Assembly (NCBI RefSeq): GCF_021389935.1
Contig: NZ_CP089979.1
Location: 5,685,001 to 5,749,000, forward strand
Origin: Fulvivirga ligni
GTDB taxonomy: Bacteria > Bacteroidota > Bacteroidia > Cytophagales > Cyclobacteriaceae
Direction: 5' to 3'
Length of the DNA stretch: 64,000 nucleotides
The translations under genes and the position numbers were made by a program. Below are positions 1 through 64,000 of this stretch, piece after piece. The first letter of the stretch is position 1. Each line of letters starts with the position of its first letter. Below the pieces are notes generated by a model. That model worked only from the letters and a program-made list of their open reading frames with translations. It was not told where the DNA came from and ran no database searches.

Positions 1-353
1 GTAATCACACCATTTTCCTCATTATAGGTGTAAGCTTCAATGCTTCTCACTATTTCGGTTTTCCCATACCCATCAACATAATAAGGGATGGAAATCTCTG
101 CATAATGCATTGCAGAGGCTTTAAATATTTTTATTCTCTTTATTTCCGTGAACTCTATGTTATAATTACCATCCAGGAACACTGAGTGTCCTACGTTAAA
201 TAAGACCACAGCATCCGCTTCCGGGTCCTTTTCATAGAATTCCAGATCCATCTCCGGACTTCCAATCACAGAGAATCGCTTGGACAGTTCCTGTGATTTA
301 CCACTGATCACAATTGTGAAAAGAAAGACAGCTAAGAATAAAAGTCTCTTCAT
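1..353 (-). CDS. DUF3857-type secreted protein, N-terminal part (cut by window edge)
   Basis: The reading frame starts at an ATG at 353 and stays open to base 1, giving about 117 residues; the C-terminus lies outside the window. It begins with a signal peptide (MKRLLFLAVFLFTIVISG, cleavage near GKSQ). The segment that follows resembles the N-terminal DUF3857 domain of Bacteroidota transglutaminase-like proteins, for example in AVVLFNVGHSVFL and FTEIKRIKIFK (family assignment by memory of the pattern). The gene lies 2 bases downstream of the stop of the full-length relative at 356-2197, so the two are probably co-transcribed tandem paralogues. The catalytic transglutaminase core would be in the missing part. 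Confidence 0.75.
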   Translation of the reverse strand, partial: MKRLLFLAVFLFTIVISGKSQELSKRFSVIGSPEMDLEFYEKDPEADAVVLFNVGHSVFLDGNYNIEFTEIKRIKIFKASAMHYAEISIPYYVDGYGKTEIVRSIEAYTYNEENGVI

Positions 354-355
354 AT

Positions 356-2197
356 TTATGGTGTTATAACGGCTGCAACCTTCTTCTCCGCAGCTTCTAT
401 ATTTTCAAAAAATTCGTAAAATTTTGGATATTCAGCCAGGGAATATGTCCGGGTGTAAAGTTCAAATCGGCGAACAAAAAGTATCTGATTACCTTTTTTC
501 TCACATTTTAAAGAAAAACTTCCGTAATCAGAATCCACTGATACTGGGGCAGGTATCTCTACTTTTCCGGACTCTAACCACGACAAGTTATAAACCATAG
601 AGTCTAGCTGATTTACAGGATAATTGATTTTCACTGGTAATTTCCGGGAGGCCGGACGCTCAAACGAAAGGTTCATGGTATGAGGTTGCACTACCTTCAT
701 TCCTGCAATATCCTGCACCTGATCTTTTACCTTACAAGTTAAATTGGCTCCGATATATGTACTATCTCGGTGGTTTTCAGTTAGTTCGAAATTTTCCAAT
801 TCGGTACCTGAATTATGAACAACTCGAGATAAATATTTCTGCTGATCTGCCGCATTAACATTTCTATTTAAGGCATTGTACTGCTCAAAAAATGCTCCTG
901 TCAAATGCTTTTTTATATGCAATTCTCCATTACCCTCATGATCTAATGTATAGTTATAGGTAGTAGCGCTCATGGAATTGTCTGAAGTCAAAGATGGTGT
1001 TTTCACAAATTTGGAGTTACTACCATCCACCACAAAAGCATATCTACCTTGAGTAAAGGTTCCCATATAGTTAAAGGGATTGATCTGAGACGTATTCTCA
1101 AGCCATACGGTATCTTTCTCAAAGGGCACCATGAGCACAACATGATTAAACTGCTGACTTGGAAAATCAAAATCCACATCATCAAACTTATCCCCCGCGT
1201 CAATTAAGGTGTAGTAAGAATTTATACCTACATAAGACAGCATAGCCTTCATATAAATAGTTAACCCTTTACAGTCTCCATACTTTTTATCACAGACATA
1301 GCTGGCGGGAAATGGCTTCAATCCGCCTGTTTCAAGGCTTACGTTGATATATCTGGTATTGTCCTGAAGATAATGGTATAAGATTTTTACAATTTCCTTT
1401 CTATCACTTACGCCCTTTATCAGTTGATCTATCTTTTGCTGTTCTGATACTGGTAGTTCTTCCAGTTTGTAGATCAAATCATTGATCCAAGTACCAAATG
1501 AGCTCCAGGAGTTCTGATAGCCCATGGTTTCATAATAAAATTTGGCTGGCACCAACTTTACACTTGGCGCTATCTCAGTAATTAATGGGCTAAATTTTTC
1601 ATATCCCTCAAATGCTGGTAAGTCGTGTGCCTCCCAGGTTTCAACCACCTCTCCGGCAAAGGTGGAATCATATTTTAGCTCCGGTGAAAAAGATTTTAGC
1701 ACCTTGAAATTCTTCGGATAATGAAGGGATAGTTTGGCGTTTTTCACCGAGACATTTGACGAATAGTAAGGTAGCCAATGGGCGATATAAAAATAATCTT
1801 TAGTGGTCCGCTGGTATTTGTACTCTAATCTGTAAGGATATTCATGACCTTGAAGTGTAAACTCCAGCACCAACTGATCATCATGAAAGGTATCTGTGGT
1901 AAGATCACTATGAACTGAAATATCTTTTTTCTTGAGTTTACGAGTAATATTTCCTCTTGTATCAAGAATATTTGCTTCTAAAAGATCTAAGCTCTCATCT
2001 TTAGAATATGGTAGACTTACCTCTCCGAGCCAGTTATAATCACTACTATAAATTTCATAAGCTACAGACACCTGCTCCACCATATCACCATTGCTTTTGA
2101 TGATAATATCTGTATCATAGTTCAGTAATATAGCATCTGACTGAGCAAAGGATTGCCCGGCAATGAAAAACAATGCCATTACAACTAAAAATCTCAT
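356..2197 (-). CDS. DUF3857 / transglutaminase-like secreted protein
   Basis: 613 residues with an N-terminal signal peptide (MRFLVVMALFFIAGQSFAQS). Residues about 45-230 match the DUF3857 beta-rich domain pattern. Residues about 265-380 form a transglutaminase-like core with the candidate nucleophile Cys in YGDCKGLT and the His in FNHVVL. The third catalytic position, usually Asp in a W-x-D-x-T context, reads WLENTSQ here, so activity is uncertain. The C-terminal part is a beta-rich DUF3858-like region. These periplasmic or surface proteins are common in Bacteroidota but their substrates are unknown. It is followed after 2 bases by a truncated paralogue. Confidence 0.85.
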   Translation of the reverse strand: MRFLVVMALFFIAGQSFAQSDAILLNYDTDIIIKSNGDMVEQVSVAYEIYSSDYNWLGEVSLPYSKDESLDLLEANILDTRGNITRKLKKKDISVHSDLTTDTFHDDQLVLEFTLQGHEYPYRLEYKYQRTTKDYFYIAHWLPYYSSNVSVKNAKLSLHYPKNFKVLKSFSPELKYDSTFAGEVVETWEAHDLPAFEGYEKFSPLITEIAPSVKLVPAKFYYETMGYQNSWSSFGTWINDLIYKLEELPVSEQQKIDQLIKGVSDRKEIVKILYHYLQDNTRYINVSLETGGLKPFPASYVCDKKYGDCKGLTIYMKAMLSYVGINSYYTLIDAGDKFDDVDFDFPSQQFNHVVLMVPFEKDTVWLENTSQINPFNYMGTFTQGRYAFVVDGSNSKFVKTPSLTSDNSMSATTYNYTLDHEGNGELHIKKHLTGAFFEQYNALNRNVNAADQQKYLSRVVHNSGTELENFELTENHRDSTYIGANLTCKVKDQVQDIAGMKVVQPHTMNLSFERPASRKLPVKINYPVNQLDSMVYNLSWLESGKVEIPAPVSVDSDYGSFSLKCEKKGNQILFVRRFELYTRTYSLAEYPKFYEFFENIEAAEKKVAAVITP

Positions 2198-2541
2198 AAA
2201 GCCTACCTATTAAACCTCAAATATTGCACCTCTAATAGTTAAAACAAAATTTTATTAAAATTTTCACATTACTTTATTGAGAGATTATATTTTAGGTTAA
2301 GCCCTCACACTATGAAGTCGCTCTGGTCCAGCCCTTTAGATTAGTATTAACTGTTAGTCGCAATCTCTTAACAAACCGTTAACCCCACATTTTTGGCACA
2401 GCTGATCCACCATGCTAATTTCGGCACTTGAAATACCACGTGGATTTTTTATTAATCAATCTTAACCCAAATGTCTGAGTACCTATATAAGCTAAGGCCT
2501 GCCTAAAAAGCACTTCGGCATTTAAAACAAATACCAAATCA
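2198..2541. other. Intergenic region between divergent genes
   Basis: 344 bases without a convincing gene separate the divergent starts at 2197 (minus) and 2542 (plus), so promoters for both should lie here. I could not find a clean TAnnTTTG element on the plus strand. The region is AT-rich near 2230-2290 and holds only a short palindrome (TTAAC...GTTAA near 2370-2385). The minus-strand ORF entering from 2609 is a shadow of the lipoprotein gene. Confidence 0.5.
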
Positions 2542-3852
2542 ATGCAAAATCTGAATCGTATTTCATTATTCAGCAAGGCTATATTTGCCCTGTGCTTTAT
2601 CACCATCATTTCATGTAAAGACAGTATGCTGGAAGAGGTCAGCTCTACTAAAACTGAACAGGAATCAGTCTTAAATAAAACAAGCTCTACAGCTCGCTTT
2701 TCTGATGACCTGGCTAAAAGATGGGCACCTATTCACTACATGGATGTAGACGCTTCCGGCACTTATGCTGAAGGCGGGAAATCTGATTACATTTCGGCTA
2801 TTAACTATGATGGCGACTGGAATGCACTTAACAACTGGGAAAACGTATCTGCTTACGGCAATTCTCTGTATGCTCATGTATACTATTCTGTAGTAGAAAC
2901 CTCTACGCACTGGTACCTTATATATGCTTTCTTTCACCCAAGAGACTGGACAGACAATCCTTTTTTATACAGCCTGGATCAGCACGAGAATGATCTTGAG
3001 GGTATTTTAATGATGGTTCAAAAGAATGGAAGCACATATGGGTCATTACAAGGTGCGGTTACAGTGAGTCATTCTGATTTCTATTCATACACTACTTCAG
3101 GTAGTCCATTAACCAATGGTAAAGAGAATATTGATGGCACATTACAATTAGCTAACCACGCTGGAGCTATGCACCCGGTAACTGCGCAAGAAGCTAAGGG
3201 TCATGGTCTTAAAGCATGGCCTCAAAATAACATCAACGGTGATGGCATCATCTATTATCCTTCTATGAGTGATGTAGCTCAGAAACCAGCTGACAATTAT
3301 GATAACTATGTAGAATATAAGCTGGTAAACATATTTGAAAATGGCGGACTTTGGGCTCAGAGATTTAACACTAACCTTTTTTATAATGCAGGCGGTGGCT
3401 TTAAAGGAAACAACTTTAAAGATGGCGGCGCTAATGCTCCCTGGGCCTGGAATGATGGTAATGATGGAATAGTTCAAGGAGGTGAAATGGCTACTGATCC
3501 GGCCAAACTTTTTGACAATTACTTTGATGGCATCGGCAATATATCGCATGTGTATACCAGCAATACTTACAACCCGAATGGCGGCGGTGTAGCCACTCTT
3601 TATCAGGATTGTGACTTTAAAGGCTATGCTGTATCTCTTCCGGTGGGTGATTATACACTTGGCCAACTAGAGAGCTTAGGATTATCTAATGATGATGTTT
3701 CTTCTTTAAGAGTAGAAAGCGGTTATAAAATAGTTTTATACTGGAATAATAACTTTTCAGGAAGCACACTTACCAGAACTTCTAATGACAACTGTCTTGG
3801 AAATGAAGGCTGGAACGACGAAGTGAGCTCAGTAAAAGTAATGCACCAGTAA
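2542..3852 (+). CDS. Lipoprotein with C-terminal beta-gamma-crystallin domain
   Basis: 436 residues. The N-terminus has a hydrophobic signal ending in a lipobox (TIISCKD), so it is probably a surface or periplasmic lipoprotein. The middle part (about 60-345) contains aromatic-rich motifs (HWYLIYAFFHPRDW, then HENDLEG) that recall the DUF946/Vps62-like pattern of a YWFFYP strand followed by HEGDWE; this is a resemblance, not a firm assignment. The last 85 residues are a beta-gamma-crystallin domain with two Greek-key motifs. Each ends in a calcium-binding signature of type (N/D)(N/D)xx(S/T)S: NDDVSS and NDEVSS. A strong hairpin terminator follows. Function unknown; calcium-stabilised secreted protein is an inference. 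Confidence 0.8.
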   Translation: MQNLNRISLFSKAIFALCFITIISCKDSMLEEVSSTKTEQESVLNKTSSTARFSDDLAKRWAPIHYMDVDASGTYAEGGKSDYISAINYDGDWNALNNWENVSAYGNSLYAHVYYSVVETSTHWYLIYAFFHPRDWTDNPFLYSLDQHENDLEGILMMVQKNGSTYGSLQGAVTVSHSDFYSYTTSGSPLTNGKENIDGTLQLANHAGAMHPVTAQEAKGHGLKAWPQNNINGDGIIYYPSMSDVAQKPADNYDNYVEYKLVNIFENGGLWAQRFNTNLFYNAGGGFKGNNFKDGGANAPWAWNDGNDGIVQGGEMATDPAKLFDNYFDGIGNISHVYTSNTYNPNGGGVATLYQDCDFKGYAVSLPVGDYTLGQLESLGLSNDDVSSLRVESGYKIVLYWNNNFSGSTLTRTSNDNCLGNEGWNDEVSSVKVMHQ

Positions 3853-3874
3853 GCATTTTCTTTAAATAAAATTA

Positions 3875-3941
3875 GAGTTTCACAGCATTTTAATCGGGTA
3901 AGACCGCTACCTGATTGAAAGCTGTGAAACTCTTGTATTTT
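3875..3941 (+). terminator. Long hairpin terminator or leader hairpin
   Basis: A perfect 12-bp stem (GAGTTTCACAGC at 3875-3886 pairing with 3921-3932) encloses a second stem (AATCGGGTA with TACCTGATT, one G-T pair). A T-rich tail (TTGTATTTTT) follows. It should end transcription of the crystallin-domain lipoprotein gene. The tail ends only a few bases before the ATG at 3947, so the same hairpin also lies in the immediate leader of the phosphatase gene. Confidence 0.8.
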
Positions 3942-3946
3942 TAAAC

Positions 3947-5200
3947 ATGACAAAGACAAAGGTTTTACATGCCCTCCTGATCTTGGCATTAGGATTTTTC
4001 TTTTCTTACTGCACCTCTCCTCAAAAAGAGCTAGCACACCCCACACTATTGAGAAGCCCCTATTTACAGTGCGCCTTCCAGGATAGCATTACTATTTTAT
4101 GGCGAACGGACACCGCCGAAATATGTCATGTAGAATATAAAGATGACTCAAGTTCCGAATGGCAAAAAGCAACCGGTACTACCAGGCTTACCAACACGGG
4201 AATAACTGAAAATGAGGTGGTTATTAAAAACATTCTGCCTAACAGTAAATATGATTACAGAATATTCTCCAACAACATTCAACTGAAAAGCTCTGAGTCC
4301 TATTGGTTCCGGTCACCCATTGCTGATAATGATACTTCCTTCACTTTCTTTGCTGTGGGTGATATAGGTGAGCCTGTAGATTATGGCGGAACACCTGATG
4401 TTTTGGCCAAAGCCCTGGCCCCACATATCGACTCATTAGAATTTGGTGTATTATTAGGTGATATTGTTTATCCTGACGGCCGCAGTGAACTGTATGACGA
4501 AAACCTTTTCCAATACTTTGATCAGGTATTTCCATATGTACCGACCTATGCGCTACTGGGCAACCATGATTGGCATGAACCAGATAGCAATTATGTAAAA
4601 GAATGGAAACTACCTCATAATGAGCATTATTACAGTTTCAACTATGGTAAAGTGCATTTTATAGCACTCGACACAAAATTTGGTGAGCTCTATGAGTATG
4701 AAAAACAAGTAGAATGGCTGAAACAAGACCTTAAAAGCCGCCCTCAAAATAGCGAATGGACACTGGTATTATTACACCATAATGGTAAATCATGCACCTA
4801 CAAGCAAGACTATGAAAATGTGATGAGCCTTTATCCTGTTTTTGATTCTGCCAGGGTAGATCTTGTGCTCAATGGTCATGCCCACACCTACGAAAGGTTG
4901 AACCCAATGGATGGCGAAGGAATGCCGATAGCCGAATATATTGGTAAAATCGTTACTTATGAAATGCCTAAAGGCTTTATCAGCATTACAGTAGGCAGCG
5001 GCGGAAAGTTACGAGGAATAGGATCGGACCCAACTCCTTACACTCCAGACCCTGAGAATTGCCGACATCCTAATTTGGTAGCCAAGGCCGATCACCTGTG
5101 GGCTTATTTACAGCTAAACATTTGCGGAACAACGCTTAAAGCCAAAGCTCTGGGCACAGAGACAGGTAAAATAGTTGATGAATTTACCATCATAAAATAA
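3947..5200 (+). CDS. Purple acid phosphatase-like metallophosphoesterase lipoprotein
   Basis: 417 residues. A signal sequence with lipobox (FFSYCTS) suggests an exported lipoprotein. Residues about 35-125 look like the fibronectin-III-like N-terminal domain of purple acid phosphatases. The catalytic domain then shows the ordered metal-binding motifs of the family: GDIGE, GDIVYPDG, GNHDWHE, LLHHNGKS and GHAHTYER. Such enzymes hydrolyse phosphomonoesters (or phosphodiesters) with a dinuclear metal centre. The start at 3947 is fixed by the signal peptide. It lies directly behind a hairpin with no obvious ribosome-binding site, which is normal for this phylum. Confidence 0.9.
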   Translation: MTKTKVLHALLILALGFFFSYCTSPQKELAHPTLLRSPYLQCAFQDSITILWRTDTAEICHVEYKDDSSSEWQKATGTTRLTNTGITENEVVIKNILPNSKYDYRIFSNNIQLKSSESYWFRSPIADNDTSFTFFAVGDIGEPVDYGGTPDVLAKALAPHIDSLEFGVLLGDIVYPDGRSELYDENLFQYFDQVFPYVPTYALLGNHDWHEPDSNYVKEWKLPHNEHYYSFNYGKVHFIALDTKFGELYEYEKQVEWLKQDLKSRPQNSEWTLVLLHHNGKSCTYKQDYENVMSLYPVFDSARVDLVLNGHAHTYERLNPMDGEGMPIAEYIGKIVTYEMPKGFISITVGSGGKLRGIGSDPTPYTPDPENCRHPNLVAKADHLWAYLQLNICGTTLKAKALGTETGKIVDEFTIIK

Positions 5201-5268
5201 CCTTTTGCTCATAACTATTGGATAATGAAATCTGACCTTTTAAATTGAGTCGCTAAAATTATTGGTAT

Positions 5269-5616
5269 ATGCAAACGGCCATTTTCACTTTGATAGGCAC
5301 AATATTAGGAGGTCTGATTTCTTATTTTTTACAAAGGCAAAAGTTTAATCATGACTTACAAATAAGACGTGAAGCCGATAAAACTGATTTTATAGCAGAA
5401 ACTACGGCCCGTCACTTCCTGAGTCATAAATCATATACAGATCGTTCTTTTGATACTTTAAAGAAGCATTTGGGCGGCTTTGAAGATGATGAACTACGCA
5501 AAATACTGGTACGTGCCGGTGCCATTAGAGACTACCGCAGCGATGGCTCAGAATGGTGGCGACTACTCTCCAGAATGGATGAATATATTGAAAAAAAGAA
5601 GGCCGAACAGGACTAA
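5269..5616 (+). CDS. Small membrane-anchored protein of unknown function
   Basis: 115 residues. One N-terminal membrane segment (about residues 4-20, IFTLIGTILGGLISYFL) is followed by a charged cytoplasmic region rich in Lys, Arg, Asp and Glu, with a helical C-terminus ending KKKAEQD. The topology suggests a membrane-tethered helical protein. I recognise the general type (short proteins starting with LIGTxLGGxISYFLQR in many bacteria) but no function. Its stop overlaps by four bases the stop of a small convergent ORF on the minus strand. It stands 68 bases after the phosphatase gene and may be co-transcribed with it. Confidence 0.75.
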   Translation: MQTAIFTLIGTILGGLISYFLQRQKFNHDLQIRREADKTDFIAETTARHFLSHKSYTDRSFDTLKKHLGGFEDDELRKILVRAGAIRDYRSDGSEWWRLLSRMDEYIEKKKAEQD

Positions 5617-5762
5617 TAGACCAAAGTAAAAAGCACGATAAGCACACAAAACAAGGCCGAATAAAAACCTATTGCTTTAAGCATCTTCATACTTACACTT
5701 TTATCCGCACGGATATTTTTTATAGCCGCAGCATCGAGTAAAAATAAGATTAATGATTCCAT
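5613..5762 (-). CDS. Possible 49-residue membrane protein
   Basis: An ATG at 5762 opens a 49-codon frame ending in TAG at 5613. The product starts MESLILFLLDAA, has a basic middle (KNIRADKSVSMKMLK) and ends in a clear membrane helix (AIGFYSALFCVLIVLFTLVY). It sits 45 bases downstream of the pentapeptide-repeat gene in the same direction, so it could be the last gene of that transcript. Length, topology and position argue for a real small gene, but no homologue is known to me. Confidence 0.45.
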   Translation of the reverse strand: MESLILFLLDAAAIKNIRADKSVSMKMLKAIGFYSALFCVLIVLFTLVY

Positions 5763-5807
5763 AGTGTTTTTCTTTACTAGTGTGATGAGGCCATGGTTTA
5801 TTACAAA

Positions 5808-6371
5808 TTATTTTATCACAATATCATATTTACCCAACAGACCGGCCAGTGACTCCTTAGAAAATTTGGTCTTTTTAAGCTTATTGTTCTCAGGATCAAT
5901 CATAAAGTTAAAAGAGGTGGTCATGTCTGATTTATCAAGATTAGTTCGGTCAAAAGTAGCTCCTGCAAAATCACACTCATGGAATAAGCTCTCAGACATA
6001 TCAGCCTCTACCAAATCCACTTCATGCAGTGAACAGTGGGCAAGCCGGGTTTTCTTTAATGACTTTTTATAAAATGATGAGAAGTTTAAAAGGCAATTTT
6101 CAAATGATACATCGAAAAGAAAGTCATTGCAGGCATCAAAGTGAATACCCATCAGTTTACAGTTTTTAAACCGCACTTCTCTTAATGCCACATCCGCCAT
6201 TTTCACATTGCTGAGGTCACAGCCATCAAAATCGCAATCCATAAAAGTAATACGGCTCAGGTCAGCCTCTGAAAATATACATTGGGTGAAACTACAACCG
6301 TCATATTCGGCAGCTTCTAATCCTCGGGTAAAATCTTCTCCTTTAAAACGTTGATCCTGAACCGTATCCAT
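5808..6371 (-). CDS. Pentapeptide repeat protein
   Basis: 187 residues made largely of A(D/N)Lxx-type pentapeptide repeats, for example DLSRITFMDCDFDGCDLS and, later, ADMSESLFHECDFAGATF, predicted to form a right-handed quadrilateral beta-helix. The break near residues 80-105 and the partner-like arrangement resemble Qnr/McbG-type proteins, which mimic DNA and protect gyrase. That role is an inference from the fold only. It lies 5 bases downstream of the scramblase-like gene and probably shares its transcript. Confidence 0.85.
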   Translation of the reverse strand: MDTVQDQRFKGEDFTRGLEAAEYDGCSFTQCIFSEADLSRITFMDCDFDGCDLSNVKMADVALREVRFKNCKLMGIHFDACNDFLFDVSFENCLLNFSSFYKKSLKKTRLAHCSLHEVDLVEADMSESLFHECDFAGATFDRTNLDKSDMTTSFNFMIDPENNKLKKTKFSKESLAGLLGKYDIVIK

Positions 6372-6376
6372 TATCC

Positions 6377-6964
6377 TTATTCTTTTATTACCATATCAAT
6401 ACACATTACCGCAGCTAAAATAAGTATACGCAACGGATGATCCTGCGGCACTTTCTCATCTATTTGAAGCATGTAATTATCAGCAGTAGTAAAGAGCTCC
6501 TTCCCTATACCTGCCCATTTTTTGTTGATTCTGGCAAACTCTTCATTGCCACTTACGAATTTAAAATCCCAACTGGTCCACTTTCCTTTCAACATGCACA
6601 ACTCTTTTTCGTTCGCATCCAGCACCTTGAACTTCCCGCCTATAGAGAAGAACTTCTGTTTGAATTTACCCACCAGCTTATCCTGGCCGTCATACACCTC
6701 CACAGTACTTAAAAAAAGAGAAATACCTCTACGAACGCTCAGCACTTTTTCACCAGTTCTGGTCTTGATTTCTACATGAAAAGGAGTCATCCTTTTATAA
6801 TCAGTAAACCTGAACATTTTGGTAAAAAAATTAAGCCCATCCTCTCTACAGGTCATGATCATCTCCTGAGTCTGAGGATTGTAAATATCATAGTTATTGG
6901 CCGCTTTAAACATGCCCACATGCTCTTTAATCAAGAACAGATTGTGGTTTAACACTGGATTCAT
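6377..6964 (-). CDS. LURP-one/scramblase-like protein
   Basis: 195 residues without a signal peptide. The pattern is of the tubby-like LURP-one/phospholipid-scramblase superfamily: an N-terminal NLFLIKEHVGMFKAANNYDIY strand set, a core of alternating beta strands (KVLSVRRG, VEVYDGQDKLVGKF, FKVLDANEKELCMLKG) and a hydrophobic C-terminal helix (LRILILAAVMCIDMVI). In bacteria the function is unknown. The first gene of a short minus-strand group with the pentapeptide-repeat protein. Confidence 0.7.
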   Translation of the reverse strand: MNPVLNHNLFLIKEHVGMFKAANNYDIYNPQTQEMIMTCREDGLNFFTKMFRFTDYKRMTPFHVEIKTRTGEKVLSVRRGISLFLSTVEVYDGQDKLVGKFKQKFFSIGGKFKVLDANEKELCMLKGKWTSWDFKFVSGNEEFARINKKWAGIGKELFTTADNYMLQIDEKVPQDHPLRILILAAVMCIDMVIKE

Positions 6965-7163
6965 GTAATAAGATTTGAGGTTTCAGAATAGAAAAACTAT
7001 CCCTTTAGTAAGTTTTAAAGCGTGCAATCTAATACAAAAAAGTAAGAATCAATATTAAATTTGAGGGAGTGCAACTATGACTCCGACTTAAAAATTAACC
7101 ACATTTTGCTTGGCGCAATGCTGTAAGTTCACAAATAGCCCAAATGATGAGAAAATGAATGGG

Positions 7164-7217
7164 TGACTGATTTCTTATTCTAAATGAGTTATTCAATACC
7201 GTGTTAGAGACACTTGT
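7164..7217. repeat. Dispersed repeat R2, copy 1
   Basis: About 53 bases beginning TGACTGATTTC and ending in an ACCGTGT-TAGAGACACT palindrome. It is nearly identical to 8586-8638, and its palindromic end recurs at 11493. It immediately follows the stop of the minus-strand ORF 7217-7762 and marks the outer edge of the accessory block. Confidence 0.75.
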
Positions 7218-7762
7218 CAATTCGCTAACTGCCCGCTATGCCGTTTAGTTGATGTTGGACGTAGCTTTTTAGTTAATATTTTCGCCATGTAATAGTTACA
7301 AAGTAGAATAACTGCAGGAACAGCTATAATTGAAAATCTGCTTATGAATATCAACATGAGCGTCATAGCTAGCCCTGTCAAAATGAATAGCGATAAAAAG
7401 TGAAAAGTCAAAGTTTTGATATTAGCACTTCGAAAGTAGAACAAACCGAATGTAAAAAAGGTCAATGTTAATTGAAGCAGGATTGGAGGAATAAACCATA
7501 AAGGATCCCCTTTAAACTGAATATGAGTGTCAATGATAAATTCTTTGAATGCTATTTCGTTTTGCTGTTGATCGTTAGTCAAATCTGATAATTGAAGTGA
7601 CTGCATTCCTATTGGAGAATAAAAATAGAGCTGTGTTGTCGGTCGATATTTGGTAAAAAAACTGAATTCACCGAATTCATCGTGCTGATATACGCCAACA
7701 AAAAGAAAAGAAATTACAAGAAATGTAACCCCTAAAAGTAAGTATATGTATCTCTTAATCAT
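7217..7762 (-). CDS. Hypothetical membrane protein (cassette-like ORF)
   Basis: 181 residues with four likely membrane segments: near residues 4-24, then 92-110, 118-138 and 142-160, with an extracytoplasmic loop between the first two. The C-terminus is basic (KKLRPTSTKRH). I do not recognise the family. It is the last of a run of same-strand ORFs separated by palindromic linkers; an ACCTATAAC core lies 10 bases upstream of its start and repeat R2 touches its stop codon. Confidence 0.65.
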   Translation of the reverse strand: MIKRYIYLLLGVTFLVISFLFVGVYQHDEFGEFSFFTKYRPTTQLYFYSPIGMQSLQLSDLTNDQQQNEIAFKEFIIDTHIQFKGDPLWFIPPILLQLTLTFFTFGLFYFRSANIKTLTFHFLSLFILTGLAMTLMLIFISRFSIIAVPAVILLCNYYMAKILTKKLRPTSTKRHSGQLAN

Positions 7763-7771
7763 CTAACTGTT

Positions 7772-7826
7772 ACCTATAACGTTTTAGACAAACTGCATTT
7801 TAATGCAGTTTAGGTTTTGTTGTGTA
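7772..7826 (-). repeat. attC-like palindromic linker
   Basis: A compact 55-bp element sits between two same-strand ORFs. The centre is a perfect 10-bp stem with a 2-base loop (AAACTGCATT at 7790-7799 with AATGCAGTTT at 7802-7811). The outer ends are imperfectly complementary (ACCTATAAC at 7772 and GTTGTGTA at 7819). This is the architecture of an integron attC site, but the cores do not match the canonical GTTRRRY. A related element lies at 9202-9258. Confidence 0.45.
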
Positions 7827-7832
7827 CAAGTT

Positions 7833-8471
7833 TTACTTCTTGTCAAATTTTAATGAAACCTTTGGAAATTGAGCATCCATAAACATTTTGCTTCTTCCGT
7901 AAAGGCTTATTTTTCCAACTTTATCGAAAACGTTTATTTGTCCTTGAGCATTTATCAAAACCTCATCACCACAAATACCGCTTTGATGATTTTCGTTTAT
8001 GTACTCCCAATTGCTCTCTATTTCGTCCTTAAACACGATTGTAAATGCTGGTTGAGTATACTCGATTAAGTAGTTGCCATCGTCCATCTGCCTTGGGTTG
8101 AAATCAGGGTGAGAATTGTAGATCTTATCCAAGGTCAGTTTAGCCGATGATACTATATCGGTTTCCCATTCGCTTCTTCTTAGGGCATAGAACCACTTTG
8201 TTTGACCCAAAACTAACGTATCACCTTTAACAAAGGTAGTAGTCGGCATATCATCTACAAATCCATTAATGTAGGTGTCAATAAATTCCTTGCCACTTTC
8301 CATCTCTGTTAAACCTTGTCCAATTTCTCCGACTTTTTGATCAGTATAATCATAGAATACTCTATGACTTAGTTTCCACCCTTTAGGAAGATTAAATGAT
8401 ACGTTTTCTTCTTTGATGACTGTAAAGACTGTCATCCATATTTGCTCTTTCTTATTTTCTTTTTCAGTCAT
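7833..8471 (-). CDS. Hypothetical protein (cassette-like ORF)
   Basis: The longest frame opens at 8513, but its first 14 codons lie inside dispersed repeat R1 and a core-like site. The ATG at 8471 (MTEKENKKEQIW) is therefore the more likely start, giving 212 residues. No signal peptide or membrane segment is evident. The protein is mixed alpha/beta with many aromatic residues; I do not recognise a domain. It is followed after 6 bases by an attC-like linker. Confidence 0.6.
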   Translation of the reverse strand: MTEKENKKEQIWMTVFTVIKEENVSFNLPKGWKLSHRVFYDYTDQKVGEIGQGLTEMESGKEFIDTYINGFVDDMPTTTFVKGDTLVLGQTKWFYALRRSEWETDIVSSAKLTLDKIYNSHPDFNPRQMDDGNYLIEYTQPAFTIVFKDEIESNWEYINENHQSGICGDEVLINAQGQINVFDKVGKISLYGRSKMFMDAQFPKVSLKFDKK

Positions 8472-8485
8472 GCAGTAATTGATGT

Positions 8486-8575
8486 CAACATCCATATAAG
8501 AGACACATAACATTCTCTTATCTCTTTAATGGGTCAATCTAATTAATTTAATTTTTAAAATGAATAGCAGGGTTT
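8486..8575. repeat. Dispersed repeat R1, copy A
   Basis: About 90 bases starting CAACATCCATATAAGAGACA and ending in GAATAGCAGGGTTT. It matches 10969-11058 with only scattered differences. The left end contains an 8-bp inverted repeat (ATAAGAGA/TCTCTTAT) around a 10-base loop. It overlaps the annotated-longest start of the neighbouring ORF. Confidence 0.75.
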
Positions 8576-8585
8576 AATCAATGGC

Positions 8586-8680
8586 TGACTGATTTCCTAT
8601 TCTAAATGAGTTATTCAATACCGTGTCAGAGACACTAGTGATCATTGAAAAGTTCGTAGTCACAGACTACGAAAAGCTAG
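8586..8680. repeat. Dispersed repeat R2, copy 2, with REP-like palindrome
   Basis: The left part (8586-8638) repeats 7164-7216. The right part (8619-8680) repeats 11493-11554. It ends in a perfect 9-bp stem with a 3-base loop (TTCGTAGTC-ACA-GACTACGAA). The small palindrome GTGTCAGAGACAC lies in the middle. The stem-loop resembles REP-type palindromes found near IS200-like transposases in this phylum (recollection, not tested). Confidence 0.75.
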
Positions 8681-8690
8681 CGTTTTAATA

Positions 8691-9140
8691 TTATATATAA
8701 TCATCTATTTCTGGTATTATTGGACGGAAAAATGATTTCAATTTTTTAAGACTTTCTTCGGTTGTCCCATAGATTTTAATTATATCAATTGGACGCTTTC
8801 CGGTATTATCCATTAAATTAATATTTGCGCCATTATCAATAAGTAGCTTTAATTTTTCAATGTCTTCAGGATAAGGTTGATCCCTCTCACTTTGAATCAT
8901 GCCATCTATTACATAATCAAACATCAATCTGGTTGGATTCCCCATGTCAATATTAACATCAGCTCCTTGATCTATAACAAACTGTAAAACTTCTGTTTTA
9001 TCTGAATTTATTGCTGCTATAATTGGTCTTGTGTCATAATCATATTTCACATTTATATCTGCGCCCATCAAAATTAATCTATTTGCTTCATCTAGATTTC
9101 CTTGATGAATATATCCACTGAGTCCTATATTTTTATCCAT
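8691..9140 (-). CDS. Ankyrin-repeat protein (cassette-like ORF)
   Basis: 149 residues containing about three ankyrin units: GNLDEANRLILMGADINVK, then DKTEVLQFVIDQGADVNI, then IEKLKLLIDNGANINLMD, ended by TGKRPIDIIK. No signal peptide. Ankyrin repeats mediate protein-protein contact; the partner is unknown. The ORF belongs to the same-strand run of short unrelated genes, with a core-like ACTTACAAC 62 bases upstream of its start and an R2/REP repeat just after its stop. Confidence 0.75.
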   Translation of the reverse strand: MDKNIGLSGYIHQGNLDEANRLILMGADINVKYDYDTRPIIAAINSDKTEVLQFVIDQGADVNIDMGNPTRLMFDYVIDGMIQSERDQPYPEDIEKLKLLIDNGANINLMDNTGKRPIDIIKIYGTTEESLKKLKSFFRPIIPEIDDYI

Positions 9141-9201
9141 TTTATTGGTCAGATCAACATCTAGTTCATCACCTGATGCTTAATAATTATACTTTTTAAT
9201 G

Positions 9202-9258
9202 ACTTACAACGTTTAATTTAAAATGCGTTTTAATGCATTTTCACATAGTGCTGTGGTG
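9202..9258 (-). repeat. attC-like palindromic linker
   Basis: A 57-bp element related to that at 7772-7826. The shared core reads GTTTAATTTAAAATGC then GTTTTAATGCATTTT, a 7-bp stem (AAAATGC at 9220-9226 with GCATTTT at 9235-9241). The ends are ACTTACAAC (9202-9210) and GCTGTGGTG (9250-9258), partly complementary. It lies directly behind the stop of ORF 9263-9505. Confidence 0.45.
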
Positions 9259-9262
9259 TCTT

Positions 9263-9505
9263 TTACTTTTCTTTTAGTTTAGTTTCAGTTCTCTGGATAA
9301 CAATATTCCCTTTTTCATCTAATTCATTTGCATGCTTAACCTCAACAGTTAATTCATCACTGATAAGCAATTTCAGTGCTGCCTTAGATTTTTCTCGAAG
9401 GATATTCCAATCATCTTCATGTTTTTCCATTTCAAACCAAAATTCATCGTCTTTTTCTTTACTCCATTTGTCAGTGAGTGAGTCGAAAACCTCTGAAACC
9501 CGCAT
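9263..9505 (-). CDS. Small charged hypothetical protein (cassette-like ORF)
   Basis: 80 residues, highly charged, predicted mainly helical at the N-terminus (SEVFDSLTDKWSKEKDDEFW) and beta at the C-terminus (LTVEVKHANELDEKGNIVIQ). No export signal. No family recognised. It starts 31 bases after the stop of the preceding ORF; that gap contains CACCCTAAC on the minus strand, the complement of a core-like GTTAGGGTG. It ends just before an attC-like linker. Confidence 0.55.
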   Translation of the reverse strand: MRVSEVFDSLTDKWSKEKDDEFWFEMEKHEDDWNILREKSKAALKLLISDELTVEVKHANELDEKGNIVIQRTETKLKEK

Positions 9506-9536
9506 GCACTATACACATTGTTAGGGTGTCGTTCTT

Positions 9537-10115
9537 CTATTCACATAATTTCTTCAATTCCTTTTTATTCTCTACCCTTTTTAGTGTACTTATATTATCC
9601 ATTAAAAAGTCTCGAATATCTTCAAATTTTTGGTCAATAAATTGAGGACTTGCTAATCCAAAAATCTTGTCGTCCATAATAATACATGCAAATAATTGAT
9701 TTGATACTTCTTCATTCATTCCATCAGGCATCTTGTACCACCAAATAAGGACATCCTTATCACTTGATAATGGGGCTTTTTGCATCTGTGCCTCAAGTTT
9801 TGTTTGGAACTGTCTCGACATATAATTTACTTCACTTGAAACATAATTTGCGAGAATCTGTAATTCTGTTAATGATTTTCCTTCAATCACATAATTGGCA
9901 GTATCAACTATCAAATATTGAAGAGCATACATATCCACCGATATTACATTTTTTCTTTCAGTAGTTTTTACATCGCCTAGTATCTTAATAGTATAAGTTG
10001 ATTTATCTTTTTCGATAATCCAGAATGCTTTTGTTGAATCACATCTCTCAACTGTCTGTCCAAACAAATTGCAAACTGTTAGAATTAACGTAATTGCACC
10101 AAATAATTTCTTCAT
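9537..10115 (-). CDS. Secreted hypothetical protein (cassette-like ORF)
   Basis: 192 residues with an N-terminal signal peptide (MKKLFGAITLILTVCNLFGQ). The mature part contains alternating strands and a helix (LTELQILANYVSSEVNYMSRQF) and ends in KKELKKLCE. I do not recognise the domain. A core-like CACCCTAAC lies about 95 bases upstream of the start (10211-10219 on the plus strand). It is one of the same-strand orphan ORFs. Confidence 0.65.
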   Translation of the reverse strand: MKKLFGAITLILTVCNLFGQTVERCDSTKAFWIIEKDKSTYTIKILGDVKTTERKNVISVDMYALQYLIVDTANYVIEGKSLTELQILANYVSSEVNYMSRQFQTKLEAQMQKAPLSSDKDVLIWWYKMPDGMNEEVSNQLFACIIMDDKIFGLASPQFIDQKFEDIRDFLMDNISTLKRVENKKELKKLCE

Positions 10116-10438
10116 TTTTTCCTTTTTTAAAACCAGGTTTATCTCTAATTAGTAATCATTTCTAATATCAATTTTATGCTCTATTCTTCCAAACTGTGTC
10201 TTAATGAATGCACCCTAACGATTTGTATATGGCAAGTAGGGCAGTAAAAAGCACTGAACTATCGAGTTGCTCCGAGCCAAATGGTTTATTTTGTTTTTAA
10301 TTTATTCATTCTTAAAAGCCAAATCAATGATTTGGCGGTGTTTCAAATAACTATGTTTGGTAACGCCAAGGCTAGCCATCAGGCCGGGCACTTGTTTGCG
10401 TTTTCTTTTCAAGTTACAATTTCCTATCGTTAGAGCAA
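10116..10438. other. Palindrome-rich intergenic linker
   Basis: 323 bases without a gene. It contains a perfect 9-bp palindrome around one base (GCCAAATCA-A-TGATTTGGC, 10318-10336). Its flanks are complementary: CCCTAACGAT at 10213-10222 and ATCGTTAGAG at 10426-10435. The outer inverted cores and internal stems are what a long attC-type recombination site would show. No homology or coding potential is visible. Confidence 0.5.
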
Positions 10439-10951
10439 CTAGCTTCCAGGCTCTGTTTTCCACCCGGTTGTGGCTAGCTGATGTTGTAGGCTGGCTTTGC
10501 TTCTCAAAAACTCGATCAGGCTAATTAGATTATTATTGATTTCCTGATTCGAATTCCATTCAAGTTTTTTATCCCCTAATTCAAATTGGCAGAACAATCC
10601 ATCTAGCGTAATTCCGCCCCAATTGGTTAGCTCCAAATCTAATTTTAATAGCCCTTCAAGCTTATTTAACTCAACTGGATTCAATGCTATATCATGATTT
10701 GTAACTGCGAGTCGATCAAGATTATAAATCCCTTTGTCAAATCTCTTATTGTCAAATTCAGCGTTCCAGATTGCGAGTTTCAGGCTGCTTGTTTTTCCTT
10801 CAAATTGAGTAATTGAAAATGCATGAGTCAGAAGCTGTCCAAGTTCAATGTATTGGAATCGCAAACGTTGAGATTTAATATCTTTTCGGTTTGACAATTC
10901 TTCAATTATCTGATTCCAGTATTCTGTTCTGCTATTTGAGAATTTTTCCAT
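10439..10951 (-). CDS. Hypothetical protein bracketed by inverted GTTGTAGGC cores
   Basis: 170 residues, no export signal; helical N-terminus (SRTEYWNQIIEELSNRKDIK) and a beta-rich middle (LKLDLELTNWGGITLDGLFC). Family unknown. The motif GTTGTAGGC lies 13 bases upstream of the start (10964-10972, minus strand), and its inverse lies inside the last codons (10483-10491). The C-terminal tail SLQHQLATTGWKTEPGS is therefore encoded by the palindromic site itself, a feature typical of cassette genes whose stop falls within attC. Confidence 0.6.
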   Translation of the reverse strand: MEKFSNSRTEYWNQIIEELSNRKDIKSQRLRFQYIELGQLLTHAFSITQFEGKTSSLKLAIWNAEFDNKRFDKGIYNLDRLAVTNHDIALNPVELNKLEGLLKLDLELTNWGGITLDGLFCQFELGDKKLEWNSNQEINNNLISLIEFLRSKASLQHQLATTGWKTEPGS

Positions 10952-10968
10952 TCTAATTTGCTAGCCTA

Positions 10969-11058
10969 CAACATCCGTATAAGAGACACAAAACATTCCC
11001 TTATTTCTTTTATGGGTCAATCTAATTAATTTCATTTTAAAAATGAATAGCAGTGTTT
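10969..11058. repeat. Dispersed repeat R1, copy B
   Basis: Second copy of the repeat at 8486-8575, starting CAACATCCGTATAAGAGACA and ending GAATAGCAGTGTTT. It directly abuts the GTTGTAGGC core upstream of ORF 10439-10951, in the same position relative to the ORF as copy A has to ORF 7833-8471. Confidence 0.75.
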
Positions 11059-11154
11059 TGTGAGCCTTTTAATATCCTTTAATAATTGGCGGCTGTGCTA
11101 AAAAATGTAATAATTATACCACCATGCCAAGCATGGCAGCAACAGGTGTAAGAT

Positions 11155-11469
11155 TTATTGTTCTTGACTTAATCTGAATAAAAGTTCGTGAAGCTCTAGT
11201 TGTTCGCACTGGTACTCGTTAATAGTACCATATTCAAAATAATCGGATATATTAAAGCCTTCTTCTATGTCATTATACCAAATAACTTGTGAACCAAGAA
11301 TTGCAACTACCCAAAAGCCTTCTCCTTCCTGACCATATTCATTTTCTTACCATTTTACTAGTGGAATTTGAATGAAGCTCCAGAAATGTTGAATTTGGTT
11401 GTTTAGCCTATTTTCCGACTGTTTGATTAAGTCGAGCACTTCCTCTTTTGTAATTGGAGTCCATTCCAT
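11155..11469 (-). pseudogene. Hypothetical gene interrupted by an in-frame stop
   Basis: A frame from ATG 11469 to TAA 11155 encodes 104 residues but carries one in-frame TAA at 11347-11349 (codon 41). Before the stop the product reads MEWTPITKEEVLDLIKQ to LVKW. After it, ENEYGQEGEGFWVVAILGSQVIWYNDIEEGFNI continues in the same frame in several pieces of conserved-looking sequence. The downstream part matches my recollection of a widespread small hypothetical family (FWVVAI-x-VIWYNDIE-x-GFNIS). The stop appears to be a point mutation of a Tyr or Trp codon. Read-through or sequencing error cannot be excluded. Confidence 0.6.
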
Positions 11470-11492
11470 AAAAAAATAAAATTTTGATCAAA

Positions 11493-11554
11493 TTACCGTG
11501 TCAGAGACACTAGTGATCATTGAAAAGTTCGTAGTCGCAGGCTACGAAAAGCTA
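11493..11554. repeat. Dispersed repeat R2 right part, with REP-like palindrome
   Basis: Shares 62 bases with 8619-8680: ACCGTGTCAGAGACACTAG, then a stem TTCGTAGTC-GCA-GGCTACGAA (one G-T pair). It lies just upstream of the interrupted ORF and marks the right edge of the accessory block. Confidence 0.75.
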
Positions 11555-11615
11555 TGAACAGCTAATATTAATTGAAATGCTTTTGATGTAATTCCCCTCC
11601 ACCCTGGCTCAAACA

Positions 11616-11855
11616 CTAATAAGAAAGCATTAGTGAAACCGCTGAAACTACCAGGCTCATTACAAACATGGTAAATGGCACTAGCATGATCAGCTTTACA
11701 TAGGAAGGAAATACGTCGAGCATGGTCCTTAGTTTTTGAAAGTAAGGGGCACGCTTAATCCATCTGTGTAAGCCAAAGAGAATGGCTGCTGTAAATAAAG
11801 AAATGGGAATTATAAGGACCTTATAATAACCCACATCTCCTTCTAATAAGATCAT
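11616..11855 (-). CDS. Small hypothetical membrane protein
   Basis: 79 residues with two clear membrane helices, VLIIPISLFTAAILFGLH near the N-terminus and IMLVPFTMFVMSLVVSAV near the C-terminus, joined by a basic loop (RWIKRAPYFQKLR). Family not recognised. It is 61 bases downstream of the FtsX/MacB-type permease gene on the same strand and may be co-transcribed. A 10-bp inverted repeat covers its start codon. Confidence 0.55.
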   Translation of the reverse strand: MILLEGDVGYYKVLIIPISLFTAAILFGLHRWIKRAPYFQKLRTMLDVFPSYVKLIMLVPFTMFVMSLVVSAVSLMLSY

Positions 11856-11882
11856 AGGTTAGAGAAATTATACTCTAACCTA
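11855..11882 (-). promoter_or_regulatory. Hairpin overlapping a start codon
   Basis: A perfect 10-bp inverted repeat (TAGGTTAGAG at 11855-11864 with CTCTAACCTA at 11873-11882) with an 8-base loop. In the minus-strand transcript the stem ends on the A of the ATG at 11855. It could lower translation of the small membrane protein. There is no T-tract on the minus strand, so it is not a typical terminator. Confidence 0.45.
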
Positions 11883-11916
11883 CGAATTTTTCACTAAACA
11901 AATCAAGTATTTTTAG

Positions 11917-14286
11917 CTATTCGCTTCTCAAAGACTTCACGGGATTAGAGCGTGCTGCCCCCCAAGCCTGGTTCGCCACTATCATTACTGCAAAGGCAAG
12001 TGCTATGCAACCAGTGGCTGGGAACACCCACCAATCAATGTCTGTACGGATGGTGTAGCGCTGCAAATATGAGTTGAGCAGCCACCAGGCTAATGGTGCA
12101 AAAATCACGAAAGAGATGATCACCAGCTTAGAAAACTCTGCCGAAACCAGCGCTACCAAACTGCTCACTGATGCACCCAAGACTTTTCTTATGCCTATTT
12201 CTTTAGTACGCTGCTCTGCTGTGAAACTAGCTAAACCAAACAGCCCCAACCCAGTGATGAATATGGCTAGGCCGGCAAATATGGCCGCTAGTCTACTAGT
12301 AAGATTTATGGTGGTAAATTTCTTGGCAAAGTCCTCATCTACAAAGCGATACTCAAATGGATAGGCCGGATTATACTTTTCAAAAATAGACTTTACCTGA
12401 GCTACTGACGCCTGCAGATCGTTAGTTTTGCTGAGCCTCAAAGTAACCAAATTATCGCTCCACTCTCTATCAATTACTATAAACATGGGTTTTACAGGAT
12501 CATAGGGAGAACCCATAAGCGTATTATCCACCACACCTATTAATGTTCTTTTACTGCCCCATAAGTCAAGCTGAGTACCAATCGGCTCTTCCAGATCCAT
12601 TAAATCTAAGGCTGCTTTATTGATAACTATGGCTGAAGTATCGCTTTTAAAATCCTCTGAAAAATCACGTCCTTCCAGCACTTTGATGCCCATCGTTTTA
12701 GTATAGTCATACTCAGTGGCAATGGTGGTGAAGATCACTTTTAAATCTTCCGGCTTACCGGGCCAACCAAGAAAGTTATTAGAATTGATGGAGGTAATAG
12801 AACTATTAGACTTTGTAACCGACTCTACCAGTCCTGAACTTTGAAGTTCTAACTTCAGTGGCCGGTAGTTCTTTATCATTTCATTGTTCATAGGTATGCT
12901 AAGCAAATTTTCCTGCTCATACCCTAAATCTCTGCTTTGTACTAGCTGTATCTGCTTATAAATCACGGCAGTACCGATGATGAGCAATATGGCAAAGCCA
13001 AACTGTAACGTAACCAAAACCTTTCTGGGTGTACTGGCATTTTTACCTACTTTAACTTTCCCCTTCAGCACCTTAACCGGCTGAAAAGAGGATAAGTAAA
13101 ATGCCGGATAGCTCCCAGCCACAACACCTACCAGGACTATAAAGCCCAATGAAACCATCCAAAATTCCAGAGATAAATAATCTATAGTTAAATCCTTCTC
13201 TACCAGCTGATTATAATAAGGCAATAGAAGTTGAGAAACCAGAATAGCTAAAACATAGGAGATGAAGGTAATAAAAACCGATTCGCCTATAAATTGAAGT
13301 ATCAATTCTATTCGTCCAGAACCTACGCTCTTTCTTACCCCTACTTCTTTTGCCCTTCTCTCAGACCTTGCAGTGGCCAGGTTCATGAAGTTGATACAGG
13401 CAATCAACAAAATAAACACCGCGATAATGGTAAATAATTTAACATAATCGCCCATACCCCCGGTGGCTTCGCCATTTTCAAAATTTGAATTGAGCCTCCA
13501 CTCTGATAATGGGAGCAAGAAAAATGTTCTAGGCATATCATCCTGACCATTTTCAGTAAGCATAGGCGCTACTGACTCACTTACAGCCTCTTCATGGTCC
13601 GCATCATCAATTTCCACATAAACCTGAAAAGAATAGTTACCCCAGTTATCCTGATTATTTACTACCCATTCTTCCACAATAGCTCTAAATTTCCAGGGGA
13701 AGAGATATTCAAATTGAAAAGAAGAATTACTAGGGATATCCTTTAAAATTCCTGTAACCTTCAAATCATTTGCATCATCTATTCGCACCAATTTACCCAT
13801 GGCGTCTTCCTTACCGAACAAGGCTTTCGCCAAAGATTCTGTAATAACTATGGAATAAGGATCATCCAGAACGGTAGACGCATCTCCTTCTAATAAAGGG
13901 TATTCAAACATTTCCAGGAATTCCTCACTTACTGCATAGCCATCTTTATTGAACCTGGTGTCTTCCCATTTCAGCAAATGTGTACTCCCCCACCCTGCTA
14001 CAGCAGAATTAACAATGTTCACATGCCTATCCTTCAGTGCTTCATACGTAGGTAGCGGCACCGAACGCCAGCTATTAATCTTGCCATCAAAGTCTGCATT
14101 AGCCCATACCTGATATAGCCGATCTTCCTTTGGAATGAATTTGTCAAATGATGTCTCATGCTGCACCCATAGAAGTATTAGCACCGCACAAGCTATACCT
14201 ATGGCAAGACCAGTGATGTTAATAAATGAATAAACACGATTTTTAAGGAGGTTGCGAATAGTAACCAGTAAGTAATTCTTAAGCAT
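11917..14286 (-). CDS. MacB/FtsX-family ABC transporter permease
   Basis: 789 residues in the duplicated Bacteroidota permease layout. There is an N-terminal membrane helix (residues about 20-42) and a periplasmic MacB-type core (about 45-270). Three helices of the first FtsX domain follow (about 285-400; hallmark ARSERRAKEVGVRKSVGSGR), then a second periplasmic core and a second FtsX domain (about 675-780; EQRTKEIGIRKVLGAS). These proteins work with a separate ATPase to move lipoproteins or peptides, or transmit force across the inner membrane. No ATP-binding partner is adjacent. The cargo is unknown. Confidence 0.88.
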   Translation of the reverse strand: MLKNYLLVTIRNLLKNRVYSFINITGLAIGIACAVLILLWVQHETSFDKFIPKEDRLYQVWANADFDGKINSWRSVPLPTYEALKDRHVNIVNSAVAGWGSTHLLKWEDTRFNKDGYAVSEEFLEMFEYPLLEGDASTVLDDPYSIVITESLAKALFGKEDAMGKLVRIDDANDLKVTGILKDIPSNSSFQFEYLFPWKFRAIVEEWVVNNQDNWGNYSFQVYVEIDDADHEEAVSESVAPMLTENGQDDMPRTFFLLPLSEWRLNSNFENGEATGGMGDYVKLFTIIAVFILLIACINFMNLATARSERRAKEVGVRKSVGSGRIELILQFIGESVFITFISYVLAILVSQLLLPYYNQLVEKDLTIDYLSLEFWMVSLGFIVLVGVVAGSYPAFYLSSFQPVKVLKGKVKVGKNASTPRKVLVTLQFGFAILLIIGTAVIYKQIQLVQSRDLGYEQENLLSIPMNNEMIKNYRPLKLELQSSGLVESVTKSNSSITSINSNNFLGWPGKPEDLKVIFTTIATEYDYTKTMGIKVLEGRDFSEDFKSDTSAIVINKAALDLMDLEEPIGTQLDLWGSKRTLIGVVDNTLMGSPYDPVKPMFIVIDREWSDNLVTLRLSKTNDLQASVAQVKSIFEKYNPAYPFEYRFVDEDFAKKFTTINLTSRLAAIFAGLAIFITGLGLFGLASFTAEQRTKEIGIRKVLGASVSSLVALVSAEFSKLVIISFVIFAPLAWWLLNSYLQRYTIRTDIDWWVFPATGCIALAFAVMIVANQAWGAARSNPVKSLRSE

Positions 14287-14409
14287 GGTGGTCGATTTTT
14301 TTAAGGTATACTCAAGATTTTCAGAATGGTAACAAAAAACCGCTGAAAATCAAGTTCGCTTAAAAGACCAGTGCTCTATTTAAAGGTTGCATGCATTTCA
14401 GGAAATAAA

Positions 14410-14799
14410 TTATTTCCAATCCACATTCAGCTGTTGTAGTGAATTTTTAAGAAGGGGAAGCGAATCTTTGGCTACAATCTGAGTATTGATAGTCATGGAT
14501 TTATCATCAGTAGACAGTATGTAATCGCCAGCAAATTCTCTTATCTGTTTAATTTTATCTAAAGCCAGCTTTTTACCAAAAGGACCATTTTCATTGATGA
14601 ATCCGTTTTCTATGGTAACGTACTTAAAATATCTTTGATAAAAATAAACTGAAAACGAAATCAATGAGAACAAACACCAGGAAATTATATTGCCGGAGAA
14701 TTGCTCTCCCGAAACTATGGCAATGACAATGGGAAGTGCCAGAAAAATGGCAGAGTATAAAGTTATGTTAATATGTTTTTTACTATATGCGATTCTCAT
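14410..14799 (-). CDS. Small membrane protein with PH-like domain
   Basis: 129 residues. Two N-terminal membrane helices (about 12-28 and 37-54) are followed by a short basic region (FYQRYFKYVTIENGFI) and a beta-rich domain (LALDKIKQIREFAGDYILSTDDKSMTI). This resembles the bacterial PH-like domain found in small membrane proteins. Function is unknown. It stands alone between the permease gene and the divergent TetR gene at 14960. Confidence 0.6.
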   Translation of the reverse strand: MRIAYSKKHINITLYSAIFLALPIVIAIVSGEQFSGNIISWCLFSLISFSVYFYQRYFKYVTIENGFINENGPFGKKLALDKIKQIREFAGDYILSTDDKSMTINTQIVAKDSLPLLKNSLQQLNVDWK

Positions 14800-14944
14800 A
14801 CCCTTAAATTAATAATTTTTGACAATAAAATATAACTCAAGTCAATCTATTTATCTTCTTCCTATACTAAATCTCTAACTATCAGCTGTTAATTGAGTAT
14901 TTTTGCTGGCGTTGATTCTATATTAGAAACTTATTAGTGGGTCA

Positions 14945-14957
14945 GAATGTTCGATCA
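14945..14957. promoter_or_regulatory. Candidate TetR operator half-site
   Basis: GAATGTTCGATCA lies immediately before the TetR start at 14960. It matches one arm of the palindrome at 15553-15601 (GAATGTTCATTTCA on the minus strand of the right arm) at most positions. Autoregulation is inferred. Confidence 0.35.
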
Positions 14958-14959
14958 TC

Positions 14960-15538
14960 ATGCCTAAGACTGTGTTATTTAATCGAGATGAAGTACTGGA
15001 AAAAGTCACCGACCTTTTCTGGAGAAAGGGCTACAATGGCACTTCCATGCAGGATTTGGTGGACACCACTGGTCTGAACAGATCCAGCCTGTATAATTCC
15101 TTTGGTGACAAGTATCAGCTGTATATGGAATCTTTAAGTCACTACCAGTGCCATCAAAGCGAGCTATGGCAGAATTACATAAAACAACAGGAATCACCTA
15201 AGGCCGCCTTAATTAACTTCTTCCAAAGCATACGCGATGGACTGATGGAAGAGCAAAATCATAACGGCTGTTTTTTGGCCAATTGTACCTCCGAATTAAG
15301 CAGCGTAGATCCACAAGTGCATGAGTTTTTAGTAAGCAATAAAGAAAAGCTGACTAGTTTCTTTACGAGTCTGATTAAGAAAGCACAGCAACAGAACGAA
15401 ATTGATCCTTCTAAAGACGCTAAAGCACTCGCCCTCTACTTATTCTCTAGTATTCAAGGGCTTATGATCACCAGTATGATTGCGAAAGAATGTTCTGAAA
15501 TTCAGATCATTACAAAACAAATATTAAACAACCTCTAA
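14960..15538 (+). CDS. TetR/AcrR-family transcriptional regulator
   Basis: 192 residues. The N-terminal helix-turn-helix (about 9-55) has the family signature FWRKGYNGTSMQDLVDTTGL then RSSLYNSFGDKYQLY. The C-terminal helical ligand-binding domain includes NGCFLANCTSEL, typical of the YcdC/TetR_C subgroup that regulates nearby oxidoreductases. The gene is 74 bases upstream of a short-chain dehydrogenase, with a palindromic operator between them. It probably represses itself and the dehydrogenase genes and releases DNA on binding a small electrophile or quinone (inference). Confidence 0.9.
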   Translation: MPKTVLFNRDEVLEKVTDLFWRKGYNGTSMQDLVDTTGLNRSSLYNSFGDKYQLYMESLSHYQCHQSELWQNYIKQQESPKAALINFFQSIRDGLMEEQNHNGCFLANCTSELSSVDPQVHEFLVSNKEKLTSFFTSLIKKAQQQNEIDPSKDAKALALYLFSSIQGLMITSMIAKECSEIQIITKQILNNL

Positions 15539-15552
15539 TTTTTTTCATCTTA

Positions 15553-15601
15553 TTTGAAACGTTCATTTCAATATACCGTTATTTGAAATGAACATTCCAA
15601 A
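15553..15601. promoter_or_regulatory. Palindromic TetR operator
   Basis: Two arms of about 21 bases are inverted around a 6-base centre: TTTGAAACGTTCATTTCAAT at 15553-15572 and, inverted, TTTGGAATGTTCATTTCAAA at 15582-15601, with 17 of 20 positions matching. It spans the gap between the TetR gene and the first dehydrogenase, ending 11 bases before the ATG. This is where a TetR dimer pair would block transcription. Confidence 0.7.
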
Positions 15602-15612
15602 TAAAATTAACT

Positions 15613-16362
15613 ATGAAAAGATTAGAAGGAAAAGTGGCTTTAATCACTGGTGGCAATAGCGGAATAGGCTTAGCTACCGCCAAGCTTTTTGTACAAGAAG
15701 GTGCCAAGGTGGTAATCACCGGCAGAAGACAAGAAGCTCTGAATGAGGCCATTAAAGAAATAGGTGGAGATGCGGTGGCTGTACTTGCAGATGCTAAGGA
15801 CATTCCTGCCAACAAAGAGGCGGTAATAAAAACCGTAGAAGCATTCGGAAACATAGATATTTTGTTTCTAAATGCTGGTGTAGCTAAGTTCTCACCGATT
15901 TTAGACATCACCGAAAATCACTTTGATGAGCATTTTAACATTAATGTAAAAGGGCCATTCTTCACCATTAAAGAAGCCCTTCCTTATATGAATGAAGGAG
16001 GTGCTATCATCAGCACTACTTCCGTGGTAGGCCAGAAAGGTTTCAGCGGATCAGGGGTGTATTCTGCCACCAAAGCAGCACTAAGATCATTAAGCAGAGT
16101 ATTGGCTAATGAGCTGGCTGAAAAGAAAATCAGAACGGTAAGTGTAGCGCCCGGCCCTATAGAAACTCCAATCTTCAGTAAAATGGACATTCCGGCAGAT
16201 CAGGTAGATGAAATGGGTAAAGGTTTTGCACAACAAGTGCCTCTTGGTAGAATGGGTAAATCAGAAGAAATAGCAAAAACAGTTCTGTTTTTAGCTTCTG
16301 ATGACGCCTCTTTTATCAACGGAGTTGAGTTTGAAGTAGACGGCGGCTTAAGTCAGGTTTAG
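15613..16362 (+). CDS. SDR-family oxidoreductase (first of two paralogues)
   Basis: 249 residues, a classical short-chain dehydrogenase. The NAD(P) site is TGGNSGIGLATAKLF (residues 12-26), with an Arg-rich end of beta-2 (TGRRQEA) that suggests NADP(H). The catalytic Ser lies in STTSVVG and the Tyr/Lys pair in YSATKAALRS. The C-terminus (FINGVEFEVDGGLSQV) is typical of glucose/3-oxoacyl-reductase-like members. It follows the TetR operator and is probably its target. The substrate is unknown. A paralogue follows at 16639. Confidence 0.9.
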   Translation: MKRLEGKVALITGGNSGIGLATAKLFVQEGAKVVITGRRQEALNEAIKEIGGDAVAVLADAKDIPANKEAVIKTVEAFGNIDILFLNAGVAKFSPILDITENHFDEHFNINVKGPFFTIKEALPYMNEGGAIISTTSVVGQKGFSGSGVYSATKAALRSLSRVLANELAEKKIRTVSVAPGPIETPIFSKMDIPADQVDEMGKGFAQQVPLGRMGKSEEIAKTVLFLASDDASFINGVEFEVDGGLSQV

Positions 16363-16369
16363 CATTTAT

Positions 16370-16409
16370 AAATAAGTAAATCCTGCGCTTACGCCGGATT
16401 TACTTATTT
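16370..16409 (+). terminator. Intrinsic terminator
   Basis: A perfect 14-bp stem (AAATAAGTAAATCC at 16370-16383 with its complement at 16396-16409) lies 8 bases after the first dehydrogenase stop. The T-tract is weak but the arm itself ends TTATTT. It separates the two paralogous dehydrogenase genes into different transcripts. Confidence 0.75.
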
Positions 16410-16638
16410 CATATTGGTGTAATATTTTAAATTTTAATAAAAATAATCATATAAATTACGGTTCATCTCACACGCCTACATGATTTTGTCCTATTGGTAT
16501 GTCTCCACCTCGCCATCCTCCACAGTGATCTGATTGAATTTTAGCAGAAATCATTCATCGCTAGGCAATTAATCGGATTGCTTTTTTACTGCCTTTAATG
16601 TTCAGGAACTTTATCTAATACACTTAAATACAATCTGA

Positions 16639-17388
16639 ATGGACACATTAAAAGGTAAAGTTGCTCTAATTACTGGCGGGAATAGTGGCATAGGCTTAGC
16701 CACTGCGAAATTGTTTATAGAAGAAGGCGCAAAAGTGGCCATAACCGGTCGGCGGCAAGAGGCCTTGGATGAAGCTCTGGAAAAAATTGGAGGCGATGCC
16801 ATAGCCATACTTGCAGACGCGGGCAATCTTGACGCTAATAAAACAGCTATCCACAAAACCATAGATACTTTTGGTCACCTGGATATTCTTTTTCTGAATG
16901 CAGGAATAGCCAAATTCAGACCCATAGGACTCATCTCTGAAGATCATTTTGATGAACACTTCAACATCAATGTAAAAGGGCCATTTTTCACTATCAAAGA
17001 GGCGCTTCCCTTCATTAATCCCGGTGGTGTAATTATTAGTAATACCAGCGTAGCAGGATGCAAAGGTTACACCAATACCAGCGTATATGCAGCCACCAAA
17101 GCGGCGTTAAGATCGCTAAGCAGGGTGCTGGCTAACGAGCTGGCTGAAAAAAATATAAGGACTATAAGCATAGCGCCCGGGCCGGTGGAAACTGAGATAT
17201 TCAGGAAAATGAATTTGAGCAGCGAAGAATACGACGCCATGGGTCGAGGGTTCACCGAGCAAGTACCATTAAAGCGGTATGGCAACTGCGATGAAATAGC
17301 ACAATCGGTACTATTTCTGGCTTCAAGCGGAGCCACCTTTATCAATGGGATAGAACTAAATGTAGATGGTGGTATGAGTCAGGTTTAA
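16639..17388 (+). CDS. SDR-family oxidoreductase (second paralogue)
   Basis: 249 residues, the same length as the gene at 15613 and about two-thirds identical to it by eye. The cofactor motif TGGNSGIGLATAKLF, the TGRRQEA segment and the catalytic YAATKAALRS are all kept. The substrate loop differs (MNLSSEEYDAMGRGFTEQ versus MDIPADQVDEMGKGFAQQ), so the substrate may have diverged. The 276-base upstream gap includes a terminator and a short GTTCAGGAAC palindrome at 16600-16609, but no copy of the large operator. Its regulation may therefore differ. Confidence 0.9.
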   Translation: MDTLKGKVALITGGNSGIGLATAKLFIEEGAKVAITGRRQEALDEALEKIGGDAIAILADAGNLDANKTAIHKTIDTFGHLDILFLNAGIAKFRPIGLISEDHFDEHFNINVKGPFFTIKEALPFINPGGVIISNTSVAGCKGYTNTSVYAATKAALRSLSRVLANELAEKNIRTISIAPGPVETEIFRKMNLSSEEYDAMGRGFTEQVPLKRYGNCDEIAQSVLFLASSGATFINGIELNVDGGMSQV

Positions 17389-17392
17389 TGGG

Positions 17393-17428
17393 TTTAGTGC
17401 CTTAAAACATTCTTTTTAAGGCACTAAA
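17393..17428. terminator. Bidirectional terminator between convergent genes
   Basis: A perfect 15-bp stem (TTTAGTGCCTTAAAA at 17393-17407 with its complement at 17414-17428) and a 6-base loop separate the plus-strand dehydrogenase from the minus-strand GH114-type gene. A/T-rich flanks on both sides allow termination in both directions. Confidence 0.8.
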
Positions 17429-17430
17429 TC

Positions 17431-18438
17431 TTATTCATTCTCTCTAAAATACTCGAATGCATCTATAATGTCCAGATAAACACCATTAAAGCCAGCGGTT
17501 AATATTTTATCCAAATAGGCATTTTCATTTCCATAAATTACTTGTTGCCATTCTTCTTGCCAGTATCTCACTTTATAATTCCCTTCCCAATCCGGATTTT
17601 CCGCAGCAATAAATTTAGGGTTGCCAACCTGCCATGATTCATTCCAATAATATCGATAATCTTCAGCTTCCCCAATGCTCATATAACATAGCAGCAAACG
17701 CTTACCACCATTCTTCTTCGTTCTTATTTGCTGCAGTTCCTGAGTGTTAAATGCTTCTTCATTATGAAAAAGATCCATGATTACAGCATCATAATTAGTC
17801 TCGGCGATAGCCCCTAAAAAATCAGCCTTAGTATTATAATTCTCGCTATTGATCAGATAGAGAAAATTCCTAGCCTCTGAAATGTTGGTAATATCATCAT
17901 CATTCTCATTATAAGGAGTTTGTGGGTATGCTGGAATACTATTGAGATCACGCTCATCTGCTGCAAATGAAATAAAGCCATTGGCCTCATTCTTTGCATA
18001 CGAATCGTCCATTTTAGCTGGGGTTGAGCAATAATCTGTGGTGAGAACTTCTACTCCATTTTGCTCGAACAATAGACAAAAATCTAATAAATACTGCTTC
18101 TCATCTTCAGGAGTTTGTTCATCATCATTATCATAACCATAAAACATATCCTCCCTGCCGGTGGCATCAATGGCATTGACATAGTCCATTTGCACGTCGT
18201 TCTCCACATTACCAAACTCGGTAATTAATTCCTGACCATTTTGTGGTATAACTATAAAATTAGGATCAGAAGCTTTAGCATACTTACTGATGCCGATTAC
18301 AAAATCTCGCATTTCCTGATCATACAGAACAATCCCCAATTGCTCGGGGCTGTCACTATCGCCGCACGAAGTAATTGAAATAATGGAGGTCAATAATAAG
18401 CTGATAGATAAGGATTTAGATGTTAATCTCATAGACAT
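17431..18438 (-). CDS. GH114/TM1410-type glycosidase-like lipoprotein
   Basis: 335 residues. The signal ends in a lipobox (SITSCGD). The C-terminal half shows the TM1410/GH114 (endo-alpha-1,4-polygalactosaminidase) pattern: LLCYMSIGEAEDYRYYW, NPDWEGNYKVRYWQEEW, and AGFNGVYLDIIDAFEYF with the acidic residues expected at the ends of barrel strands. The N-terminal half also reads like a related (beta/alpha) barrel portion. Family members are thought to act on polygalactosamine-type exopolysaccharides; the actual substrate here is unknown. Separated from the upstream copper-type operon by a terminator. Confidence 0.8.
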   Translation of the reverse strand: MSMRLTSKSLSISLLLTSIISITSCGDSDSPEQLGIVLYDQEMRDFVIGISKYAKASDPNFIVIPQNGQELITEFGNVENDVQMDYVNAIDATGREDMFYGYDNDDEQTPEDEKQYLLDFCLLFEQNGVEVLTTDYCSTPAKMDDSYAKNEANGFISFAADERDLNSIPAYPQTPYNENDDDITNISEARNFLYLINSENYNTKADFLGAIAETNYDAVIMDLFHNEEAFNTQELQQIRTKKNGGKRLLLCYMSIGEAEDYRYYWNESWQVGNPKFIAAENPDWEGNYKVRYWQEEWQQVIYGNENAYLDKILTAGFNGVYLDIIDAFEYFRENE

Positions 18439-18449
18439 TAAAAACAGTT

Positions 18450-18492
18450 TAATATGATATTAGAAACTTGAAACGCCTCTAATATCATATTA
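18450..18492 (-). terminator. Terminator of the putative copper operon
   Basis: A perfect 14-bp stem (TAATATGATATTAG at 18450-18463 with its complement at 18479-18492) around a 15-base loop. In the minus-strand direction it is followed by AAACTGTTTTT. It lies just after the stop of the beta-barrel gene at 18501. Confidence 0.7.
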
Positions 18493-18500
18493 TTACTTTA

Positions 18501-19424
18501 TCAGAAGTTATAAGTAACCGATAACATCCAGCGCTGTTTGCTCTCAATACTGGCCACATCATCGCTATTAAACTTCTGGCTTAGAGGATACTTATAATTC
18601 ACCCCAACGGAAATTCTCTTCACATAGGTTTCTAACCCAGCGGTAAGCAGCATAGCACTTCCACCTGTGTTGGCCTGTAGTACTTCACCATCCTGATGCC
18701 TTTCAGCACTTTCATAATACAGACCTGCATTTGGCAATAAGGCTACGCTTTTCACATTTTGCCAATAGAAAAACTGACCGGAAGCATGAAACTGATTCCC
18801 AAATAGATAATCATCTGAATTTCTGGTATTTATCTTATAACCTGTCTCTGCGTTAAACCCTATTTTATTATACCGTACGGTGTATACAGAGGACAGTAAA
18901 AAATCGGTGCTCCCCGTGCCCAACTGAAAGTTTCTATTAACCAGGACACCATTATCCTGAAAATCATTTTCTCCGGTGGGTAGCTTTACTCCTCCCCCGA
19001 CCATCCAGGTGTGTTTCAACATTTTCTGATCGTCATCACCGGTATTTAAAATCATGTAATTAGCCAATAATGTAACGTCACCCAAGCCGCTATTACTCAC
19101 CTTCTGCTCGGTGCCATCCATGTTATTATAGCCATAAGGAACGAAGGCCATTACCTGTAATTTCTTGCCCACATAGAACCTGCCCCACAACTCTACTTTG
19201 CTATAGGTATCATGAGAATACTCCTCATTTAAGTATTCGCTGTTATGATTCATGTGTGCATAAAATTTAGCCTGACTCCACCGGAGACCGATGAAATTTT
19301 TATTATACTGAGGCAATATTCCAAAGTAATTGCCGCCCAAAGAACAGCCACAAACATCACAAGCTTTAGCGGATGTTAATGCCAGCCCGATGAGTAGACA
19401 TATGATTATGATATATTTTTTCAT
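18501..19424 (-). CDS. Outer-membrane beta-barrel protein with CDVCGC motif
   Basis: The longest frame opens at 19472, but the ATG at 19424 gives a normal signal peptide (MKKYIIIICLLIGLALTSAKA) and avoids overlapping the peroxidase gene, giving 307 residues. The mature N-terminus is CDVCGCSLGGNYFGILPQ, a Cys-rich motif I associate with a Bacteroidota transporter-like family often next to MbnH/MauG-type proteins. The rest is alternating beta strands typical of a barrel (VELWGRFYVGKKLQVMAFVPYGY, TWMVGGGVKLPTGE). The CxxCxC site could bind copper (inference). Confidence 0.75.
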   Translation of the reverse strand: MKKYIIIICLLIGLALTSAKACDVCGCSLGGNYFGILPQYNKNFIGLRWSQAKFYAHMNHNSEYLNEEYSHDTYSKVELWGRFYVGKKLQVMAFVPYGYNNMDGTEQKVSNSGLGDVTLLANYMILNTGDDDQKMLKHTWMVGGGVKLPTGENDFQDNGVLVNRNFQLGTGSTDFLLSSVYTVRYNKIGFNAETGYKINTRNSDDYLFGNQFHASGQFFYWQNVKSVALLPNAGLYYESAERHQDGEVLQANTGGSAMLLTAGLETYVKRISVGVNYKYPLSQKFNSDDVASIESKQRWMLSVTYNF

Positions 19425-19431
19425 GCTTGAA

Positions 19432-20472
19432 TTAGTTAGGATCAAAAAACCTGGAATCGCTGACAAACTCACGATCAGTAAGGGTTTTCAAAAAAGTGAT
19501 AATATCTGATTTCTCGTCATCCGATAGCCCGATGCCCGGCTGTTCACCTTCTTTCAATAATGACGCATCCAATGTTTTACTGGGCTTCACCCGTCCTGCA
19601 TAATGGTCAAGCACTTCTTCCAAAGTGCTGAATCTACCATCATGCATGTATGGGTTGGTGAGCTGCACATTTCTTAATGATGGTACTTTAAACTTGCCTT
19701 CATCTCCCTCGTATTCCGTGATTCTGGCTCGGCCCAGGTCATTGGTGAAATCATTATCAAGGCCATTATTTCTAAAGCTTTCATCAGTAAATAATGTGCC
19801 GCTATGGCATTCGGTACAGTTCTTTTCAAATAGCAACATGCCTCTGCTTTCGGCAGCAGTAAGCTCATATTCACCTCTGAGATATTTATCATAAGGCGAT
19901 TGATCTGAGACCAGCATCATCATAAACTGAGAGAGCGCGTGGAGTACCTGTTGGCTATCAATGGAGTCTTTTTGAAAAACATCATTGAAACGGGACCGAT
20001 ATTCTGGTAGCTCATTGAGCTTTTGAACTACTCCGGCTACCGTTTCATCCATCTCCAGCTCATTGGTAATAGCATTTACCGGCACAAAGTCCAGATGATT
20101 CACCCCACCATCCCAAAAGAAATGATTTTGAAAGGCCATGTTAAATATTCCTGGAGCATTGCGCGTGCCATGCCTGCCTTCTACCCCTACACTTAAGGTG
20201 TGTACCGGATCGGAAAAAGCTTTTAAGGGCTGATGGCATGTACCACATGACACAGTACCATCACTAGAAATTCTGGTTTCGAAAAACAGCATTCTTCCTA
20301 GTTCAAAGCCTTTTTCTGTCACCTCATTATTATCCAAAGGGTAAACCATTTCAGGAAAATAATCGGGTGCATCTAATTGCCATGAAGCCTCCACCTCTTC
20401 ACTGGAAGAGCAGGCTGTGAGCCAGAATAATACACTGACGCACAGCACTCTCCATAGGTTGTTAGTCCGCAT
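19432..20472 (-). CDS. Di-heme cytochrome c peroxidase / MbnH-like lipoprotein
   Basis: 346 residues. An N-terminal lipobox (FWLTACSS) indicates a lipoprotein. Two heme c sites of type CxxCH (VSCGTCHQP near residue 75 and KNCTECHSG near residue 220) define the bacterial CcP/MauG family. Other family hallmarks are RNAPGIFN, HFFWDGGVNHLD and NPYMHDGRFSTLEEVLDHY. The gene overlaps the MbnP-like gene by 11 bases, which points to MbnH, the enzyme that oxidises a Trp of MbnP to kynurenine in methanobactin operons (established for Methylosinus). A plain peroxidase is the alternative. Confidence 0.85.
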   Translation of the reverse strand: MRTNNLWRVLCVSVLFWLTACSSSEEVEASWQLDAPDYFPEMVYPLDNNEVTEKGFELGRMLFFETRISSDGTVSCGTCHQPLKAFSDPVHTLSVGVEGRHGTRNAPGIFNMAFQNHFFWDGGVNHLDFVPVNAITNELEMDETVAGVVQKLNELPEYRSRFNDVFQKDSIDSQQVLHALSQFMMMLVSDQSPYDKYLRGEYELTAAESRGMLLFEKNCTECHSGTLFTDESFRNNGLDNDFTNDLGRARITEYEGDEGKFKVPSLRNVQLTNPYMHDGRFSTLEEVLDHYAGRVKPSKTLDASLLKEGEQPGIGLSDDEKSDIITFLKTLTDREFVSDSRFFDPN

Positions 20473-21259
20473 GAATGTGATCTAAGACAAAGGCATTGAC
20501 ATAATTTTCTGCTATCTCAGCCGCTGCTGCAGGAGAATGTCTGCTGGCATTTGAGCTAAAGTCTATTACGTTAGGGCTGTCAAAGAATTTCTTCACATCT
20601 ACTACAATATGCGCTTGTGGCTTAAGATTAGAAGCTATGGTAAACTCACCAGACAAAGTGGTCATCTTAATGTTATCTACCAAGTTTGGGTTGTCAGGGT
20701 CTGACTTATAGCCGCCCATATGATACTGAAGCACCTGACCATCTTCTGTAGATTCTGGTGACTCACCCTCAAATTGCATAAAAATGTAGCCCATATTCCA
20801 GCCCCAAAACATGTTATTAGTTACATCAAGGGCTCCGGTTTGTGCCCCTTCCTTAACGCGATCGGCATCTACACCAATGGTGAAGGTAAAACCAGTGTAA
20901 TCACCCTCAGGTATATCTGATAAAGTAATTTCTGTACTAGCTGGCTGTGATTCATCCACCAAATAGTAACCTTCTGCGCCGTCTTCTGAAAGTGGCATGG
21001 TGAAAGAGGTACCATCAGCGTTATGCAAAATGAAGTTGCTGATATAGTATCTCAGCTTAGTCACTTTAAAGCTTTGATCCAGGCTATTCATATATGGATA
21101 ATCGGTAGTGTTGAGTGAAAGGTTAGTTCCTGCAACTCTGTTATCAAACTCGATAACCATTTCACCAGAAGCAGCATTATTCTCACCGCCATCATCATCC
21201 CCACAAGCTATGAATAAAGGAAATAGAAGAAGTATATATAAATATTTTATCGTTTTCAT
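20462..21259 (-). CDS. MbnP-family lipoprotein
   Basis: 265 residues with lipobox (LFPLFIACGDD). The mature protein has the MbnP pattern: an early beta segment (MVIEFDNRVAGTNLSLN), FKVTKLRYYISNFILH, a GDYTGFTFTIGVD strand and the conserved aromatic block NNMFWGWNMGYIFMQFEG followed by YHMGGY. MbnP of methanotrophs binds copper through a kynurenine made by MbnH. Pairing with the overlapping di-heme gene supports the same chemistry here (inference). The protein is likely periplasmic or surface-attached. Confidence 0.82.
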   Translation of the reverse strand: MKTIKYLYILLLFPLFIACGDDDGGENNAASGEMVIEFDNRVAGTNLSLNTTDYPYMNSLDQSFKVTKLRYYISNFILHNADGTSFTMPLSEDGAEGYYLVDESQPASTEITLSDIPEGDYTGFTFTIGVDADRVKEGAQTGALDVTNNMFWGWNMGYIFMQFEGESPESTEDGQVLQYHMGGYKSDPDNPNLVDNIKMTTLSGEFTIASNLKPQAHIVVDVKKFFDSPNVIDFSSNASRHSPAAAAEIAENYVNAFVLDHIHAD

Positions 21260-21553
21260 GTGTATTTAGTTAATTATCATTGATCACATTCAATGCCGCA
21301 CAAGTCTGTTCAGCCTTAAATTGAAGGTCAAAAAAACTCCTGCCATTGAAGTGAGTTGCTACAAATAGAAAGTACAAAGCATGCATCATTGCCTGCATTT
21401 ATCTGCTACCTGAAGCAAAATATTTAAATTAGAATTACAGTAAACAATTGATTATAAACCGTTTACCGATGACTTTGAATCAAAACGAAATTCTACAAGT
21501 CTGTAAATTATACTTTTGATAAAGCCTATAAATCTGAAATGAATAATTAGCTT

Positions 21554-21940
21554 TTAACCCCGGGGTGGGACAAAGAAATCCGAAATAAATGAAGAGACTA
21601 GCTGGTCAGCGTAGGTGGTATTGCCTTCATCATGGGTAATACGAAACTCACGATCCTGTAAGGTCAGGAAATCATGAATGCAATAAACAGACGTTTCCAC
21701 TTTCAGTCTTTGAGGTGCGGTAGACTTACCAGCCTCCTGATCAAAAACCACTTGTAAATCTTCTTTAAGAACGCAGCTACCACGACAAACCGTGATAGGT
21801 TCATAGCGATTTTCACAAAGATTAGCTGCAATGTAATCTTGCTGAATTTTGAAAGCCATGTATACAATAGGTGCTTGAAAGGCCTGTATAAATAACAGCC
21901 CGGCTAATACATATGCTCCTATGATACTTGCTAACTTCAT
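21554..21940 (-). CDS. Small Cys-containing membrane-anchored protein
   Basis: 128 residues. One N-terminal membrane segment (SIIGAYVLAGLLFIQAF) is followed by VYMAFKIQQDYIAANLCENR and a CRGSCVLKEDL motif. The pattern (F-x-I-x-QDYIA-x-NLCENR then C-x-G-x-C-x-L) recurs in unnamed Bacteroidota proteins encoded near metal-uptake genes (recollection). It stands 294 bases upstream of the MbnP-like gene on the same strand. Three cysteines (NLCENR and CRGSC) could bind a metal. Function unknown. Confidence 0.6.
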   Translation of the reverse strand: MKLASIIGAYVLAGLLFIQAFQAPIVYMAFKIQQDYIAANLCENRYEPITVCRGSCVLKEDLQVVFDQEAGKSTAPQRLKVETSVYCIHDFLTLQDREFRITHDEGNTTYADQLVSSFISDFFVPPRG

Positions 21941-22002
21941 GGTTAAGCTGCAATATTAAATCAGGAATTTTTAACCACAAATAAAGAGCAGTGGATTTTA
22001 AA

Positions 22003-22611
22003 TTATTCCTGACATAAATCATCTAAATCTTTCCCAATGTTGAAGGCCTTCTGCAGATGAGCTTCTCCTACCTGGTCCATATCCAGTGTTCCTCCCAGGA
22101 TAATCATCTGTTTCTTTTCAAATCTATTTCCTAAACGGTCATCTACCATAACATTTCGCATGCTCTCTGCTATGCCTATTTGGTCTAGAAATTCATTGGG
22201 ATGACCAGCGGTACATAAGGCCAGCCCCAGCCTGGGCTTATTCATCCTGATCAGTTTATGACCCTGCTCATCATAGCCGTAGGCATAACCCACTGTGTAG
22301 ATCCTATCAAACCAGCCCTTTAATTTCGCAGGACAGTCGCTCCACCATACAGGATAAACGAAAATGATGACATCAGCCCATTGGATTTTCTCCTGCTCTA
22401 TCTGCACATCTACAGGTATCGGCAGATCAGTATTAGCAAAACCCTCCCGCTCATACTCTACCTCCGACATATCCGATTGAAAACCCATCTCATACAAATC
22501 TGACACTTCTACAGCGTGTCCGCCTGCCTTTAGACCATCTACAAGATGACTCAAAACCTGATAAGTAAAGGACTTTTTACTGGGGTGAGCGTAAACAATA
22601 AAAGCTTTCAT
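22003..22611 (-). CDS. NAD(P)H:quinone oxidoreductase-like flavoprotein
   Basis: Start set at the ATG at 22611 (MKAFIVYAHPSKKSF); the longer frame from 22665 adds 18 residues that run into the neighbouring gene and lack homology. The resulting 202 residues form a flavodoxin-like fold of the NQO/MdaB type: YAHPSKKSFTYQ binds FMN or FAD phosphate, VYPVWWSDCPAKLKGWFDRI is the family hallmark, and TAGHPNEFL lines the flavin. It probably reduces quinones by two electrons. Downstream of the beta-barrel gene by 2 bases. Confidence 0.85.
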   Translation of the reverse strand: MKAFIVYAHPSKKSFTYQVLSHLVDGLKAGGHAVEVSDLYEMGFQSDMSEVEYEREGFANTDLPIPVDVQIEQEKIQWADVIIFVYPVWWSDCPAKLKGWFDRIYTVGYAYGYDEQGHKLIRMNKPRLGLALCTAGHPNEFLDQIGIAESMRNVMVDDRLGNRFEKKQMIILGGTLDMDQVGEAHLQKAFNIGKDLDDLCQE

Positions 22612-22613
22612 GG

Positions 22614-23273
22614 TTAGTGAATTATACCTAGCGACAGTTTTACTTCGAAGACTTCTGGAAACCACTGGTTATGGTTATCTCCTCTTTCTTGTTGATTTTT
22701 ACGAATGTTAGGGTTATAAATTCTTATGCTTTCCCTATAGAAACGATTGATTTTAATGGAACCCGATAAATTCAAAGAGTATTTCTGTTTTAAGATAAAT
22801 AGACAATGAGCATTAATTTCAGTATATAGATTATAAAACCGCAGGTGACGATCATAAGTACTTTCATTAGTTGGCCGAGAAAAATAGGAAGTATATTCTG
22901 GAATTAACCCAATTGAAAAATATGGCAATAAACTTCCATTATTAGTTAATGGAATACCAAATTCGTATTTAATAGATATATTAGTCTCCTTTATTTTCGT
23001 GTCATAAACATATCTTCCACTATTTACTCCTTCAAAATACTTTTCCTTTAACCATATTTCTCTGACCGAAATCCCGTGAATAAAAGATTTCTTGGTAATA
23101 AAAGTGACACCCAGATTAGGCCTGATATTAAAATCCGATTCCAAAGTAGTACTGTCCATATTTAGAAAAAATGCAGTAGCTCCCACTTCGTAAATTTTCT
23201 TTCCTGCCAGATTTTGGGCTTGAACTCCATAAATAGTAATTAGCATTAAAAATGCTGCAATGCGTATTCTCAT
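22614..23273 (-). CDS. Putative outer-membrane beta-barrel protein
   Basis: The ATG at 23273 gives a proper signal peptide (MRIRIAAFLMLITIYGVQAQ); the upstream extension to 23342 overlaps the esterase gene and is rejected. About 219 residues remain. Alternating strands with aromatic ends (IKYEFGIPLTNNGSLLPYFSIGLIP, FYNLYTEINAHCLFIL) suggest an eight-stranded barrel. No named family recognised. Its start overlaps the region just after the esterase stop (23275), so the two are probably translationally coupled. Confidence 0.65.
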   Translation of the reverse strand: MRIRIAAFLMLITIYGVQAQNLAGKKIYEVGATAFFLNMDSTTLESDFNIRPNLGVTFITKKSFIHGISVREIWLKEKYFEGVNSGRYVYDTKIKETNISIKYEFGIPLTNNGSLLPYFSIGLIPEYTSYFSRPTNESTYDRHLRFYNLYTEINAHCLFILKQKYSLNLSGSIKINRFYRESIRIYNPNIRKNQQERGDNHNQWFPEVFEVKLSLGIIH

Positions 23274-23274
23274 T

Positions 23275-24111
23275 TTATTCTGTCTCCTTTGGATTAAATG
23301 CCGTGAAAGCCTGATAAGCCGCCTTATGAAGGATTGTTGCATGGTCTTCTTCTAATATGGGCTGAAAGTAATACTCCAGCTTATCATTTCCAGAATTTTT
23401 TATGGCCGATACTAGCTCCTCTGCCACTTTATGCATGGTAGGGTGCTCTTTTCCTAAAGAGACGAAAATCCTCTTTTCCAGCTCTTGATGAGTTTTAAAA
23501 TATGAAGCTGCTTTACCTATCATTTGCTCCTTATCCCACCATAATGAAGGGCTCACTATGATGTAATCGTCAAATAAATCTGGCTTTTTCATTAAAATTT
23601 CGGTGGCTAAAAGTCCGCCCAGAGATTGGCCTATTATGGTTTTATCAGAGTTAACCTTGTAGTTTGCCTCGATAAATGGCTGTAATTCTTCACTTACAAA
23701 TTGAATAAACCTGGGTGATCCTCCACCGGTGGGCAGGTCTCTTAAATCAAGATCGTCAGTGCTGGGATAGGTGAAATCCCGGTAACGATCTACATTAGCA
23801 ATTCCTACTACAATACTTTTGGGCATGAGATTGTACATATTCATAAACTGAACCAGCCCTGCTATATGCGGAAAGTCCTCATTTTGAGAACCATCCAAAA
23901 CATAAATGACAGGATAAGTTTGAGTAGAATCAGGGTGGTAGCCTTGAGGCAGATAAATGTTCAAGGTCCGCGTTTCATCTAAAGCCTTAGACTCTAATCT
24001 TTCTATCACCCCAAACGGAAATACCTCCTTACCTTGATACCTGGGCTCCAGATCTTGTGCTTTTGAATAGAATCCAATAAAAAGCAATAAGCAGCAAAAA
24101 CAATTTTTCAT
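23275..24111 (-). CDS. Secreted alpha/beta-hydrolase (Fes/IroE-type esterase)
   Basis: The ATG at 24111 begins a signal peptide (MKNCFCCLLLFIGFYSKAQ); the longer frame from 24159 is not supported. 278 residues. The esterase-D-like fold shows LNIYLPQGYHPD, VIYVLDGSQNEDF, and the nucleophile elbow GQSLGG near residue 150, with the His in EEDHATI. This family includes trilactone siderophore esterases and acyl esterases. The substrate is unknown. Nearby genes (a barrel protein and a flavoprotein) do not settle it. Confidence 0.82.
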   Translation of the reverse strand: MKNCFCCLLLFIGFYSKAQDLEPRYQGKEVFPFGVIERLESKALDETRTLNIYLPQGYHPDSTQTYPVIYVLDGSQNEDFPHIAGLVQFMNMYNLMPKSIVVGIANVDRYRDFTYPSTDDLDLRDLPTGGGSPRFIQFVSEELQPFIEANYKVNSDKTIIGQSLGGLLATEILMKKPDLFDDYIIVSPSLWWDKEQMIGKAASYFKTHQELEKRIFVSLGKEHPTMHKVAEELVSAIKNSGNDKLEYYFQPILEEDHATILHKAAYQAFTAFNPKETE

Positions 24112-24376
24112 AAGTATATTAATATTATGCCAATATAAGTGATTTAGAGCATATATCATTAACTATCCTAAATTGACTAGACCGATTTGATTTCTAAAAC
24201 GTAAGCATTATTATTTCCACCTGCCCATCCTACAAAAACCCTCCTATTTCAGCGGCATTTAAGATTATACTAATTTTTTAGCTAAACCGTTATAGCGTAG
24301 ACTATTACAATTTTTAAATAGATTATTGATAGTCTCTTTTAATTTTTTAGATTTAAGTAAATATTACTCAGATGTA

Positions 24377-24952
24377 ATGCTACAGAGGCCAACCTCACAT
24401 ACTACTGCACCTCATAGCCAAACCTTTGAGCAGATATACCATAAGCATATTGATGCCTTGTACCATTATGGTATTAAGTTCAAAGCCAATCAGCAATTGG
24501 TGGAAGACTGCATACAAGATTTGTTTGCGGACCTATGGCAACGCCCTGAAAGCCTGTCAAGGGTTAAAAACATGCGCCCTTACCTGCTCGGTGCATTAAG
24601 AAGGAAGTTACTAAAGAGAATTTATGCTGAAAAAGAAGCGCCTTACCCTGAAGAAGAGCTGAATACTTTTTTTGAAGTTAGATTTGCTGATAACAGTGAG
24701 GTACAAAAGCTTTTTGATCAGGAACACCTTCTGATAATACACTCGGCTTTTTGCAAGCTTACAGAAAAGCAAAAAGAGGTGATTTATCTCCGTTTTTACA
24801 ATCAGCTCAGCTTTGAAGAAATAGCAGAGGTGATGTCTGTTCAAACCAGAACTATTTACAAGCTATCCCATAGAGCGCTCACTGTTCTGAAAGAAGAGCT
24901 TGGTCCATACTCTTCTGCCCTACAGGTTTTTATATTGCTACTCAATCAATAA
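24377..24952 (+). CDS. ECF-type RNA polymerase sigma factor (FecI-like)
   Basis: The longest frame begins with TTG at 24326; the ATG at 24377 (MLQRPTSH) is preferred, giving 191 residues. Sigma region 2 reads FEQIYHKHIDALYHYGIKF and DCIQDLFADLWQRPE. Region 4 reads LTEKQKEVIYLRFYNQLSFEEIAEVM, then a helix-turn-helix end RTIYKLSHRALTVLKEEL. It is followed by a FecR-type anti-sigma gene and a SusC gene with an STN domain, the standard cell-surface signalling arrangement that induces uptake of a specific glycan or other nutrient. Confidence 0.9.
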   Translation: MLQRPTSHTTAPHSQTFEQIYHKHIDALYHYGIKFKANQQLVEDCIQDLFADLWQRPESLSRVKNMRPYLLGALRRKLLKRIYAEKEAPYPEEELNTFFEVRFADNSEVQKLFDQEHLLIIHSAFCKLTEKQKEVIYLRFYNQLSFEEIAEVMSVQTRTIYKLSHRALTVLKEELGPYSSALQVFILLLNQ

Positions 24953-25087
24953 TTCACCTCAGAATTATAAATATTTTAAAAATCATTGGTCTTTATTTAA
25001 AATAATAAAAAAGTGAAATAAATTTCATTTTGCATGGGGCACAAATCAGGGTGAGCTGGTACTACCCATTAACCACAACCTGAACCC

Positions 25088-26116
25088 ATGAAAAACCAAC
25101 GCTACGACCACTATCAGCTCTATGATTTTGTGCTCGACGATAGATTCATTCAATGGACTAACGGCGCAGAAGATCATTTCTGGGACCAGTACCTGATTAA
25201 CTTCCCTGAAAAGAAATACATTATTCAGGAGGCTAAGCTCATATTACAAGCGCTGCAGGTACCAGAGTCACCACTATCTACAGATAAGAAAAATAGCCTT
25301 TTAACCAATATTTACATGCAGGTAGGCTACTCAGCCAGTGACCTGAAAAAGAAGGACTCTATACTTAGAGCCAGTTGGAAATATGCCGCCAGTATCTCCT
25401 CTATTCTGCTCATTGTGAGTCTGGCATATTATTTCCTGGCCATAGCTCCTTATCAATATTATTCTACCCAATTCGAGGAGACCAAATCCATACTATTACC
25501 GGATAGTTCTGAAGTAATCATCAATGCTAATTCTTCTCTGAGAGTAGCTAAAAACATGCAAAATGCGGAGGTAAGAGAAGTTTGGCTGGAAGGTGAAGCT
25601 TTCTTTAAAGTCTGCAAAAAGAAACACGATCGGGAAGGCAGCATTTTTATTGTGCATGCAGAAAACATGGATATCCAGGTGCTAGGCACTCAATTTAATG
25701 TGAAAAGCAGAGATGGCAATTCTAGTGTGATATTAAAGAAAGGAGCGGTTAAGGTAGCCAACACACACACCAGCGAAAATCTACTGATGGTTCCTGGTGA
25801 GGAAGTGACATTGCATCACAAGCAAGATAAACTACAGAAGCATTCTCATAATACCACCGAGGAACTGGCATGGAAAGAAAATAACTTCATTTTCAATAAT
25901 GAAAGCCTGGAAACGGTAGCGCAACAGATAGAAGAATACTATGGATTTGAAGTGGAATTTGAGCACGACTACCTCAAAGATTACATTTTCACCGCCACAG
26001 TTTCAAGAAATGACTTTCCTCTTTTAAAAACACTGTTAGAGGAAGCCTTCCAACTCAAAATCTCAAAAGAAGACAACACCCTTTTCATACACAAAACCAA
26101 CAACGGACCCAATTAA
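25088..26116 (+). CDS. FecR-family anti-sigma factor
   Basis: 342 residues. The N-terminal cytoplasmic part (about 1-90) should bind the sigma factor. A single membrane helix follows (YAASISSILLIVSLAYYFLA). Next comes the periplasmic FecR domain with the hallmark strands ILLPDSSEVIINANSSLRV and VWLEGEAFFKV, then VHAENMDIQVLGTQFNVKS. The C-terminus (ESLETVAQQIEEYYGFEV) is a DUF4974/STN-interacting domain. It passes the signal from the SusC-type receptor to the sigma factor encoded upstream. Confidence 0.93.
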   Translation: MKNQRYDHYQLYDFVLDDRFIQWTNGAEDHFWDQYLINFPEKKYIIQEAKLILQALQVPESPLSTDKKNSLLTNIYMQVGYSASDLKKKDSILRASWKYAASISSILLIVSLAYYFLAIAPYQYYSTQFEETKSILLPDSSEVIINANSSLRVAKNMQNAEVREVWLEGEAFFKVCKKKHDREGSIFIVHAENMDIQVLGTQFNVKSRDGNSSVILKKGAVKVANTHTSENLLMVPGEEVTLHHKQDKLQKHSHNTTEELAWKENNFIFNNESLETVAQQIEEYYGFEVEFEHDYLKDYIFTATVSRNDFPLLKTLLEEAFQLKISKEDNTLFIHKTNNGPN

Positions 26117-26168
26117 AACTTCATGATAAACGGTCATACACTTAACAATTAAAACTAAAACGATTACT

Positions 26169-29100
26169 ATGAAACCTAACCTAATCTTTACCCGAGGGGC
26201 TCTTCTGGTAATGGTGCTGTGCCTACTGGCTCCGCCCTTGCTGCAAGCCCAAATGCCAAATAGTTATTTAGATGATGCCAATGCGGTGGCCTGGCATAGC
26301 GCATCAGATACTGACCATGCTTTTGATGTGATTCCATCACAAAACGAGCAAGTTTCGCTAGATAGCTTTTTATCTGAACTGGAAGAAAAATACACCGTGA
26401 GCTTTGCTTATGACGGCAATTTAGTAAAAAACAAAAAGGCCGAATCTTCTAAAGATAAGAACGAAAGCCTGGATCAGCTGCTGAAGGAAGCTCTGGCTCC
26501 GCATCACCTTAAATTTAAAAAGGTGAATGACAGGTACTATATTATTCAGAAAGAAGAAGCACCCAAGGCTGAGAAAATAGAAGCCTCTAAAGATCAGGCC
26601 TTTGCCAAGCCTCAGCTACCCCACCTTGTGGCATCTAAAGATGCGAGACCTATCACATCTGCTTTAGACCAGACCATTACAGGTAAAATCACTGATTCCG
26701 AATCAGGAGATCCTCTACCTGGTGTGAATATTCTGGCTCAAGGCACTTCTACAGGGGCAGTTAGTGACATAACAGGCGCCTATACCTTGAAAGTAGCTGA
26801 TGATGTGAATACCCTTATCTTTTCCTACATAGGATATGTAACCCAAGAGGTGAAAATTAATGGAAGAACATCTATTGATATCGCTTTAGCACCAAATGTA
26901 CAATCTCTTAATGAAGTAGTGGTAGTAGGATATGGTAAGCAAAAGAAGTCTGATGTAACTGGAGCTATAGGAATGGTGAGCTCAGAAGAATTACTTAAGG
27001 CGCCAGTTAACAATGCCTTACAAGGCTTGCAAGGAAAAGTAGCTGGTGTAAATGTATTCTTAAACTCAGGCTCACCTACCAGCAGCCCAAGAGTTTTGAT
27101 TCGTGGACTAGGTACCATTAACTCTAATGCCTCCCCGCTTTATCTGGTTGATGGTGTGGTAATGGAAGACATTCAATTTCTGAATCCTAATGACATTGAA
27201 AGCATGGAAGTGCTAAAAGATGCCTCAGCCACAGCAATTTATGGTGCCAGAGGTGCAAATGGTGTCATTATGATTACTACCAAAGGAGGAGCAAAATCTA
27301 ACGGTACTGTAGTAGCATATGATGGTTATGTGAGTTTCGGTACTCTTAGAAAGAAAATGGATCTACTCAATGCTGAAGAATGGCTTGAAGTAGTAGAGAC
27401 GGGTATGGAAAATACGCCTAAGTATAGACCTGGCATTGAGCCTCTGTTTACCAAAGATGACCCAAGATTATTTGACGCCAACGGAAATCCTCTATATGAC
27501 ACTGACTGGCAGGAAGAAGCTACCAGAACTGCAGTTTCTACTAACCATCAGTTTTCTGTTCGTCAGAAAACAGAAAATTCATCTTATGGAGCATTCATTA
27601 ATTATGCCCACATGGAGGGTATCATGCTTAACAATGACCTGGATCGATTATATGGTAAAATCACTTATGAAGGCAAGCCTAAAAAATGGTTGACTTTCGG
27701 TTTTAACCTTTTAGCTAACTACACCAAAGAAAATGAGTTTGATGAAGGTGGTGGCTATCAAATGCCTAGAAGAACTATGATAGAGATGCCTCCGATCTTC
27801 CCTGTGAAATTCCCTGACGGTACCTGGAGCAATAGCCAGATGATTACTGATGCTTACAACCTGGAGGCCATGGCTAACCCGGTACATGTATTAGAAACAC
27901 AGGATAGATTAAGAAAAAGAACTCAACTTTTCGGAAATACTTATTTCGAATTTCAGCTGGCAAAAGGACTTAGTTTAAGAACTCAATTAGGTTTTGATAA
28001 GCATGACAGGTTGTTCCAAAACTACAGCCCGAAAGATCTATTGAATATATCCAACCCACTTGGAACAGCTTATCAGGGTAGCACCCATGTCCTTTACTGG
28101 CAGGAAGAAACATTCCTGAACTACAACAAAGATATTGGTAAGCACAGAGTAAGTGGTGTGTTAGGCTTAAGCTGGCAAAGAAGGACAGAAGAAGGCTTCG
28201 GCATTACCACCAGAGATTTTGCTGATGACTCCTTCAGGTTCAATAACCTCGGTTCGGCCAGCCAGCCAGACGCCCCAGGATCTTACTATGATGAGTGGTC
28301 GTTAAACTCTTACTTCCTAAGAGGTGGCTATACCTATAATGATAGATACATGCTGACCTTAACCGGTAGAATAGATGGCTCATCACGTTTTGGAGAAAAC
28401 AATAAGTATGGATTTTTCCCTTCTGTAGGTTTGGGTTGGATGCTTACTGAAGAAGGCTTCTTAAGTGGATCTAGCTTCATTAACGTCTTAAAACTGAGAT
28501 CTAGCTATGGTATTACTGGTAATACTGAAATCCCTAATTATCAGTCGCTTGCAACTGTATCATCAGGAACTTTATTACTTAACGGACAGCGTGTAACTCA
28601 AAGCTGGGTGAACAGGCTTTCTAACCCTAACCTGGAATGGGAAAAGACACATCAGTTTGATATCGGGTTTAACCTGTCTATACTGAGTTATAAAGTGTCA
28701 TTAGAGTTTGATTATTACTACAAGCTTACCACTGACCTGCTTCTGGATAGGCCATTACCTCAGACTACTGGCTTCGGTGGAGTGAGAGATAATATAGGCG
28801 AAGTTTCTAACCGTGGTGTAGAAGTAATGCTAAACACTACTAACATAGAAAGCAGCAAGTTAAGCTGGACCAGCACTTTAAACTTCAACTATAACCGAAA
28901 TAGAATTGAAAAGCTTGGAGAAAACAATGAAGACATTTTCCCAGGTCCTAACTGGGTTTCTGGTAGCCAAACCATCTTGAGAGTAGGTGAACCATTAAGC
29001 TCATTCTGGGGATATGAAAGAATAGGCATCTGGGGAACTGACGAAGCTGAAGCAGCAGAAGATGCTGGTGCTGTACCTGGTGAGGCCAAAAGATCTGAGG

Positions 29101-29639
29101 AACAAAAAATCATAGGTAACGGACTGCCTAAATGGACGGGAAGTTTCATCAATAATTTCACTTACGGAAACTTCGACCTTACGCTAGATCTGCAGTTTGT
29201 ATATGATGTAGACATCTTACAGCAGTATTATCACTCTACTGAAGACCGTTCAGGAATTGCCAACGGACTAAGAACCATACTTACTGAAGGATGGACTCCA
29301 ACTAACCAAAATACAATGGTTCAGGAAATCAGAAACCAGGCCTATGCAGGACAAAACAGCCAGGTAGATAGCAGATGGATCGCTGATGGATCTTACCTGA
29401 GAGGAAATCTTATTCAGCTAGGTTATAATGTAAGAAATGGCTGGACAGAAAGAATGCAAATCAGAAACTTAAGAGTTTATGCCAGTGTGCAAAATGCCTT
29501 TGTGATCAACTCGAAAGATTTTCAAGGACTTGATCCGGAATCTACCTCCTGGGGTGGAAATCAGTGGGGACAGAATATGTTCTTTTTCCAATACCCACGC
29601 CCTAGAACTTACACTTTAGGAGTAAACCTTCAGTTTTAA
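26169..29639 (+). CDS. SusC/RagA-type TonB-dependent receptor with STN signalling domain
   Basis: 1156 residues. After a signal peptide (ending LLQAQ) comes an STN domain (about 58-125; VSLDSFLSELEEKYTVSFAY), which contacts FecR. The carboxypeptidase-like domain follows (ITGKITDSESGDPLPGVNI) and then the TonB-box region (NEVVVVGYG). The plug (VLIRGLGTINSNASPLYLVDG, ATAIYGARGANGVIMITT) and a 22-strand barrel ending PRTYTLGVNLQF complete it. It imports large ligands across the outer membrane with its SusD partner (next gene) and reports ligand binding to the sigma/anti-sigma pair. The ligand cannot be told from sequence. Confidence 0.95.
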   Translation: MKPNLIFTRGALLVMVLCLLAPPLLQAQMPNSYLDDANAVAWHSASDTDHAFDVIPSQNEQVSLDSFLSELEEKYTVSFAYDGNLVKNKKAESSKDKNESLDQLLKEALAPHHLKFKKVNDRYYIIQKEEAPKAEKIEASKDQAFAKPQLPHLVASKDARPITSALDQTITGKITDSESGDPLPGVNILAQGTSTGAVSDITGAYTLKVADDVNTLIFSYIGYVTQEVKINGRTSIDIALAPNVQSLNEVVVVGYGKQKKSDVTGAIGMVSSEELLKAPVNNALQGLQGKVAGVNVFLNSGSPTSSPRVLIRGLGTINSNASPLYLVDGVVMEDIQFLNPNDIESMEVLKDASATAIYGARGANGVIMITTKGGAKSNGTVVAYDGYVSFGTLRKKMDLLNAEEWLEVVETGMENTPKYRPGIEPLFTKDDPRLFDANGNPLYDTDWQEEATRTAVSTNHQFSVRQKTENSSYGAFINYAHMEGIMLNNDLDRLYGKITYEGKPKKWLTFGFNLLANYTKENEFDEGGGYQMPRRTMIEMPPIFPVKFPDGTWSNSQMITDAYNLEAMANPVHVLETQDRLRKRTQLFGNTYFEFQLAKGLSLRTQLGFDKHDRLFQNYSPKDLLNISNPLGTAYQGSTHVLYWQEETFLNYNKDIGKHRVSGVLGLSWQRRTEEGFGITTRDFADDSFRFNNLGSASQPDAPGSYYDEWSLNSYFLRGGYTYNDRYMLTLTGRIDGSSRFGENNKYGFFPSVGLGWMLTEEGFLSGSSFINVLKLRSSYGITGNTEIPNYQSLATVSSGTLLLNGQRVTQSWVNRLSNPNLEWEKTHQFDIGFNLSILSYKVSLEFDYYYKLTTDLLLDRPLPQTTGFGGVRDNIGEVSNRGVEVMLNTTNIESSKLSWTSTLNFNYNRNRIEKLGENNEDIFPGPNWVSGSQTILRVGEPLSSFWGYERIGIWGTDEAEAAEDAGAVPGEAKRSEEQKIIGNGLPKWTGSFINNFTYGNFDLTLDLQFVYDVDILQQYYHSTEDRSGIANGLRTILTEGWTPTNQNTMVQEIRNQAYAGQNSQVDSRWIADGSYLRGNLIQLGYNVRNGWTERMQIRNLRVYASVQNAFVINSKDFQGLDPESTSWGGNQWGQNMFFFQYPRPRTYTLGVNLQF

Positions 29640-29665
29640 TTTTTCCTGATCTAAAAAACACAACA

Positions 29666-31243
29666 ATGAAAAATATATTCAAAATATTCATCATACTCCT
29701 TACAGGTAGCTTAATGACCGCCTGTGACGATTTCTTAGAAGAGAAACCCCGGGATGAAATTAGTCTGGGACAGTTTTTCTCCGAGCCTTCTCATGCTCAA
29801 AATGCAGTGAACTCCCTATACCGCATTGGTGCACCCATGATGTACGGAAGCGGTGGTGTATACCAAGGTAAAAGAGCCATGTACGGACCCTATTTGTCAG
29901 GATTCTTTGATAATGAATATAAAGGACAGGAGCCATATATTGGCCACGCACAGCAGCTATCCTTTACTTCAACTAACATTGACGGTTTCTCTAACGGCAT
30001 ATGGTCAGACCTTTATCTGGCAATCTCGAGAGCCAACAATGCCATTAAGTACATACCTGAAACACCAGGTTTAGCAGAAAGTGATGCCAATAGACTGCTG
30101 GCCGAAGCTCGTTTTTTCAGGGCTTATGCTTACTATTTTCTGGTTCGTCTTTATGGTGAAGTACCATTAGTTGAAGAGCCTTATGAATCACTAGAAAATA
30201 TCTATGTAGCAAAAAGCCCATTGGCAGATGTGTATGGTCTAATAGAGAATGACCTGCTATTTGCGGTAAACCAAGGTGGACTTTCAACTGCATCTATGGT
30301 AAACAACGGATATAGAATAACCAAAGGGGCAGCTCAAGCACTTTTAGCTGAAGTATATCTTACCATGAGCGGATTCCCTTTACAATCAGATCATTATGCC
30401 GAAGCAGCCACTATGGCCAAAGCTGTTATCAATAGTGGATCCTATTCTCTCACTCAGCATGATACTGAAGCTGGAAGCATAGACATGGAAAACTCTGCCT
30501 ATAACAAAATCAGGCGTGAAGAAGCTTTAAGTAATGAATACATCTATATGGTTGAATATCTGGTAGGTATTTCTACTACAGAATATCCACAATGGTCTTA
30601 TCCGGTGGCGTATGCTGGTGATGTAGAGTATTCTATCACCAATGGCGCATATCAGCCCGTAGAGGAGTTTATGTGGGGCTATGACGCAGACAATGACCTA
30701 AGAGCTCAAAATAAGCAGTTCTTCCATACCACACTCAATGACGATGAAGGAAATGTCTTATCTACCTTTGAGCCTACGCCATACATTTGGCATGATGATC
30801 AGGCATTATTTCAAACTGCCACTTCTGGTAAAGATGCCTTAGCCATCAGCTATGCAGACGTTTTACTGATTGCGGCAGAAGCAATAGCGGAATCAGAAGG
30901 CGTTAATGCTGAAGCTGCTGGCTACCTGGCTGAAGTAAGAGGCAGAGCTTACTGGAAAGAAGATATGGCTGACATTGAAACAGACCTTAGTGGCTTGAGC
31001 GCCAATGATTTTGTGGAAGAAGTATGGAAAGAGAGATATAGAGAACTAGTATTTGAGTTCCCTTTATGGTTCGATATGATAAGAACGAGAACTTATCCAT
31101 TAACCAGCAATGCGGGTGATGGTGAAATTACTTTTGTGCCTTTGGTAGGACAAGAAAATACCTGGGGTAAAACCTTCCAGGAGAAGCATCTATTCATTCC
31201 AATACCACAAAGAGAGATACAAAGAAATCCTATGTTGCAGTAG
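29666..31243 (+). CDS. SusD/RagB-family nutrient-binding lipoprotein
   Basis: 525 residues with a lipobox (LMTACDDF), expected on the cell surface as the lid of the SusC barrel. The N-terminal tetratricopeptide-like scaffold includes NAVNSLYRIGAPMMYG and LLAEARFFRAYAYYFLVRLYGEVPLVEEP, a strong family signature. The C-terminal hallmark is VWKERYRELVFEFPLWFDMIRT, ending IPIPQREIQRNPMLQ. It is 26 bases after the SusC gene, and a terminator follows, so sigma-fecR-susC-susD form one regulated locus. No glycoside hydrolase is linked, so the ligand may not be a polysaccharide. Confidence 0.95.
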   Translation: MKNIFKIFIILLTGSLMTACDDFLEEKPRDEISLGQFFSEPSHAQNAVNSLYRIGAPMMYGSGGVYQGKRAMYGPYLSGFFDNEYKGQEPYIGHAQQLSFTSTNIDGFSNGIWSDLYLAISRANNAIKYIPETPGLAESDANRLLAEARFFRAYAYYFLVRLYGEVPLVEEPYESLENIYVAKSPLADVYGLIENDLLFAVNQGGLSTASMVNNGYRITKGAAQALLAEVYLTMSGFPLQSDHYAEAATMAKAVINSGSYSLTQHDTEAGSIDMENSAYNKIRREEALSNEYIYMVEYLVGISTTEYPQWSYPVAYAGDVEYSITNGAYQPVEEFMWGYDADNDLRAQNKQFFHTTLNDDEGNVLSTFEPTPYIWHDDQALFQTATSGKDALAISYADVLLIAAEAIAESEGVNAEAAGYLAEVRGRAYWKEDMADIETDLSGLSANDFVEEVWKERYRELVFEFPLWFDMIRTRTYPLTSNAGDGEITFVPLVGQENTWGKTFQEKHLFIPIPQREIQRNPMLQ

Positions 31244-31265
31244 GGGTTTATATTTTAGTAAGTGG

Positions 31266-31299
31266 ACGCCATTTCTAAGAAGGAATGGCGTTTTTTTTT
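31266..31299 (+). terminator. Intrinsic terminator after SusD
   Basis: An 8-bp stem (ACGCCATT at 31266-31273 with AATGGCGT at 31284-31291) is followed by a run of nine T. It is a classical Rho-independent terminator for the SusCD locus. Confidence 0.9.
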
Positions 31300-31461
31300 A
31301 AGCACTTCACACTGAAAGTCAATTAGTGAGAATCTATCTAATAGAATTTGAATAATGCAATAATTAGAAGGCATTAGGTAGTTGCATATCAATTCCGAAA
31401 GCGTTCACGGTATGCAAAGGCAGGTAGAATTCAAAGCAATCTGAATTCTACCTTAGTAAAA

Positions 31462-32010
31462 TTAAGGAATAGGGAAAATTCCCGGATCATTACCATCAGG
31501 ATCAACAAATGGATCACTATCATCACAAATACCATCATTATCATTGTCTTCACATAAACCTCCTCCTCTATCGGGATCAAAATCTGTAGAGACAAAACAA
31601 TTTCTTACTGAAGACATGTAAGTATCTCTTAATGTACAACCGGATGCAGGACTCACATTGGCAATTTGAACATGAACTGATGTGTTTTTGTAACTTTTAC
31701 TGAGATTAGAAAACACTGGTTGACCACTAGATTTAGTAGCGTTAGCTGGGATTTTTAGCAATGCGACATCAATAACTGTATTATCTGCAGTTATATAAAC
31801 TTCGACGGTTCTTTGGTAAGGAACAGAATAAGTACCTCCTGTGACATATACATAATATTCACTACCCAATGTTCCATCTGAACTATAACAATTACCCCCT
31901 GAATACAAAGCAGACAATATATAGCAATCGTCTGTCTGAGAAACTGTTGACTGAGAATAAGCAAATTGACACACAACAAGAAGAAGAACTAAAACATTAA
32001 TTATTTTCAT
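31462..32010 (-). CDS. Secreted protein with acidic calcium-binding-like tail
   Basis: The ATG at 32010 gives a signal peptide (MKIINVLVLLLVVCQFAYSQ); the upstream extension to 32049 is rejected. 182 residues remain. The body is beta-rich with paired cysteines (DDCYIL, GGNCYS, SGCTLR, RNCFVS), probably disulphide-bonded. The C-terminus (LCEDNDNDGICDDSDPF, then DPDGNDPG) has the DxDxDG pattern of thrombospondin type 3 or similar calcium-binding repeats. Function unknown. It is 68 bases downstream of the potassium channel gene and may be an independent unit. Confidence 0.7.
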   Translation of the reverse strand: MKIINVLVLLLVVCQFAYSQSTVSQTDDCYILSALYSGGNCYSSDGTLGSEYYVYVTGGTYSVPYQRTVEVYITADNTVIDVALLKIPANATKSSGQPVFSNLSKSYKNTSVHVQIANVSPASGCTLRDTYMSSVRNCFVSTDFDPDRGGGLCEDNDNDGICDDSDPFVDPDGNDPGIFPIP

Positions 32011-32078
32011 AAAATTTACTTTATAAATGTTAAATCCATAAGTTAACAAAATAAATTTTATTGAAAAAATTACATTTG

Positions 32079-33104
32079 CTATTCCCCCTCCATCACTCCA
32101 AAGGCGGCCTCTAATTTCTTCTTCGAATTTCCATCTGATATGAGAATTAAATAATCGCCCGCCTGAATTTGCTGCCCTTTGCTCGGGTTTTTAATGACTT
32201 TGTTATCCGAAACCATTCCTATAGCTACAGCATTAAATTCTTCTTTCAGCTGATGGAAAGCATCCAAATAATCGCCACCGGCAAATCGATTAGACTTTAA
32301 AATTCGGTATTGTTGAATATCAGAATCTCCGTCCGAAATACTGGTAGTGATCAAATCCTCTGTATATGAGGCCACTGACGGTTCAAAAATGTAGCTAGCC
32401 ACTAACCTTGAGGCCACTTCTGACTGCGCTATTACATAGCGAATACCGGCATTCATAAAAGTATCTTTTAGCGCAGGATTAGCACATGTAACAACAATGC
32501 TGCATTGCTGATAAGCTTTCTTCAGATTCAGCACAAAAACCAGCGTTTCAGTATCTTCTTTAAAATTCACAAAAACACCGTTTGACTTATTCAAATTCAC
32601 CTTTTTATAGGCCTCCATGTTATGAAAGTCAGCAAACATGCAGAAGCAATTATCCGATGGAAAAATGTCTTTAATAATATCTACATCCGCCTTTGAGTCT
32701 ACCACAAAAGCAATTTTATGGCCCGAATTAAATATCTGCTCTGCTACTTGTCGGCCAAACTCATTCCAGCCGATAATTACATAATGACCTTCAAAGTCTG
32801 TACCCCAGAAACCGTACTTTTTCTTTTCCATATACTGATTAAATTTACTGGTGATCTCCCCTATAACATAGCCCAGCACGCCTATACTACCGATAATTAG
32901 AAATAATCCTATTACTTTTCCAACAGGCGTAACAGGATAAAAGTCGCCGTAGCCCACCGTAGTAAGCGTAACGATGGCATACCAAAAGGCATCTGATATA
33001 CTTTTTATGTTAGCATCTGGAGATTTTTGCTCTACAACACCTATCAGGCATATTACACCCACATAGGCAAGAAAAGCTAATATGTAATATCTCCATTTTC
33101 TCAT
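32079..33104 (-). CDS. Two-helix potassium channel with RCK/TrkA domains
   Basis: 341 residues. Two membrane helices flank a pore loop with the selectivity filter TVGYGD (near residue 48). A cytoplasmic Rossmann RCK domain follows (HYVIIGWNEFGRQVAEQIF) and then a TrkA-C-type domain (residues about 250-335; KGQQIQAGDYLILIS). The layout matches MthK/Kch-type channels gated by ligands such as Ca2+ or nucleotides. Its start codon overlaps the stop of the AdoMet decarboxylase gene (TAATG), so it belongs to the polyamine/PspA operon, of which it is the last gene. Confidence 0.92.
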   Translation of the reverse strand: MRKWRYYILAFLAYVGVICLIGVVEQKSPDANIKSISDAFWYAIVTLTTVGYGDFYPVTPVGKVIGLFLIIGSIGVLGYVIGEITSKFNQYMEKKKYGFWGTDFEGHYVIIGWNEFGRQVAEQIFNSGHKIAFVVDSKADVDIIKDIFPSDNCFCMFADFHNMEAYKKVNLNKSNGVFVNFKEDTETLVFVLNLKKAYQQCSIVVTCANPALKDTFMNAGIRYVIAQSEVASRLVASYIFEPSVASYTEDLITTSISDGDSDIQQYRILKSNRFAGGDYLDAFHQLKEEFNAVAIGMVSDNKVIKNPSKGQQIQAGDYLILISDGNSKKKLEAAFGVMEGE

Positions 33105-33472
33105 TATTCTGGTGTCTTTAACGGTGCACTCTCAGTAATCTCCTCAGTTTCCCATTTCAACTCCAAACCCATTACTGCTACCTGCTCCTTAAACTCCATA
33201 GTTTTCATATGATTACAACCACTAAGTTCTACATAACTCCAGCCACTCTGAGGGAAAGTATGAATGGCCAGATGAGATTCAGCTAAAAGCCATATGGCAG
33301 TATAGCCTTGCACGGGAAAGAAATACTCAGAGAAATTAAGCACATTGAACTTTGTAGAAGCTAACAACTTATCAAAGGTAATCTTTAAGGTTTCAGGCTC
33401 TATAGTTTTCACCCATAGCCTGAGACTATAGATTTTGGCGGGTAATGATTTGTGTTCTGGAGTCTGATTCAT
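33104..33472 (-). CDS. S-adenosylmethionine decarboxylase-type protein
   Basis: 122 residues, the length of the prokaryotic AdoMetDC proenzyme. The self-cleavage site is AESHLAIHTFPQ: the Ser after Glu would become the pyruvoyl group. The downstream Cys in VELSGCN corresponds to the catalytic Cys. The enzyme makes decarboxylated AdoMet, the aminopropyl donor for spermidine synthesis, which fits the spermidine synthase gene directly upstream (2-base gap). Overlaps the potassium channel start by one base. Confidence 0.88.
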   Translation of the reverse strand: MNQTPEHKSLPAKIYSLRLWVKTIEPETLKITFDKLLASTKFNVLNFSEYFFPVQGYTAIWLLAESHLAIHTFPQSGWSYVELSGCNHMKTMEFKEQVAVMGLELKWETEEITESAPLKTPE

Positions 33473-33473
33473 A

Positions 33474-35015
33474 TTAATATAAGTCCCAGTTTCCTTTCAA
33501 ATAATATTTATAAAGCACAGGATTGTGAATTCTGTTTACTTCTACAGAGTCAGTATTTCCCACGTAAATCCCTTTTCCAAAGGAGGTTACCAGCTGCATA
33601 GCCTCATGGTCTATCCATTTGGTATCGACATCGAACTCAAGCCTTTGCAGCGTGCCCTTTAAATCTTCATAGGGCGATTGTTTCTGCCCAAGACTCCAAC
33701 CCCACTCACCCATAGTAACCACCTGATTATGAAGTGGAACTGTATTAAAACCAGCCTCCTCCATAGTCTTAACTATGCATTTAAAAGCTCTGGTGGCAAA
33801 GTAAGGACTTGCAGCTTGTGTCACTATTACTCCCTGAGGTCTTAGCAACCTATAACAGCTTCTGTAAAACTCGTAACTATAAAGCCGCCCCAATTCTACA
33901 GTTCGTGGATCGGGTAAGTCAATAAAAATGGCATCATAAAATGACGTGTCCTTCTGAATGAATTGATAACCATCTGTATTTATCACGGTAACCCTGTCAT
34001 CCGACAGAGAATTCTGGTTTAGACCGGTGAGAATAGGATTCGTTTTAGCCAGCTCCGTCATGGCAGGATCCAGATCTACCAGTTTAATATTCTTTACCGT
34101 TGGGTATTTCAATATCTCTCGCGCTGCACAGCCATCGCCACCACCAAGCACCAGTACATTTTCAGGGTGCGGATGCAAAGTAAGTGCAGGATGTATCAAC
34201 GGCTCATGATACATAATCTCATCTCTGGTAGAAAGTTGCTGATTACCATTTAGATATAACCAGTAGTCATCTTTCCATTGAGTAATCACAATCCTTTGAT
34301 ATGGTGTTTGTTCTGTAAACACTACTTTATCTTTATACTTGGCCTGTTCTCCGTATAGGATAATCGGCTTCGTTATCACCAACCCTACCACCAGCACTAT
34401 CAATATAGCTCCACCAGAAGGGATAAGGAGTTTTTTATCTGCTGCAGACATCACCTTTTTCAAGGAGACTATCAGTAAAAGCGCAACTAAAAGATTCACC
34501 AGGCCCAGCACAAACGGAGTATACATCAAACCTAAAAATGGCAAGCCTATGAAAGCGAAAAACACCCCTCCCAGCAAACTGCCGTAGTAATCGTTCTCCA
34601 GAATTCCTGAGATATTATATTTCAGTTCCTCAAATTCATTATTGATCCGAACCACCAGCGGCACCTCCATCCCGATGAGCATACCAATACCTATGGAAAG
34701 TATATAGATCAAAGACTCATATGAGGTACTATAGGCCGACATGGTATACACCAGTAATGGAGCAAAAGACACCAATAATGACAAGGCGAATTCCACCAGC
34801 AAAAACCACTTTAGAAGATGCTGATTAAAGACTTTGCTAATTCTACTTCCCAACCCCATGGAAAAGAGCATGAGAGAAATAATCATAACCCACTGAAAGA
34901 TAGAATCTCCCAGAAAGTAAGTTGCTAATGTTGATAATATATATTCAGCCACCACACCGGAAAAACCGGTAGCAAAGATGGCCGCCTTCAAAAGTGTTGA
35001 CCTACGGGCGATCAT
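33474..35015 (-). CDS. speE: Membrane-fused spermidine synthase (polyamine aminopropyltransferase)
   Basis: 513 residues. The first 210 hold about seven membrane helices (for example VLGLVNLLVALLLIVSL). The C-terminal half is a complete aminopropyltransferase: YQRIVITQWKDDYWLYLNG, the AdoMet-binding VLVLGGGDGCAAREIL, LVDLDPAMTELA and the catalytic Asp region FIDLPDPRT, then LYSYEFYRSCYRLLRPQG. It transfers the aminopropyl group of decarboxylated AdoMet to putrescine or a related amine at the inner membrane surface. No polyamine precursor gene (ornithine or arginine decarboxylase) is nearby. Confidence 0.9.
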   Translation of the reverse strand: MIARRSTLLKAAIFATGFSGVVAEYILSTLATYFLGDSIFQWVMIISLMLFSMGLGSRISKVFNQHLLKWFLLVEFALSLLVSFAPLLVYTMSAYSTSYESLIYILSIGIGMLIGMEVPLVVRINNEFEELKYNISGILENDYYGSLLGGVFFAFIGLPFLGLMYTPFVLGLVNLLVALLLIVSLKKVMSAADKKLLIPSGGAILIVLVVGLVITKPIILYGEQAKYKDKVVFTEQTPYQRIVITQWKDDYWLYLNGNQQLSTRDEIMYHEPLIHPALTLHPHPENVLVLGGGDGCAAREILKYPTVKNIKLVDLDPAMTELAKTNPILTGLNQNSLSDDRVTVINTDGYQFIQKDTSFYDAIFIDLPDPRTVELGRLYSYEFYRSCYRLLRPQGVIVTQAASPYFATRAFKCIVKTMEEAGFNTVPLHNQVVTMGEWGWSLGQKQSPYEDLKGTLQRLEFDVDTKWIDHEAMQLVTSFGKGIYVGNTDSVEVNRIHNPVLYKYYLKGNWDLY

Positions 35016-35058
35016 ACGCTATTCATTCCCTTCAAATATCAGTTTAATTCTTCCTGGC

Positions 35059-35928
35059 TTACAGACACCAGGTAATTAGCACAGAACCTCCAATGTAAGC
35101 AAAAGCCTCAATGATGGCAGCTCCTACATTTGGTTTTTCCTGGTTTACTATTTCATCGGTTAATTTTTCACCGGGTAGCAAAATTTTATCGGTGATATAC
35201 CTCATTACTGGTAATAACAATAAACCTACCACTACTTCAAGGCCAGCTTCGCCCAGCGTTTCGCCCCAGCTTTCAAAATCTCCCATAAGTCCGAACTTTA
35301 TGAGGTTAGCCATGGCGATGATAGCTCCTGCAAAACCAATTCCTACTGCTACATTATCTTTTTCAATGTGCTCATGGATGTCATACGGTGTGATAAGGTT
35401 ATACACCCAGCCCACCAATAGTAATGCTACCTGACCTAACAACCAGAATACAACGGCAGAGATAATTCCACCTACCAGGCTGTTGCTCTCACCAGTAACC
35501 GCACCAAAAATGATAAGACCTGATGCTATAGAAACAGCTCCTTCTACTACCCCAGTACCTGCATTTTGATCCTCAATAATCTCTTTTCTTACTGAGAACT
35601 TACTCAGCAAAATCTTATCCGTGATCACAATGGAGATGTTCAAGAGCACAATAGCCAGACCACCATAAACAGAAATGACCATTACATCATTCCAAAGGCC
35701 TTGAGATGGCCCCACAATGGCACTACCAATAGCTATAAGCAGACCTACAAAATAGCCTACATGCGAAAGGCTGAAAGCCAAGTTATCTTTTTTAACCAGC
35801 TCTTCCTTTACGTTGATAGATCTATGGAAAAGTTGATAAACGAGTTTGCCTATTAGAAAGAATAAAAAGGCCAATGCTATATAAATAATGGCCTCGTATA
35901 CTACAAATGAAAATTCAGAAAGACTCAT
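35059..35928 (-). CDS. DUF350 (YjfL-like) membrane protein, duplicated domain
   Basis: 289 residues with about eight membrane helices forming two DUF350 units. Each unit starts with a pattern such as KDNLAFSLSHVGYFVGLLIAI or KDNVAVGIGFAGAIIAMANL, the hallmark DN-x-A acidic-Asn motif next to a membrane helix. It corresponds to YjfL of the enterobacterial yjfIJKLM operon. Function unknown; a channel or transporter role is often suggested. It sits between the spermidine synthase gene and two membrane-anchored unknowns in the same operon. Confidence 0.85.
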   Translation of the reverse strand: MSLSEFSFVVYEAIIYIALAFLFFLIGKLVYQLFHRSINVKEELVKKDNLAFSLSHVGYFVGLLIAIGSAIVGPSQGLWNDVMVISVYGGLAIVLLNISIVITDKILLSKFSVRKEIIEDQNAGTGVVEGAVSIASGLIIFGAVTGESNSLVGGIISAVVFWLLGQVALLLVGWVYNLITPYDIHEHIEKDNVAVGIGFAGAIIAMANLIKFGLMGDFESWGETLGEAGLEVVVGLLLLPVMRYITDKILLPGEKLTDEIVNQEKPNVGAAIIEAFAYIGGSVLITWCL

Positions 35929-35954
35929 GTCAAAGTGTTGGTTTCAGGTGAAAT

Positions 35955-36773
35955 TTATTTACCAAAGCCTCCGCTTCTGGATCTAAAAGAAGACCCGCTG
36001 GATGATCTGGAAGAACTACGCGATGTCTTGCTGTAGCTGCTGCCCGAAGAATAACTTCTGGATTTAGTGGCTGATGCCGATCTTGACACCTGACTTCTCA
36101 CCTTACTTTTAAAGGTAGATGGCTTAGACCCCCAAGTAGTAGTTTTTCCTGTATTTGAAGATGTATAGCTTCTGGTACCATAAATAGTTCTTCCTGACGG
36201 ACCATAATATGAACGACCTCTGCCGTAATAACCTCCGTAATAATCATCCCAATAGGCCCTTCTGGCCGGGTATGTCATTAAATTAAACATGGAAGAAAGG
36301 AAAGCATACTTGCCATAGAACTCCCAGAATGAAGACCCATTTCTTTCTACCCAATGGCCGTACTGAGGATTACCCACATAATTAGTATAGCCTGCCGGCG
36401 CAGCTTCTTTATGCACTACACCATCTTTTTTAGAGGCAATCTCCATACCCATATCATTCAGATGCTGCTCAAAAAACACATCTGACACGGGGTACCATTC
36501 TGTTTCCTTGGCTGTAACAGAATCACCTTCATTAGATACTATTCTATATTTATGCTTATACTGAGAATCATCCGCATCCATATCATATAGGATAATGGAA
36601 AAGTCCTGCTTATCTGATAGGGACTTGATGATATCGTCCAAAGGAGACTTTTGCCAGTTTTCCAACTGTGATGACTGTCTGTATTCGCTATCACTACGTC
36701 GACCAGAACAGGCTTTGATAATCACAAAACCTATGATCACTGCAATGATAATTTTTGCTAATCCGTTGTTCAT
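35955..36773 (-). CDS. Membrane-anchored protein with Ser/Arg-rich C-terminal tail
   Basis: 272 residues. An N-terminal helix (LAKIIIAVIIGFVIIKACSG) anchors it. Residues about 40-160 form a globular alpha/beta region (FSIILYDMDADDSQYKHKY). Then come Gly/Tyr-rich repeats (YYGGYYGRGRSYYG) and a long low-complexity Ser/Arg/Lys tail ending SSGSSFRSRSGGFGK. Such tails are often disordered and can bind anionic surfaces. Genes of this kind recur in yjf/PspA-polyamine clusters in my memory, but no function is known. Confidence 0.65.
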   Translation of the reverse strand: MNNGLAKIIIAVIIGFVIIKACSGRRSDSEYRQSSQLENWQKSPLDDIIKSLSDKQDFSIILYDMDADDSQYKHKYRIVSNEGDSVTAKETEWYPVSDVFFEQHLNDMGMEIASKKDGVVHKEAAPAGYTNYVGNPQYGHWVERNGSSFWEFYGKYAFLSSMFNLMTYPARRAYWDDYYGGYYGRGRSYYGPSGRTIYGTRSYTSSNTGKTTTWGSKPSTFKSKVRSQVSRSASATKSRSYSSGSSYSKTSRSSSRSSSGSSFRSRSGGFGK

Positions 36774-36819
36774 TTAATTAAGCTTTTGCAACACCACTTG
36801 AGTATTGCCTTAGTTACAA

Positions 36820-37440
36820 TTATTCCTGTAAGTGTTCTTCCTTTATTTCTTGTGCTATTTTATAAGCACCATCTACTAATATTTCCGCCAGATTTTCAAG
36901 CCCTTCGAATACATATTGCAGATATACAAACCTGTCTTTCAACTCGTCAGTGCCTGGTTTGTAGTAGTAATCAATGCCCTTATCAAAATTGGCAGTAATG
37001 TTTTGTCCGTAGAATTCATTAAAATCCTCTACACCCATTAAAAAGTTTTGATGTACAGAATAGAACTTACTTATTTTCTTGAAAGTCTGAATATCAATCT
37101 CTTTCAGCACACCACTGTTCATCAGAGAATTGATAATAAGAATCTGCCAGTAATCACCGTAAAGATTATACTTCGAAGGCAGATTTCTATCAGCGATCAA
37201 GCTGTCCATCTGCATATCATTAGCCTTCAGTGTCATTAAAAAGCCTTTAGCATTTTCACGTTTTCCGGACTCGTAAAAGCTCATCAGATCTTCATAAATG
37301 GCTTGATATACTTCTCTTTTTCTGGCTTCTTCTGCCTTTCTGTCTTTGTATTCATTAAGAAGGAAAGCACAAAAAACGCCGGCAAAGACAATGACAAACT
37401 CAAAAAGATATTTAAATATGGTGCGCTTAACTGACATCAA
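36820..37440 (-). CDS. Membrane-anchored helical protein of unknown function
   Basis: 206 residues. One N-terminal membrane helix (FEFVIVFAGVFCAFLLNEY) is followed by a long charged helical region (KDRKAEEARKREVYQAIYEDLMSF broken by loops), probably periplasmic or cytoplasmic coiled helices, ending KIAQEIKEEHLQE. The start of this pattern (E-x-x-I-V-x-x-G-x-x-x-A-F-x-L-N-x-x-x-x) is common to unnamed Bacteroidota proteins. It follows the DUF4178 gene by 3 bases in the PspA operon, so a role in that membrane module is likely. Confidence 0.65.
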   Translation of the reverse strand: MMSVKRTIFKYLFEFVIVFAGVFCAFLLNEYKDRKAEEARKREVYQAIYEDLMSFYESGKRENAKGFLMTLKANDMQMDSLIADRNLPSKYNLYGDYWQILIINSLMNSGVLKEIDIQTFKKISKFYSVHQNFLMGVEDFNEFYGQNITANFDKGIDYYYKPGTDELKDRFVYLQYVFEGLENLAEILVDGAYKIAQEIKEEHLQE

Positions 37441-37443
37441 TTG

Positions 37444-37995
37444 CTATTTGTCGCTAGCAGGCAATATATTCGAAATTTCAAATTCATCAATATAATACCC
37501 GGCAGAAGCTTCAAAATCCTTCTCACCCCACTGCTCTATCGTAACCAGTGTTTCACCGGCCTGATCTTCATAATCCCAGCTAATGAATTCTTCCCACGAA
37601 TCGCCTCTTCCTATGTCATGGAAATATCCCGGAGCCTCTTCTTCCAGAAGGTATCTTTTGCCATTATAATCAAAGCTGGTTGGCGGCTTTTGGTCAGATA
37701 TAATCTGCTCTGCCACAGCATCTCCAAGCGCTCTGATTTTAATTTTCTCGCAGATAGACAGGATCAGTTCATCATCTTCTTCTAAAGAAAGAAAGACCGT
37801 TTTTTCTCCATTACTGATCTTATACTCTCGGGTGAAATAATTATCGCCCCAGTCATACTCATAGATGCTTTTCACCTCCCAGGTAGAAAGATCATAGTCG
37901 AACACAAAACCTACATCCAGATCTTGCACTCTTATATCAGTGCTGTCATAATGCGGCTCCTCTTCTTTCTTCTTAAAAAAATCAAACAGACCCAT
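37444..37995 (-). CDS. DUF4178 protein
   Basis: 183 residues, soluble. An amphipathic start (MGLFDFFKKKEEEP) precedes a beta-rich domain with the DUF4178 pattern: QDLDVGFVFDYDLSTWEVKSIYEY, then YKISNGEKTVFLSLEEDDE and RYLLEEEAPGYF. DUF4178 proteins are encoded with PspA-like, DUF350 and spermidine-synthase genes in many phyla. The biochemical role is unknown. It sits 15 bases downstream of the PspA gene. Confidence 0.75.
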   Translation of the reverse strand: MGLFDFFKKKEEEPHYDSTDIRVQDLDVGFVFDYDLSTWEVKSIYEYDWGDNYFTREYKISNGEKTVFLSLEEDDELILSICEKIKIRALGDAVAEQIISDQKPPTSFDYNGKRYLLEEEAPGYFHDIGRGDSWEEFISWDYEDQAGETLVTIEQWGEKDFEASAGYYIDEFEISNILPASDK

Positions 37996-38010
37996 AGTTA
38001 TCTAATTAAA

Positions 38011-38718
38011 TTATTGGCCTTTATTTTTCATCTTCGCCTTCAACTCTTCTAATGAAGCTGATGCCTTAAAAGATTTCTCGTCTAGAGCAGAATCAATTTC
38101 ATCATCAAGACTTTTGCTCTCATTAGCAATATCACCATAAGCTTCTGCCAGAGCCTCTTGCTGAGCCACTTTTTCTTTCATTTTCTCAAGCATACTCACC
38201 GTGCTGGAGCTATCTATTCCAGACATTTGCTTATTAATCTTCTGAGTAGCCTGACTTACTCTTGAGCGAGCCTTCAGTGTACGCAACTCATTTTCGTATC
38301 TGGTGATAGAAGACTTAAGTTTTTTCACGTTAGCATCTAGCTGAGAAATGTTAGTCTCAAATCTCTGTACCTCTTCTTCAGATCTTTTAGCACTTTCAGT
38401 AGCTTCTTCTTTTCTGGTAAGCGCCTCGGTAGCTAGTCTATCAGCTTCTCCCGGATCAATATCTCCTTTTTCAGCTCTCTGCAAAAGCATGATAGCCTTC
38501 TGCTCATATGAATTAGCCGTAGCTTTATGATCGTTCAGCTCTCTCTTGCTGCGAATAGCCATAGCCTTCACCTCTGCCAGAGCTTGTAAGCTCTTATCTA
38601 AATCAATCTTTAAATCCCTAATGCCTTGTTCAGTCATTTTGATAGGATCTTCTAACTTATCTATAGCTGCGTTAGTCTCTGCTTTACCTATGGTAAATAG
38701 TCTATTAAATATTCCCAT
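38011..38718 (-). CDS. PspA/IM30-family membrane-binding protein (YjfJ-like)
   Basis: 235 residues, almost entirely coiled-coil. The N-terminus (MGIFNRLFTIGKAETNAAIDKLEDPIKMTEQGIRDL) is the typical amphipathic helix and first helix of PspA/IM30. Long heptad helices follow (AKRSEEEVQRFETNISQLD, KLKSSITRYENELRTLKAR). The family belongs to the ESCRT-III superfamily and polymerises on stressed membranes. Length and neighbours (YjfI-like upstream, DUF350 downstream) identify the YjfJ subgroup rather than the PspF-regulated PspA. Confidence 0.92.
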   Translation of the reverse strand: MGIFNRLFTIGKAETNAAIDKLEDPIKMTEQGIRDLKIDLDKSLQALAEVKAMAIRSKRELNDHKATANSYEQKAIMLLQRAEKGDIDPGEADRLATEALTRKEEATESAKRSEEEVQRFETNISQLDANVKKLKSSITRYENELRTLKARSRVSQATQKINKQMSGIDSSSTVSMLEKMKEKVAQQEALAEAYGDIANESKSLDDEIDSALDEKSFKASASLEELKAKMKNKGQ

Positions 38719-38730
38719 GTCTAAAAAATT

Positions 38731-39126
38731 TTAATTTTTTGAAAATTCAATGATTTGCGAAGCATATTCGCTCAATAATAATTCGAGAGAGTTTAGCGTT
38801 CCTTCTAACTCATTCAGGTCCAGGTTTTCTAGTTGTAGCGTATCTCTGAAAAGTACCTTTGTACCAGTTTCATCCAACACAAACGCACCATGAATGATTT
38901 CTCTATTCTTCTTTAGCAGCTCTTCAAATAAAGCCTGAGATTTTTCCTGCACCTCAAACAAAAGGCCTTCTATTATAAGAATAGGATCTTCACAATCAAT
39001 AATTAAATTAGCTATACCTGAGCCATCTCTTTCTACCACAAAGAGCTCATCATTAGCATCTTCCTGCAGAATAGTAAATTCAAGCTCTAATAAAAAGGAT
39101 TTAACCTTGTCGAAATTTGCACTCAT
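38731..39126 (-). CDS. YjfI-like (DUF2170) protein
   Basis: 131 residues, cytoplasmic. Two alpha/beta portions include FLLELEFTILQEDANDELFVVE, then LLKKNREIIHGAFVLDETGTKVLFRDTLQLENLDL, which is the DUF2170/YjfI hallmark. It is the first gene of the nine-gene minus-strand operon, 12 bases upstream of the PspA gene. YjfI-type proteins are fold relatives of YbjN/type III chaperones and may bind PspA to control its assembly (inference). Confidence 0.8.
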   Translation of the reverse strand: MSANFDKVKSFLLELEFTILQEDANDELFVVERDGSGIANLIIDCEDPILIIEGLLFEVQEKSQALFEELLKKNREIIHGAFVLDETGTKVLFRDTLQLENLDLNELEGTLNSLELLLSEYASQIIEFSKN

Positions 39127-39328
39127 TTTTAGAAAAATTTTTATATAACAAGTTTATATATTTATCGAATAAGAACATAAGATTTTCAGCAAATTCGGGT
39201 TGCTGGTGATTTGGCAAGCTGAACTGCACTAGCGAATGATCAAAATCTGTTTTTCATCAGCTAATCCACCTCTTTTTTAGGTTAAGGTCCATAAATAAAA
39301 GCATAACCCAAGCAAAATCCAAACACTA

Positions 39329-40567
39329 CTAAGCCGCCTTCTTTATTGCTGCCAAACGCGTAAGTAATGGTGGGTGAGAATAATTCACAAACACATAGGC
39401 CGGATGTGGATATAGGTTACTCAGATTATCCACTGACAATTTCTTAAGCGCCGTACCCAGCGCCTCTCCGTTATAAGTTTCAGCAGCATAAGCATCAGCC
39501 TCAAACTCGTTCTTTCTACTTAAAACATTCATTGCTATGCCTAAAAGTTTGGAAATTGGAGAGTAAAGCATGCCAAAGGCCAACAGATTCAAATGGATAC
39601 CTAGTTGCTCAGCTCCCAAAGCCAGTGATAAGTTTTCATTATAAATCATTAAAGACATCACATAAAGCATAACTCCTACTTGAAGTATAGAAAGTATAAA
39701 ACTTAGCACAATGTGTTTCTTTTTGAAATGCCCTACCTCATGAGCCAACACTGCCACCAGCTCATCTGTGGTATGATTATTTATGAGCGTATCATAGAGC
39801 ACAATCTTTTTCTTCTTGCCTATGCCTGAAAAGAAAGCATTAGCCTTGTTAGAACGCTTAGAGCCATCTATTACAAAAATGTTATCTAATGGAAAATTAA
39901 CCGTGGCACTGTAATCTTTAATAGCAGATTTTAAATCACCGTCTTCAAGAGGTGTTAACTTATTAAACAGCGGAAGAATAAGCGAAGTATAAAACATATT
40001 AGCACCGAATATAAATAGCGCCGCCACACCCCAGAAATAAAGCCAGAACTCCGCTCCAATATTCAATATCAGATAAAGAAGCAACCCGATCAGACCTCCA
40101 CCAACTATCGCAGTAAGTGCATAACCCTTAATTTTATCTATGACAAAAGTTTTAGGTGTTGTTTTATTAAATCCAAAACGCTCTTCTATCACAAAAGTGC
40201 TATACCATTGAAATGGAATATTAATGACATCAGACACTACGTACATAAGCCCGAAATAAGCCAGCGAAAGCCACACTTCATTATCGAAATACGGTCTTAG
40301 CAATGTATCCAAATAACCAAATCCTCCAAGACTCAACATAAGAAATGAAATGATAAAACTAAAAGAGCTTGTTAGGAATGAAAATCGCGTCAAAGTCTTC
40401 TTATACTCTAATGATTTTCGATACTTTTCTTCATTATAAAAGCTAGATATTTCCGGAGGCACTGTACTCTTACTTGCTTTCAGATTTGTGTAATCCAAAA
40501 CCTGTTCCAGCACGAAATCGAAAGTAATAATTCCAAGTATGATATATAGTATAATCTGTGGTTGCAT
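39329..40567 (-). CDS. M48-family zinc metalloprotease (Ste24-like)
   Basis: 412 residues with seven or so membrane helices, the length and layout of CAAX prenyl protease 1. The zinc site is LAHEVGHFKKKH (HExxH, near residue 275), and the third ligand is the Glu in NEFEADAYAAE. FVIDGSKRSNKANAFFSGIG precedes the site as usual. In bacteria these enzymes cleave membrane or misfolded proteins. The gene stands alone, with a TAGATTTG promoter element 18 bases upstream. Confidence 0.92.
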   Translation of the reverse strand: MQPQIILYIILGIITFDFVLEQVLDYTNLKASKSTVPPEISSFYNEEKYRKSLEYKKTLTRFSFLTSSFSFIISFLMLSLGGFGYLDTLLRPYFDNEVWLSLAYFGLMYVVSDVINIPFQWYSTFVIEERFGFNKTTPKTFVIDKIKGYALTAIVGGGLIGLLLYLILNIGAEFWLYFWGVAALFIFGANMFYTSLILPLFNKLTPLEDGDLKSAIKDYSATVNFPLDNIFVIDGSKRSNKANAFFSGIGKKKKIVLYDTLINNHTTDELVAVLAHEVGHFKKKHIVLSFILSILQVGVMLYVMSLMIYNENLSLALGAEQLGIHLNLLAFGMLYSPISKLLGIAMNVLSRKNEFEADAYAAETYNGEALGTALKKLSVDNLSNLYPHPAYVFVNYSHPPLLTRLAAIKKAA

Positions 40568-40584
40568 ATCTGTTATTTAAAGAC

Positions 40585-40592
40585 CAAATCTA
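40585..40592 (-). promoter_or_regulatory. Candidate -7 element for the M48 protease gene
   Basis: On the minus strand the sequence reads TAGATTTG, matching the Bacteroidota -7 consensus TAnnTTTG, 18 bases upstream of the ATG at 40567. No good TTG -33 box is seen at the usual distance. Confidence 0.4.
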
Positions 40593-40744
40593 GCAATTAT
40601 TTGGCACTTCCAGTGATCCCATTTTGAGAAAATATCTCATTTCGAGAAAGTAAGCTATAAAAAACCCTCGCTTTTTAGGCCAAAATCAATATTTCCTGTC
40701 ATGGTACATAATTTGGTATAGGACAATTACATTTTTTAAACTTA

Positions 40745-40873
40745 ATGGCACGAGGTAATAATTTTTTCAAATCAATAATCAAAATACTTAGGCACCCCTA
40801 CATAGTGCCTATAGTGGTTTTTATTCTTGGTGCCGTAACGATTCTCATAGAGGTTTTCCTACTCGTTTACTAG
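40745..40873 (+). CDS. Possible 42-residue membrane protein
   Basis: ATG at 40745 to TAG at 40871-40873. The product is MARGNNFFKSIIKILRHP followed by a membrane helix (YIVPIVVFILGAVTILIEVF) and LLVY. The basic N-terminus and single helix are typical of a real small membrane protein. It lies alone upstream of the sdh promoter, in an otherwise empty 413-base gap. It was too short for routine ORF calling. No homologue recalled with certainty. Confidence 0.5.
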   Translation: MARGNNFFKSIIKILRHPYIVPIVVFILGAVTILIEVFLLVY

Positions 40874-40908
40874 AGCTATTTAGAATCTTTTAAAATAGTA
40901 TAGTTAGA

Positions 40909-40939
40909 TTGTTTGATAAACGTCTGGCATGTACCTTTG
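40909..40939 (+). promoter_or_regulatory. Bacteroidota-type promoter of sdhCAB
   Basis: TTG at 40909-40911, a 20-base spacer, and TACCTTTG at 40932-40939 match the consensus TTG-N19-21-TAnnTTTG exactly. The start codon of sdhC is 42 bases further on, leaving a leader of about 35 bases. Confidence 0.75.
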
Positions 40940-40980
40940 ACTGCAACTAATTGTTACAGCTTAAATATCAAATTACACAA

Positions 40981-41664
40981 ATGAGTTGGTTCACAAACGC
41001 TATTTCTAGCACCCTGGGAAGAAAGCTTCTCATGGCTTTAACAGGATTATTTTTAATCATCTTTTTAGTGGTACACCTGATTGGTAATTTCCAGTTATTA
41101 CATCATGATGATGGACAGGCATTTAACGTGTATGCCAGCTTCATGACGTCAAACCCGCTAATAAAGACAACATCTTACTTACTTTATGCCACATTTATCA
41201 TACACATTGTATGGGCTATTATGCTTACTGTGCATAATAAAAAAGCCCGTCCTGTAGGATATGCGGTATCTAGAAGCTCTACTAACAGCACATGGAGCTC
41301 AAGAAACATGGGTTTATTAGGAACTATCATCTTTATTTTCCTTGTAATCCACTTGAAAAACTTCTGGTATGCCATGCACTGGGGGCCAATCCCTTCAGTA
41401 TCTTATGATGGCGAGTCTTATAGAAACCTATATGATGTTACCAGCAAAGCTTTTTCAGTGTGGTACATCGTGGTATTCTATGTAGCTTCTATGATTGCAC
41501 TCATGTTCCATTTATATCATGGCTTTAGCAGTGCATTCCAGACTTTAGGATTAAATCATCCAAAGTACAACCCGCTGATAAAAGGAGTAGGATATGCATT
41601 TGCAATCATAGTTCCAGCACTATTTGCTGCTATTCCTATTATCATGTTTTATCAAAGTATGTAA
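40981..41664 (+). CDS. sdhC: Succinate dehydrogenase cytochrome b subunit
   Basis: The frame is open from a TTG at 40951, but the ATG at 40981 (MSWFTNAISSTLGRKLLMAL) fits the promoter and family, giving 227 residues. Five membrane helices carry His residues that would bind two hemes (FLVVHLIGNFQLL, YATFIIHIVWAI, LVIHLKNFWYAMH, ALMFHLYHGFSS). It anchors the dehydrogenase and passes electrons to menaquinone. First gene of sdhCAB. Confidence 0.93.
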   Translation: MSWFTNAISSTLGRKLLMALTGLFLIIFLVVHLIGNFQLLHHDDGQAFNVYASFMTSNPLIKTTSYLLYATFIIHIVWAIMLTVHNKKARPVGYAVSRSSTNSTWSSRNMGLLGTIIFIFLVIHLKNFWYAMHWGPIPSVSYDGESYRNLYDVTSKAFSVWYIVVFYVASMIALMFHLYHGFSSAFQTLGLNHPKYNPLIKGVGYAFAIIVPALFAAIPIIMFYQSM

Positions 41665-41689
41665 AAAAGAACTATTAAAAGCTTGATAG

Positions 41690-43624
41690 ATGAAATTAGA
41701 TTCTAAAATACCAGAAGGCCCTATAGGCGAAAAATGGTCAAAGCATAAATTCAATATTAAATTAGTAAACCCTGCTAATAAGCGTAAGTACGATATCATC
41801 GTAGTAGGTACGGGATTAGCAGGAGCTTCAGCAGCTGCATCATTCGGTGAGCTGGGTTATAACGTAAAAGCATTTTGCTTTCAAGATAGCCCTAGAAGAG
41901 CACACAGTATAGCAGCCCAAGGAGGTATAAACGCCGCTAAAAACTATCAAAACGATGGTGACAGTGTATTCAGACTTTTCTATGATACTGTTAAAGGTGG
42001 TGACTACCGTTCTAGAGAAGCAAACGTACACCGTTTGGCTGAAGTAAGTGTAGATATCATAGATCAGTGTGTAGCGCAAGGAGTACCTTTCGCTAGAGAA
42101 TATGGAGGTTTACTTTCTAACAGATCTTTCGGTGGAGCGCAGGTTTCCAGAACGTTCTACGCCAGGGGTCAAACCGGACAGCAGTTATTATTAGGAGCTT
42201 ACAGTGCACTTAGCCGTCAGATAGATAACGGTAAAGTAAAAATGTACACCCGCTCTGAAATGCTTGATTTGGTAATGGTAGATGGTAAAGCCAGAGGAAT
42301 TGTTACCAGAGACCTGATCACAGGAAAAATTGAGTCTCACAGTGCTCACGCAGTAGTTTTAGCTTCTGGAGGTTATGGAAACGTATTTTACCTTTCTACT
42401 AACGCCATGGGATCTAACGCTACAGCAGCATGGAGAGCTCACAAAAAGGGAGCATATTTTGCTAACCCTTGCTTCACTCAGATTCACCCTACTTGTATCC
42501 CTGTTTCAGGAGACCACCAGTCAAAATTAACTTTGATGTCTGAGTCTTTGAGAAATGATGGTCGTGTATGGGTACCTAAAGAACAGTCTGACGCTGAAAA
42601 AATCAGAAAAGGCGAATTAAAAGCCACTGATTTACCAGAAGAGAAAAGAGATTACTACTTAGAAAGAAGATACCCTGCTTTCGGAAACCTTGTACCTCGT
42701 GACGTGGCATCTCGTAATGCTAAAAACGTATGCGATGAAGGTAGAGGGGTAGCTAAAACAGGTCTTGCCGTTTATCTTGACTTTGCTGACGCGATCAAGA
42801 GAGATGGAAAAGATACTATCGCTAGCAAGTATGGTAACTTATTCGATATGTATCAGCAAATCACAGGAGAAAATCCTTACGAAATGCCGATGAAGATATA
42901 CCCTGCTGTACACTACACTATGGGTGGCCTTTGGGTAGACTATAACTTAATGACTACGGTAGACGGTCTATATGCACTGGGAGAATGTAACTTCTCAGAT
43001 CACGGTGCTAACAGACTAGGAGCCAGTGCATTAATGCAAGGTCTTGCTGATGGTTATTTTGTAATACCATACACTATCGGTGATTATTTAGCTAAAATGC
43101 CTTATGATAAAGTTTCCACAGATCATGAAGCATTCAAAAAGGCTGAAGCTGACGTAACTGAGAAAATAAACACACTACTTTCTATAAAAGGAACCAGAAC
43201 TGTAGATGACTTCCATAAAGCATTAGGACACATCATGTGGGAATACTGCGGAATGTCTAGAAACGAAGAAGGTTTAAAGAAAGCGAAAGTAGAAATACAG
43301 AAGCTTAGAAAAGAATTCTGGGAAGATGTAAATGTTATCGGTGGAAATGATGAATTAAACATCAGTCTTGAAAAAGCTAACCGTGTAGCAGACTTCCTTG
43401 AACTAGGTGAATTAATGGTAGATGATGCCCTATACAGATCAGAATCTTGCGGTGGTCATTTTAGAGAGGAGTCGCAAACCGACGAAGGTGAAGCGAAGAG
43501 AAAAGACGATGAGTTTTCTTTTGTTTCAGCATGGGAATATAATGGCCCGGAAACACCTGAAACATTAAACAAAGAAGACTTAGTGTTTGAGAACGTTAAA
43601 TTGACCCAAAGAAGCTATAAATAA
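41690..43624 (+). CDS. sdhA: Succinate dehydrogenase flavoprotein subunit
   Basis: 644 residues. The FAD-binding start is [24 protein letters not shown], and [14 protein letters not shown] contains the His/flavin-attachment context. Substrate-site motifs include [18 protein letters not shown] and [14 protein letters not shown] near the C-terminal part. It oxidises succinate to fumarate in the TCA cycle (or runs in reverse). The gene is 25 bases after sdhC and 39 before sdhB. Confidence 0.96.
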
Positions 43625-43663
43625 GTATAGGGATATATCCCATTAACTTTTAAAAGTTTTAAT

Positions 43664-44413
43664 ATGAAAATCACATTAAAAGTTTGGAGACAGAAAAACG
43701 GTAAAGAAAAAGGCGCACTTGCCACCTACCAACTGGATGATATATCACCTGATATGTCTTTTCTAGAGATGTTTGATGTCTTAAACGAACAATTATCAAG
43801 AAAAGGAGAAGAACCTATAGCCTTCGATCATGACTGTAGAGAAGGTATATGCGGAGCTTGTAGTATGTATGTAAATGGAAAGCCTCACGGACCTAAGCAA
43901 ACAACTACTTGCCAGCTACATATGAGAAGCTTTAAAGATGGGGATACTATTGTAGTAGAACCATGGAGAGCTCAGGCTTTCCCTGTAGTGAAAGATTTAG
44001 TGGTGGATAGATCTGCTTTTGACAGAATAATTTCATCTGGTGGTTATGTATCTGTAAACACTGGTGGCGTACCTGACGCTAACGAAATTCCTATTCCAAA
44101 GAAAATTGCTGATGAAGCTTTTGATGCAGCAACATGTATTGGATGTGGAGCTTGTGTGGCAGCATGTAAAAATGCTTCAGCTATGCTATTCGTAAGTGCT
44201 AAGGTTTCTCAGCTAGCTATGTTACCTCAGGGTAAAGTAGAAAGCAAAACCAGAGCAGAAAGGATGGTAGCGCAAATGGATGAAGAAGGTTTCGGAGCAT
44301 GTACTAACACTGGAGCTTGTTCTATAGAATGTCCTAAAGGCATCAGCCTTGAAAACATTGCTCGTCTTAACAGAGAGTATTTCGGAGCTAAAGCAAAATC
44401 AGACAATCTATAA
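43664..44413 (+). CDS. sdhB: Succinate dehydrogenase iron-sulfur subunit
   Basis: 249 residues. The [2Fe-2S] ligands are in [15 protein letters not shown] and TTTCQLH; the [4Fe-4S] and [3Fe-4S] ligands are in [15 protein letters not shown] and [15 protein letters not shown]. It carries electrons from the flavin to the cytochrome b subunit. Last gene of sdhCAB, followed by a clear terminator. Confidence 0.96.
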
Positions 44414-44436
44414 GTCTGAAAATAAATAAAACAAGG

Positions 44437-44470
44437 AATCCCCATCTGAATAAGTTGGGGATTTTTTATT
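44437..44470 (+). terminator. Intrinsic terminator of sdhCAB
   Basis: An 8-bp stem (AATCCCCA at 44437-44444 with TGGGGATT at 44456-44463) is followed by six T. Confidence 0.88.
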
Positions 44471-44515
44471 TCCAGGGGTAATTGAATAATTAATCACATT
44501 GATTATATTCAATTC

Positions 44516-45091
44516 ATGAAAACAGGAAGACTAGAAGCTTTTAGCGATGGTGTACTAGCAATCATCATCACCATTATGGTTCTTGAAATGAAAATACCTC
44601 ATGGAGCAGATATTGAAAGCCTAAAGCCACTGCTTCCGATAGTAATCAGCTACATTCTCAGTTTCATTTATCTCGGGATTTATTGGAATAATCACCATCA
44701 TATGCTTCATGTTACCTCCAAAGTGTCAGGAGGCATTTTATGGGCTAATCTTCATCTTCTGTTTTGGCTTTCGTTAATACCATTTGTTACCGGATGGATG
44801 GGTGAAAACAACTTCGCTCCAGTGCCTATGGCTCTTTACGGCGTAAATTTACTAATGGCAGCCATTGCTTATGCCATTTTACAACGCACCATCATTAACA
44901 AACAGGGCCCTGACTCTATCATTGCGAAAAGCGTAGGTAAAGATTTGAAAGGTAAACTGTCTCCGGTAATTTATTTAATAGCCATACCAGCGGCCTTTTT
45001 AAATCAATGGATTTGTGGCAGCCTCTACTTTCTGGTAGCCTTAATATGGATTGTGCCTGATAAGCGCATTGAAAAGAACATCACTGACTAA
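44516..45091 (+). CDS. TMEM175/DUF1211-family potassium channel-like protein
   Basis: 191 residues with six membrane helices. The first carries the family signature LEAFSDGVLAIIITIMVLEM (FSDG), which lines the pore in bacterial TMEM175 channels. YWNNHHHMLH and LLFWLSLIPF are also typical. These channels conduct K+ without a classical filter. Its stop touches the stop of the convergent MFS gene, with no base between. Second potassium channel type in the window. Confidence 0.85.
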   Translation: MKTGRLEAFSDGVLAIIITIMVLEMKIPHGADIESLKPLLPIVISYILSFIYLGIYWNNHHHMLHVTSKVSGGILWANLHLLFWLSLIPFVTGWMGENNFAPVPMALYGVNLLMAAIAYAILQRTIINKQGPDSIIAKSVGKDLKGKLSPVIYLIAIPAAFLNQWICGSLYFLVALIWIVPDKRIEKNITD

Positions 45092-46300
45092 TCAGCTTTT
45101 CGTAACCGTTTCTGGCATATACTTGAATACCAAGAAAGCAGAAACAAAAGCAGCTACACCAGTGACGATAAACGGCAATTCAAAAAATTGATTCACCAAA
45201 ACACCGGTTATTAACGGTCCTACGGCTATCCCCATGGCAAAACCCATGGTGATTATACTCATCTGCCTACCCTCACCTCCTTTTCTTGAAAGATCGGCAG
45301 CCAGTGCAAATGCTGGCGCAGCAATACCTGCAGCCGCTATTCCTTGAGCTAGTCGCAAAATAATGAGTTGATACATTTCCTGAACCTCTCCCATCAAAAT
45401 AGTACTGATAGCCATGAGCACCAGACCTCCAAGTATAAAGGGCCTCCTACCCTTTTTATCAGACAAATGTCCCAATGGCACTTGAAACAATAAGCGCCCC
45501 ACCATAAGCATGCTGAAGGCAACACTAAAACCAAAAGCAGTGATATCAAGTCGTTCATTAAACTGATTCTCAAGTGTGGTCACCATAGAGAAGCAACTTG
45601 CCATGGTAAAAGTGGCCAGAGCACCGGTAAGAATTCCAGGCGTATATAGTGACCAATCGAAAACACCAGATTTCTTTTTAGAATCCACATTATCTACATG
45701 CACCTCCTTCACCCATATTAAAACCATCAAAACCGACAGAAACACAAAGCCAGCACCAGCTATGAATGCCGCATCAAAACCATGATTCACTTGCAGATAT
45801 CCACCAATGACCGGACCTATGGCAAAGCCAATCATCCTACTGGTACTGTACACGCCCATAGCTCCTCCCCTGGTCTCTTTATTCGAAACAGCGGTTATGA
45901 TAGATAATGAAGCAGGAATAGTAATCGCTACACCCACGCCCTGCATGATTCTAAGTAAGAGTAAATGCAGAAAATTCTCAGCAAGCATAAAGCCCAAAGT
46001 ACCTGTGCCAATAATAATCATTCCTATGATGATCAGCACTTTCCGCTTATTTAAAGAATCGCTTAAAGAGCCCATCAAAGGTTGACAGAGAGATGTAACG
46101 AAACCAAAAATGGAAATCAACAATCCTACTAAAACGGGCGTAGGCATATCAATATGTTCCGTTGGAATTTTGGCCACATAGATAGGAATCATAATAAACA
46201 AAATACTGTTCCCCATAGCATCTGCCATCCTGGCAAATGAAAGTGCCAGTATAGTTTTATTCAATCCCAAAACCCGTTTCGTAATCTCCTTTATTTTCAA
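45092..46300 (-). CDS. MFS transporter
   Basis: 402 residues with 12 membrane helices. The loop between helices 2 and 3 is GSLSDSLNKRKVLI and its repeat in the second half is GHLSDKKGRRPFIL, the major-facilitator signature. GYLQVNHGFDAAFIAGAGFV fits the drug-efflux (DHA1) group. The substrate is unknown. It stands alone, convergent with the TMEM175-like gene. Confidence 0.9.
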   Translation of the reverse strand: MKIKEITKRVLGLNKTILALSFARMADAMGNSILFIMIPIYVAKIPTEHIDMPTPVLVGLLISIFGFVTSLCQPLMGSLSDSLNKRKVLIIIGMIIIGTGTLGFMLAENFLHLLLLRIMQGVGVAITIPASLSIITAVSNKETRGGAMGVYSTSRMIGFAIGPVIGGYLQVNHGFDAAFIAGAGFVFLSVLMVLIWVKEVHVDNVDSKKKSGVFDWSLYTPGILTGALATFTMASCFSMVTTLENQFNERLDITAFGFSVAFSMLMVGRLLFQVPLGHLSDKKGRRPFILGGLVLMAISTILMGEVQEMYQLIILRLAQGIAAAGIAAPAFALAADLSRKGGEGRQMSIITMGFAMGIAVGPLITGVLVNQFFELPFIVTGVAAFVSAFLVFKYMPETVTKS

Positions 46301-46429
46301 ATCGCTACTTTTTAGTTATAACACTACTAAGTAAGACTTACCGCCTCAAATTGTTACCCAGGAAAGACATAATTATGCAATATTTACTACACCGGATATA
46401 TGAGCATACCATCGGTATATATTATTTAT

Positions 46430-46437
46430 TAGATTTG
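46430..46437 (+). promoter_or_regulatory. Candidate -7 element
   Basis: TAGATTTG matches TAnnTTTG and lies 29 bases upstream of the lipoprotein start at 46466. The -33 box is not clear. Confidence 0.4.
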
Positions 46438-46465
46438 TTTCACCAAAACTAAAACACACTTAATT

Positions 46466-47359
46466 ATGAAAACCAAACTCAGCGTATTAGCCTTATCAAC
46501 ATTGGCTATGCTTGCGTCATGCAACCAACCAAAAGGTGACGAAGCCTCATCAACAGATGCAGATTCTTCAGCCGTTGAAGCAGAAGTAACACCGGCACTC
46601 ACCAAAGTATGGGAAACCGACACCATCTTGACTACCAATGAATCTGTACTCTATGATGAAGCCAACGATATACTTTATGTAAGTAATATCTCCGGAACAC
46701 CTACAGAAAAGGACGGTGTAGGCTTTATTAGCAAATTAAACCCAGATGGTTCTGTTATAGAATTGAAATGGGCTACTGACGGCCTTAATGCTCCGAAAGG
46801 AATGACTCTTTTAAACAATAAACTATATGTTACTGATATCGATGCTTTAGTTGAAATCGATGTAACGGATAGCTCATCTGTAAATAGATATCCTGTTGAA
46901 GGTGCATCATTCCTAAATGATGTTACGCATTATGATAACAAAGTATACTTCTCTGACATGGGCACTGGCCAAATTCATGTATTTGAAGCCGGAAACATCA
47001 GCACCCTGGCTGATAGTGTAGAGTCTATTAATGGACTTACATTCAGCACAAATGGTGATATCTATGGTCTTGATGCTACTGGTCTACGTAAATACTCCAT
47101 GGAAGGAGCCGCACCAGAAGTGATTAATGACGTAGTTACTGGTGGTGATGGACTGATTTTTATTAATGACACTACTTTCATTGCCAGCAGATGGCAAGGT
47201 GAAATTTATCTTATAAAAGGTGGTAAAGAGTACCCACTACTAGATACAAAGGAAGAAAAACTAAACACAGCTGATATAGGATACATTCCTGAAAAGAAGC
47301 TTGTATTAGTACCAACCTTCTTCGGTAATAAGGTTACAGCTTACGAGCTAACCTACTAA
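46466..47359 (+). CDS. SMP-30/gluconolactonase-like beta-propeller lipoprotein
   Basis: 297 residues. The signal peptide ends in a lipobox (LAMLASCNQ), followed by an acidic Ser/Asp-rich linker. The remaining part consists of repeated four-stranded blades: ESVLYDEANDILYVSNISG, KGMTLLNNKLYVTDIDALVEID, LNDVTHYDNKVYFSDMGTG and NGLTFSTNGDIYGLD. This fits a six-bladed SMP-30-type propeller. No clear catalytic metal site could be assigned, so it may be a binding protein rather than a lactonase. Confidence 0.82.
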   Translation: MKTKLSVLALSTLAMLASCNQPKGDEASSTDADSSAVEAEVTPALTKVWETDTILTTNESVLYDEANDILYVSNISGTPTEKDGVGFISKLNPDGSVIELKWATDGLNAPKGMTLLNNKLYVTDIDALVEIDVTDSSSVNRYPVEGASFLNDVTHYDNKVYFSDMGTGQIHVFEAGNISTLADSVESINGLTFSTNGDIYGLDATGLRKYSMEGAAPEVINDVVTGGDGLIFINDTTFIASRWQGEIYLIKGGKEYPLLDTKEEKLNTADIGYIPEKKLVLVPTFFGNKVTAYELTY

Positions 47360-47367
47360 AAACAAAT

Positions 47368-47495
47368 AGGCTGTCTAAAAAGTAACTTTTAAGTCAGATT
47401 GAGGCATTCAAAATCTTCATTCTTTTGAATAGGAAAACATTTCGAGTTCCTCAATGCGACATTAATTCATCTGAATTATACTTTTTAGACAGCCT
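47368..47495. repeat. 128-bp element with 17-bp perfect terminal inverted repeats
   Basis: AGGCTGTCTAAAAAGTA at 47368-47384 is the exact inverse of 47479-47495. The interior is non-coding with weaker internal complementarity. It fills the gap between two convergent genes, ending in a T-rich tail on each strand, so it can act as a bidirectional terminator. The size and perfect ends also fit a MITE. I recall similar GCTGTCT(A/C)AAAAGT ends between genes in other Bacteroidota. Confidence 0.7.
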
Positions 47496-47503
47496 TTTTA
47501 TTG

Positions 47504-48298
47504 CTACTTCTTTTTCTCCTCTTTCAGCTTTATAATCTCTTTTTGCAAGTCTAATACTATAGATGCAAGCTGCTCAGTAGAAACATCATTACTTTCATTA
47601 GCATCAGGAAACTGCACGCTGATATAAGCCTTGCTAGACCAAACCTCCAGCACCTCCTCTCCAGCTATCTGATAAGGAGCATATTGCCTGTTATCAGACA
47701 CAAGGAATAGCTTTCCTGTATCTTCCAGATAATTAAATACTCTTTTATAAACTATACCATCATTCTGAGTAACGAGAATGTAGGTTTTTCCATTTTTAAT
47801 ATCCCTGATATCATCCACATACTGACCAATAATAATAGTCCCTGGCAATATCGGCAACATAGAATCACCAGTAATTTCGAAGGCACGGTAAGTACCGCTC
47901 CCCGAAAGCATAGGAAGGTTGAATTTTGGCAACTCACGGATATACTCAGGATCTGCATATCCATTCAGATATCCTGCCGCAGCCTTTTGAGGTACGAGCT
48001 CAATATTTTCCTTTTGATCCTCATTAACAGTAATTGCTAATACCTCTTTTCCTCTTTTGAATTTGCTCACAATAAGCTCTTCATCAGAGAGCTTACTTAC
48101 ATCCTTATTAATTAATATATCTACAGACGTACCAAATATCTCTGCCATCTTTATGAGATTGCTTATCCTCGGATCAGCACGGCTCTCCTCATAGGCTCCG
48201 AGCAAAGAACGCTTTATTCCTATTCGCTCAGAAAACTGCTCCTGGGTTAAGCCTATTCTTTTTCGTAGATATTTGATATTGTCACTTATCAGACTCAT
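47504..48298 (-). CDS. XRE-family repressor with S24 (LexA-like) peptidase domain
   Basis: 264 residues. The N-terminal helix-turn-helix is IKYLRKRIGLTQEQFSERIG then KRSLLGAYEESRADP. The C-terminal S24 domain (about 120-235) has the catalytic Ser in ITGDSMLPILPG and the Lys in GIVYKRVFNY. Such regulators resemble phage repressors that cleave themselves when RecA is activated. A cleavage site of Ala-Gly type could be AAAGYLNG near residue 105. It lies 2 bases downstream of a small gene, probably in the same transcript. No prophage genes are nearby. Confidence 0.88.
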   Translation of the reverse strand: MSLISDNIKYLRKRIGLTQEQFSERIGIKRSLLGAYEESRADPRISNLIKMAEIFGTSVDILINKDVSKLSDEELIVSKFKRGKEVLAITVNEDQKENIELVPQKAAAGYLNGYADPEYIRELPKFNLPMLSGSGTYRAFEITGDSMLPILPGTIIIGQYVDDIRDIKNGKTYILVTQNDGIVYKRVFNYLEDTGKLFLVSDNRQYAPYQIAGEEVLEVWSSKAYISVQFPDANESNDVSTEQLASIVLDLQKEIIKLKEEKKK

Positions 48299-48300
48299 TC

Positions 48301-48573
48301 CTAATTATTAAATACTACTATCGATTTTTCTCTCCTCTTTACAGGAGAAGCTAAGTTATATAAATGAGTGTGATAATAAACGTCTTTAGCCTCAATATAT
48401 CTTACCTCTTCTTCTATCTGAGTTACCACCTCCCTTAAGGTAGAACCAAGATCAGCAAGCATATAACCGTGCCACCTGGCCTTATCCTCGGCCGACACTA
48501 CAAATTTAATCTGACACCTGCCTGACTTTAATTTCTTGCTGTACAATTTAAGCTTATATCCGAATGTATTCAT
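48301..48573 (-). CDS. Small protein co-transcribed with the S24 repressor
   Basis: The longest frame starts at 48630, but the ATG at 48573 (MNTFGYKLKLYSKKLKSGRC) is outside the AT-rich inverted repeat and preferred, giving 90 residues. Basic at the N-terminus, mixed alpha/beta (CQIKFVVSAEDKARWHGYML), no membrane segment. No family recognised. The two-gene unit with an XRE-S24 repressor suggests a regulated accessory protein or antirepressor (inference). Confidence 0.6.
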   Translation of the reverse strand: MNTFGYKLKLYSKKLKSGRCQIKFVVSAEDKARWHGYMLADLGSTLREVVTQIEEEVRYIEAKDVYYHTHLYNLASPVKRREKSIVVFNN

Positions 48574-48586
48574 ATTACTAATTTTA

Positions 48587-48643
48587 TTAGCATTTGATTG
48601 CAATAAGTAAATTTTAAAAATACAATGCAATTTATTTTGCTAA
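48587..48643. promoter_or_regulatory. Candidate operator upstream of the repressor operon
   Basis: An imperfect inverted repeat: TTAGCATTTGATTGCA at 48587-48602 and TGCAATTTATTTTGCTAA at 48626-48643. It lies directly upstream of the small gene and repressor, in the gap shared with divergent pcm. A repressor dimer site here would give autoregulation. Confidence 0.35.
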
Positions 48644-48731
48644 TTTTTTTAGTTAACACAGATTCACACAAGTCCTGAACATTTTACTTTCGGTATTTCT
48701 AGGGATTATTTTATCTTCACAATTACTAAAT

Positions 48732-49379
48732 ATGGAAGACAGCTACAAACATCGGGGCATGCGTAGGTCCCTCATAAAAATATTAGAAAACAAGGGCATT
48801 ACTGATAAAAAAGTACTGAAGGCCATTAACACTATTCCAAGGCATTACTTCTTTGATAATGCACTTCTTGGCCATGCCTATCAGGATAAAGCATTCCCAA
48901 TAGGAGAAGGACAAACCATTTCTCAACCTTATACGGTGGCTTTTCAATCTGAGAAACTGGAAATATCTCCCAATGACAAGGTGCTTGAAATAGGCACTGG
49001 TAGCGGGTATCAGGCTTGTGTATTAGTAGAAATGGGAGCTAATGTTTACACCATAGAATATAATAAAGTGCTATACGAAAGAACAAGGAAGTTTTTACCA
49101 AAAATGGGCTATACTCCTAAGTTTTTTTGTGGAGATGGTTCCAAAGGGCTGCCAAGATATGCACCTTATGACAAGATAATAGTTACAGCGGGAGCACCTA
49201 CAGTTCCAACCAGCCTGATTAAGCAACTTAATATAAATGGCATTCTGATCATTCCTGTAGGAGATAGTTCAAAGCAGAAAATGCTTAAAATAACCAAAGT
49301 AGATGAGAAAAAGTTAAAGAAAGAAGAGTTCGATTATTTTAGCTTCGTACCTTTGCTGGGAGATGAAGGCTGGGGCTAA
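48732..49379 (+). CDS. pcm: Protein-L-isoaspartate O-methyltransferase
   Basis: 215 residues. The AdoMet site is VLEIGTGSGYQACVLVEMGA, preceded by the family motif GQTISQPYTVAFQSE. A later strand reads YDKIIVTAGAPTVP. The enzyme methylates isoaspartyl residues in damaged proteins, starting their repair. Divergent from the XRE-S24 unit and followed 41 bases later by a thioesterase gene. Confidence 0.93.
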   Translation: MEDSYKHRGMRRSLIKILENKGITDKKVLKAINTIPRHYFFDNALLGHAYQDKAFPIGEGQTISQPYTVAFQSEKLEISPNDKVLEIGTGSGYQACVLVEMGANVYTIEYNKVLYERTRKFLPKMGYTPKFFCGDGSKGLPRYAPYDKIIVTAGAPTVPTSLIKQLNINGILIIPVGDSSKQKMLKITKVDEKKLKKEEFDYFSFVPLLGDEGWG

Positions 49380-49420
49380 ACCATTCTTTTTTTAGTTACT
49401 TTAATTATTACAATTTTTAG

Positions 49421-49951
49421 ATGTCAAATAAGCACAAAAAATTCGTTCGTGAGTCTTATGTTACCATGACGGAATTAGTTTTACCTAATGATACTAACAC
49501 GCTAAACAATCTGATGGGTGGGCGCCTCATGCACTGGATGGATATCGTATCTGCCATTGCCGCTCAGAAACACTCTAACAGAATAGTTGTAACGGCATCC
49601 GTTGATAACGTATCATTCGGGAAGCCGATTCAGTTAGGCAATGTAGTTACCCTAAAGGCGAAAGTTACCCGTGCTTTCAGTTCATCTATGGAAGTTCACA
49701 TACAGGTAGAAGCTGAGGATATCCCTAGCGGAAAGAAATTTGCCAGCAACAGTGCCTTCTTCACTTTTGTAGCGGTGGACCAATCAGGAAGACCAATAGA
49801 TATTCCAGAGGCTATCCCGGAAACTGATGAGGAAAAAGCCTTATTTGACGGAGCCTTAAGAAGAAGACAATTAAGATTAGTTTTAGCAGGTAGAATGAAG
49901 CCCGATGAAGCTAAAGAACTTAAATCTATCTTCAATTTAAATAAAGAGTAA
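49421..49951 (+). CDS. Hotdog-fold acyl-CoA thioesterase
   Basis: 176 residues. The hotdog signature is LPNDTNTLNNLMGGRLMHWMDIVSAIAAQKHSN, with VTASVDNVSFGKPIQLGNVV following; this is the BACH/YciA cytosolic acyl-CoA hydrolase pattern with the catalytic Asn/Asp in the N-terminal helix region. It cleaves acyl-CoA to free acid and CoA. The C-terminus is extended by an acidic/basic helix (RRRQLRLVLAGRMKPDEAKEL). Probably co-transcribed with the gene starting 4 bases later. Confidence 0.88.
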   Translation: MSNKHKKFVRESYVTMTELVLPNDTNTLNNLMGGRLMHWMDIVSAIAAQKHSNRIVVTASVDNVSFGKPIQLGNVVTLKAKVTRAFSSSMEVHIQVEAEDIPSGKKFASNSAFFTFVAVDQSGRPIDIPEAIPETDEEKALFDGALRRRQLRLVLAGRMKPDEAKELKSIFNLNKE

Positions 49952-49955
49952 AAGC

Positions 49956-50513
49956 ATGGAAGATAATTCATTTTTAAAATTCTTCATCACCGAACCTGTT
50001 TACCACATCCAGGGTGAAGAGATAATACAGAATAAGGTAGAAGAACCTGAAATGAAAATATCAAAACCTGAGTCCGAGCCAGAAATTATAGAAGAAGCTC
50101 CTAAAGAAGAAATTAAGGAAGAAATCAATCAACCTATATCCATTAAGGGTTCTAACGCTAAAAATGTCATCATTATAGTGAATGAACCAGAGGTCGAATT
50201 TATATCTGATTCTAATGAAGACTTTCTGGGCAAAATTCTAAAGGCCGTAAAGCTTGATATTAAGGAGGTTGGTTTAATAAATGCTGCTAATAACCCTGGA
50301 CTTAATCAGCATAATTCTATGGACCTGGAAGGCAGCAAATTCCTGTTATTCGGAATAGAGTCTGCGAAGATCTTCAAAGACAACTTCCCTCATTATCAAA
50401 TCATTGAGTTGGAAAGCAAGCAATTCCTTAGTGGAAACTCGCTTTCAGAAATTGCAAAGGATTCAGAACTTAAAAAATTACTCTGGACGGCTCTACAAAA
50501 ACTCTTTTTGTAG
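49956..50513 (+). CDS. Hypothetical protein with acidic Glu/Pro-rich linker
   Basis: 185 residues. A short N-terminal segment (MEDNSFLKFFITEPVYHI) is followed by a Glu/Pro/Ile-rich stretch (about 25-65), probably disordered. Then comes a compact alpha/beta domain (NVIIIVNEPEVEFISDSNEDFLGKILKAVKLD) ending in LKKLLWTALQKLFL. This resembles the DNA polymerase III psi-like uracil-glycosylase-fold fragments of Bacteroidota hypothetical proteins only vaguely; function unassigned. The start is 4 bases after the thioesterase stop; a terminator follows. Confidence 0.65.
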   Translation: MEDNSFLKFFITEPVYHIQGEEIIQNKVEEPEMKISKPESEPEIIEEAPKEEIKEEINQPISIKGSNAKNVIIIVNEPEVEFISDSNEDFLGKILKAVKLDIKEVGLINAANNPGLNQHNSMDLEGSKFLLFGIESAKIFKDNFPHYQIIELESKQFLSGNSLSEIAKDSELKKLLWTALQKLFL

Positions 50514-50573
50514 TTTCTAAAAATGAATTTTATTTCATTATATAGTTTGTTATTATATATTTGTTAAGACTCC

Positions 50574-50596
50574 AAAGGGCATAAGGCCCTTTTTTT
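50574..50596 (+). terminator. Intrinsic terminator
   Basis: A 7-bp stem (AAAGGGC at 50574-50580 with GCCCTTT at 50586-50592) is followed by a T-run. It ends the pcm-thioesterase-hypothetical unit. It lies 39 bases upstream of the pyrophosphatase start, so the promoter for that gene must lie within or after it, or transcripts pass through it. Confidence 0.75.
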
Positions 50597-50634
50597 GATT
50601 TTTTAATAACAATCAATCTTAACCTTTTCTAGTA

Positions 50635-52884
50635 ATGAACATGATCATTTACCTTGTCCCCCTTCTCGGACTTTTGGGGCTCATTGTTATGTTAGTTAAA
50701 TCGTCTTGGGTGAAAAAACAACCTGCAGGAGACGAAAAAATGCAAACCCTCGCAAATCATATCCGAGAAGGCGCACTAGCCTTCCTAACTGCAGAATATA
50801 AAGTTTTAGCCATCTTCGTTGTCATTGCCGGCGCTTTACTTGGCCTGATTGCCAGTTTGGTAGAAACCACGCATTGGTTCATCGTAATTGCCTTCGTTAT
50901 CGGAGCCTTCTTTTCAGCAGTAGCTGGAAATATAGGCATGCGAATAGCTACCGCGGCCAATGTAAGAACAACGCAGGCCGCTAGAACAAGCTTACCTCAA
51001 GCATTGAAAGTATCTTTCACCGGCGGCACGGTAATGGGCCTTGGTGTAGCAGGACTAGCAGTATTCGGACTTAGCCTTTTATTCACCTTTCTATTCTTTT
51101 GGTTTATGGGAGGAAAATGGACTGCTAATGGCGTGCATGACATGACCATGGTACTAGAAGCTCTGGCAGGATTTTCTCTTGGAGCAGAATCAATCGCCCT
51201 TTTCGCAAGAGTTGGAGGTGGTATTTACACTAAAGCAGCAGATGTTGGCGCTGACCTGGTGGGAAAAGTAGAAGCAGGCATACCAGAAGATGACCCTCGA
51301 AATCCTGCTACTATCGCAGATAACGTGGGAGATAATGTAGGTGACGTAGCTGGAATGGGCGCTGACCTTTTTGGCTCTTATGTAGCCACCGTACTTGCCT
51401 CAATGGTACTTGGAAATTATGTTATTAGAGACATGGGCGGATCCATAGATGACGAATTCAATGGCATCGGCCCTATCTTACTTCCTCTAGTTATTGCTGG
51501 CCTGGGCATTGTATTTTCTATCATCGGCACCTTCTTCATTAACATAAAAGACAATTCAGCTAAGGAAAGTAGTGTACAAGGAGCCTTGAACATGGGCAAT
51601 TGGAGCGCTATCATACTTACAGCGATAGCATCATTTTTCCTAATCCCTATGATGTTACCTGAAACCATGCAGATGAGCTTTTTCGGTGTAGGCATTGTGG
51701 ACGTAAGTGCAATGAACGTTTTCTACGCTGTACTTGTGGGCTTAGCTGTAGGTGGTTTAATATCCTATTTCACCGAATATTACACAGGCCTTGGCAAAAA
51801 GCCAGTGGTAGACATTGTACAAAAATCAGCTACTGGTGCAGCCACTAACATTATTGCCGGCTTAGCCACAGGGATGATCTCAACATTTGCCCCTATTATA
51901 TTATTTTCAGGAGCCATTTGGGGTGCTTATGAACTAGCTGGGTTTTATGGAGTTGCTATAGCAGCATCAGCCATGATGGCCACTACAGCAATGCAATTAG
52001 CAATAGACGCCTTCGGTCCTATCGCGGATAACGCAGGTGGTATCGCAGAAATGAGTGAACTACCAGATGAAGTAAGAGAAAGAACAGACATTCTTGATTC
52101 AGTAGGAAATACCACAGCAGCCATCGGTAAAGGTTTTGCCATCGCATCAGCTGCATTAACTGCATTAGCACTCTTTGCCGCCTATGTGACATTTACAGGG
52201 ATAGATGGAATTAATATATATAAAGCGAAAGTTTTAGCTGCCTTATTTATTGGAGGTATGATTCCAGTAGTTTTTTCAGCCTTCGCCATGAACTCAGTAG
52301 GTAAAGCTGCCATGGAAATGGTAAAAGAGGTGAGAAGACAATTTAAAGAAATACCTGGCATCATGGAAGGTACGGGTAAGCCAGAATATGGTAAGTGTGT
52401 GGACATCTCGACTAAGGCTGCCATTAGAGAAATGATGATACCTGGAGCCATAACTATTATTACTCCTATTATTATCGGTTTTGTTATGGGACCAGAATCA
52501 TTAGGTAGCTATATGGCTGGGGTTGCAGTATCAGGAGTATTGTGGGCTATCTTCCAAAATAACGCTGGTGGTGCTTGGGATAACGCCAAGAAATCCTTTG
52601 AAGCAGGTATCGAAATAGATGGTCAAATGACCTACAAAGGCTCCGATGCTCACAAGGCCGCAGTAACAGGAGATACAGTAGGTGATCCATTTAAGGACAC
52701 TTCAGGTCCTTCTATGAACATATTGATTAAGCTTACTTGCCTGGTGGGGTTAGTGATAGCACCAATCTTAGGAAAGGTTTATGGTGATGAAATGACACCT
52801 CACGAATCAAAAATTCAGGAAACCAAAAAAGAAATTAAATTAACTGCAAATGAAGTCCATCAGGATGACTTTTCAGTGAACTAA
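50635..52884 (+). CDS. hppA: Membrane-bound ion-pumping pyrophosphatase
   Basis: 749 residues with about 16 membrane helices. The pyrophosphate-binding motif is [36 protein letters not shown], quoted here by its key parts DVGADLVGK and [10 protein letters not shown] second acidic site is [12 protein letters not shown] followed by [15 protein letters not shown]. The [10 protein letters not shown] motif carries Ala where K+-independent enzymes carry Lys, so this is the K+-dependent class, pumping Na+ or H+. Sequence alone does not settle the ion. Flanked by terminators, it is a single-gene unit. Confidence 0.95.
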
Positions 52885-52905
52885 TTCTAATAGCACTAAA
52901 TATTA

Positions 52906-52933
52906 AAAGGACTTTACCCAAAGTCCTTTTTTT
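52906..52933 (+). terminator. Intrinsic terminator after hppA
   Basis: A perfect 10-bp stem (AAAGGACTTT at 52906-52915 with AAAGTCCTTT at 52920-52929) and 4-base loop, followed by T residues. Confidence 0.9.
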
Positions 52934-53074
52934 ATAACCAAAACATTTTAGCATGATGTACATTATATATAAAGTGTTTTATTTTATATACCTAAACCAT
53001 AAAAGCATTCACAATCAACAACTAAACTGGTTTGTTTTTGCTTATTTTGTGTAACATCACTTGTAAAAACTACT

Positions 53075-53502
53075 ATGATCAAAAAAATCTTGCTATTATT
53101 ACTGCTTATATTTCCATTCATTACTAATGGTCAAGATATTCTGGGGAAGTGGAAGACCATAGACGATGAAACCGGAGAAGAAAAATTGTGGTGGAGATCT
53201 ATAAAAGAGATGGAAAAGTCTTCGGAAAAATCGTTAAGCTTTTTAGAAACGAAGGTCAGGATCCTGATCCCGTTTGCACAGAATGTCCTACAGACGATCC
53301 GAGGTACGGAAAAAAAATAATTGGAATGGAAATCATCAAAGATCTTCGCAAGGATGGAGATGAATATGTTGATGGCACAGTATTAAAACCTGACGAAGGT
53401 CAAATATATAAATGTAAAATATGGTTGGAAGACGGCAAACTAAACATTCGTGGATATTGGGGGTTGTTTTATAGGACTCAAGAATGGGTAAAAGCCGAGT
53501 AA
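53075..53502 (+). pseudogene. DUF2147 secreted protein, frameshifted
   Basis: The N-terminal part starts at 53075 with a signal peptide (MIKKILLLLLLIFPFITNGQ) and the DUF2147 beginning DILGKWKTIDDETGEEK. The rest of the domain continues in another frame: VVEIYKRDGKVFGKIVKLF, CTECPTDDP, IIGMEIIKDLRK and RGYWGLFYRTQEWVKAE. The frames join at the five-A run in GAAAAATTG near 53184-53190; one extra base there would give a continuous 142-residue protein. Either the gene is broken in this strain or the base is missing from the assembly. A -1 slip on the A-run is a less likely alternative. Confidence 0.8.
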
Positions 53503-53609
53503 GCCATATAACATAACTTAATTTATGCGCTTAAAAAATAATTTTTTAACTCTTAGAGTAAAGCACGGGTTACCAGATAATATTTACTTGTATAAAACAT
53601 CAGAGCTCA

Positions 53610-54149
53610 ATGAAGGACAATGAGGTTTTCGAACGGATATGCCGTGGTGAAGAGAATGCCTTGGAGTATCTTTATAAGAAATACTATAGGATGATGACTA
53701 AACTTGTCATCTCTAATAGTGGTACTGAGCAAGAAGCTAAGGATATTTATCAGGATGCTCTTGTAGTATTTTGGCAAAAAGCTACAAGTGGCAATTTGGT
53801 GCTTACTTCTAAAATCAGTACATACCTCTACAGTATTTGTCAAAATCTGTGGAGGAAGGAGTTAGACAGAAAAAGACGTCTCTCCCATGAAGAAAAAGAT
53901 GGAGAGGAATACATTGATGTTGATACTGCCGAAAGATCTAAGATCATTACCGACTGTATAGGACAACTTGGTGATACATGTAAAAAAGTGCTGATGTTTT
54001 ACTACTTTGACGGGTTATCAATGCAGGACATAGCTGACAAGCTAGGTTTTGCCAACACTAATACCGCCAAAACCAAGAAATACAAGTGTAAAAAGAAATT
54101 AGATGAACTAGTCAAATCTCAATATTCTGAGAGCGACTTTCTTGATTAA
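53610..54149 (+). CDS. ECF-type RNA polymerase sigma factor
   Basis: 179 residues. Region 2 reads RICRGEENALEYLYKKYYRMM and EAKDIYQDALVVFWQKA. Region 4 reads CKKVLMFYYFDGLSMQDIADKLGFANTNTAKTKKYKCKKKL with a clear helix-turn-helix. It pairs with the membrane-anchored protein gene 6 bases downstream, which is its likely anti-sigma factor. No FecR or receptor gene follows, so it is of a different type from the sigma factor at 24377. Confidence 0.9.
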   Translation: MKDNEVFERICRGEENALEYLYKKYYRMMTKLVISNSGTEQEAKDIYQDALVVFWQKATSGNLVLTSKISTYLYSICQNLWRKELDRKRRLSHEEKDGEEYIDVDTAERSKIITDCIGQLGDTCKKVLMFYYFDGLSMQDIADKLGFANTNTAKTKKYKCKKKLDELVKSQYSESDFLD

Positions 54150-54155
54150 CGAAAT

Positions 54156-55118
54156 ATGAGCAAAGTAGAACAAATTGATGCTTATTTCGGAAACGAAATG
54201 ACTGATGCCGAGATGTTAAATTTCGAAAACTCAGTTCATAACGATCCGTCTCTAAAAAAGGAATTTGAATTTCAGCAAGAAATCGTGAATTCCCTAAGAG
54301 AAGCTAGAAAAGCAGAGTTAAAGGCTATGCTAAATGCAGTGCCTGTATCAGGTGGAATGTCCACTGGAAGCTCTCTGTCATTAGGTAAGGTGGTCTCTAT
54401 GGTGGCTGCTGTAGCTATCTTAGGTACTAGCGTTTACTTCATCGCTGATTCAGACAAAGGAGTTCAGCAAGAAAAAGCAATCACCCCGACCATTAAACAA
54501 GAGCCCGTATTAGAGCCCGCTAAAGAAGTAGCTACTTCTTCCATTGAAGAGGAAAGTAATACAGACCTTAGTGAAGGTGCAGCCGCTGACATGATAGCGG
54601 AAGAAACAACTACTACAACTCAGGAACCTTCTGCTCCTCTAAGAGAAACAGAAACCGTGGCAGCAAAAGCTAACGAAGCAAATGAAACCAACACTAACAA
54701 GGTTACAGCTTCTGAAAGCAAGCCGGTAGTGGTAACGAAACCGAATTTTAATAAACCAGATGTTTCCAGCTTTGGAACTGTCCCGGACAAACGAGATAGT
54801 TTGGAAGCACCGGGAGGTAATTTGGCAGGAAATAGATATAAGGAGCAAAAAGGAGTAGAAGTGGAAGTGGAGAATGGAAGTAGAAAGTATGACTTCCATT
54901 ACCAGTTTAAAGATGGTAAGCTTTTCCTTTATGGTGACTTCGATCATAATCTTTATGAGATCCTGGAGATCAACGCTAATAGCGATAAGTCATTATTCTT
55001 ATTCTATCAAAGCAAATATTATTCGCTAGATAAGAGCCAGGCTAAAACTACATCGCTTGAAGCTTTAACTGACTCTAAGCTCATCAACAGATTAGATAGC
55101 ATCAGATCTCAAGACTAA
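54156..55118 (+). CDS. Membrane-anchored putative anti-sigma factor
   Basis: 320 residues. The N-terminus (SKVEQIDAYFGNEMTDAEML, NSVHNDPSLKKEFEFQQEIV) is the helical cytoplasmic domain typical of Bacteroidota anti-sigma factors, without the zinc-binding HxxxCxxC motif. One membrane helix follows (VVSMVAAVAILGTSVYFIAD). The periplasmic part has a long Glu/Thr/Ala-rich linker (about 110-205) and a beta-rich C-terminal sensor (YDFHYQFKDGKLFLYGDFDHNLYEIL). An IS element has inserted 15 bases after its stop. Confidence 0.75.
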   Translation: MSKVEQIDAYFGNEMTDAEMLNFENSVHNDPSLKKEFEFQQEIVNSLREARKAELKAMLNAVPVSGGMSTGSSLSLGKVVSMVAAVAILGTSVYFIADSDKGVQQEKAITPTIKQEPVLEPAKEVATSSIEEESNTDLSEGAAADMIAEETTTTTQEPSAPLRETETVAAKANEANETNTNKVTASESKPVVVTKPNFNKPDVSSFGTVPDKRDSLEAPGGNLAGNRYKEQKGVEVEVENGSRKYDFHYQFKDGKLFLYGDFDHNLYEILEINANSDKSLFLFYQSKYYSLDKSQAKTTSLEALTDSKLINRLDSIRSQD

Positions 55119-55173
55119 TTGAGAATTCGATATGACTAGTCCTAAAATAGATTGACACTATTTTAATTAAAAA

Positions 55174-55992
55174 TTAATTAAGAACCACAGGATATTCTTC
55201 TGTGGTTTTTTCATGTATTTGATTTGGGGTTTTCATATTTAAACTCAAATGAGGTCTTATGTTATTGTAGGTGTTAATAGATTCACTTAAATAGCGTTCT
55301 AATTCTTCCACAGTTTTACATTGATGGATCAAGAATTCTCCCTTAAGAATTCCGTTTACACGCTCTGCTAATGCATTCTGATAACAGTCATATCCTTCAG
55401 TCATAGAAGGAGTAACTCGGTTATTTTTTAGTTCTCTTTGATATATTTCAGAACAATATTGTAAACCTCTATCGGAATGATAAATAAGGTCTTTGGTTGT
55501 TTTTCTACTTTTAAAAGCTTTTTTTAATGCTTTCACGACACTTTCTGCATTCATATCATTGCTTAAATGGTGGCCTACAATTTTTCTTGAGTACGCGTCT
55601 GTTACCAATGAGAGGTAATGTGTCCCCTGATCTGTTTTTATATAGGTGATGTCACTTACAAATACCTCTTCTGGTCTACTCAGCTTTCTGTTTTGATACA
55701 GGTTAGGATGCTTGCGAAGCCAATGTTTTGAGTGAGTCGTTTTTGTGTAATTTTTCTTTGGTTTAACCAACATCCTTTCTCTTCTTAAGTAATCAAACAG
55801 TCCATCTCGACCTATTTTTACTCCATTTTCAACAAAGTCAGCTTTGAGTAAAGCATATAGTTTGCGTGTCCCTAAGCGAGGCATTAACCTTCTTTTGTTC
55901 TCAACTAGTTGTTTTACAAGTAGAAGATCAGACTCTCTTTCAAGCCATGCTTTTTCGTGCTGGTAAATAGTTTGACGGCTTATCCCGAACAA
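55174..55992 (-). CDS. IS3-family transposase OrfB (DDE integrase domain)
   Basis: 272 residues from the ATG at 55992, but the natural product is the OrfAB fusion made by -1 frameshifting: after the slip the frame reads KKALARTARELQQERKLSLA into this ORF. The DDE catalytic core is SDITYIKTDQGTHYLSLVTDAYS, then IYHSDRGLQYCSE, and the Glu in NALAERVNGILKGEFL. An HTH_21-like segment lies at the N-terminus (LMPRLGTRKLYALLK). It cuts and joins the element ends. Confidence 0.93.
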   Translation of the reverse strand: MFGISRQTIYQHEKAWLERESDLLLVKQLVENKRRLMPRLGTRKLYALLKADFVENGVKIGRDGLFDYLRRERMLVKPKKNYTKTTHSKHWLRKHPNLYQNRKLSRPEEVFVSDITYIKTDQGTHYLSLVTDAYSRKIVGHHLSNDMNAESVVKALKKAFKSRKTTKDLIYHSDRGLQYCSEIYQRELKNNRVTPSMTEGYDCYQNALAERVNGILKGEFLIHQCKTVEELERYLSESINTYNNIRPHLSLNMKTPNQIHEKTTEEYPVVLN

Positions 55993-56012
55993 GCGGCAAG
56001 CATGAGCTAAAC

Positions 56013-56420
56013 TTAGCTTTCTTTCTTGCTGGAGTTCTCTTGCTGTCCGGGCAAGTGCTTTTTTCTGATCGCTGTTCCAAACTCTTTGTCTGATATGTCG
56101 ATCATTCTATTTAAAACTAGGTTTCTTGCTTTTTCATCTGCAAGTTCTTTTTCCAAACGCTTGATTTTTTGTGCAGGAGTTTCTTCTGAATTTGGCATCT
56201 TTTTAAAATGGATATAGGGTTGACTCCAATCTAATCGTCCATGCTTTCTTAACCAAGTTAAAACCGTACTTCTTCCTTGAATACCATAACGCCTTTGTGC
56301 TTGCTTATAGGTCAGATCGCCCTTTTCTACTAAATCTACTACTGATAATTTAAAGCCTAAGGTATAATCCCGTTGGGTACGCTTTTTGGCTTTTTCTGAA
56401 TTCTTTTTGTCCTGTTTCAT
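56013..56420 (-). CDS. IS3-family transposase OrfA (helix-turn-helix)
   Basis: 135 residues. The helix-turn-helix binds the IS ends: YTLGFKLSVVDLVEKGDLTY then QAQRRYGIQGRSTVLTWLRKHG. A leucine-zipper-like helix follows (AQKIKRLEKELADEKARNLVL). Near its 3' end the codons AGA AAA AAG form the slippery heptamer A-AAA-AAG at 56058-56064, where a fraction of ribosomes shift -1 into OrfB. Unshifted translation ends at 56013. Confidence 0.92.
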   Translation of the reverse strand: MKQDKKNSEKAKKRTQRDYTLGFKLSVVDLVEKGDLTYKQAQRRYGIQGRSTVLTWLRKHGRLDWSQPYIHFKKMPNSEETPAQKIKRLEKELADEKARNLVLNRMIDISDKEFGTAIRKKHLPGQQENSSKKES

Positions 56421-56470
56421 TATAAGTCTGGTTTATGTCAACTTATTTCAGGACGGGACAATATAAAATA

Positions 56471-56505
56471 AAAAGCCCCTGATAACCTCAGGGGCTTTTT
56501 TATTT
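56471..56505 (+). terminator. Intrinsic terminator displaced by the IS
   Basis: A perfect 12-bp stem (AAAAGCCCCTGA at 56471-56482 with its complement at 56488-56499) and a T-tail. It is the only terminator after the sigma/anti-sigma pair, but the IS now lies between it and the pair. Confidence 0.9.
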
Positions 56506-56557
56506 ACTACGCATGGTTTTATTTTGCGCTTCGTTTAATAACTTAACTCACAATTAT

Positions 56558-56565
56558 TAAATTTG
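56558..56565 (+). promoter_or_regulatory. Candidate -7 element for ftsX
   Basis: TAAATTTG matches TAnnTTTG and ends 19 bases before the GTG start of ftsX at 56585. A TTT at 21 bases upstream is a weak -33 box. Confidence 0.4.
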
Positions 56566-56584
56566 GGTTAATCAAATAATCTGC

Positions 56585-57481
56585 GTGGAAAAAGATAATA
56601 AAAGTAAGAAGAAGAAAAAGCTAGGAAGTTACCCTTATACAAGCGTCGTATTCAGCATTACGCTGGCTCTTTTAGTGATAGGTTTATTTGGTTTACTCAT
56701 CTTACACACTAATCGTTTATCAGAGCTGATCAAAGATAATATTGAATTACAGGTATATCTGGATAAAGATATAACTGATAATCAACGTATCCAGATCCAG
56801 AAAACTCTTTCATCTAAGGATTACGCTTCTGAAAAAGATGATGAGGTACAAATCAGTTTTGTTTCTAAAGAAGAGGCCGCTGAAGATTTCATTAAAGAAA
56901 CCGGCGAAGATTTCAGTGATTTCTTAGGTGAAAATCCACTGAGGGATGCCTATTCGCTAAAAATATCTCCAGAGTATCAAAACAGCCAAAAGCTAGATTC
57001 CATTCAACAGGACATTGAAGCTATAAATGGAGTTTTTGAGGTTGAATATCAGAAAAATGTAGTTGATTCTATTAATGAGAATATCACTACTATCAGCCTA
57101 TTGTTAGTTGGTTTTGCTGTTATCCTCCTATTAGTGGTTATCATCCTGATCAACAACACCATCAAGCTCGCACTATTTTCACAGCGCTTTCTTATCAGAA
57201 GTATGCAATTAGTAGGCGCCAAAGCATCATTTATACAAAAACCGTTTTTAGGAAGAGCCACAATGCATGGCCTTATAAGCGGCATTGTAGCCAGTGCTTC
57301 ATTATATGCATTGATGCAATATGCCTATAGCGAATTCCCTCAGCTGGAAAACCTTTATGAGCCTGAAAAGATATTAATACTTTTTGCTACATTACTTTTT
57401 GCCGGCGCTGTTATTGGCTTCTTCAGCACATTAAGGGCCGTAAAAAAATACCTAAGAATGTCATTAGACGAACTATATTAA
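56585..57481 (+). CDS. ftsX: Cell-division protein FtsX
   Basis: 298 residues from a GTG start (MEKDNKSKKKKKLGSYPYTS). The first membrane helix (VVFSITLALLVIGLFGLLIL) is followed by an extracytoplasmic domain beginning IELQVYLDKDITDNQRIQIQ. Three more helices sit at the C-terminus (SLLLVGFAVILLLVVIILI and on), with NTIKLALFSQRFLIRSMQLVGA, the FtsX hallmark. It activates peptidoglycan hydrolases at the division site with FtsE. No ftsE is in the window, which is usual for this phylum. First gene of a tight plus-strand run. Confidence 0.92.
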   Translation: MEKDNKSKKKKKLGSYPYTSVVFSITLALLVIGLFGLLILHTNRLSELIKDNIELQVYLDKDITDNQRIQIQKTLSSKDYASEKDDEVQISFVSKEEAAEDFIKETGEDFSDFLGENPLRDAYSLKISPEYQNSQKLDSIQQDIEAINGVFEVEYQKNVVDSINENITTISLLLVGFAVILLLVVIILINNTIKLALFSQRFLIRSMQLVGAKASFIQKPFLGRATMHGLISGIVASASLYALMQYAYSEFPQLENLYEPEKILILFATLLFAGAVIGFFSTLRAVKKYLRMSLDELY

Positions 57482-57484
57482 AAC

Positions 57485-57697
57485 ATGGATAATAAGAGTA
57501 AGCTTCCTTTTGGAAAAAAGAATTATAGATTAATGTTAATTGGGCTGGCTGTATTAGTAGTTGGCTTCATCATTATGAGTGTAGATTCAGAGCCTTTCGG
57601 CTTCGGATTTTTAGGACTCACCTTAGGTCCTATCACCGTTATGGCCGGATTTATTATTGAGTTAGTAGCTATTCTTCATAATCCAAAAGAGAGTTAA
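57485..57697 (+). CDS. DUF3098 membrane protein
   Basis: 70 residues, two membrane helices (LMLIGLAVLVVGFIIMSV and LGPITVMAGFIIELVAI) flanking an FGFGFLGLTLG turn. This matches DUF3098, a small Bacteroidota family almost always found between ftsX and uppP. It is 3 bases after ftsX and shares its last base with the uppP start. Function unknown; the position suggests a link to envelope or division. Confidence 0.88.
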   Translation: MDNKSKLPFGKKNYRLMLIGLAVLVVGFIIMSVDSEPFGFGFLGLTLGPITVMAGFIIELVAILHNPKES

Positions 57698-58494
57698 TGA
57701 GTCTTCTTGAAGCAATTATCCTTGGAATCATCCAGGGACTTACTGAATTTCTACCTGTAAGTAGCAGTGGCCATATTGAGATTGGCGCTTATCTGCTCAA
57801 CGTTCAGTCAAGTGACAACCTACTTTTCGCGATCATAGTTCACGCAGCTACTGCACTAAGTACGATAGTGATCTTTAGAAAAGATATTATTGAGATCATC
57901 AAAGATCTCTTCAAATTTGAATGGAACGAGTCTACTCAATTTGTAGCTAAGATTGCGCTAAGTATGATCCCAGTGGGTATCATTGGCGTGCTATTCGAAG
58001 ATAAGATCGAGGCCCTTTTCGCTGGAAACATAGCCTTTGTGGCTTTTATGCTACTGATCACTGGTTTTCTTCTTACTATTACCTACTACACAAAAGACGG
58101 AACTAAGAAAGTAACATTTGGAAGAGCTATAATTATTGGTCTGGCTCAAGCTATAGCCATTTTGCCCGGGATTTCTCGTTCAGGAACTACCCTAGCCACA
58201 TCTTTATATTTAGGTGTGGAGAAGTCAAGAGCTACCAGATTCTCATTTCTTATGGTTCTCCCTCCTATTTTAGGGGCAGCATTATTAAAGACATTAGACT
58301 TCATAAAAGAGCCCGAGCTGGCTGCTGGTGATATATCAGGAGTTGCTCTCATCGCTGGCTTTATAGCCGCTTTTGTGTCAGGCCTATTAGCTTGCCAGTG
58401 GATGATAAGAATTGTAAGACAAGGCAAACTTATCTACTTCGCAGTTTACTGTATCATAGTAGCACTAGTAGTTTTATCAGTCGCTTATTTGTAA
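57697..58494 (+). CDS. uppP: Undecaprenyl-diphosphatase
   Basis: 265 residues with about eight membrane helices. Catalytic motifs are GLTEFLPVSSSGHIEI (residues about 17-32) and LPGISRSGTTLAT (about 152-164). It recycles the lipid carrier undecaprenyl pyrophosphate for cell-wall synthesis and confers bacitracin tolerance. Its stop overlaps the truB start (TAATG). Confidence 0.95.
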   Translation: MSLLEAIILGIIQGLTEFLPVSSSGHIEIGAYLLNVQSSDNLLFAIIVHAATALSTIVIFRKDIIEIIKDLFKFEWNESTQFVAKIALSMIPVGIIGVLFEDKIEALFAGNIAFVAFMLLITGFLLTITYYTKDGTKKVTFGRAIIIGLAQAIAILPGISRSGTTLATSLYLGVEKSRATRFSFLMVLPPILGAALLKTLDFIKEPELAAGDISGVALIAGFIAAFVSGLLACQWMIRIVRQGKLIYFAVYCIIVALVVLSVAYL

Positions 58495-59156
58495 TGGATA
58501 ATCAACAACCGGAAGGTTCTGTCATACTCATTGACAAACCATTAGAATGGACATCTTTTGATGTAGTGAAAAAGCTTAGATATGCCCTAAAGGTTAAAAA
58601 AATTGGGCATGCCGGTACTCTAGACCCATTAGCCACAGGATTACTCATCTTATGCACTGGTAAAATGACTAAGCAAATAGAAAAGTACCAGGGACAAGAA
58701 AAAGAATACACTGGTAAATTCTATTTAGGAAAAACCACCCCTTCTTATGATCTTGAAACTGAAGTGGATAGTGAAACTTCTATTGACCATTTAACATCTG
58801 ATCAAATCCATCGGGCCACTGAGGCTTTCACCGGAATTATAGAGCAAACCCCACCTATCTACTCTGCAATTAAAGTAGACGGAAAAAGAGCTTATGAAGG
58901 AGCACGTAAGGGAGAAGAAGTGAAGCTTAAATCACGAAATGTAGAAGTTAAATCTTTCGAAATTACTGCTATTGACTTGCCTGAAGTGCATTTTAAGATC
59001 ATATGTTCTAAAGGCACATATATAAGAAGTTTAGCTCACGACTTTGGTCAATCACTTGGAGTTGGCGCTTATCTCTCCGAACTTCGCAGAACAAGAATCG
59101 GCGATTTCAAGGTAGAAGACGCCCAAACAATTGAAGAGGCAACAAAAAGGGAATGA
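58494..59156 (+). CDS. truB: tRNA pseudouridine(55) synthase
   Basis: The longer frame from 58392 overlaps uppP and is rejected; the ATG at 58494 (MDNQQPEGSVILIDKPLEWTS) gives 220 residues. The catalytic Asp lies in GHAGTLDPLATGLL. QTPPIYSAIKVDGKRAYE and the C-terminal SKGTYIRSLAHDFG are also family marks. It makes pseudouridine 55 in the tRNA T-loop. Overlaps ribF by 4 bases (ATGA). Confidence 0.95.
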   Translation: MDNQQPEGSVILIDKPLEWTSFDVVKKLRYALKVKKIGHAGTLDPLATGLLILCTGKMTKQIEKYQGQEKEYTGKFYLGKTTPSYDLETEVDSETSIDHLTSDQIHRATEAFTGIIEQTPPIYSAIKVDGKRAYEGARKGEEVKLKSRNVEVKSFEITAIDLPEVHFKIICSKGTYIRSLAHDFGQSLGVGAYLSELRRTRIGDFKVEDAQTIEEATKRE

Positions 59157-60082
59157 AGATATACCACGGCATAGAAGATTTCAAAAAGCTTGATTATGCA
59201 GTAGTAACCAGCGGCACATTTGATGGTGTTCACATCGGCCACCAAAAAATTCTAAAACGTATCAATGAAATAGCGAAAGCCAATCAGGGCGAATCGGTTC
59301 TGATCACTTTCTGGCCGCACCCCAGATTAGTTTTATACCCTGACGACACTGATCTTAAATTACTCAACACGTTCGAAGAAAAAGCCGAGCTTTTAAAGAA
59401 AGAAGGTATTGACCATCTACTAAGAATTCCTTTTACAAAAGAGTTTTCGAATCTTACTTCAGAGGAATTTATCAAAAAAGTTTTAGTAGATACCATCGGC
59501 ACCAAGAAATTGGTGATTGGATATGATCATAGGTTCGGAAAAAACAGGGAAGGCAGCTTTGAACATTTAAAAGCCAACTCTGGCACATATGGCTTTGAAG
59601 TTGAAGAAATCTCCAGACAGGACATTGATAATATTGGCGTAAGCTCCACTAAAATTAGAGAAGCGCTTTCTGAAGGAAATCTGGAAGTAAGCAATGCTCT
59701 GCTAGGACGTCCATATAGTCTCAATGGCCGTGTAGTGAAAGGAGAAAAGTTAGGTAGAATGATCGGCTTCCCTACCGCAAACATAGAAGTTGATTTTAGA
59801 CACAAACTAATACCTGCTGATGGCGCTTATGCTGTACAGGTAAAGTATGCTCATAATTTATATAACGGCATGCTAAACATAGGATACCGCCCCACGGTTT
59901 CTGGAACAAGAAGGACTATTGAAGTAAACATATTTGACTTTAACCAGGATATATATGGAGAGTCAATTTTGATTAACTTTATTGGTCGTATAAGAAACGA
60001 GATGAAGTTTGCAGATATTGACGCTCTCACCCACCAATTGACGCAGGATAAAATAACAGCTGAAAGAATTTTAAAAACGTGA
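59153..60082 (+). CDS. ribF: Bifunctional riboflavin kinase / FAD synthetase
   Basis: 309 residues. The N-terminal nucleotidyltransferase has TSGTFDGVHIGHQKIL and FWPHPR, and VIGYDHRFGKNREGS near residue 120. The C-terminal kinase begins GRVVKGEKLGRMIGFPTANIEV, and GMLNIGYRPTV follows. It converts riboflavin to FMN and then FAD. Overlaps truB at ATGA; the acetoacetyl-CoA synthetase gene follows after 13 bases. Confidence 0.95.
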   Translation: MKIYHGIEDFKKLDYAVVTSGTFDGVHIGHQKILKRINEIAKANQGESVLITFWPHPRLVLYPDDTDLKLLNTFEEKAELLKKEGIDHLLRIPFTKEFSNLTSEEFIKKVLVDTIGTKKLVIGYDHRFGKNREGSFEHLKANSGTYGFEVEEISRQDIDNIGVSSTKIREALSEGNLEVSNALLGRPYSLNGRVVKGEKLGRMIGFPTANIEVDFRHKLIPADGAYAVQVKYAHNLYNGMLNIGYRPTVSGTRRTIEVNIFDFNQDIYGESILINFIGRIRNEMKFADIDALTHQLTQDKITAERILKT

Positions 60083-60095
60083 AACTGTAAACGCT

Positions 60096-62066
60096 ATGAA
60101 CCCTCAGGAAAATCTAAAGAAATTATGGTCACCCAGTAAAGAATTTATAGAAAACACCAACCTACAGGATTTTACTTCATGGCTCAAACAGCACAAAAAC
60201 CTGTCATTTAAAGATTACTCTGCCTTATGGCAATGGTCTACTGACCACCTTGAAGATTTTTGGGGTGGCCTTTGGGAATATTTTGACATTATGGGAGGCC
60301 ATTATGAGTCTGTACTTTCAGGTTACGAAATGCCCTTCTTTAAATGGTTCGAAGGATCGAAGCTAAACTATGCTGAGCACATTTTCAGGTCATACACTGA
60401 TGAACGACCTGCAATTATTGCCAAGCGAGAAGGTTCCGAGGCGCAAGAAATCTCATGGAAAGAGCTAAGAGAAAAAGTAACAGCGCTCCACTATCAATTA
60501 AAAAGCTGGGGAGTAGAATCTGGTGATCGCGTAGTGGCATATGTGCCTAACTGCATAGAAGCTACCATTTCTTTTCTTGCGGTCAACAGTCTTGGTGCTA
60601 TTTGGTCGAGTTGCTCTCCGGACTTTGGTCTCAGCTCAGTCATAGACAGATTCGAACAAATCCAACCGAAAGTATTAATAGCTGTAGACGGCTATAGATA
60701 TGGAGGAAAAACCTTCGATAAAACCGAGGTGGTTATTGAATTACAAAGATCACTCACCTCTGTAAAACACACGCTTTTAATTCCATATATCTCAGCCGAA
60801 AATCCATCGCTAGAGAACTGCGCATTATGGAATGATATTGCACCAACTACTCAACCGTTCGAATTTACCCGAGTACCGTTTGATCACCCCATATGGGTAC
60901 TATATTCTTCAGGAACTACAGGAATACCAAAGGCCATCACCCACAGTCAGGGAGGCATTCTCATGGAACACTATAAGTACATGACCTTTCATCAAAACGT
61001 GAAACCTGGAGACCGATGCTTTTGGTTCACTACTACCGGTTGGATGATGTGGAACTATATTCAAAGTGCTTTATTATGCGGAGGGACGGTAATTCTATAC
61101 GACGGCAGCCCAGCTTGGCCAAAAATTGATGCATTATGGGAGCTAGCTCAAGAGCTCAAAATAACTCACTTGGGCACCAGTGCGGGCTATATTGTAGCCA
61201 ATATGAAAGAGAAAATTAGACTAAGTGAGAAATATGATTTATCAGCTCTGGTATCGATAGGCTCAACTGGTTCTCCCCTTCCTCCTGAAGGTTTTGATTA
61301 TGTTTACGATCATATAAAATCTGACATTTGGCTCACTTCTATGAGTGGTGGTACAGATGTATGTAGTGCTTTTGTAGGGGGCATTCCCACATGGCCAGTT
61401 TATGTAGGAGAAATACAGGGAAGAGCTTTAGGCTGCTTGCTTGAAGCATATAGCCCAGAGGGAAAACCTGTGGAAGACGAAGTAGGTGAAATGGTTATTT
61501 CTAAACCTATGCCCAGCATGCCGGTCTTTTTCTGGAATGATGATAATTATGAAAAATACCAAAGCAGCTATTTTGAAATGTTTCCAGGAAAGTGGAGACA
61601 TGGCGATTGGATTAAAATAACACCACGTGAGGGTATCATCATTTTTGGGAGGTCAGATGCCACACTTAATAGAGGCGGAGTCAGAATAGGTACCAGTGAA
61701 ATTTACAGAGCAGTAGATCACATCCCAGAGATTAAGGACAGCTTAATCATCTGCATTGAAAAGAAATCAGGTGACTTTTACATGCCACTATTCGTGGTTC
61801 CCCAAGATAACCAGACTCTGACCCCAGAGCTTAAGAAAAAAATTAATTCGACAATAAGAAGTCATTATTCTCCAAGGCATGTACCTGATGAAATCATAGC
61901 TGTGAAAGATGTTCCTTATACCATTAGTGGAAAGAAAACTGAAGCCCCGGTAAAAAAGGTGCTGATGGGTATGGATATCAAATCTGCTATGAATAAGGAT
62001 GCCCTAAGAAATCCTGAATCAATGGATTTTTTCATTAATCTATCTCAAGAATTGAAGGAGGATTAA
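60096..62066 (+). CDS. Acetoacetyl-CoA synthetase
   Basis: 656 residues, acetoacetate-CoA ligase group of the adenylate-forming enzymes. The N-terminal cap (KDYSALWQWSTDHLEDFWGGLWEY) is followed by the ATP-binding P-loop WVLYSSGTTGIPKAITHS, then FTTTGWMMWN and WLTSMSGGTDVCSAFVGG. RSDATLNRGGVRIGTSEIYRAV and the Lys in TISGKKTEAPVKKVL complete the site. It activates acetoacetate for entry into metabolism, as in leucine or ketone-body use. Separate from the neighbouring genes in role though close in position. Confidence 0.93.
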   Translation: MNPQENLKKLWSPSKEFIENTNLQDFTSWLKQHKNLSFKDYSALWQWSTDHLEDFWGGLWEYFDIMGGHYESVLSGYEMPFFKWFEGSKLNYAEHIFRSYTDERPAIIAKREGSEAQEISWKELREKVTALHYQLKSWGVESGDRVVAYVPNCIEATISFLAVNSLGAIWSSCSPDFGLSSVIDRFEQIQPKVLIAVDGYRYGGKTFDKTEVVIELQRSLTSVKHTLLIPYISAENPSLENCALWNDIAPTTQPFEFTRVPFDHPIWVLYSSGTTGIPKAITHSQGGILMEHYKYMTFHQNVKPGDRCFWFTTTGWMMWNYIQSALLCGGTVILYDGSPAWPKIDALWELAQELKITHLGTSAGYIVANMKEKIRLSEKYDLSALVSIGSTGSPLPPEGFDYVYDHIKSDIWLTSMSGGTDVCSAFVGGIPTWPVYVGEIQGRALGCLLEAYSPEGKPVEDEVGEMVISKPMPSMPVFFWNDDNYEKYQSSYFEMFPGKWRHGDWIKITPREGIIIFGRSDATLNRGGVRIGTSEIYRAVDHIPEIKDSLIICIEKKSGDFYMPLFVVPQDNQTLTPELKKKINSTIRSHYSPRHVPDEIIAVKDVPYTISGKKTEAPVKKVLMGMDIKSAMNKDALRNPESMDFFINLSQELKED

Positions 62067-62084
62067 AGCATATGCATACCTTTG
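62052..62084 (+). promoter_or_regulatory. Bacteroidota-type promoter of gldC
   Basis: TTG at 62052-62054, a 22-base spacer and TACCTTTG at 62077-62084. The start of gldC is 24 bases further. The -33 box lies inside the end of the upstream gene. Confidence 0.6.
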
Positions 62085-62107
62085 TAGTTTGATAAAACAA
62101 AATATAG

Positions 62108-62446
62108 ATGAAGAAGTCAGAAATCAATTTCACTGTAGAGTTAGATGCAGATAATATACCTGAGAGAATAAAATGGGATGCTACAGAAAAGCCTGATGGT
62201 CAGATTGACGATACTAAAAGCATAAGCGTTTCTTTATGGGACGATGTTCAGAAAAATACTATGCGTATAGATTTATGGACTAAAGATATGCCTGTAGACG
62301 AAATGAAAAGATTTTACGTTGACTGCCTGGGTGGAATGGCTCAGACTATTTTAAGAAGCACTGGTGACGAATTTATGTCAACAGAAATCAATGATCTTTG
62401 CGAAAAACTAGTGGAACATCTTAAAAGAGAGGCAGAAGGAAACTAA
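62108..62446 (+). CDS. gldC: Gliding motility-associated protein GldC
   Basis: 112 residues, soluble. The conserved sequence KKSEINFTVELDADNIPERIKWDA, with the SVSLWDDVQKNTMRIDLWTKDMPVDEM segment following in pieces, is that of GldC, found across gliding Bacteroidota and linked with GldB in Flavobacterium johnsoniae. It supports gliding/T9SS function, possibly by stabilising GldB. gldB is not adjacent here. Its presence suggests the organism glides or carries the type IX machinery. Confidence 0.9.
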   Translation: MKKSEINFTVELDADNIPERIKWDATEKPDGQIDDTKSISVSLWDDVQKNTMRIDLWTKDMPVDEMKRFYVDCLGGMAQTILRSTGDEFMSTEINDLCEKLVEHLKREAEGN

Positions 62447-62536
62447 ACTGCCAGTATTAAAAATCCGCAACCGTTTCCGAAAAAATATTATGCATGCTTA
62501 ATATTTAAGAGAAATTCTTGTACATTGAGTTAGATT

Positions 62537-62566
62537 TAGCTGAGCTACACCCCTCAGCTATTTTTT
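62537..62566 (+). terminator. Intrinsic terminator after gldC
   Basis: An 8-bp stem (TAGCTGAG at 62537-62544 with CTCAGCTA at 62553-62560) followed by six T. It lies 31 bases before the TonB-dependent receptor start. Confidence 0.85.
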
Positions 62567-62597
62567 CTCATGATAACCTATCATTAACTCAATGACT

Positions 62598-64000
62598 ATG
62601 AAAAAAATTTTTACTCAGGGAATACTTCTCATTCTCTGCTTTTTAGGGAGTATTCATTTCTCTTTGGCACAAAGCACCACTATATCAGGTAAGGTAACTG
62701 ATGGTGAAACAGGTGATCCTTTGGCCGGTGTAAACATTATTGTAAAAGGTAAGGTAATTGGTACCATCACATCTACAGATGGTAGTTATTCTTTAACAGT
62801 GAATGAAGCCCCTCCTTTTACATTAGTATATTCATTTATCGGATATTCTTCTCAGGAAAAAGAAGTGACAGGAGGAGTCTCCACTATAGACATTTCACTT
62901 ACATCCGGTACTATGCTAGGCCAGGAGGTGGTGGTATCTGCATCCAGGGTCGAAGAAAACATTCTGGAATCTCCTGTTTCCATTGAAAAAATGGACATCA
63001 GAGCGATTCAGGAAACTGCAGCCCCAAGTTTCTACGATGCCATTGCCAATCTAAAAGGTATAGATGTAAGTACTCAAAGTATGACTTTTAAATCAATTAA
63101 CCCTCGGGGTTTTGGTGCCAATGGTAATAATAGAATTGTTCAGCTTATAGACGGTATCGATAACCAAGCTCCAGGACTTAACTTCCCTGTGGGAAATATC
63201 GTGGGTATAAGTGATTTGGATTTGGAGAGTGTGGAAATACTTCCAGGTGCCGCCTCTGCATTATATGGGCCTAATGCTATCCAGGGTATAATACTTATGA
63301 ATAGTAAAAGTCCTTTTGAATATCAAGGACTTAGCGCCATGGCTAAAGTGGGTGTAAACCATGTTGATGGTGAAGACGATGATATGTCAGTGTATAATGA
63401 CTATTCATTCCGCTATGCAAAGGCTTTTAACAATAAGTTCGCTTTCAAAGTAACCGCTTCATATTTAAGAGCTAACGACTTCAGAGCGGTAGATTACAGA
63501 GACCAAAGCAACATTGTAGAAACTAGTGCTAACTATGATCCAAGCCAGCCTGGATACAGAGATAACAATAGAGTTTATGATGGAGTAAACGTATATGGTG
63601 AGCCTTTAGTAAACTTAGGTAGCGTAGCTGATGGCGTAATTGCAGGAGGCGGCGCAACCGGTGCTCAAATTGCAGCAATAAGACCTTTAATTCCTAATGG
63701 TGAAGAGGGAAACTTCACTCCACTAGGATTCTCTGAAAGAGAGTTTGCTGACAATACTACTGAAAGTTTAAAATTTGGTGCGGCTTTGCATTACAGACTT
63801 ACTGATGAATTAGAGCTAATTGGCCAATATAACATTGGATTTGGTAGTACGGTGTACACCGCAAATGACAGATTCGTTCTTGATGACTTTTCTATCTGGA
63901 CAGGTAAATTAGAACTTAGAGGATCTAACTTCTTCTTAAGAGCATATACCACACAAGAAGATGCTGGAGACAGCTATGCAGCTAACACTCTAGCTTCTCT
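62598..64000 (+). CDS. TonB-dependent receptor, 5' part (cut by window edge)
   Basis: The frame is open from the ATG at 62598 (MKKIFTQGILLILCFLGSIHFS; a second ATG lies 6 bases upstream) to the last base, about 467 residues. After the signal peptide comes a carboxypeptidase-like domain (TISGKVTDGETGDPLAGVNIIV). The plug follows (EEVVVSASR-type segment VVVSASRVEENILESPVSIE, then INPRGFGANGNNRIVQLIDG and ASALYGPNAIQGIILM), and barrel strands have begun. It lacks an STN domain and the SusC-type NEVVVVGYG box, so it is a classical TonB receptor. The ligand is unknown. Confidence 0.9.
   Translation, partial: MKKIFTQGILLILCFLGSIHFSLAQSTTISGKVTDGETGDPLAGVNIIVKGKVIGTITSTDGSYSLTVNEAPPFTLVYSFIGYSSQEKEVTGGVSTIDISLTSGTMLGQEVVVSASRVEENILESPVSIEKMDIRAIQETAAPSFYDAIANLKGIDVSTQSMTFKSINPRGFGANGNNRIVQLIDGIDNQAPGLNFPVGNIVGISDLDLESVEILPGAASALYGPNAIQGIILMNSKSPFEYQGLSAMAKVGVNHVDGEDDDMSVYNDYSFRYAKAFNNKFAFKVTASYLRANDFRAVDYRDQSNIVETSANYDPSQPGYRDNNRVYDGVNVYGEPLVNLGSVADGVIAGGGATGAQIAAIRPLIPNGEEGNFTPLGFSEREFADNTTESLKFGAALHYRLTDELELIGQYNIGFGSTVYTANDRFVLDDFSIWTGKLELRGSNFFLRAYTTQEDAGDSYAANTLAS

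What the first reader, a model, noticed from the sequence alone, without database searches (positions are those of the whole stretch)
32079..39126. PspA-polyamine-potassium operon of nine genes
Nine minus-strand genes with gaps of 0-46 bases join YjfI-like, PspA/YjfJ, DUF4178, two membrane-anchored unknowns, DUF350, a membrane-fused spermidine synthase, AdoMet decarboxylase and an RCK potassium channel. Seen directly: order, overlaps and motifs (GGGDG, AESH, TVGYGD, PspA N-terminus). Known: yjfIJKL gene neighbourhoods and PspA as an ESCRT-III-like membrane-remodelling protein. Inference: the operon senses membrane damage or charge loss, and polyamine made at the membrane plus K+ flux restores surface charge or potential. 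The protein with a Ser/Arg-rich tail could be an anionic-membrane binder or a polyamine-modified partner. How polyamines and PspA cooperate is not described as far as I know.
Basis: partly seen in the sequence, partly recalled or inferred. Interest (0 to 1): 0.75.

Follow-up and report, generated by a model that had tools for sequence, protein, structure and literature searches.

The report
Enzyme-matched lysine-tipped membrane protein tails
A bacterial membrane-stress operon pairs a membrane-bound polyamine enzyme with a partner protein whose very last amino acid is almost always a lysine, and in the genomes checked this lysine was missing where the matching enzyme was missing, which suggests the enzyme modifies that tail.

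Summary
The nine-gene run is real. Its core (CesT/Tir-PspA, DUF4178, lipoprotein, DUF350, membrane-fused spermidine synthase) is already in print (PMC11237479, passages), so 'PspA meets polyamines' is not new.

What my ten literature searches did not show is a rule linking the membrane-fused spermidine synthase (TM-SpeE) to a partner. The Ser/Arg-rich protein (35955-36773) ends ...RSRSGGFGK; 63 of 66 distinct homologues end in Gly-Lys. Unrelated membrane-anchored partners in other phyla also end in Lys: in one fixed gene slot, not selected by ending, 74 of 97, against 6 of 82 and 5 of 77 in neighbouring slots. Beside spermidine-ligase-family genes, upstream genes end in Gly-Gly in 15 of 25 and in Lys in 0 of 25.

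In the E and DUF4247 families the Lys was lost only in genomes without the matching TM-SpeE. A prediction noted beforehand held in 11 of 11 genomes, one already known. Loop charges suggest that the catalytic domain lies outside the cytoplasm.

Best reading: TM-SpeE aminopropylates the partner's C-terminal lysine. The modification is inferred, not measured.

The parts
38731..39126 (-). YjfI-like protein, CesT_Tir_1 (PF22550)
   Evidence: Pfam E 8e-54
38011..38718 (-). PspA/IM30 homologue
   Evidence: Pfam E 7e-46; second PspA copy elsewhere in the genome
37444..37995 (-). DUF4178 protein
   Evidence: Pfam E 7e-23
36820..37440 (-). 206-aa ORF with one N-terminal hydrophobic segment; apparent insertion, not part of the conserved set
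   Evidence: no Pfam family; found only in the window among the loci searched
35955..36773 (-). protein 'E': lipoprotein-like (Cys22 invariant in 25 aligned), conserved domain, Ser/Arg-rich variable tail; proposed substrate
   Evidence: homologues and alignment; 63 of 66 distinct homologues end Gly-Lys
35958..35972 (-). codons of the C-terminal GGFGK; the last lysine is the proposed aminopropyl acceptor
   Evidence: direct from sequence; conservation
35059..35928 (-). tandem DUF350 (YjfL family) membrane protein
   Evidence: Pfam E 3e-55
33474..35015 (-). TM-SpeE: membrane domain fused to an aminopropyltransferase domain; proposed writer
   Evidence: NF002956 567 bits; AF2 model pLDDT 92.6; Foldseek to spermidine synthases; only Spermine_synth match found in the genome
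33104..33472 (-). AdoMet decarboxylase, proposed donor supply (Ser, His, Cys of the catalytic set kept; Gln where most homologues have Glu after HTxP)
   Evidence: Pfam 43.5 bits; only AdoMet_dc match found in the genome; residues
32079..33104 (-). potassium channel with TrkA_N (RCK) domain; optional member
   Evidence: Pfam; near 21 of 140 TM-SpeE loci

Best explanation
The core of the operon is a protein-tail modification module. AdoMet decarboxylase makes decarboxylated AdoMet; the membrane-fused aminopropyltransferase (TM-SpeE) transfers aminopropyl to the side-chain amine of the C-terminal lysine of the membrane-anchored partner (here protein E, ...RSRSGGFGK), making a strongly cationic tail tip. 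The catalytic domain and the tail most likely both lie outside the cytoplasm, so the membrane domain probably also passes the donor across. DUF350 and DUF4178 are accessory; PspA/YjfI and the K+ channel are optional add-ons that tie the cationic tail to cytoplasmic membrane-stress handling. Shown here: the genes, the tail-enzyme correlation, and the alternation of charged loops. Inferred: that the lysine is the acceptor, the sidedness, and the role in membrane stress.
For: (1) E family: last two residues Gly-Lys in 63 of 66 distinct sequences although the Ser/Arg tail before them varies. (2) Slot test, genes not selected by ending: 74 of 97 Lys, 70 of them Gly/His-Lys; next gene up 6 of 82, gene downstream 5 of 77, unassigned genes over 100 aa 144 of 1155 Lys and 13 of 1155 Gly/His-Lys. 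(3) The tail sits on different carriers: lipoprotein E, small one-TM proteins, DUF4178 proteins (L007, L047, L099, L124, L126), DUF4247 (L121) and a 224-aa protein (L120). (4) Loss with loss: of 24 resolved genomes with E, 21 end Lys and all 21 have a TM-SpeE of the E-linked clade; 3 end Arg and none has it; two separate losses on the tree. (5) Prediction noted before the search: 9 of 9 Lys-ended DUF4247 genomes have a full TM-SpeE, 0 of 2 Arg-ended ones; one of the nine (G449) was known beforehand. (6) Beside spermidine-ligase-family genes, upstream genes end Gly-Gly in 15 of 25 and Lys in 0 of 25; E. coli YjfM and YgiB end Gly-Gly beside YjfC and YgiC. (7) Own genome: one Spermine_synth and one AdoMet_dc match, both here. 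(8) Sidedness: K+R per residue about 0.20 in the presumed inner loops and 0.03 in the presumed outer loops over 146 sequences; Tat-like motifs on 24 of 27 proteins of 490-600 aa encoded directly downstream of TM-SpeE, against 27 of 382 ORFs.
Against: No mass spectrum or assay. Six TM-SpeE loci have no Lys-tailed partner that I could find (L017, L018, L066, L101, L132, L182), although small ORFs are easily missed and some contigs are short. Only 15 of 56 E-containing loci carry AdoMetDC on the same strand within 6 kb. The window AdoMetDC has Gln where most homologues have Glu, so its activity needs testing. An extracytoplasmic reaction needs the donor outside the cytoplasm, for which I know no precedent. 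The AF2 secondary structure shows residues 131-184 as one helix, so six against seven TM segments is not settled by the model; my loop test cuts that helix in two, and its presumed inner loops are longer in sum (55 against 29 residues). The stretch just after the last TM segment is itself moderately positive (mean 1.68 K+R in 14 residues), which does not favour an outer side. Of the 19 tailed upstream genes beside ligase-family genes, 4 end in Ser and not Gly-Gly. The tail could be a docking site and not the acceptor.
Confidence: 0.6

Rival explanations
1. The Lys tail is a docking or regulatory element for TM-SpeE (it occupies the acceptor site or recruits the enzyme), while the real aminopropyl acceptor is another molecule such as a phospholipid, a glycan or another protein.
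For: Explains the same tail-enzyme correlation; only the last residues are fixed; PMC11237479 leaves 'other substrates' open.
Against: A docking tail would not obviously require an amine at the last position, nor be replaced by Gly-Gly where the enzyme is of a ligase family that would act on a carboxyl group.
Confidence: 0.2
2. TM-SpeE is an ordinary spermidine synthase held at the membrane; polyamine and K+ flux restore surface charge or potential after stress.
For: Fold and many active-site residues are those of spermidine synthases; it is the only Spermine_synth match found in this genome.
Against: Does not predict the Lys rule or its loss with the enzyme. 7 of the 9 Lys-ended Bacillota-phylum genomes also have a separate soluble SpeE-type match. 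From recall of an abstract not held here (Li 2019), such fusions do not complement an E. coli spermidine synthase mutant.
Confidence: 0.13
3. The C-terminal Gly-Lys is a sorting or proteolytic signal for a factor outside the cluster, and the correlation with TM-SpeE reflects shared inheritance of one operon.
For: Related loci are not independent; partner type follows the enzyme tree.
Against: Lys losses occur twice in E and again in DUF4247, each time without the matching enzyme; in G426, G437, G439 and G443 the tail keeps its Lys although E and TM-SpeE lie more than 15 kb apart or on different contigs.
Confidence: 0.07

Closest known systems
CesT/Tir-PspA plus 7TM-spermidine synthase operon (second group of Ravi et al. 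2024, PMC11237479; passages read)
   Same: CesT/Tir, PspA, 7TM-fused spermidine synthase, YjfL/DUF350, DUF4178 and a lipoprotein ('Ctha_1186 domain')
   Different: Here AdoMetDC and a K+ channel are joined on (a K+ channel is described there for the third group). The words 'lysine' and 'periplasm' were not found in that paper's main text.
E. coli yjfIJKLMC and ygiBC (peptide-spermidine ligase clusters)
   Same: yjf set: PspA family, DUF350, DUF1190 protein with a Ser-rich tail beside the ligase; ygi set: DUF1190 protein beside the ligase
   Different: The enzyme is an ATP-grasp ligase and the tail ends Gly-Gly, not Lys; E is not shown homologous to DUF1190 (hhalign matched only the signal region)
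MFS-spermidine synthase fusion with AdoMetDC and DUF350 (Li et al. 2019 Biochem J 476:2579; not held, abstract recalled)
   Same: Same enzyme class; an unknown acceptor other than putrescine was proposed
   Different: No acceptor was named, as far as I recall; here a candidate acceptor is proposed
Microcin C maturation by MccD/MccE (PMC6495379, passages read)
   Same: Aminopropyl added at the C-terminal end of a peptide conjugate
   Different: Target there is the phosphoramidate of a peptide-nucleotide, not a lysine
Deoxyhypusine of eIF5A and polyamine-modified lysines of diatom silaffins (both recalled, no call)
   Same: Lysine side chain carrying an aminoalkyl group
   Different: Different enzymes; internal lysines

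Membership tests
PspA-CesT/Tir-7TM spermidine synthase operon (Ravi 2024 group 2) | CesT/Tir-PspA dyad in one operon with a spermidine synthase fused to a multi-TM domain | tested here: met
   single transcript not tested
PspA-CesT/Tir-7TM spermidine synthase operon (Ravi 2024 group 2) | YjfL/DUF350 and DUF4178 genes in the operon | tested here: met
   Pfam
PspA-CesT/Tir-7TM spermidine synthase operon (Ravi 2024 group 2) | Lipoprotein with the 'Ctha_1186 domain' | tested here: inconclusive
   protein E has an invariant Cys22 after a hydrophobic segment; identity with 'Ctha_1186' not tested, no sequence of it at hand
Spermidine synthase (SpeE) | Aminopropyltransferase fold and active-site motifs | tested here: met
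   Foldseek 1jq3 and others E about 1e-16; YHE, GGGDG and DxPDP invariant or at least 90% in 66 sequences
Spermidine synthase (SpeE) | Putrescine as acceptor in vivo | not testable with these tools
   needs assay
AdoMet decarboxylase | Processing Ser, catalytic His and Cys | tested here: met
   residue roles from PMC10407285 passages
AdoMet decarboxylase | AdoMet and not ornithine or arginine as substrate | tested here: inconclusive
   Gln in place of Glu after HTxP in the window protein; related proteins have Glu, Asp, Asn or Gln; the paper's diagnostic figure was not seen
DUF1190 (YgiB/YjfM) | Match to PF06693 or profile similarity beyond the signal peptide | tested here: not met
Protein C-terminal aminopropylation system (proposed) | Partner's terminal Lys present if and only if the matching TM-SpeE is present | tested here: met
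   E family 24 of 24 resolved genomes of 27; DUF4247 11 of 11
Protein C-terminal aminopropylation system (proposed) | Aminopropyl found on the lysine | not testable with these tools
   needs mass spectrometry

The most novel reading that the evidence does not exclude
Bacteria have a widespread, modular system that attaches polyamine groups to the extreme C-terminus of membrane-anchored proteins outside the cytoplasm, with two interchangeable chemistries read from the last residue: Lys for a membrane aminopropyltransferase, Gly-Gly for a spermidine ligase. The tail is portable between unrelated proteins, decays when the enzyme is lost, and in some lineages is accompanied by an exported amine oxidase that could edit it. 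PspA and K+ channels are plugged in where the module serves membrane-stress control.
Probability: 0.48. Interest if true: 0.93.

Novelty: new variant of a known kind. Interest (0 to 1): 0.8.

Why it matters
The acceptor of the common membrane-fused spermidine synthases is, as far as I know, unknown; a named residue of a named partner makes it testable with one mass measurement. If true, it adds a protein modification made outside the cytoplasm with an AdoMet-derived donor, gives a function to DUF4247, DUF1190-like and many unannotated 45-83 aa membrane proteins, and explains why polyamine genes keep meeting PspA: not to make polyamines but to make cationic protein tails at the membrane.

Tried and rejected
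Promoter and terminator scan: no signal above shuffles. My early guess that the 206-aa ORF is DUF6090-like got no Pfam support and was dropped. Idea that protein E is a distant DUF1190/YgiB homologue: hhalign aligned only 16 columns of signal peptide, dropped; the resemblance is of layout. Idea that the organism makes spermidine by the carboxyspermidine route: nspC match only 44.8 bits, below cut-off, undecided. A small-proteins proteomics paper (PMC10433244) was opened because a text search gave DUF350; the hits shown were DUF3509, irrelevant. The loose search for small Gly/His-Lys TM ORFs near TM-SpeE has a real chance rate (2 in 219 kb of control DNA, which I work out as about 14 chance loci in 136), so I rely on the slot test and the loss tests instead. 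The slot was defined after I had seen the pattern; only the endings were not used to choose genes. Several of the 23 non-Lys slots are probably spurious small ORFs lying between E and the enzyme (for example L026, L029, L030, L032, L056); I left them in the count. I did not look at the Actinomycetota DUF4247 clusters: no genome handle of that phylum was at hand. On re-check I corrected the count of loci with all eight genes in one run from 5 to 4 further loci.
Full report
OBSERVATION. The nine minus-strand ORFs at 32079-39126 are present as described, with spacings from -1 to +46 bases, and the family assignments hold. Letters used below: A YjfI-like/CesT_Tir_1, B PspA, C DUF4178, D 206-aa ORF, E Ser/Arg-tailed protein, F DUF350, G membrane-fused aminopropyltransferase (TM-SpeE), H AdoMetDC, K potassium channel. 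D was found in no other locus and is absent from two same-genus loci that otherwise keep the order (L023, L024), so the conserved set is eight genes. All eight stand in one same-strand run in the window, L023, L024, L054 and L055; in L067 H and K are on the other strand beside a second TM-SpeE.

WHAT IS ALREADY IN PRINT. PMC11237479 (passages) describes the CesT/Tir-PspA dyad with a 7TM-fused spermidine synthase, YjfL/DUF350, DUF4178 and a lipoprotein, and a third group with an ATP-grasp ligase, K+ channel, DUF350 and DUF1190; its authors suggest that PspA systems monitor polyamines or aminopropylation of other substrates. So the operon class is known. A term search of that paper's main text found neither 'lysine' nor 'periplasm'. 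My ten literature searches (held open-access papers only; listings seen) showed no paper on a C-terminal lysine rule or on a protein acceptor of TM-SpeE. Li et al. 2019 (Biochem J 476:2579) is not held; I recall from its abstract that AdoMetDC plus MFS-SpdSyn fusions are widespread, that the fusion did not complement an E. coli spermidine synthase mutant, and that another acceptor was proposed. Pederick et al. 2023 (YgiC/YjfC peptide-spermidine ligase) was seen only as a title in reference lists.

THE TAIL. In a search of 58 related genomes, 27 have an E homologue. In the first 32 homologues with closed ORFs, the Ser/Arg tail varies in length and sequence, yet 29 end in Gly-Lys. Over the TM-SpeE loci and a set of control loci, 64 of 67 E-family ORFs end in Lys and 3 in Arg; of 66 distinct sequences 63 end in exactly Gly-Lys. 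The three exceptions end in runs of basic residues with Arg last. E homologues fetched later from other genomes all end in Lys (L142-L150), one of them (L149, a second copy in its genome) in Arg-Lys and not Gly-Lys.

OTHER PHYLA. Different carriers end in Lys: 45-83 aa one-TM proteins ending in ...His-Lys or ...Gly-Lys, 76-80 aa proteins ending in ...Gly-Lys directly upstream of TM-SpeE, 542-576 aa E-like lipoproteins ending in ...Lys-Gly-Lys, DUF4178 proteins carrying the tail themselves (L007, L047, L099, L124, L126), and a DUF4247 protein (L121). BLAST joins the E family and L047 with L099, L124 and L126, but leaves most small carriers apart; short proteins are hard to join, so I do not give a number of independent families.

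SLOT TEST. After seeing the pattern I fixed one slot: the gene directly 5' of DUF350, or of TM-SpeE where no DUF350 precedes it, same strand, gap under 250 bases. Genes were not chosen by their ending. Of 97 slot genes 74 end in Lys (70 preceded by Gly or His). Controls in the same loci: next gene upstream 6 of 82 Lys; gene downstream of TM-SpeE 5 of 77; unassigned genes over 100 aa 144 of 1155 Lys and 13 of 1155 Gly/His-Lys. Loci are related, so I give no p value. By a looser rule, 106 of 136 TM-SpeE loci have such a partner within 5 kb. Of the other 30: 11 have a local Lys-ended partner that the rule missed (L004, L007, L047, L099, L103, L120, L121, L124, L126, L136, L137); 8 have a Lys-ended E elsewhere in the genome (L062, L064, L069, L185, L187, L188, L189, L192); 3 are cut within 600 bases of the enzyme (L070, L078, L111); 3 are unclear (L139, L186, L190); and for 5 I found none (L018, L066, L101, L132, L182). 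L017 passed the loose rule through a 36-aa ORF that I take to be chance, so six loci are without a convincing partner.

SWAP OF CHEMISTRY. Where the polyamine enzyme is of the ATP-grasp glutathionylspermidine-synthase family (PF03738), the tail ends differently. A search of 199 genomes of the phylum of L112 gave 46 matches in 41 genomes; I used the 30 loci returned, the best-scoring ones. Of these, 25 have a gene directly upstream: 15 end Gly-Gly, 4 further tailed ones end in Ser, 6 are other genes, and 0 end in Lys; downstream genes: 0 of 22 Gly-Gly. E. coli YjfM ends ...GHWGG and YgiB ...RSMGG, beside YjfC and YgiC, which RefSeq names peptide-spermidine ligases. Two Bacteroidota loci (L017, L018) with the ligase family also have a Gly-Gly tail. 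A ligase needs a carboxyl group and an aminopropyltransferase needs an amine; the last residue would offer the matching group in each case. This is an inference from chemistry.

LOSS TOGETHER. Of the 27 genomes with E, three could not be resolved (G405 and G414 not fetched, G407 cut by the contig end inside the tail). In the other 24, 21 end in Lys and all 21 have TM-SpeE, beside E in 16 and elsewhere in 5. The three Arg-ended ones: G441 has no TM-SpeE match, G445 only a 224-aa remnant, G428 only a TM-SpeE outside the E-linked clade. The tree of the E domain without its tail puts these in two separate places.

PREDICTION. A search for DUF4247 in 299 genomes of the phylum of L099 gave 11 homologues; 9 end in Lys and 2 (G722, G761) in Arg. 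Before looking I noted that the two should lack TM-SpeE and the nine should have it. Result: 9 of 9 and 0 of 2; Fisher's exact probability 1 in 55, or 1 in 45 without G449, which was known in advance. The two Arg-ended genomes do have a soluble SpeE-type match. In them PspA, DUF350 and DUF4178 remain next to the tail protein without the enzyme: a natural enzyme-less version. In the four Lys-ended genomes that I fetched more widely, the order is DUF4178-PspA-DUF4247-DUF350-TM-SpeE, once followed by a K+ channel (L214-L217), so the architecture of the window recurs in another phylum with a different tail carrier.

THE ENZYME AND ITS SIDE. AF2 models the window TM-SpeE well (mean pLDDT 92.6); its soluble part matches spermidine synthases (1jq3, 1inl), nearest by profile to the Thermus triamine/agmatine aminopropyltransferase (3anx, 1uir). 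Invariant acidic residues lie inside the membrane part (Glu24, Glu75, Glu117, Asp142). Lys+Arg means in successive loops over 146 sequences are 2.67, 0.03, 2.34, 0.25, 2.92, 0.57, 2.98; the sum over the first, third, fifth and seventh exceeds the sum over the others in 146 of 146, partly because these loops are longer (55 against 29 residues), but per residue the ratio is still about seven. With seven TM segments and the N-terminus inside, the catalytic domain is outside. Against this: the AF2 secondary structure runs 131-184 as one helix, which my loop scheme cuts in two, and the stretch after the last TM segment is moderately positive (1.68 K+R in 14 residues). The small partners have the more positive flank on the N side in 18 of 25, equal in 4, less in 3, which mostly puts their tails outside too; E and several DUF4247 proteins start like lipoproteins. 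In the His-Lys clusters, 24 of 27 proteins of 490-600 aa encoded directly downstream of TM-SpeE have a Tat-like motif, against 27 of 382 ORFs over 300 aa, a control that includes some of the same proteins; one tested by Pfam is a flavin amine oxidase (L003). An exported amine oxidase fits an extracytoplasmic amine.

OWN GENOME. It is 6.5 Mb in one contig. One Spermine_synth and one AdoMet_dc match were found, both in this operon; nspC gives only a weak match below cut-off. A second YjfI-PspA pair lies elsewhere next to a membrane protein.

VERDICT. The new element is the enzyme-matched tail. That the terminal lysine is functionally tied to TM-SpeE is well supported; that it is the aminopropyl acceptor is the simplest chemistry; that this happens outside the cytoplasm is supported by charge pattern and neighbours but not settled. 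How PspA and the K+ channel use the modified tail remains open: they are near 29 and 21 of 140 TM-SpeE loci, so I take them as users or regulators of the module and not its core.

Noticed in passing
window 36820-37440: 206-aa one-TM ORF without a family, inserted between DUF4178 and the tailed protein; not found in the other loci searched.
   Followed up: partly
window 39329-40567: M48 metallopeptidase (HtpX-like by NCBIfam, below cut-offs) directly upstream on the same strand; an ORF of about the same size also precedes YjfI in L023 and L024 (identity not tested).
   Followed up: no
L002 and L051 (own genome C1:1749769-1750452): A second YjfI-PspA pair followed by a 214-aa membrane protein and, in L051, a 723-codon ORF: resembles the flotillin-type PspA operon.
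   Followed up: partly
L003, L005, L009 and others: His-Lys type clusters also encode a protein with a Tat-like motif (a flavin amine oxidase in the one tested, L003) and a ~350-aa hydrophobic protein (no Pfam match in the one tested, L003).
   Followed up: partly
L183 (genome G445): TM-SpeE reduced to a 224-aa ORF while its sister genome (L182) keeps 523 aa.
   Followed up: partly
L067 (9036-11276, minus strand): A second TM-SpeE match with its own K+ channel and AdoMetDC matches beside the E-type operon.
   Followed up: no
window 31462-32049: Secreted-looking 195-aa ORF with an Asp-rich C-terminal stretch just downstream of the K+ channel; no family above cut-off.
   Followed up: no
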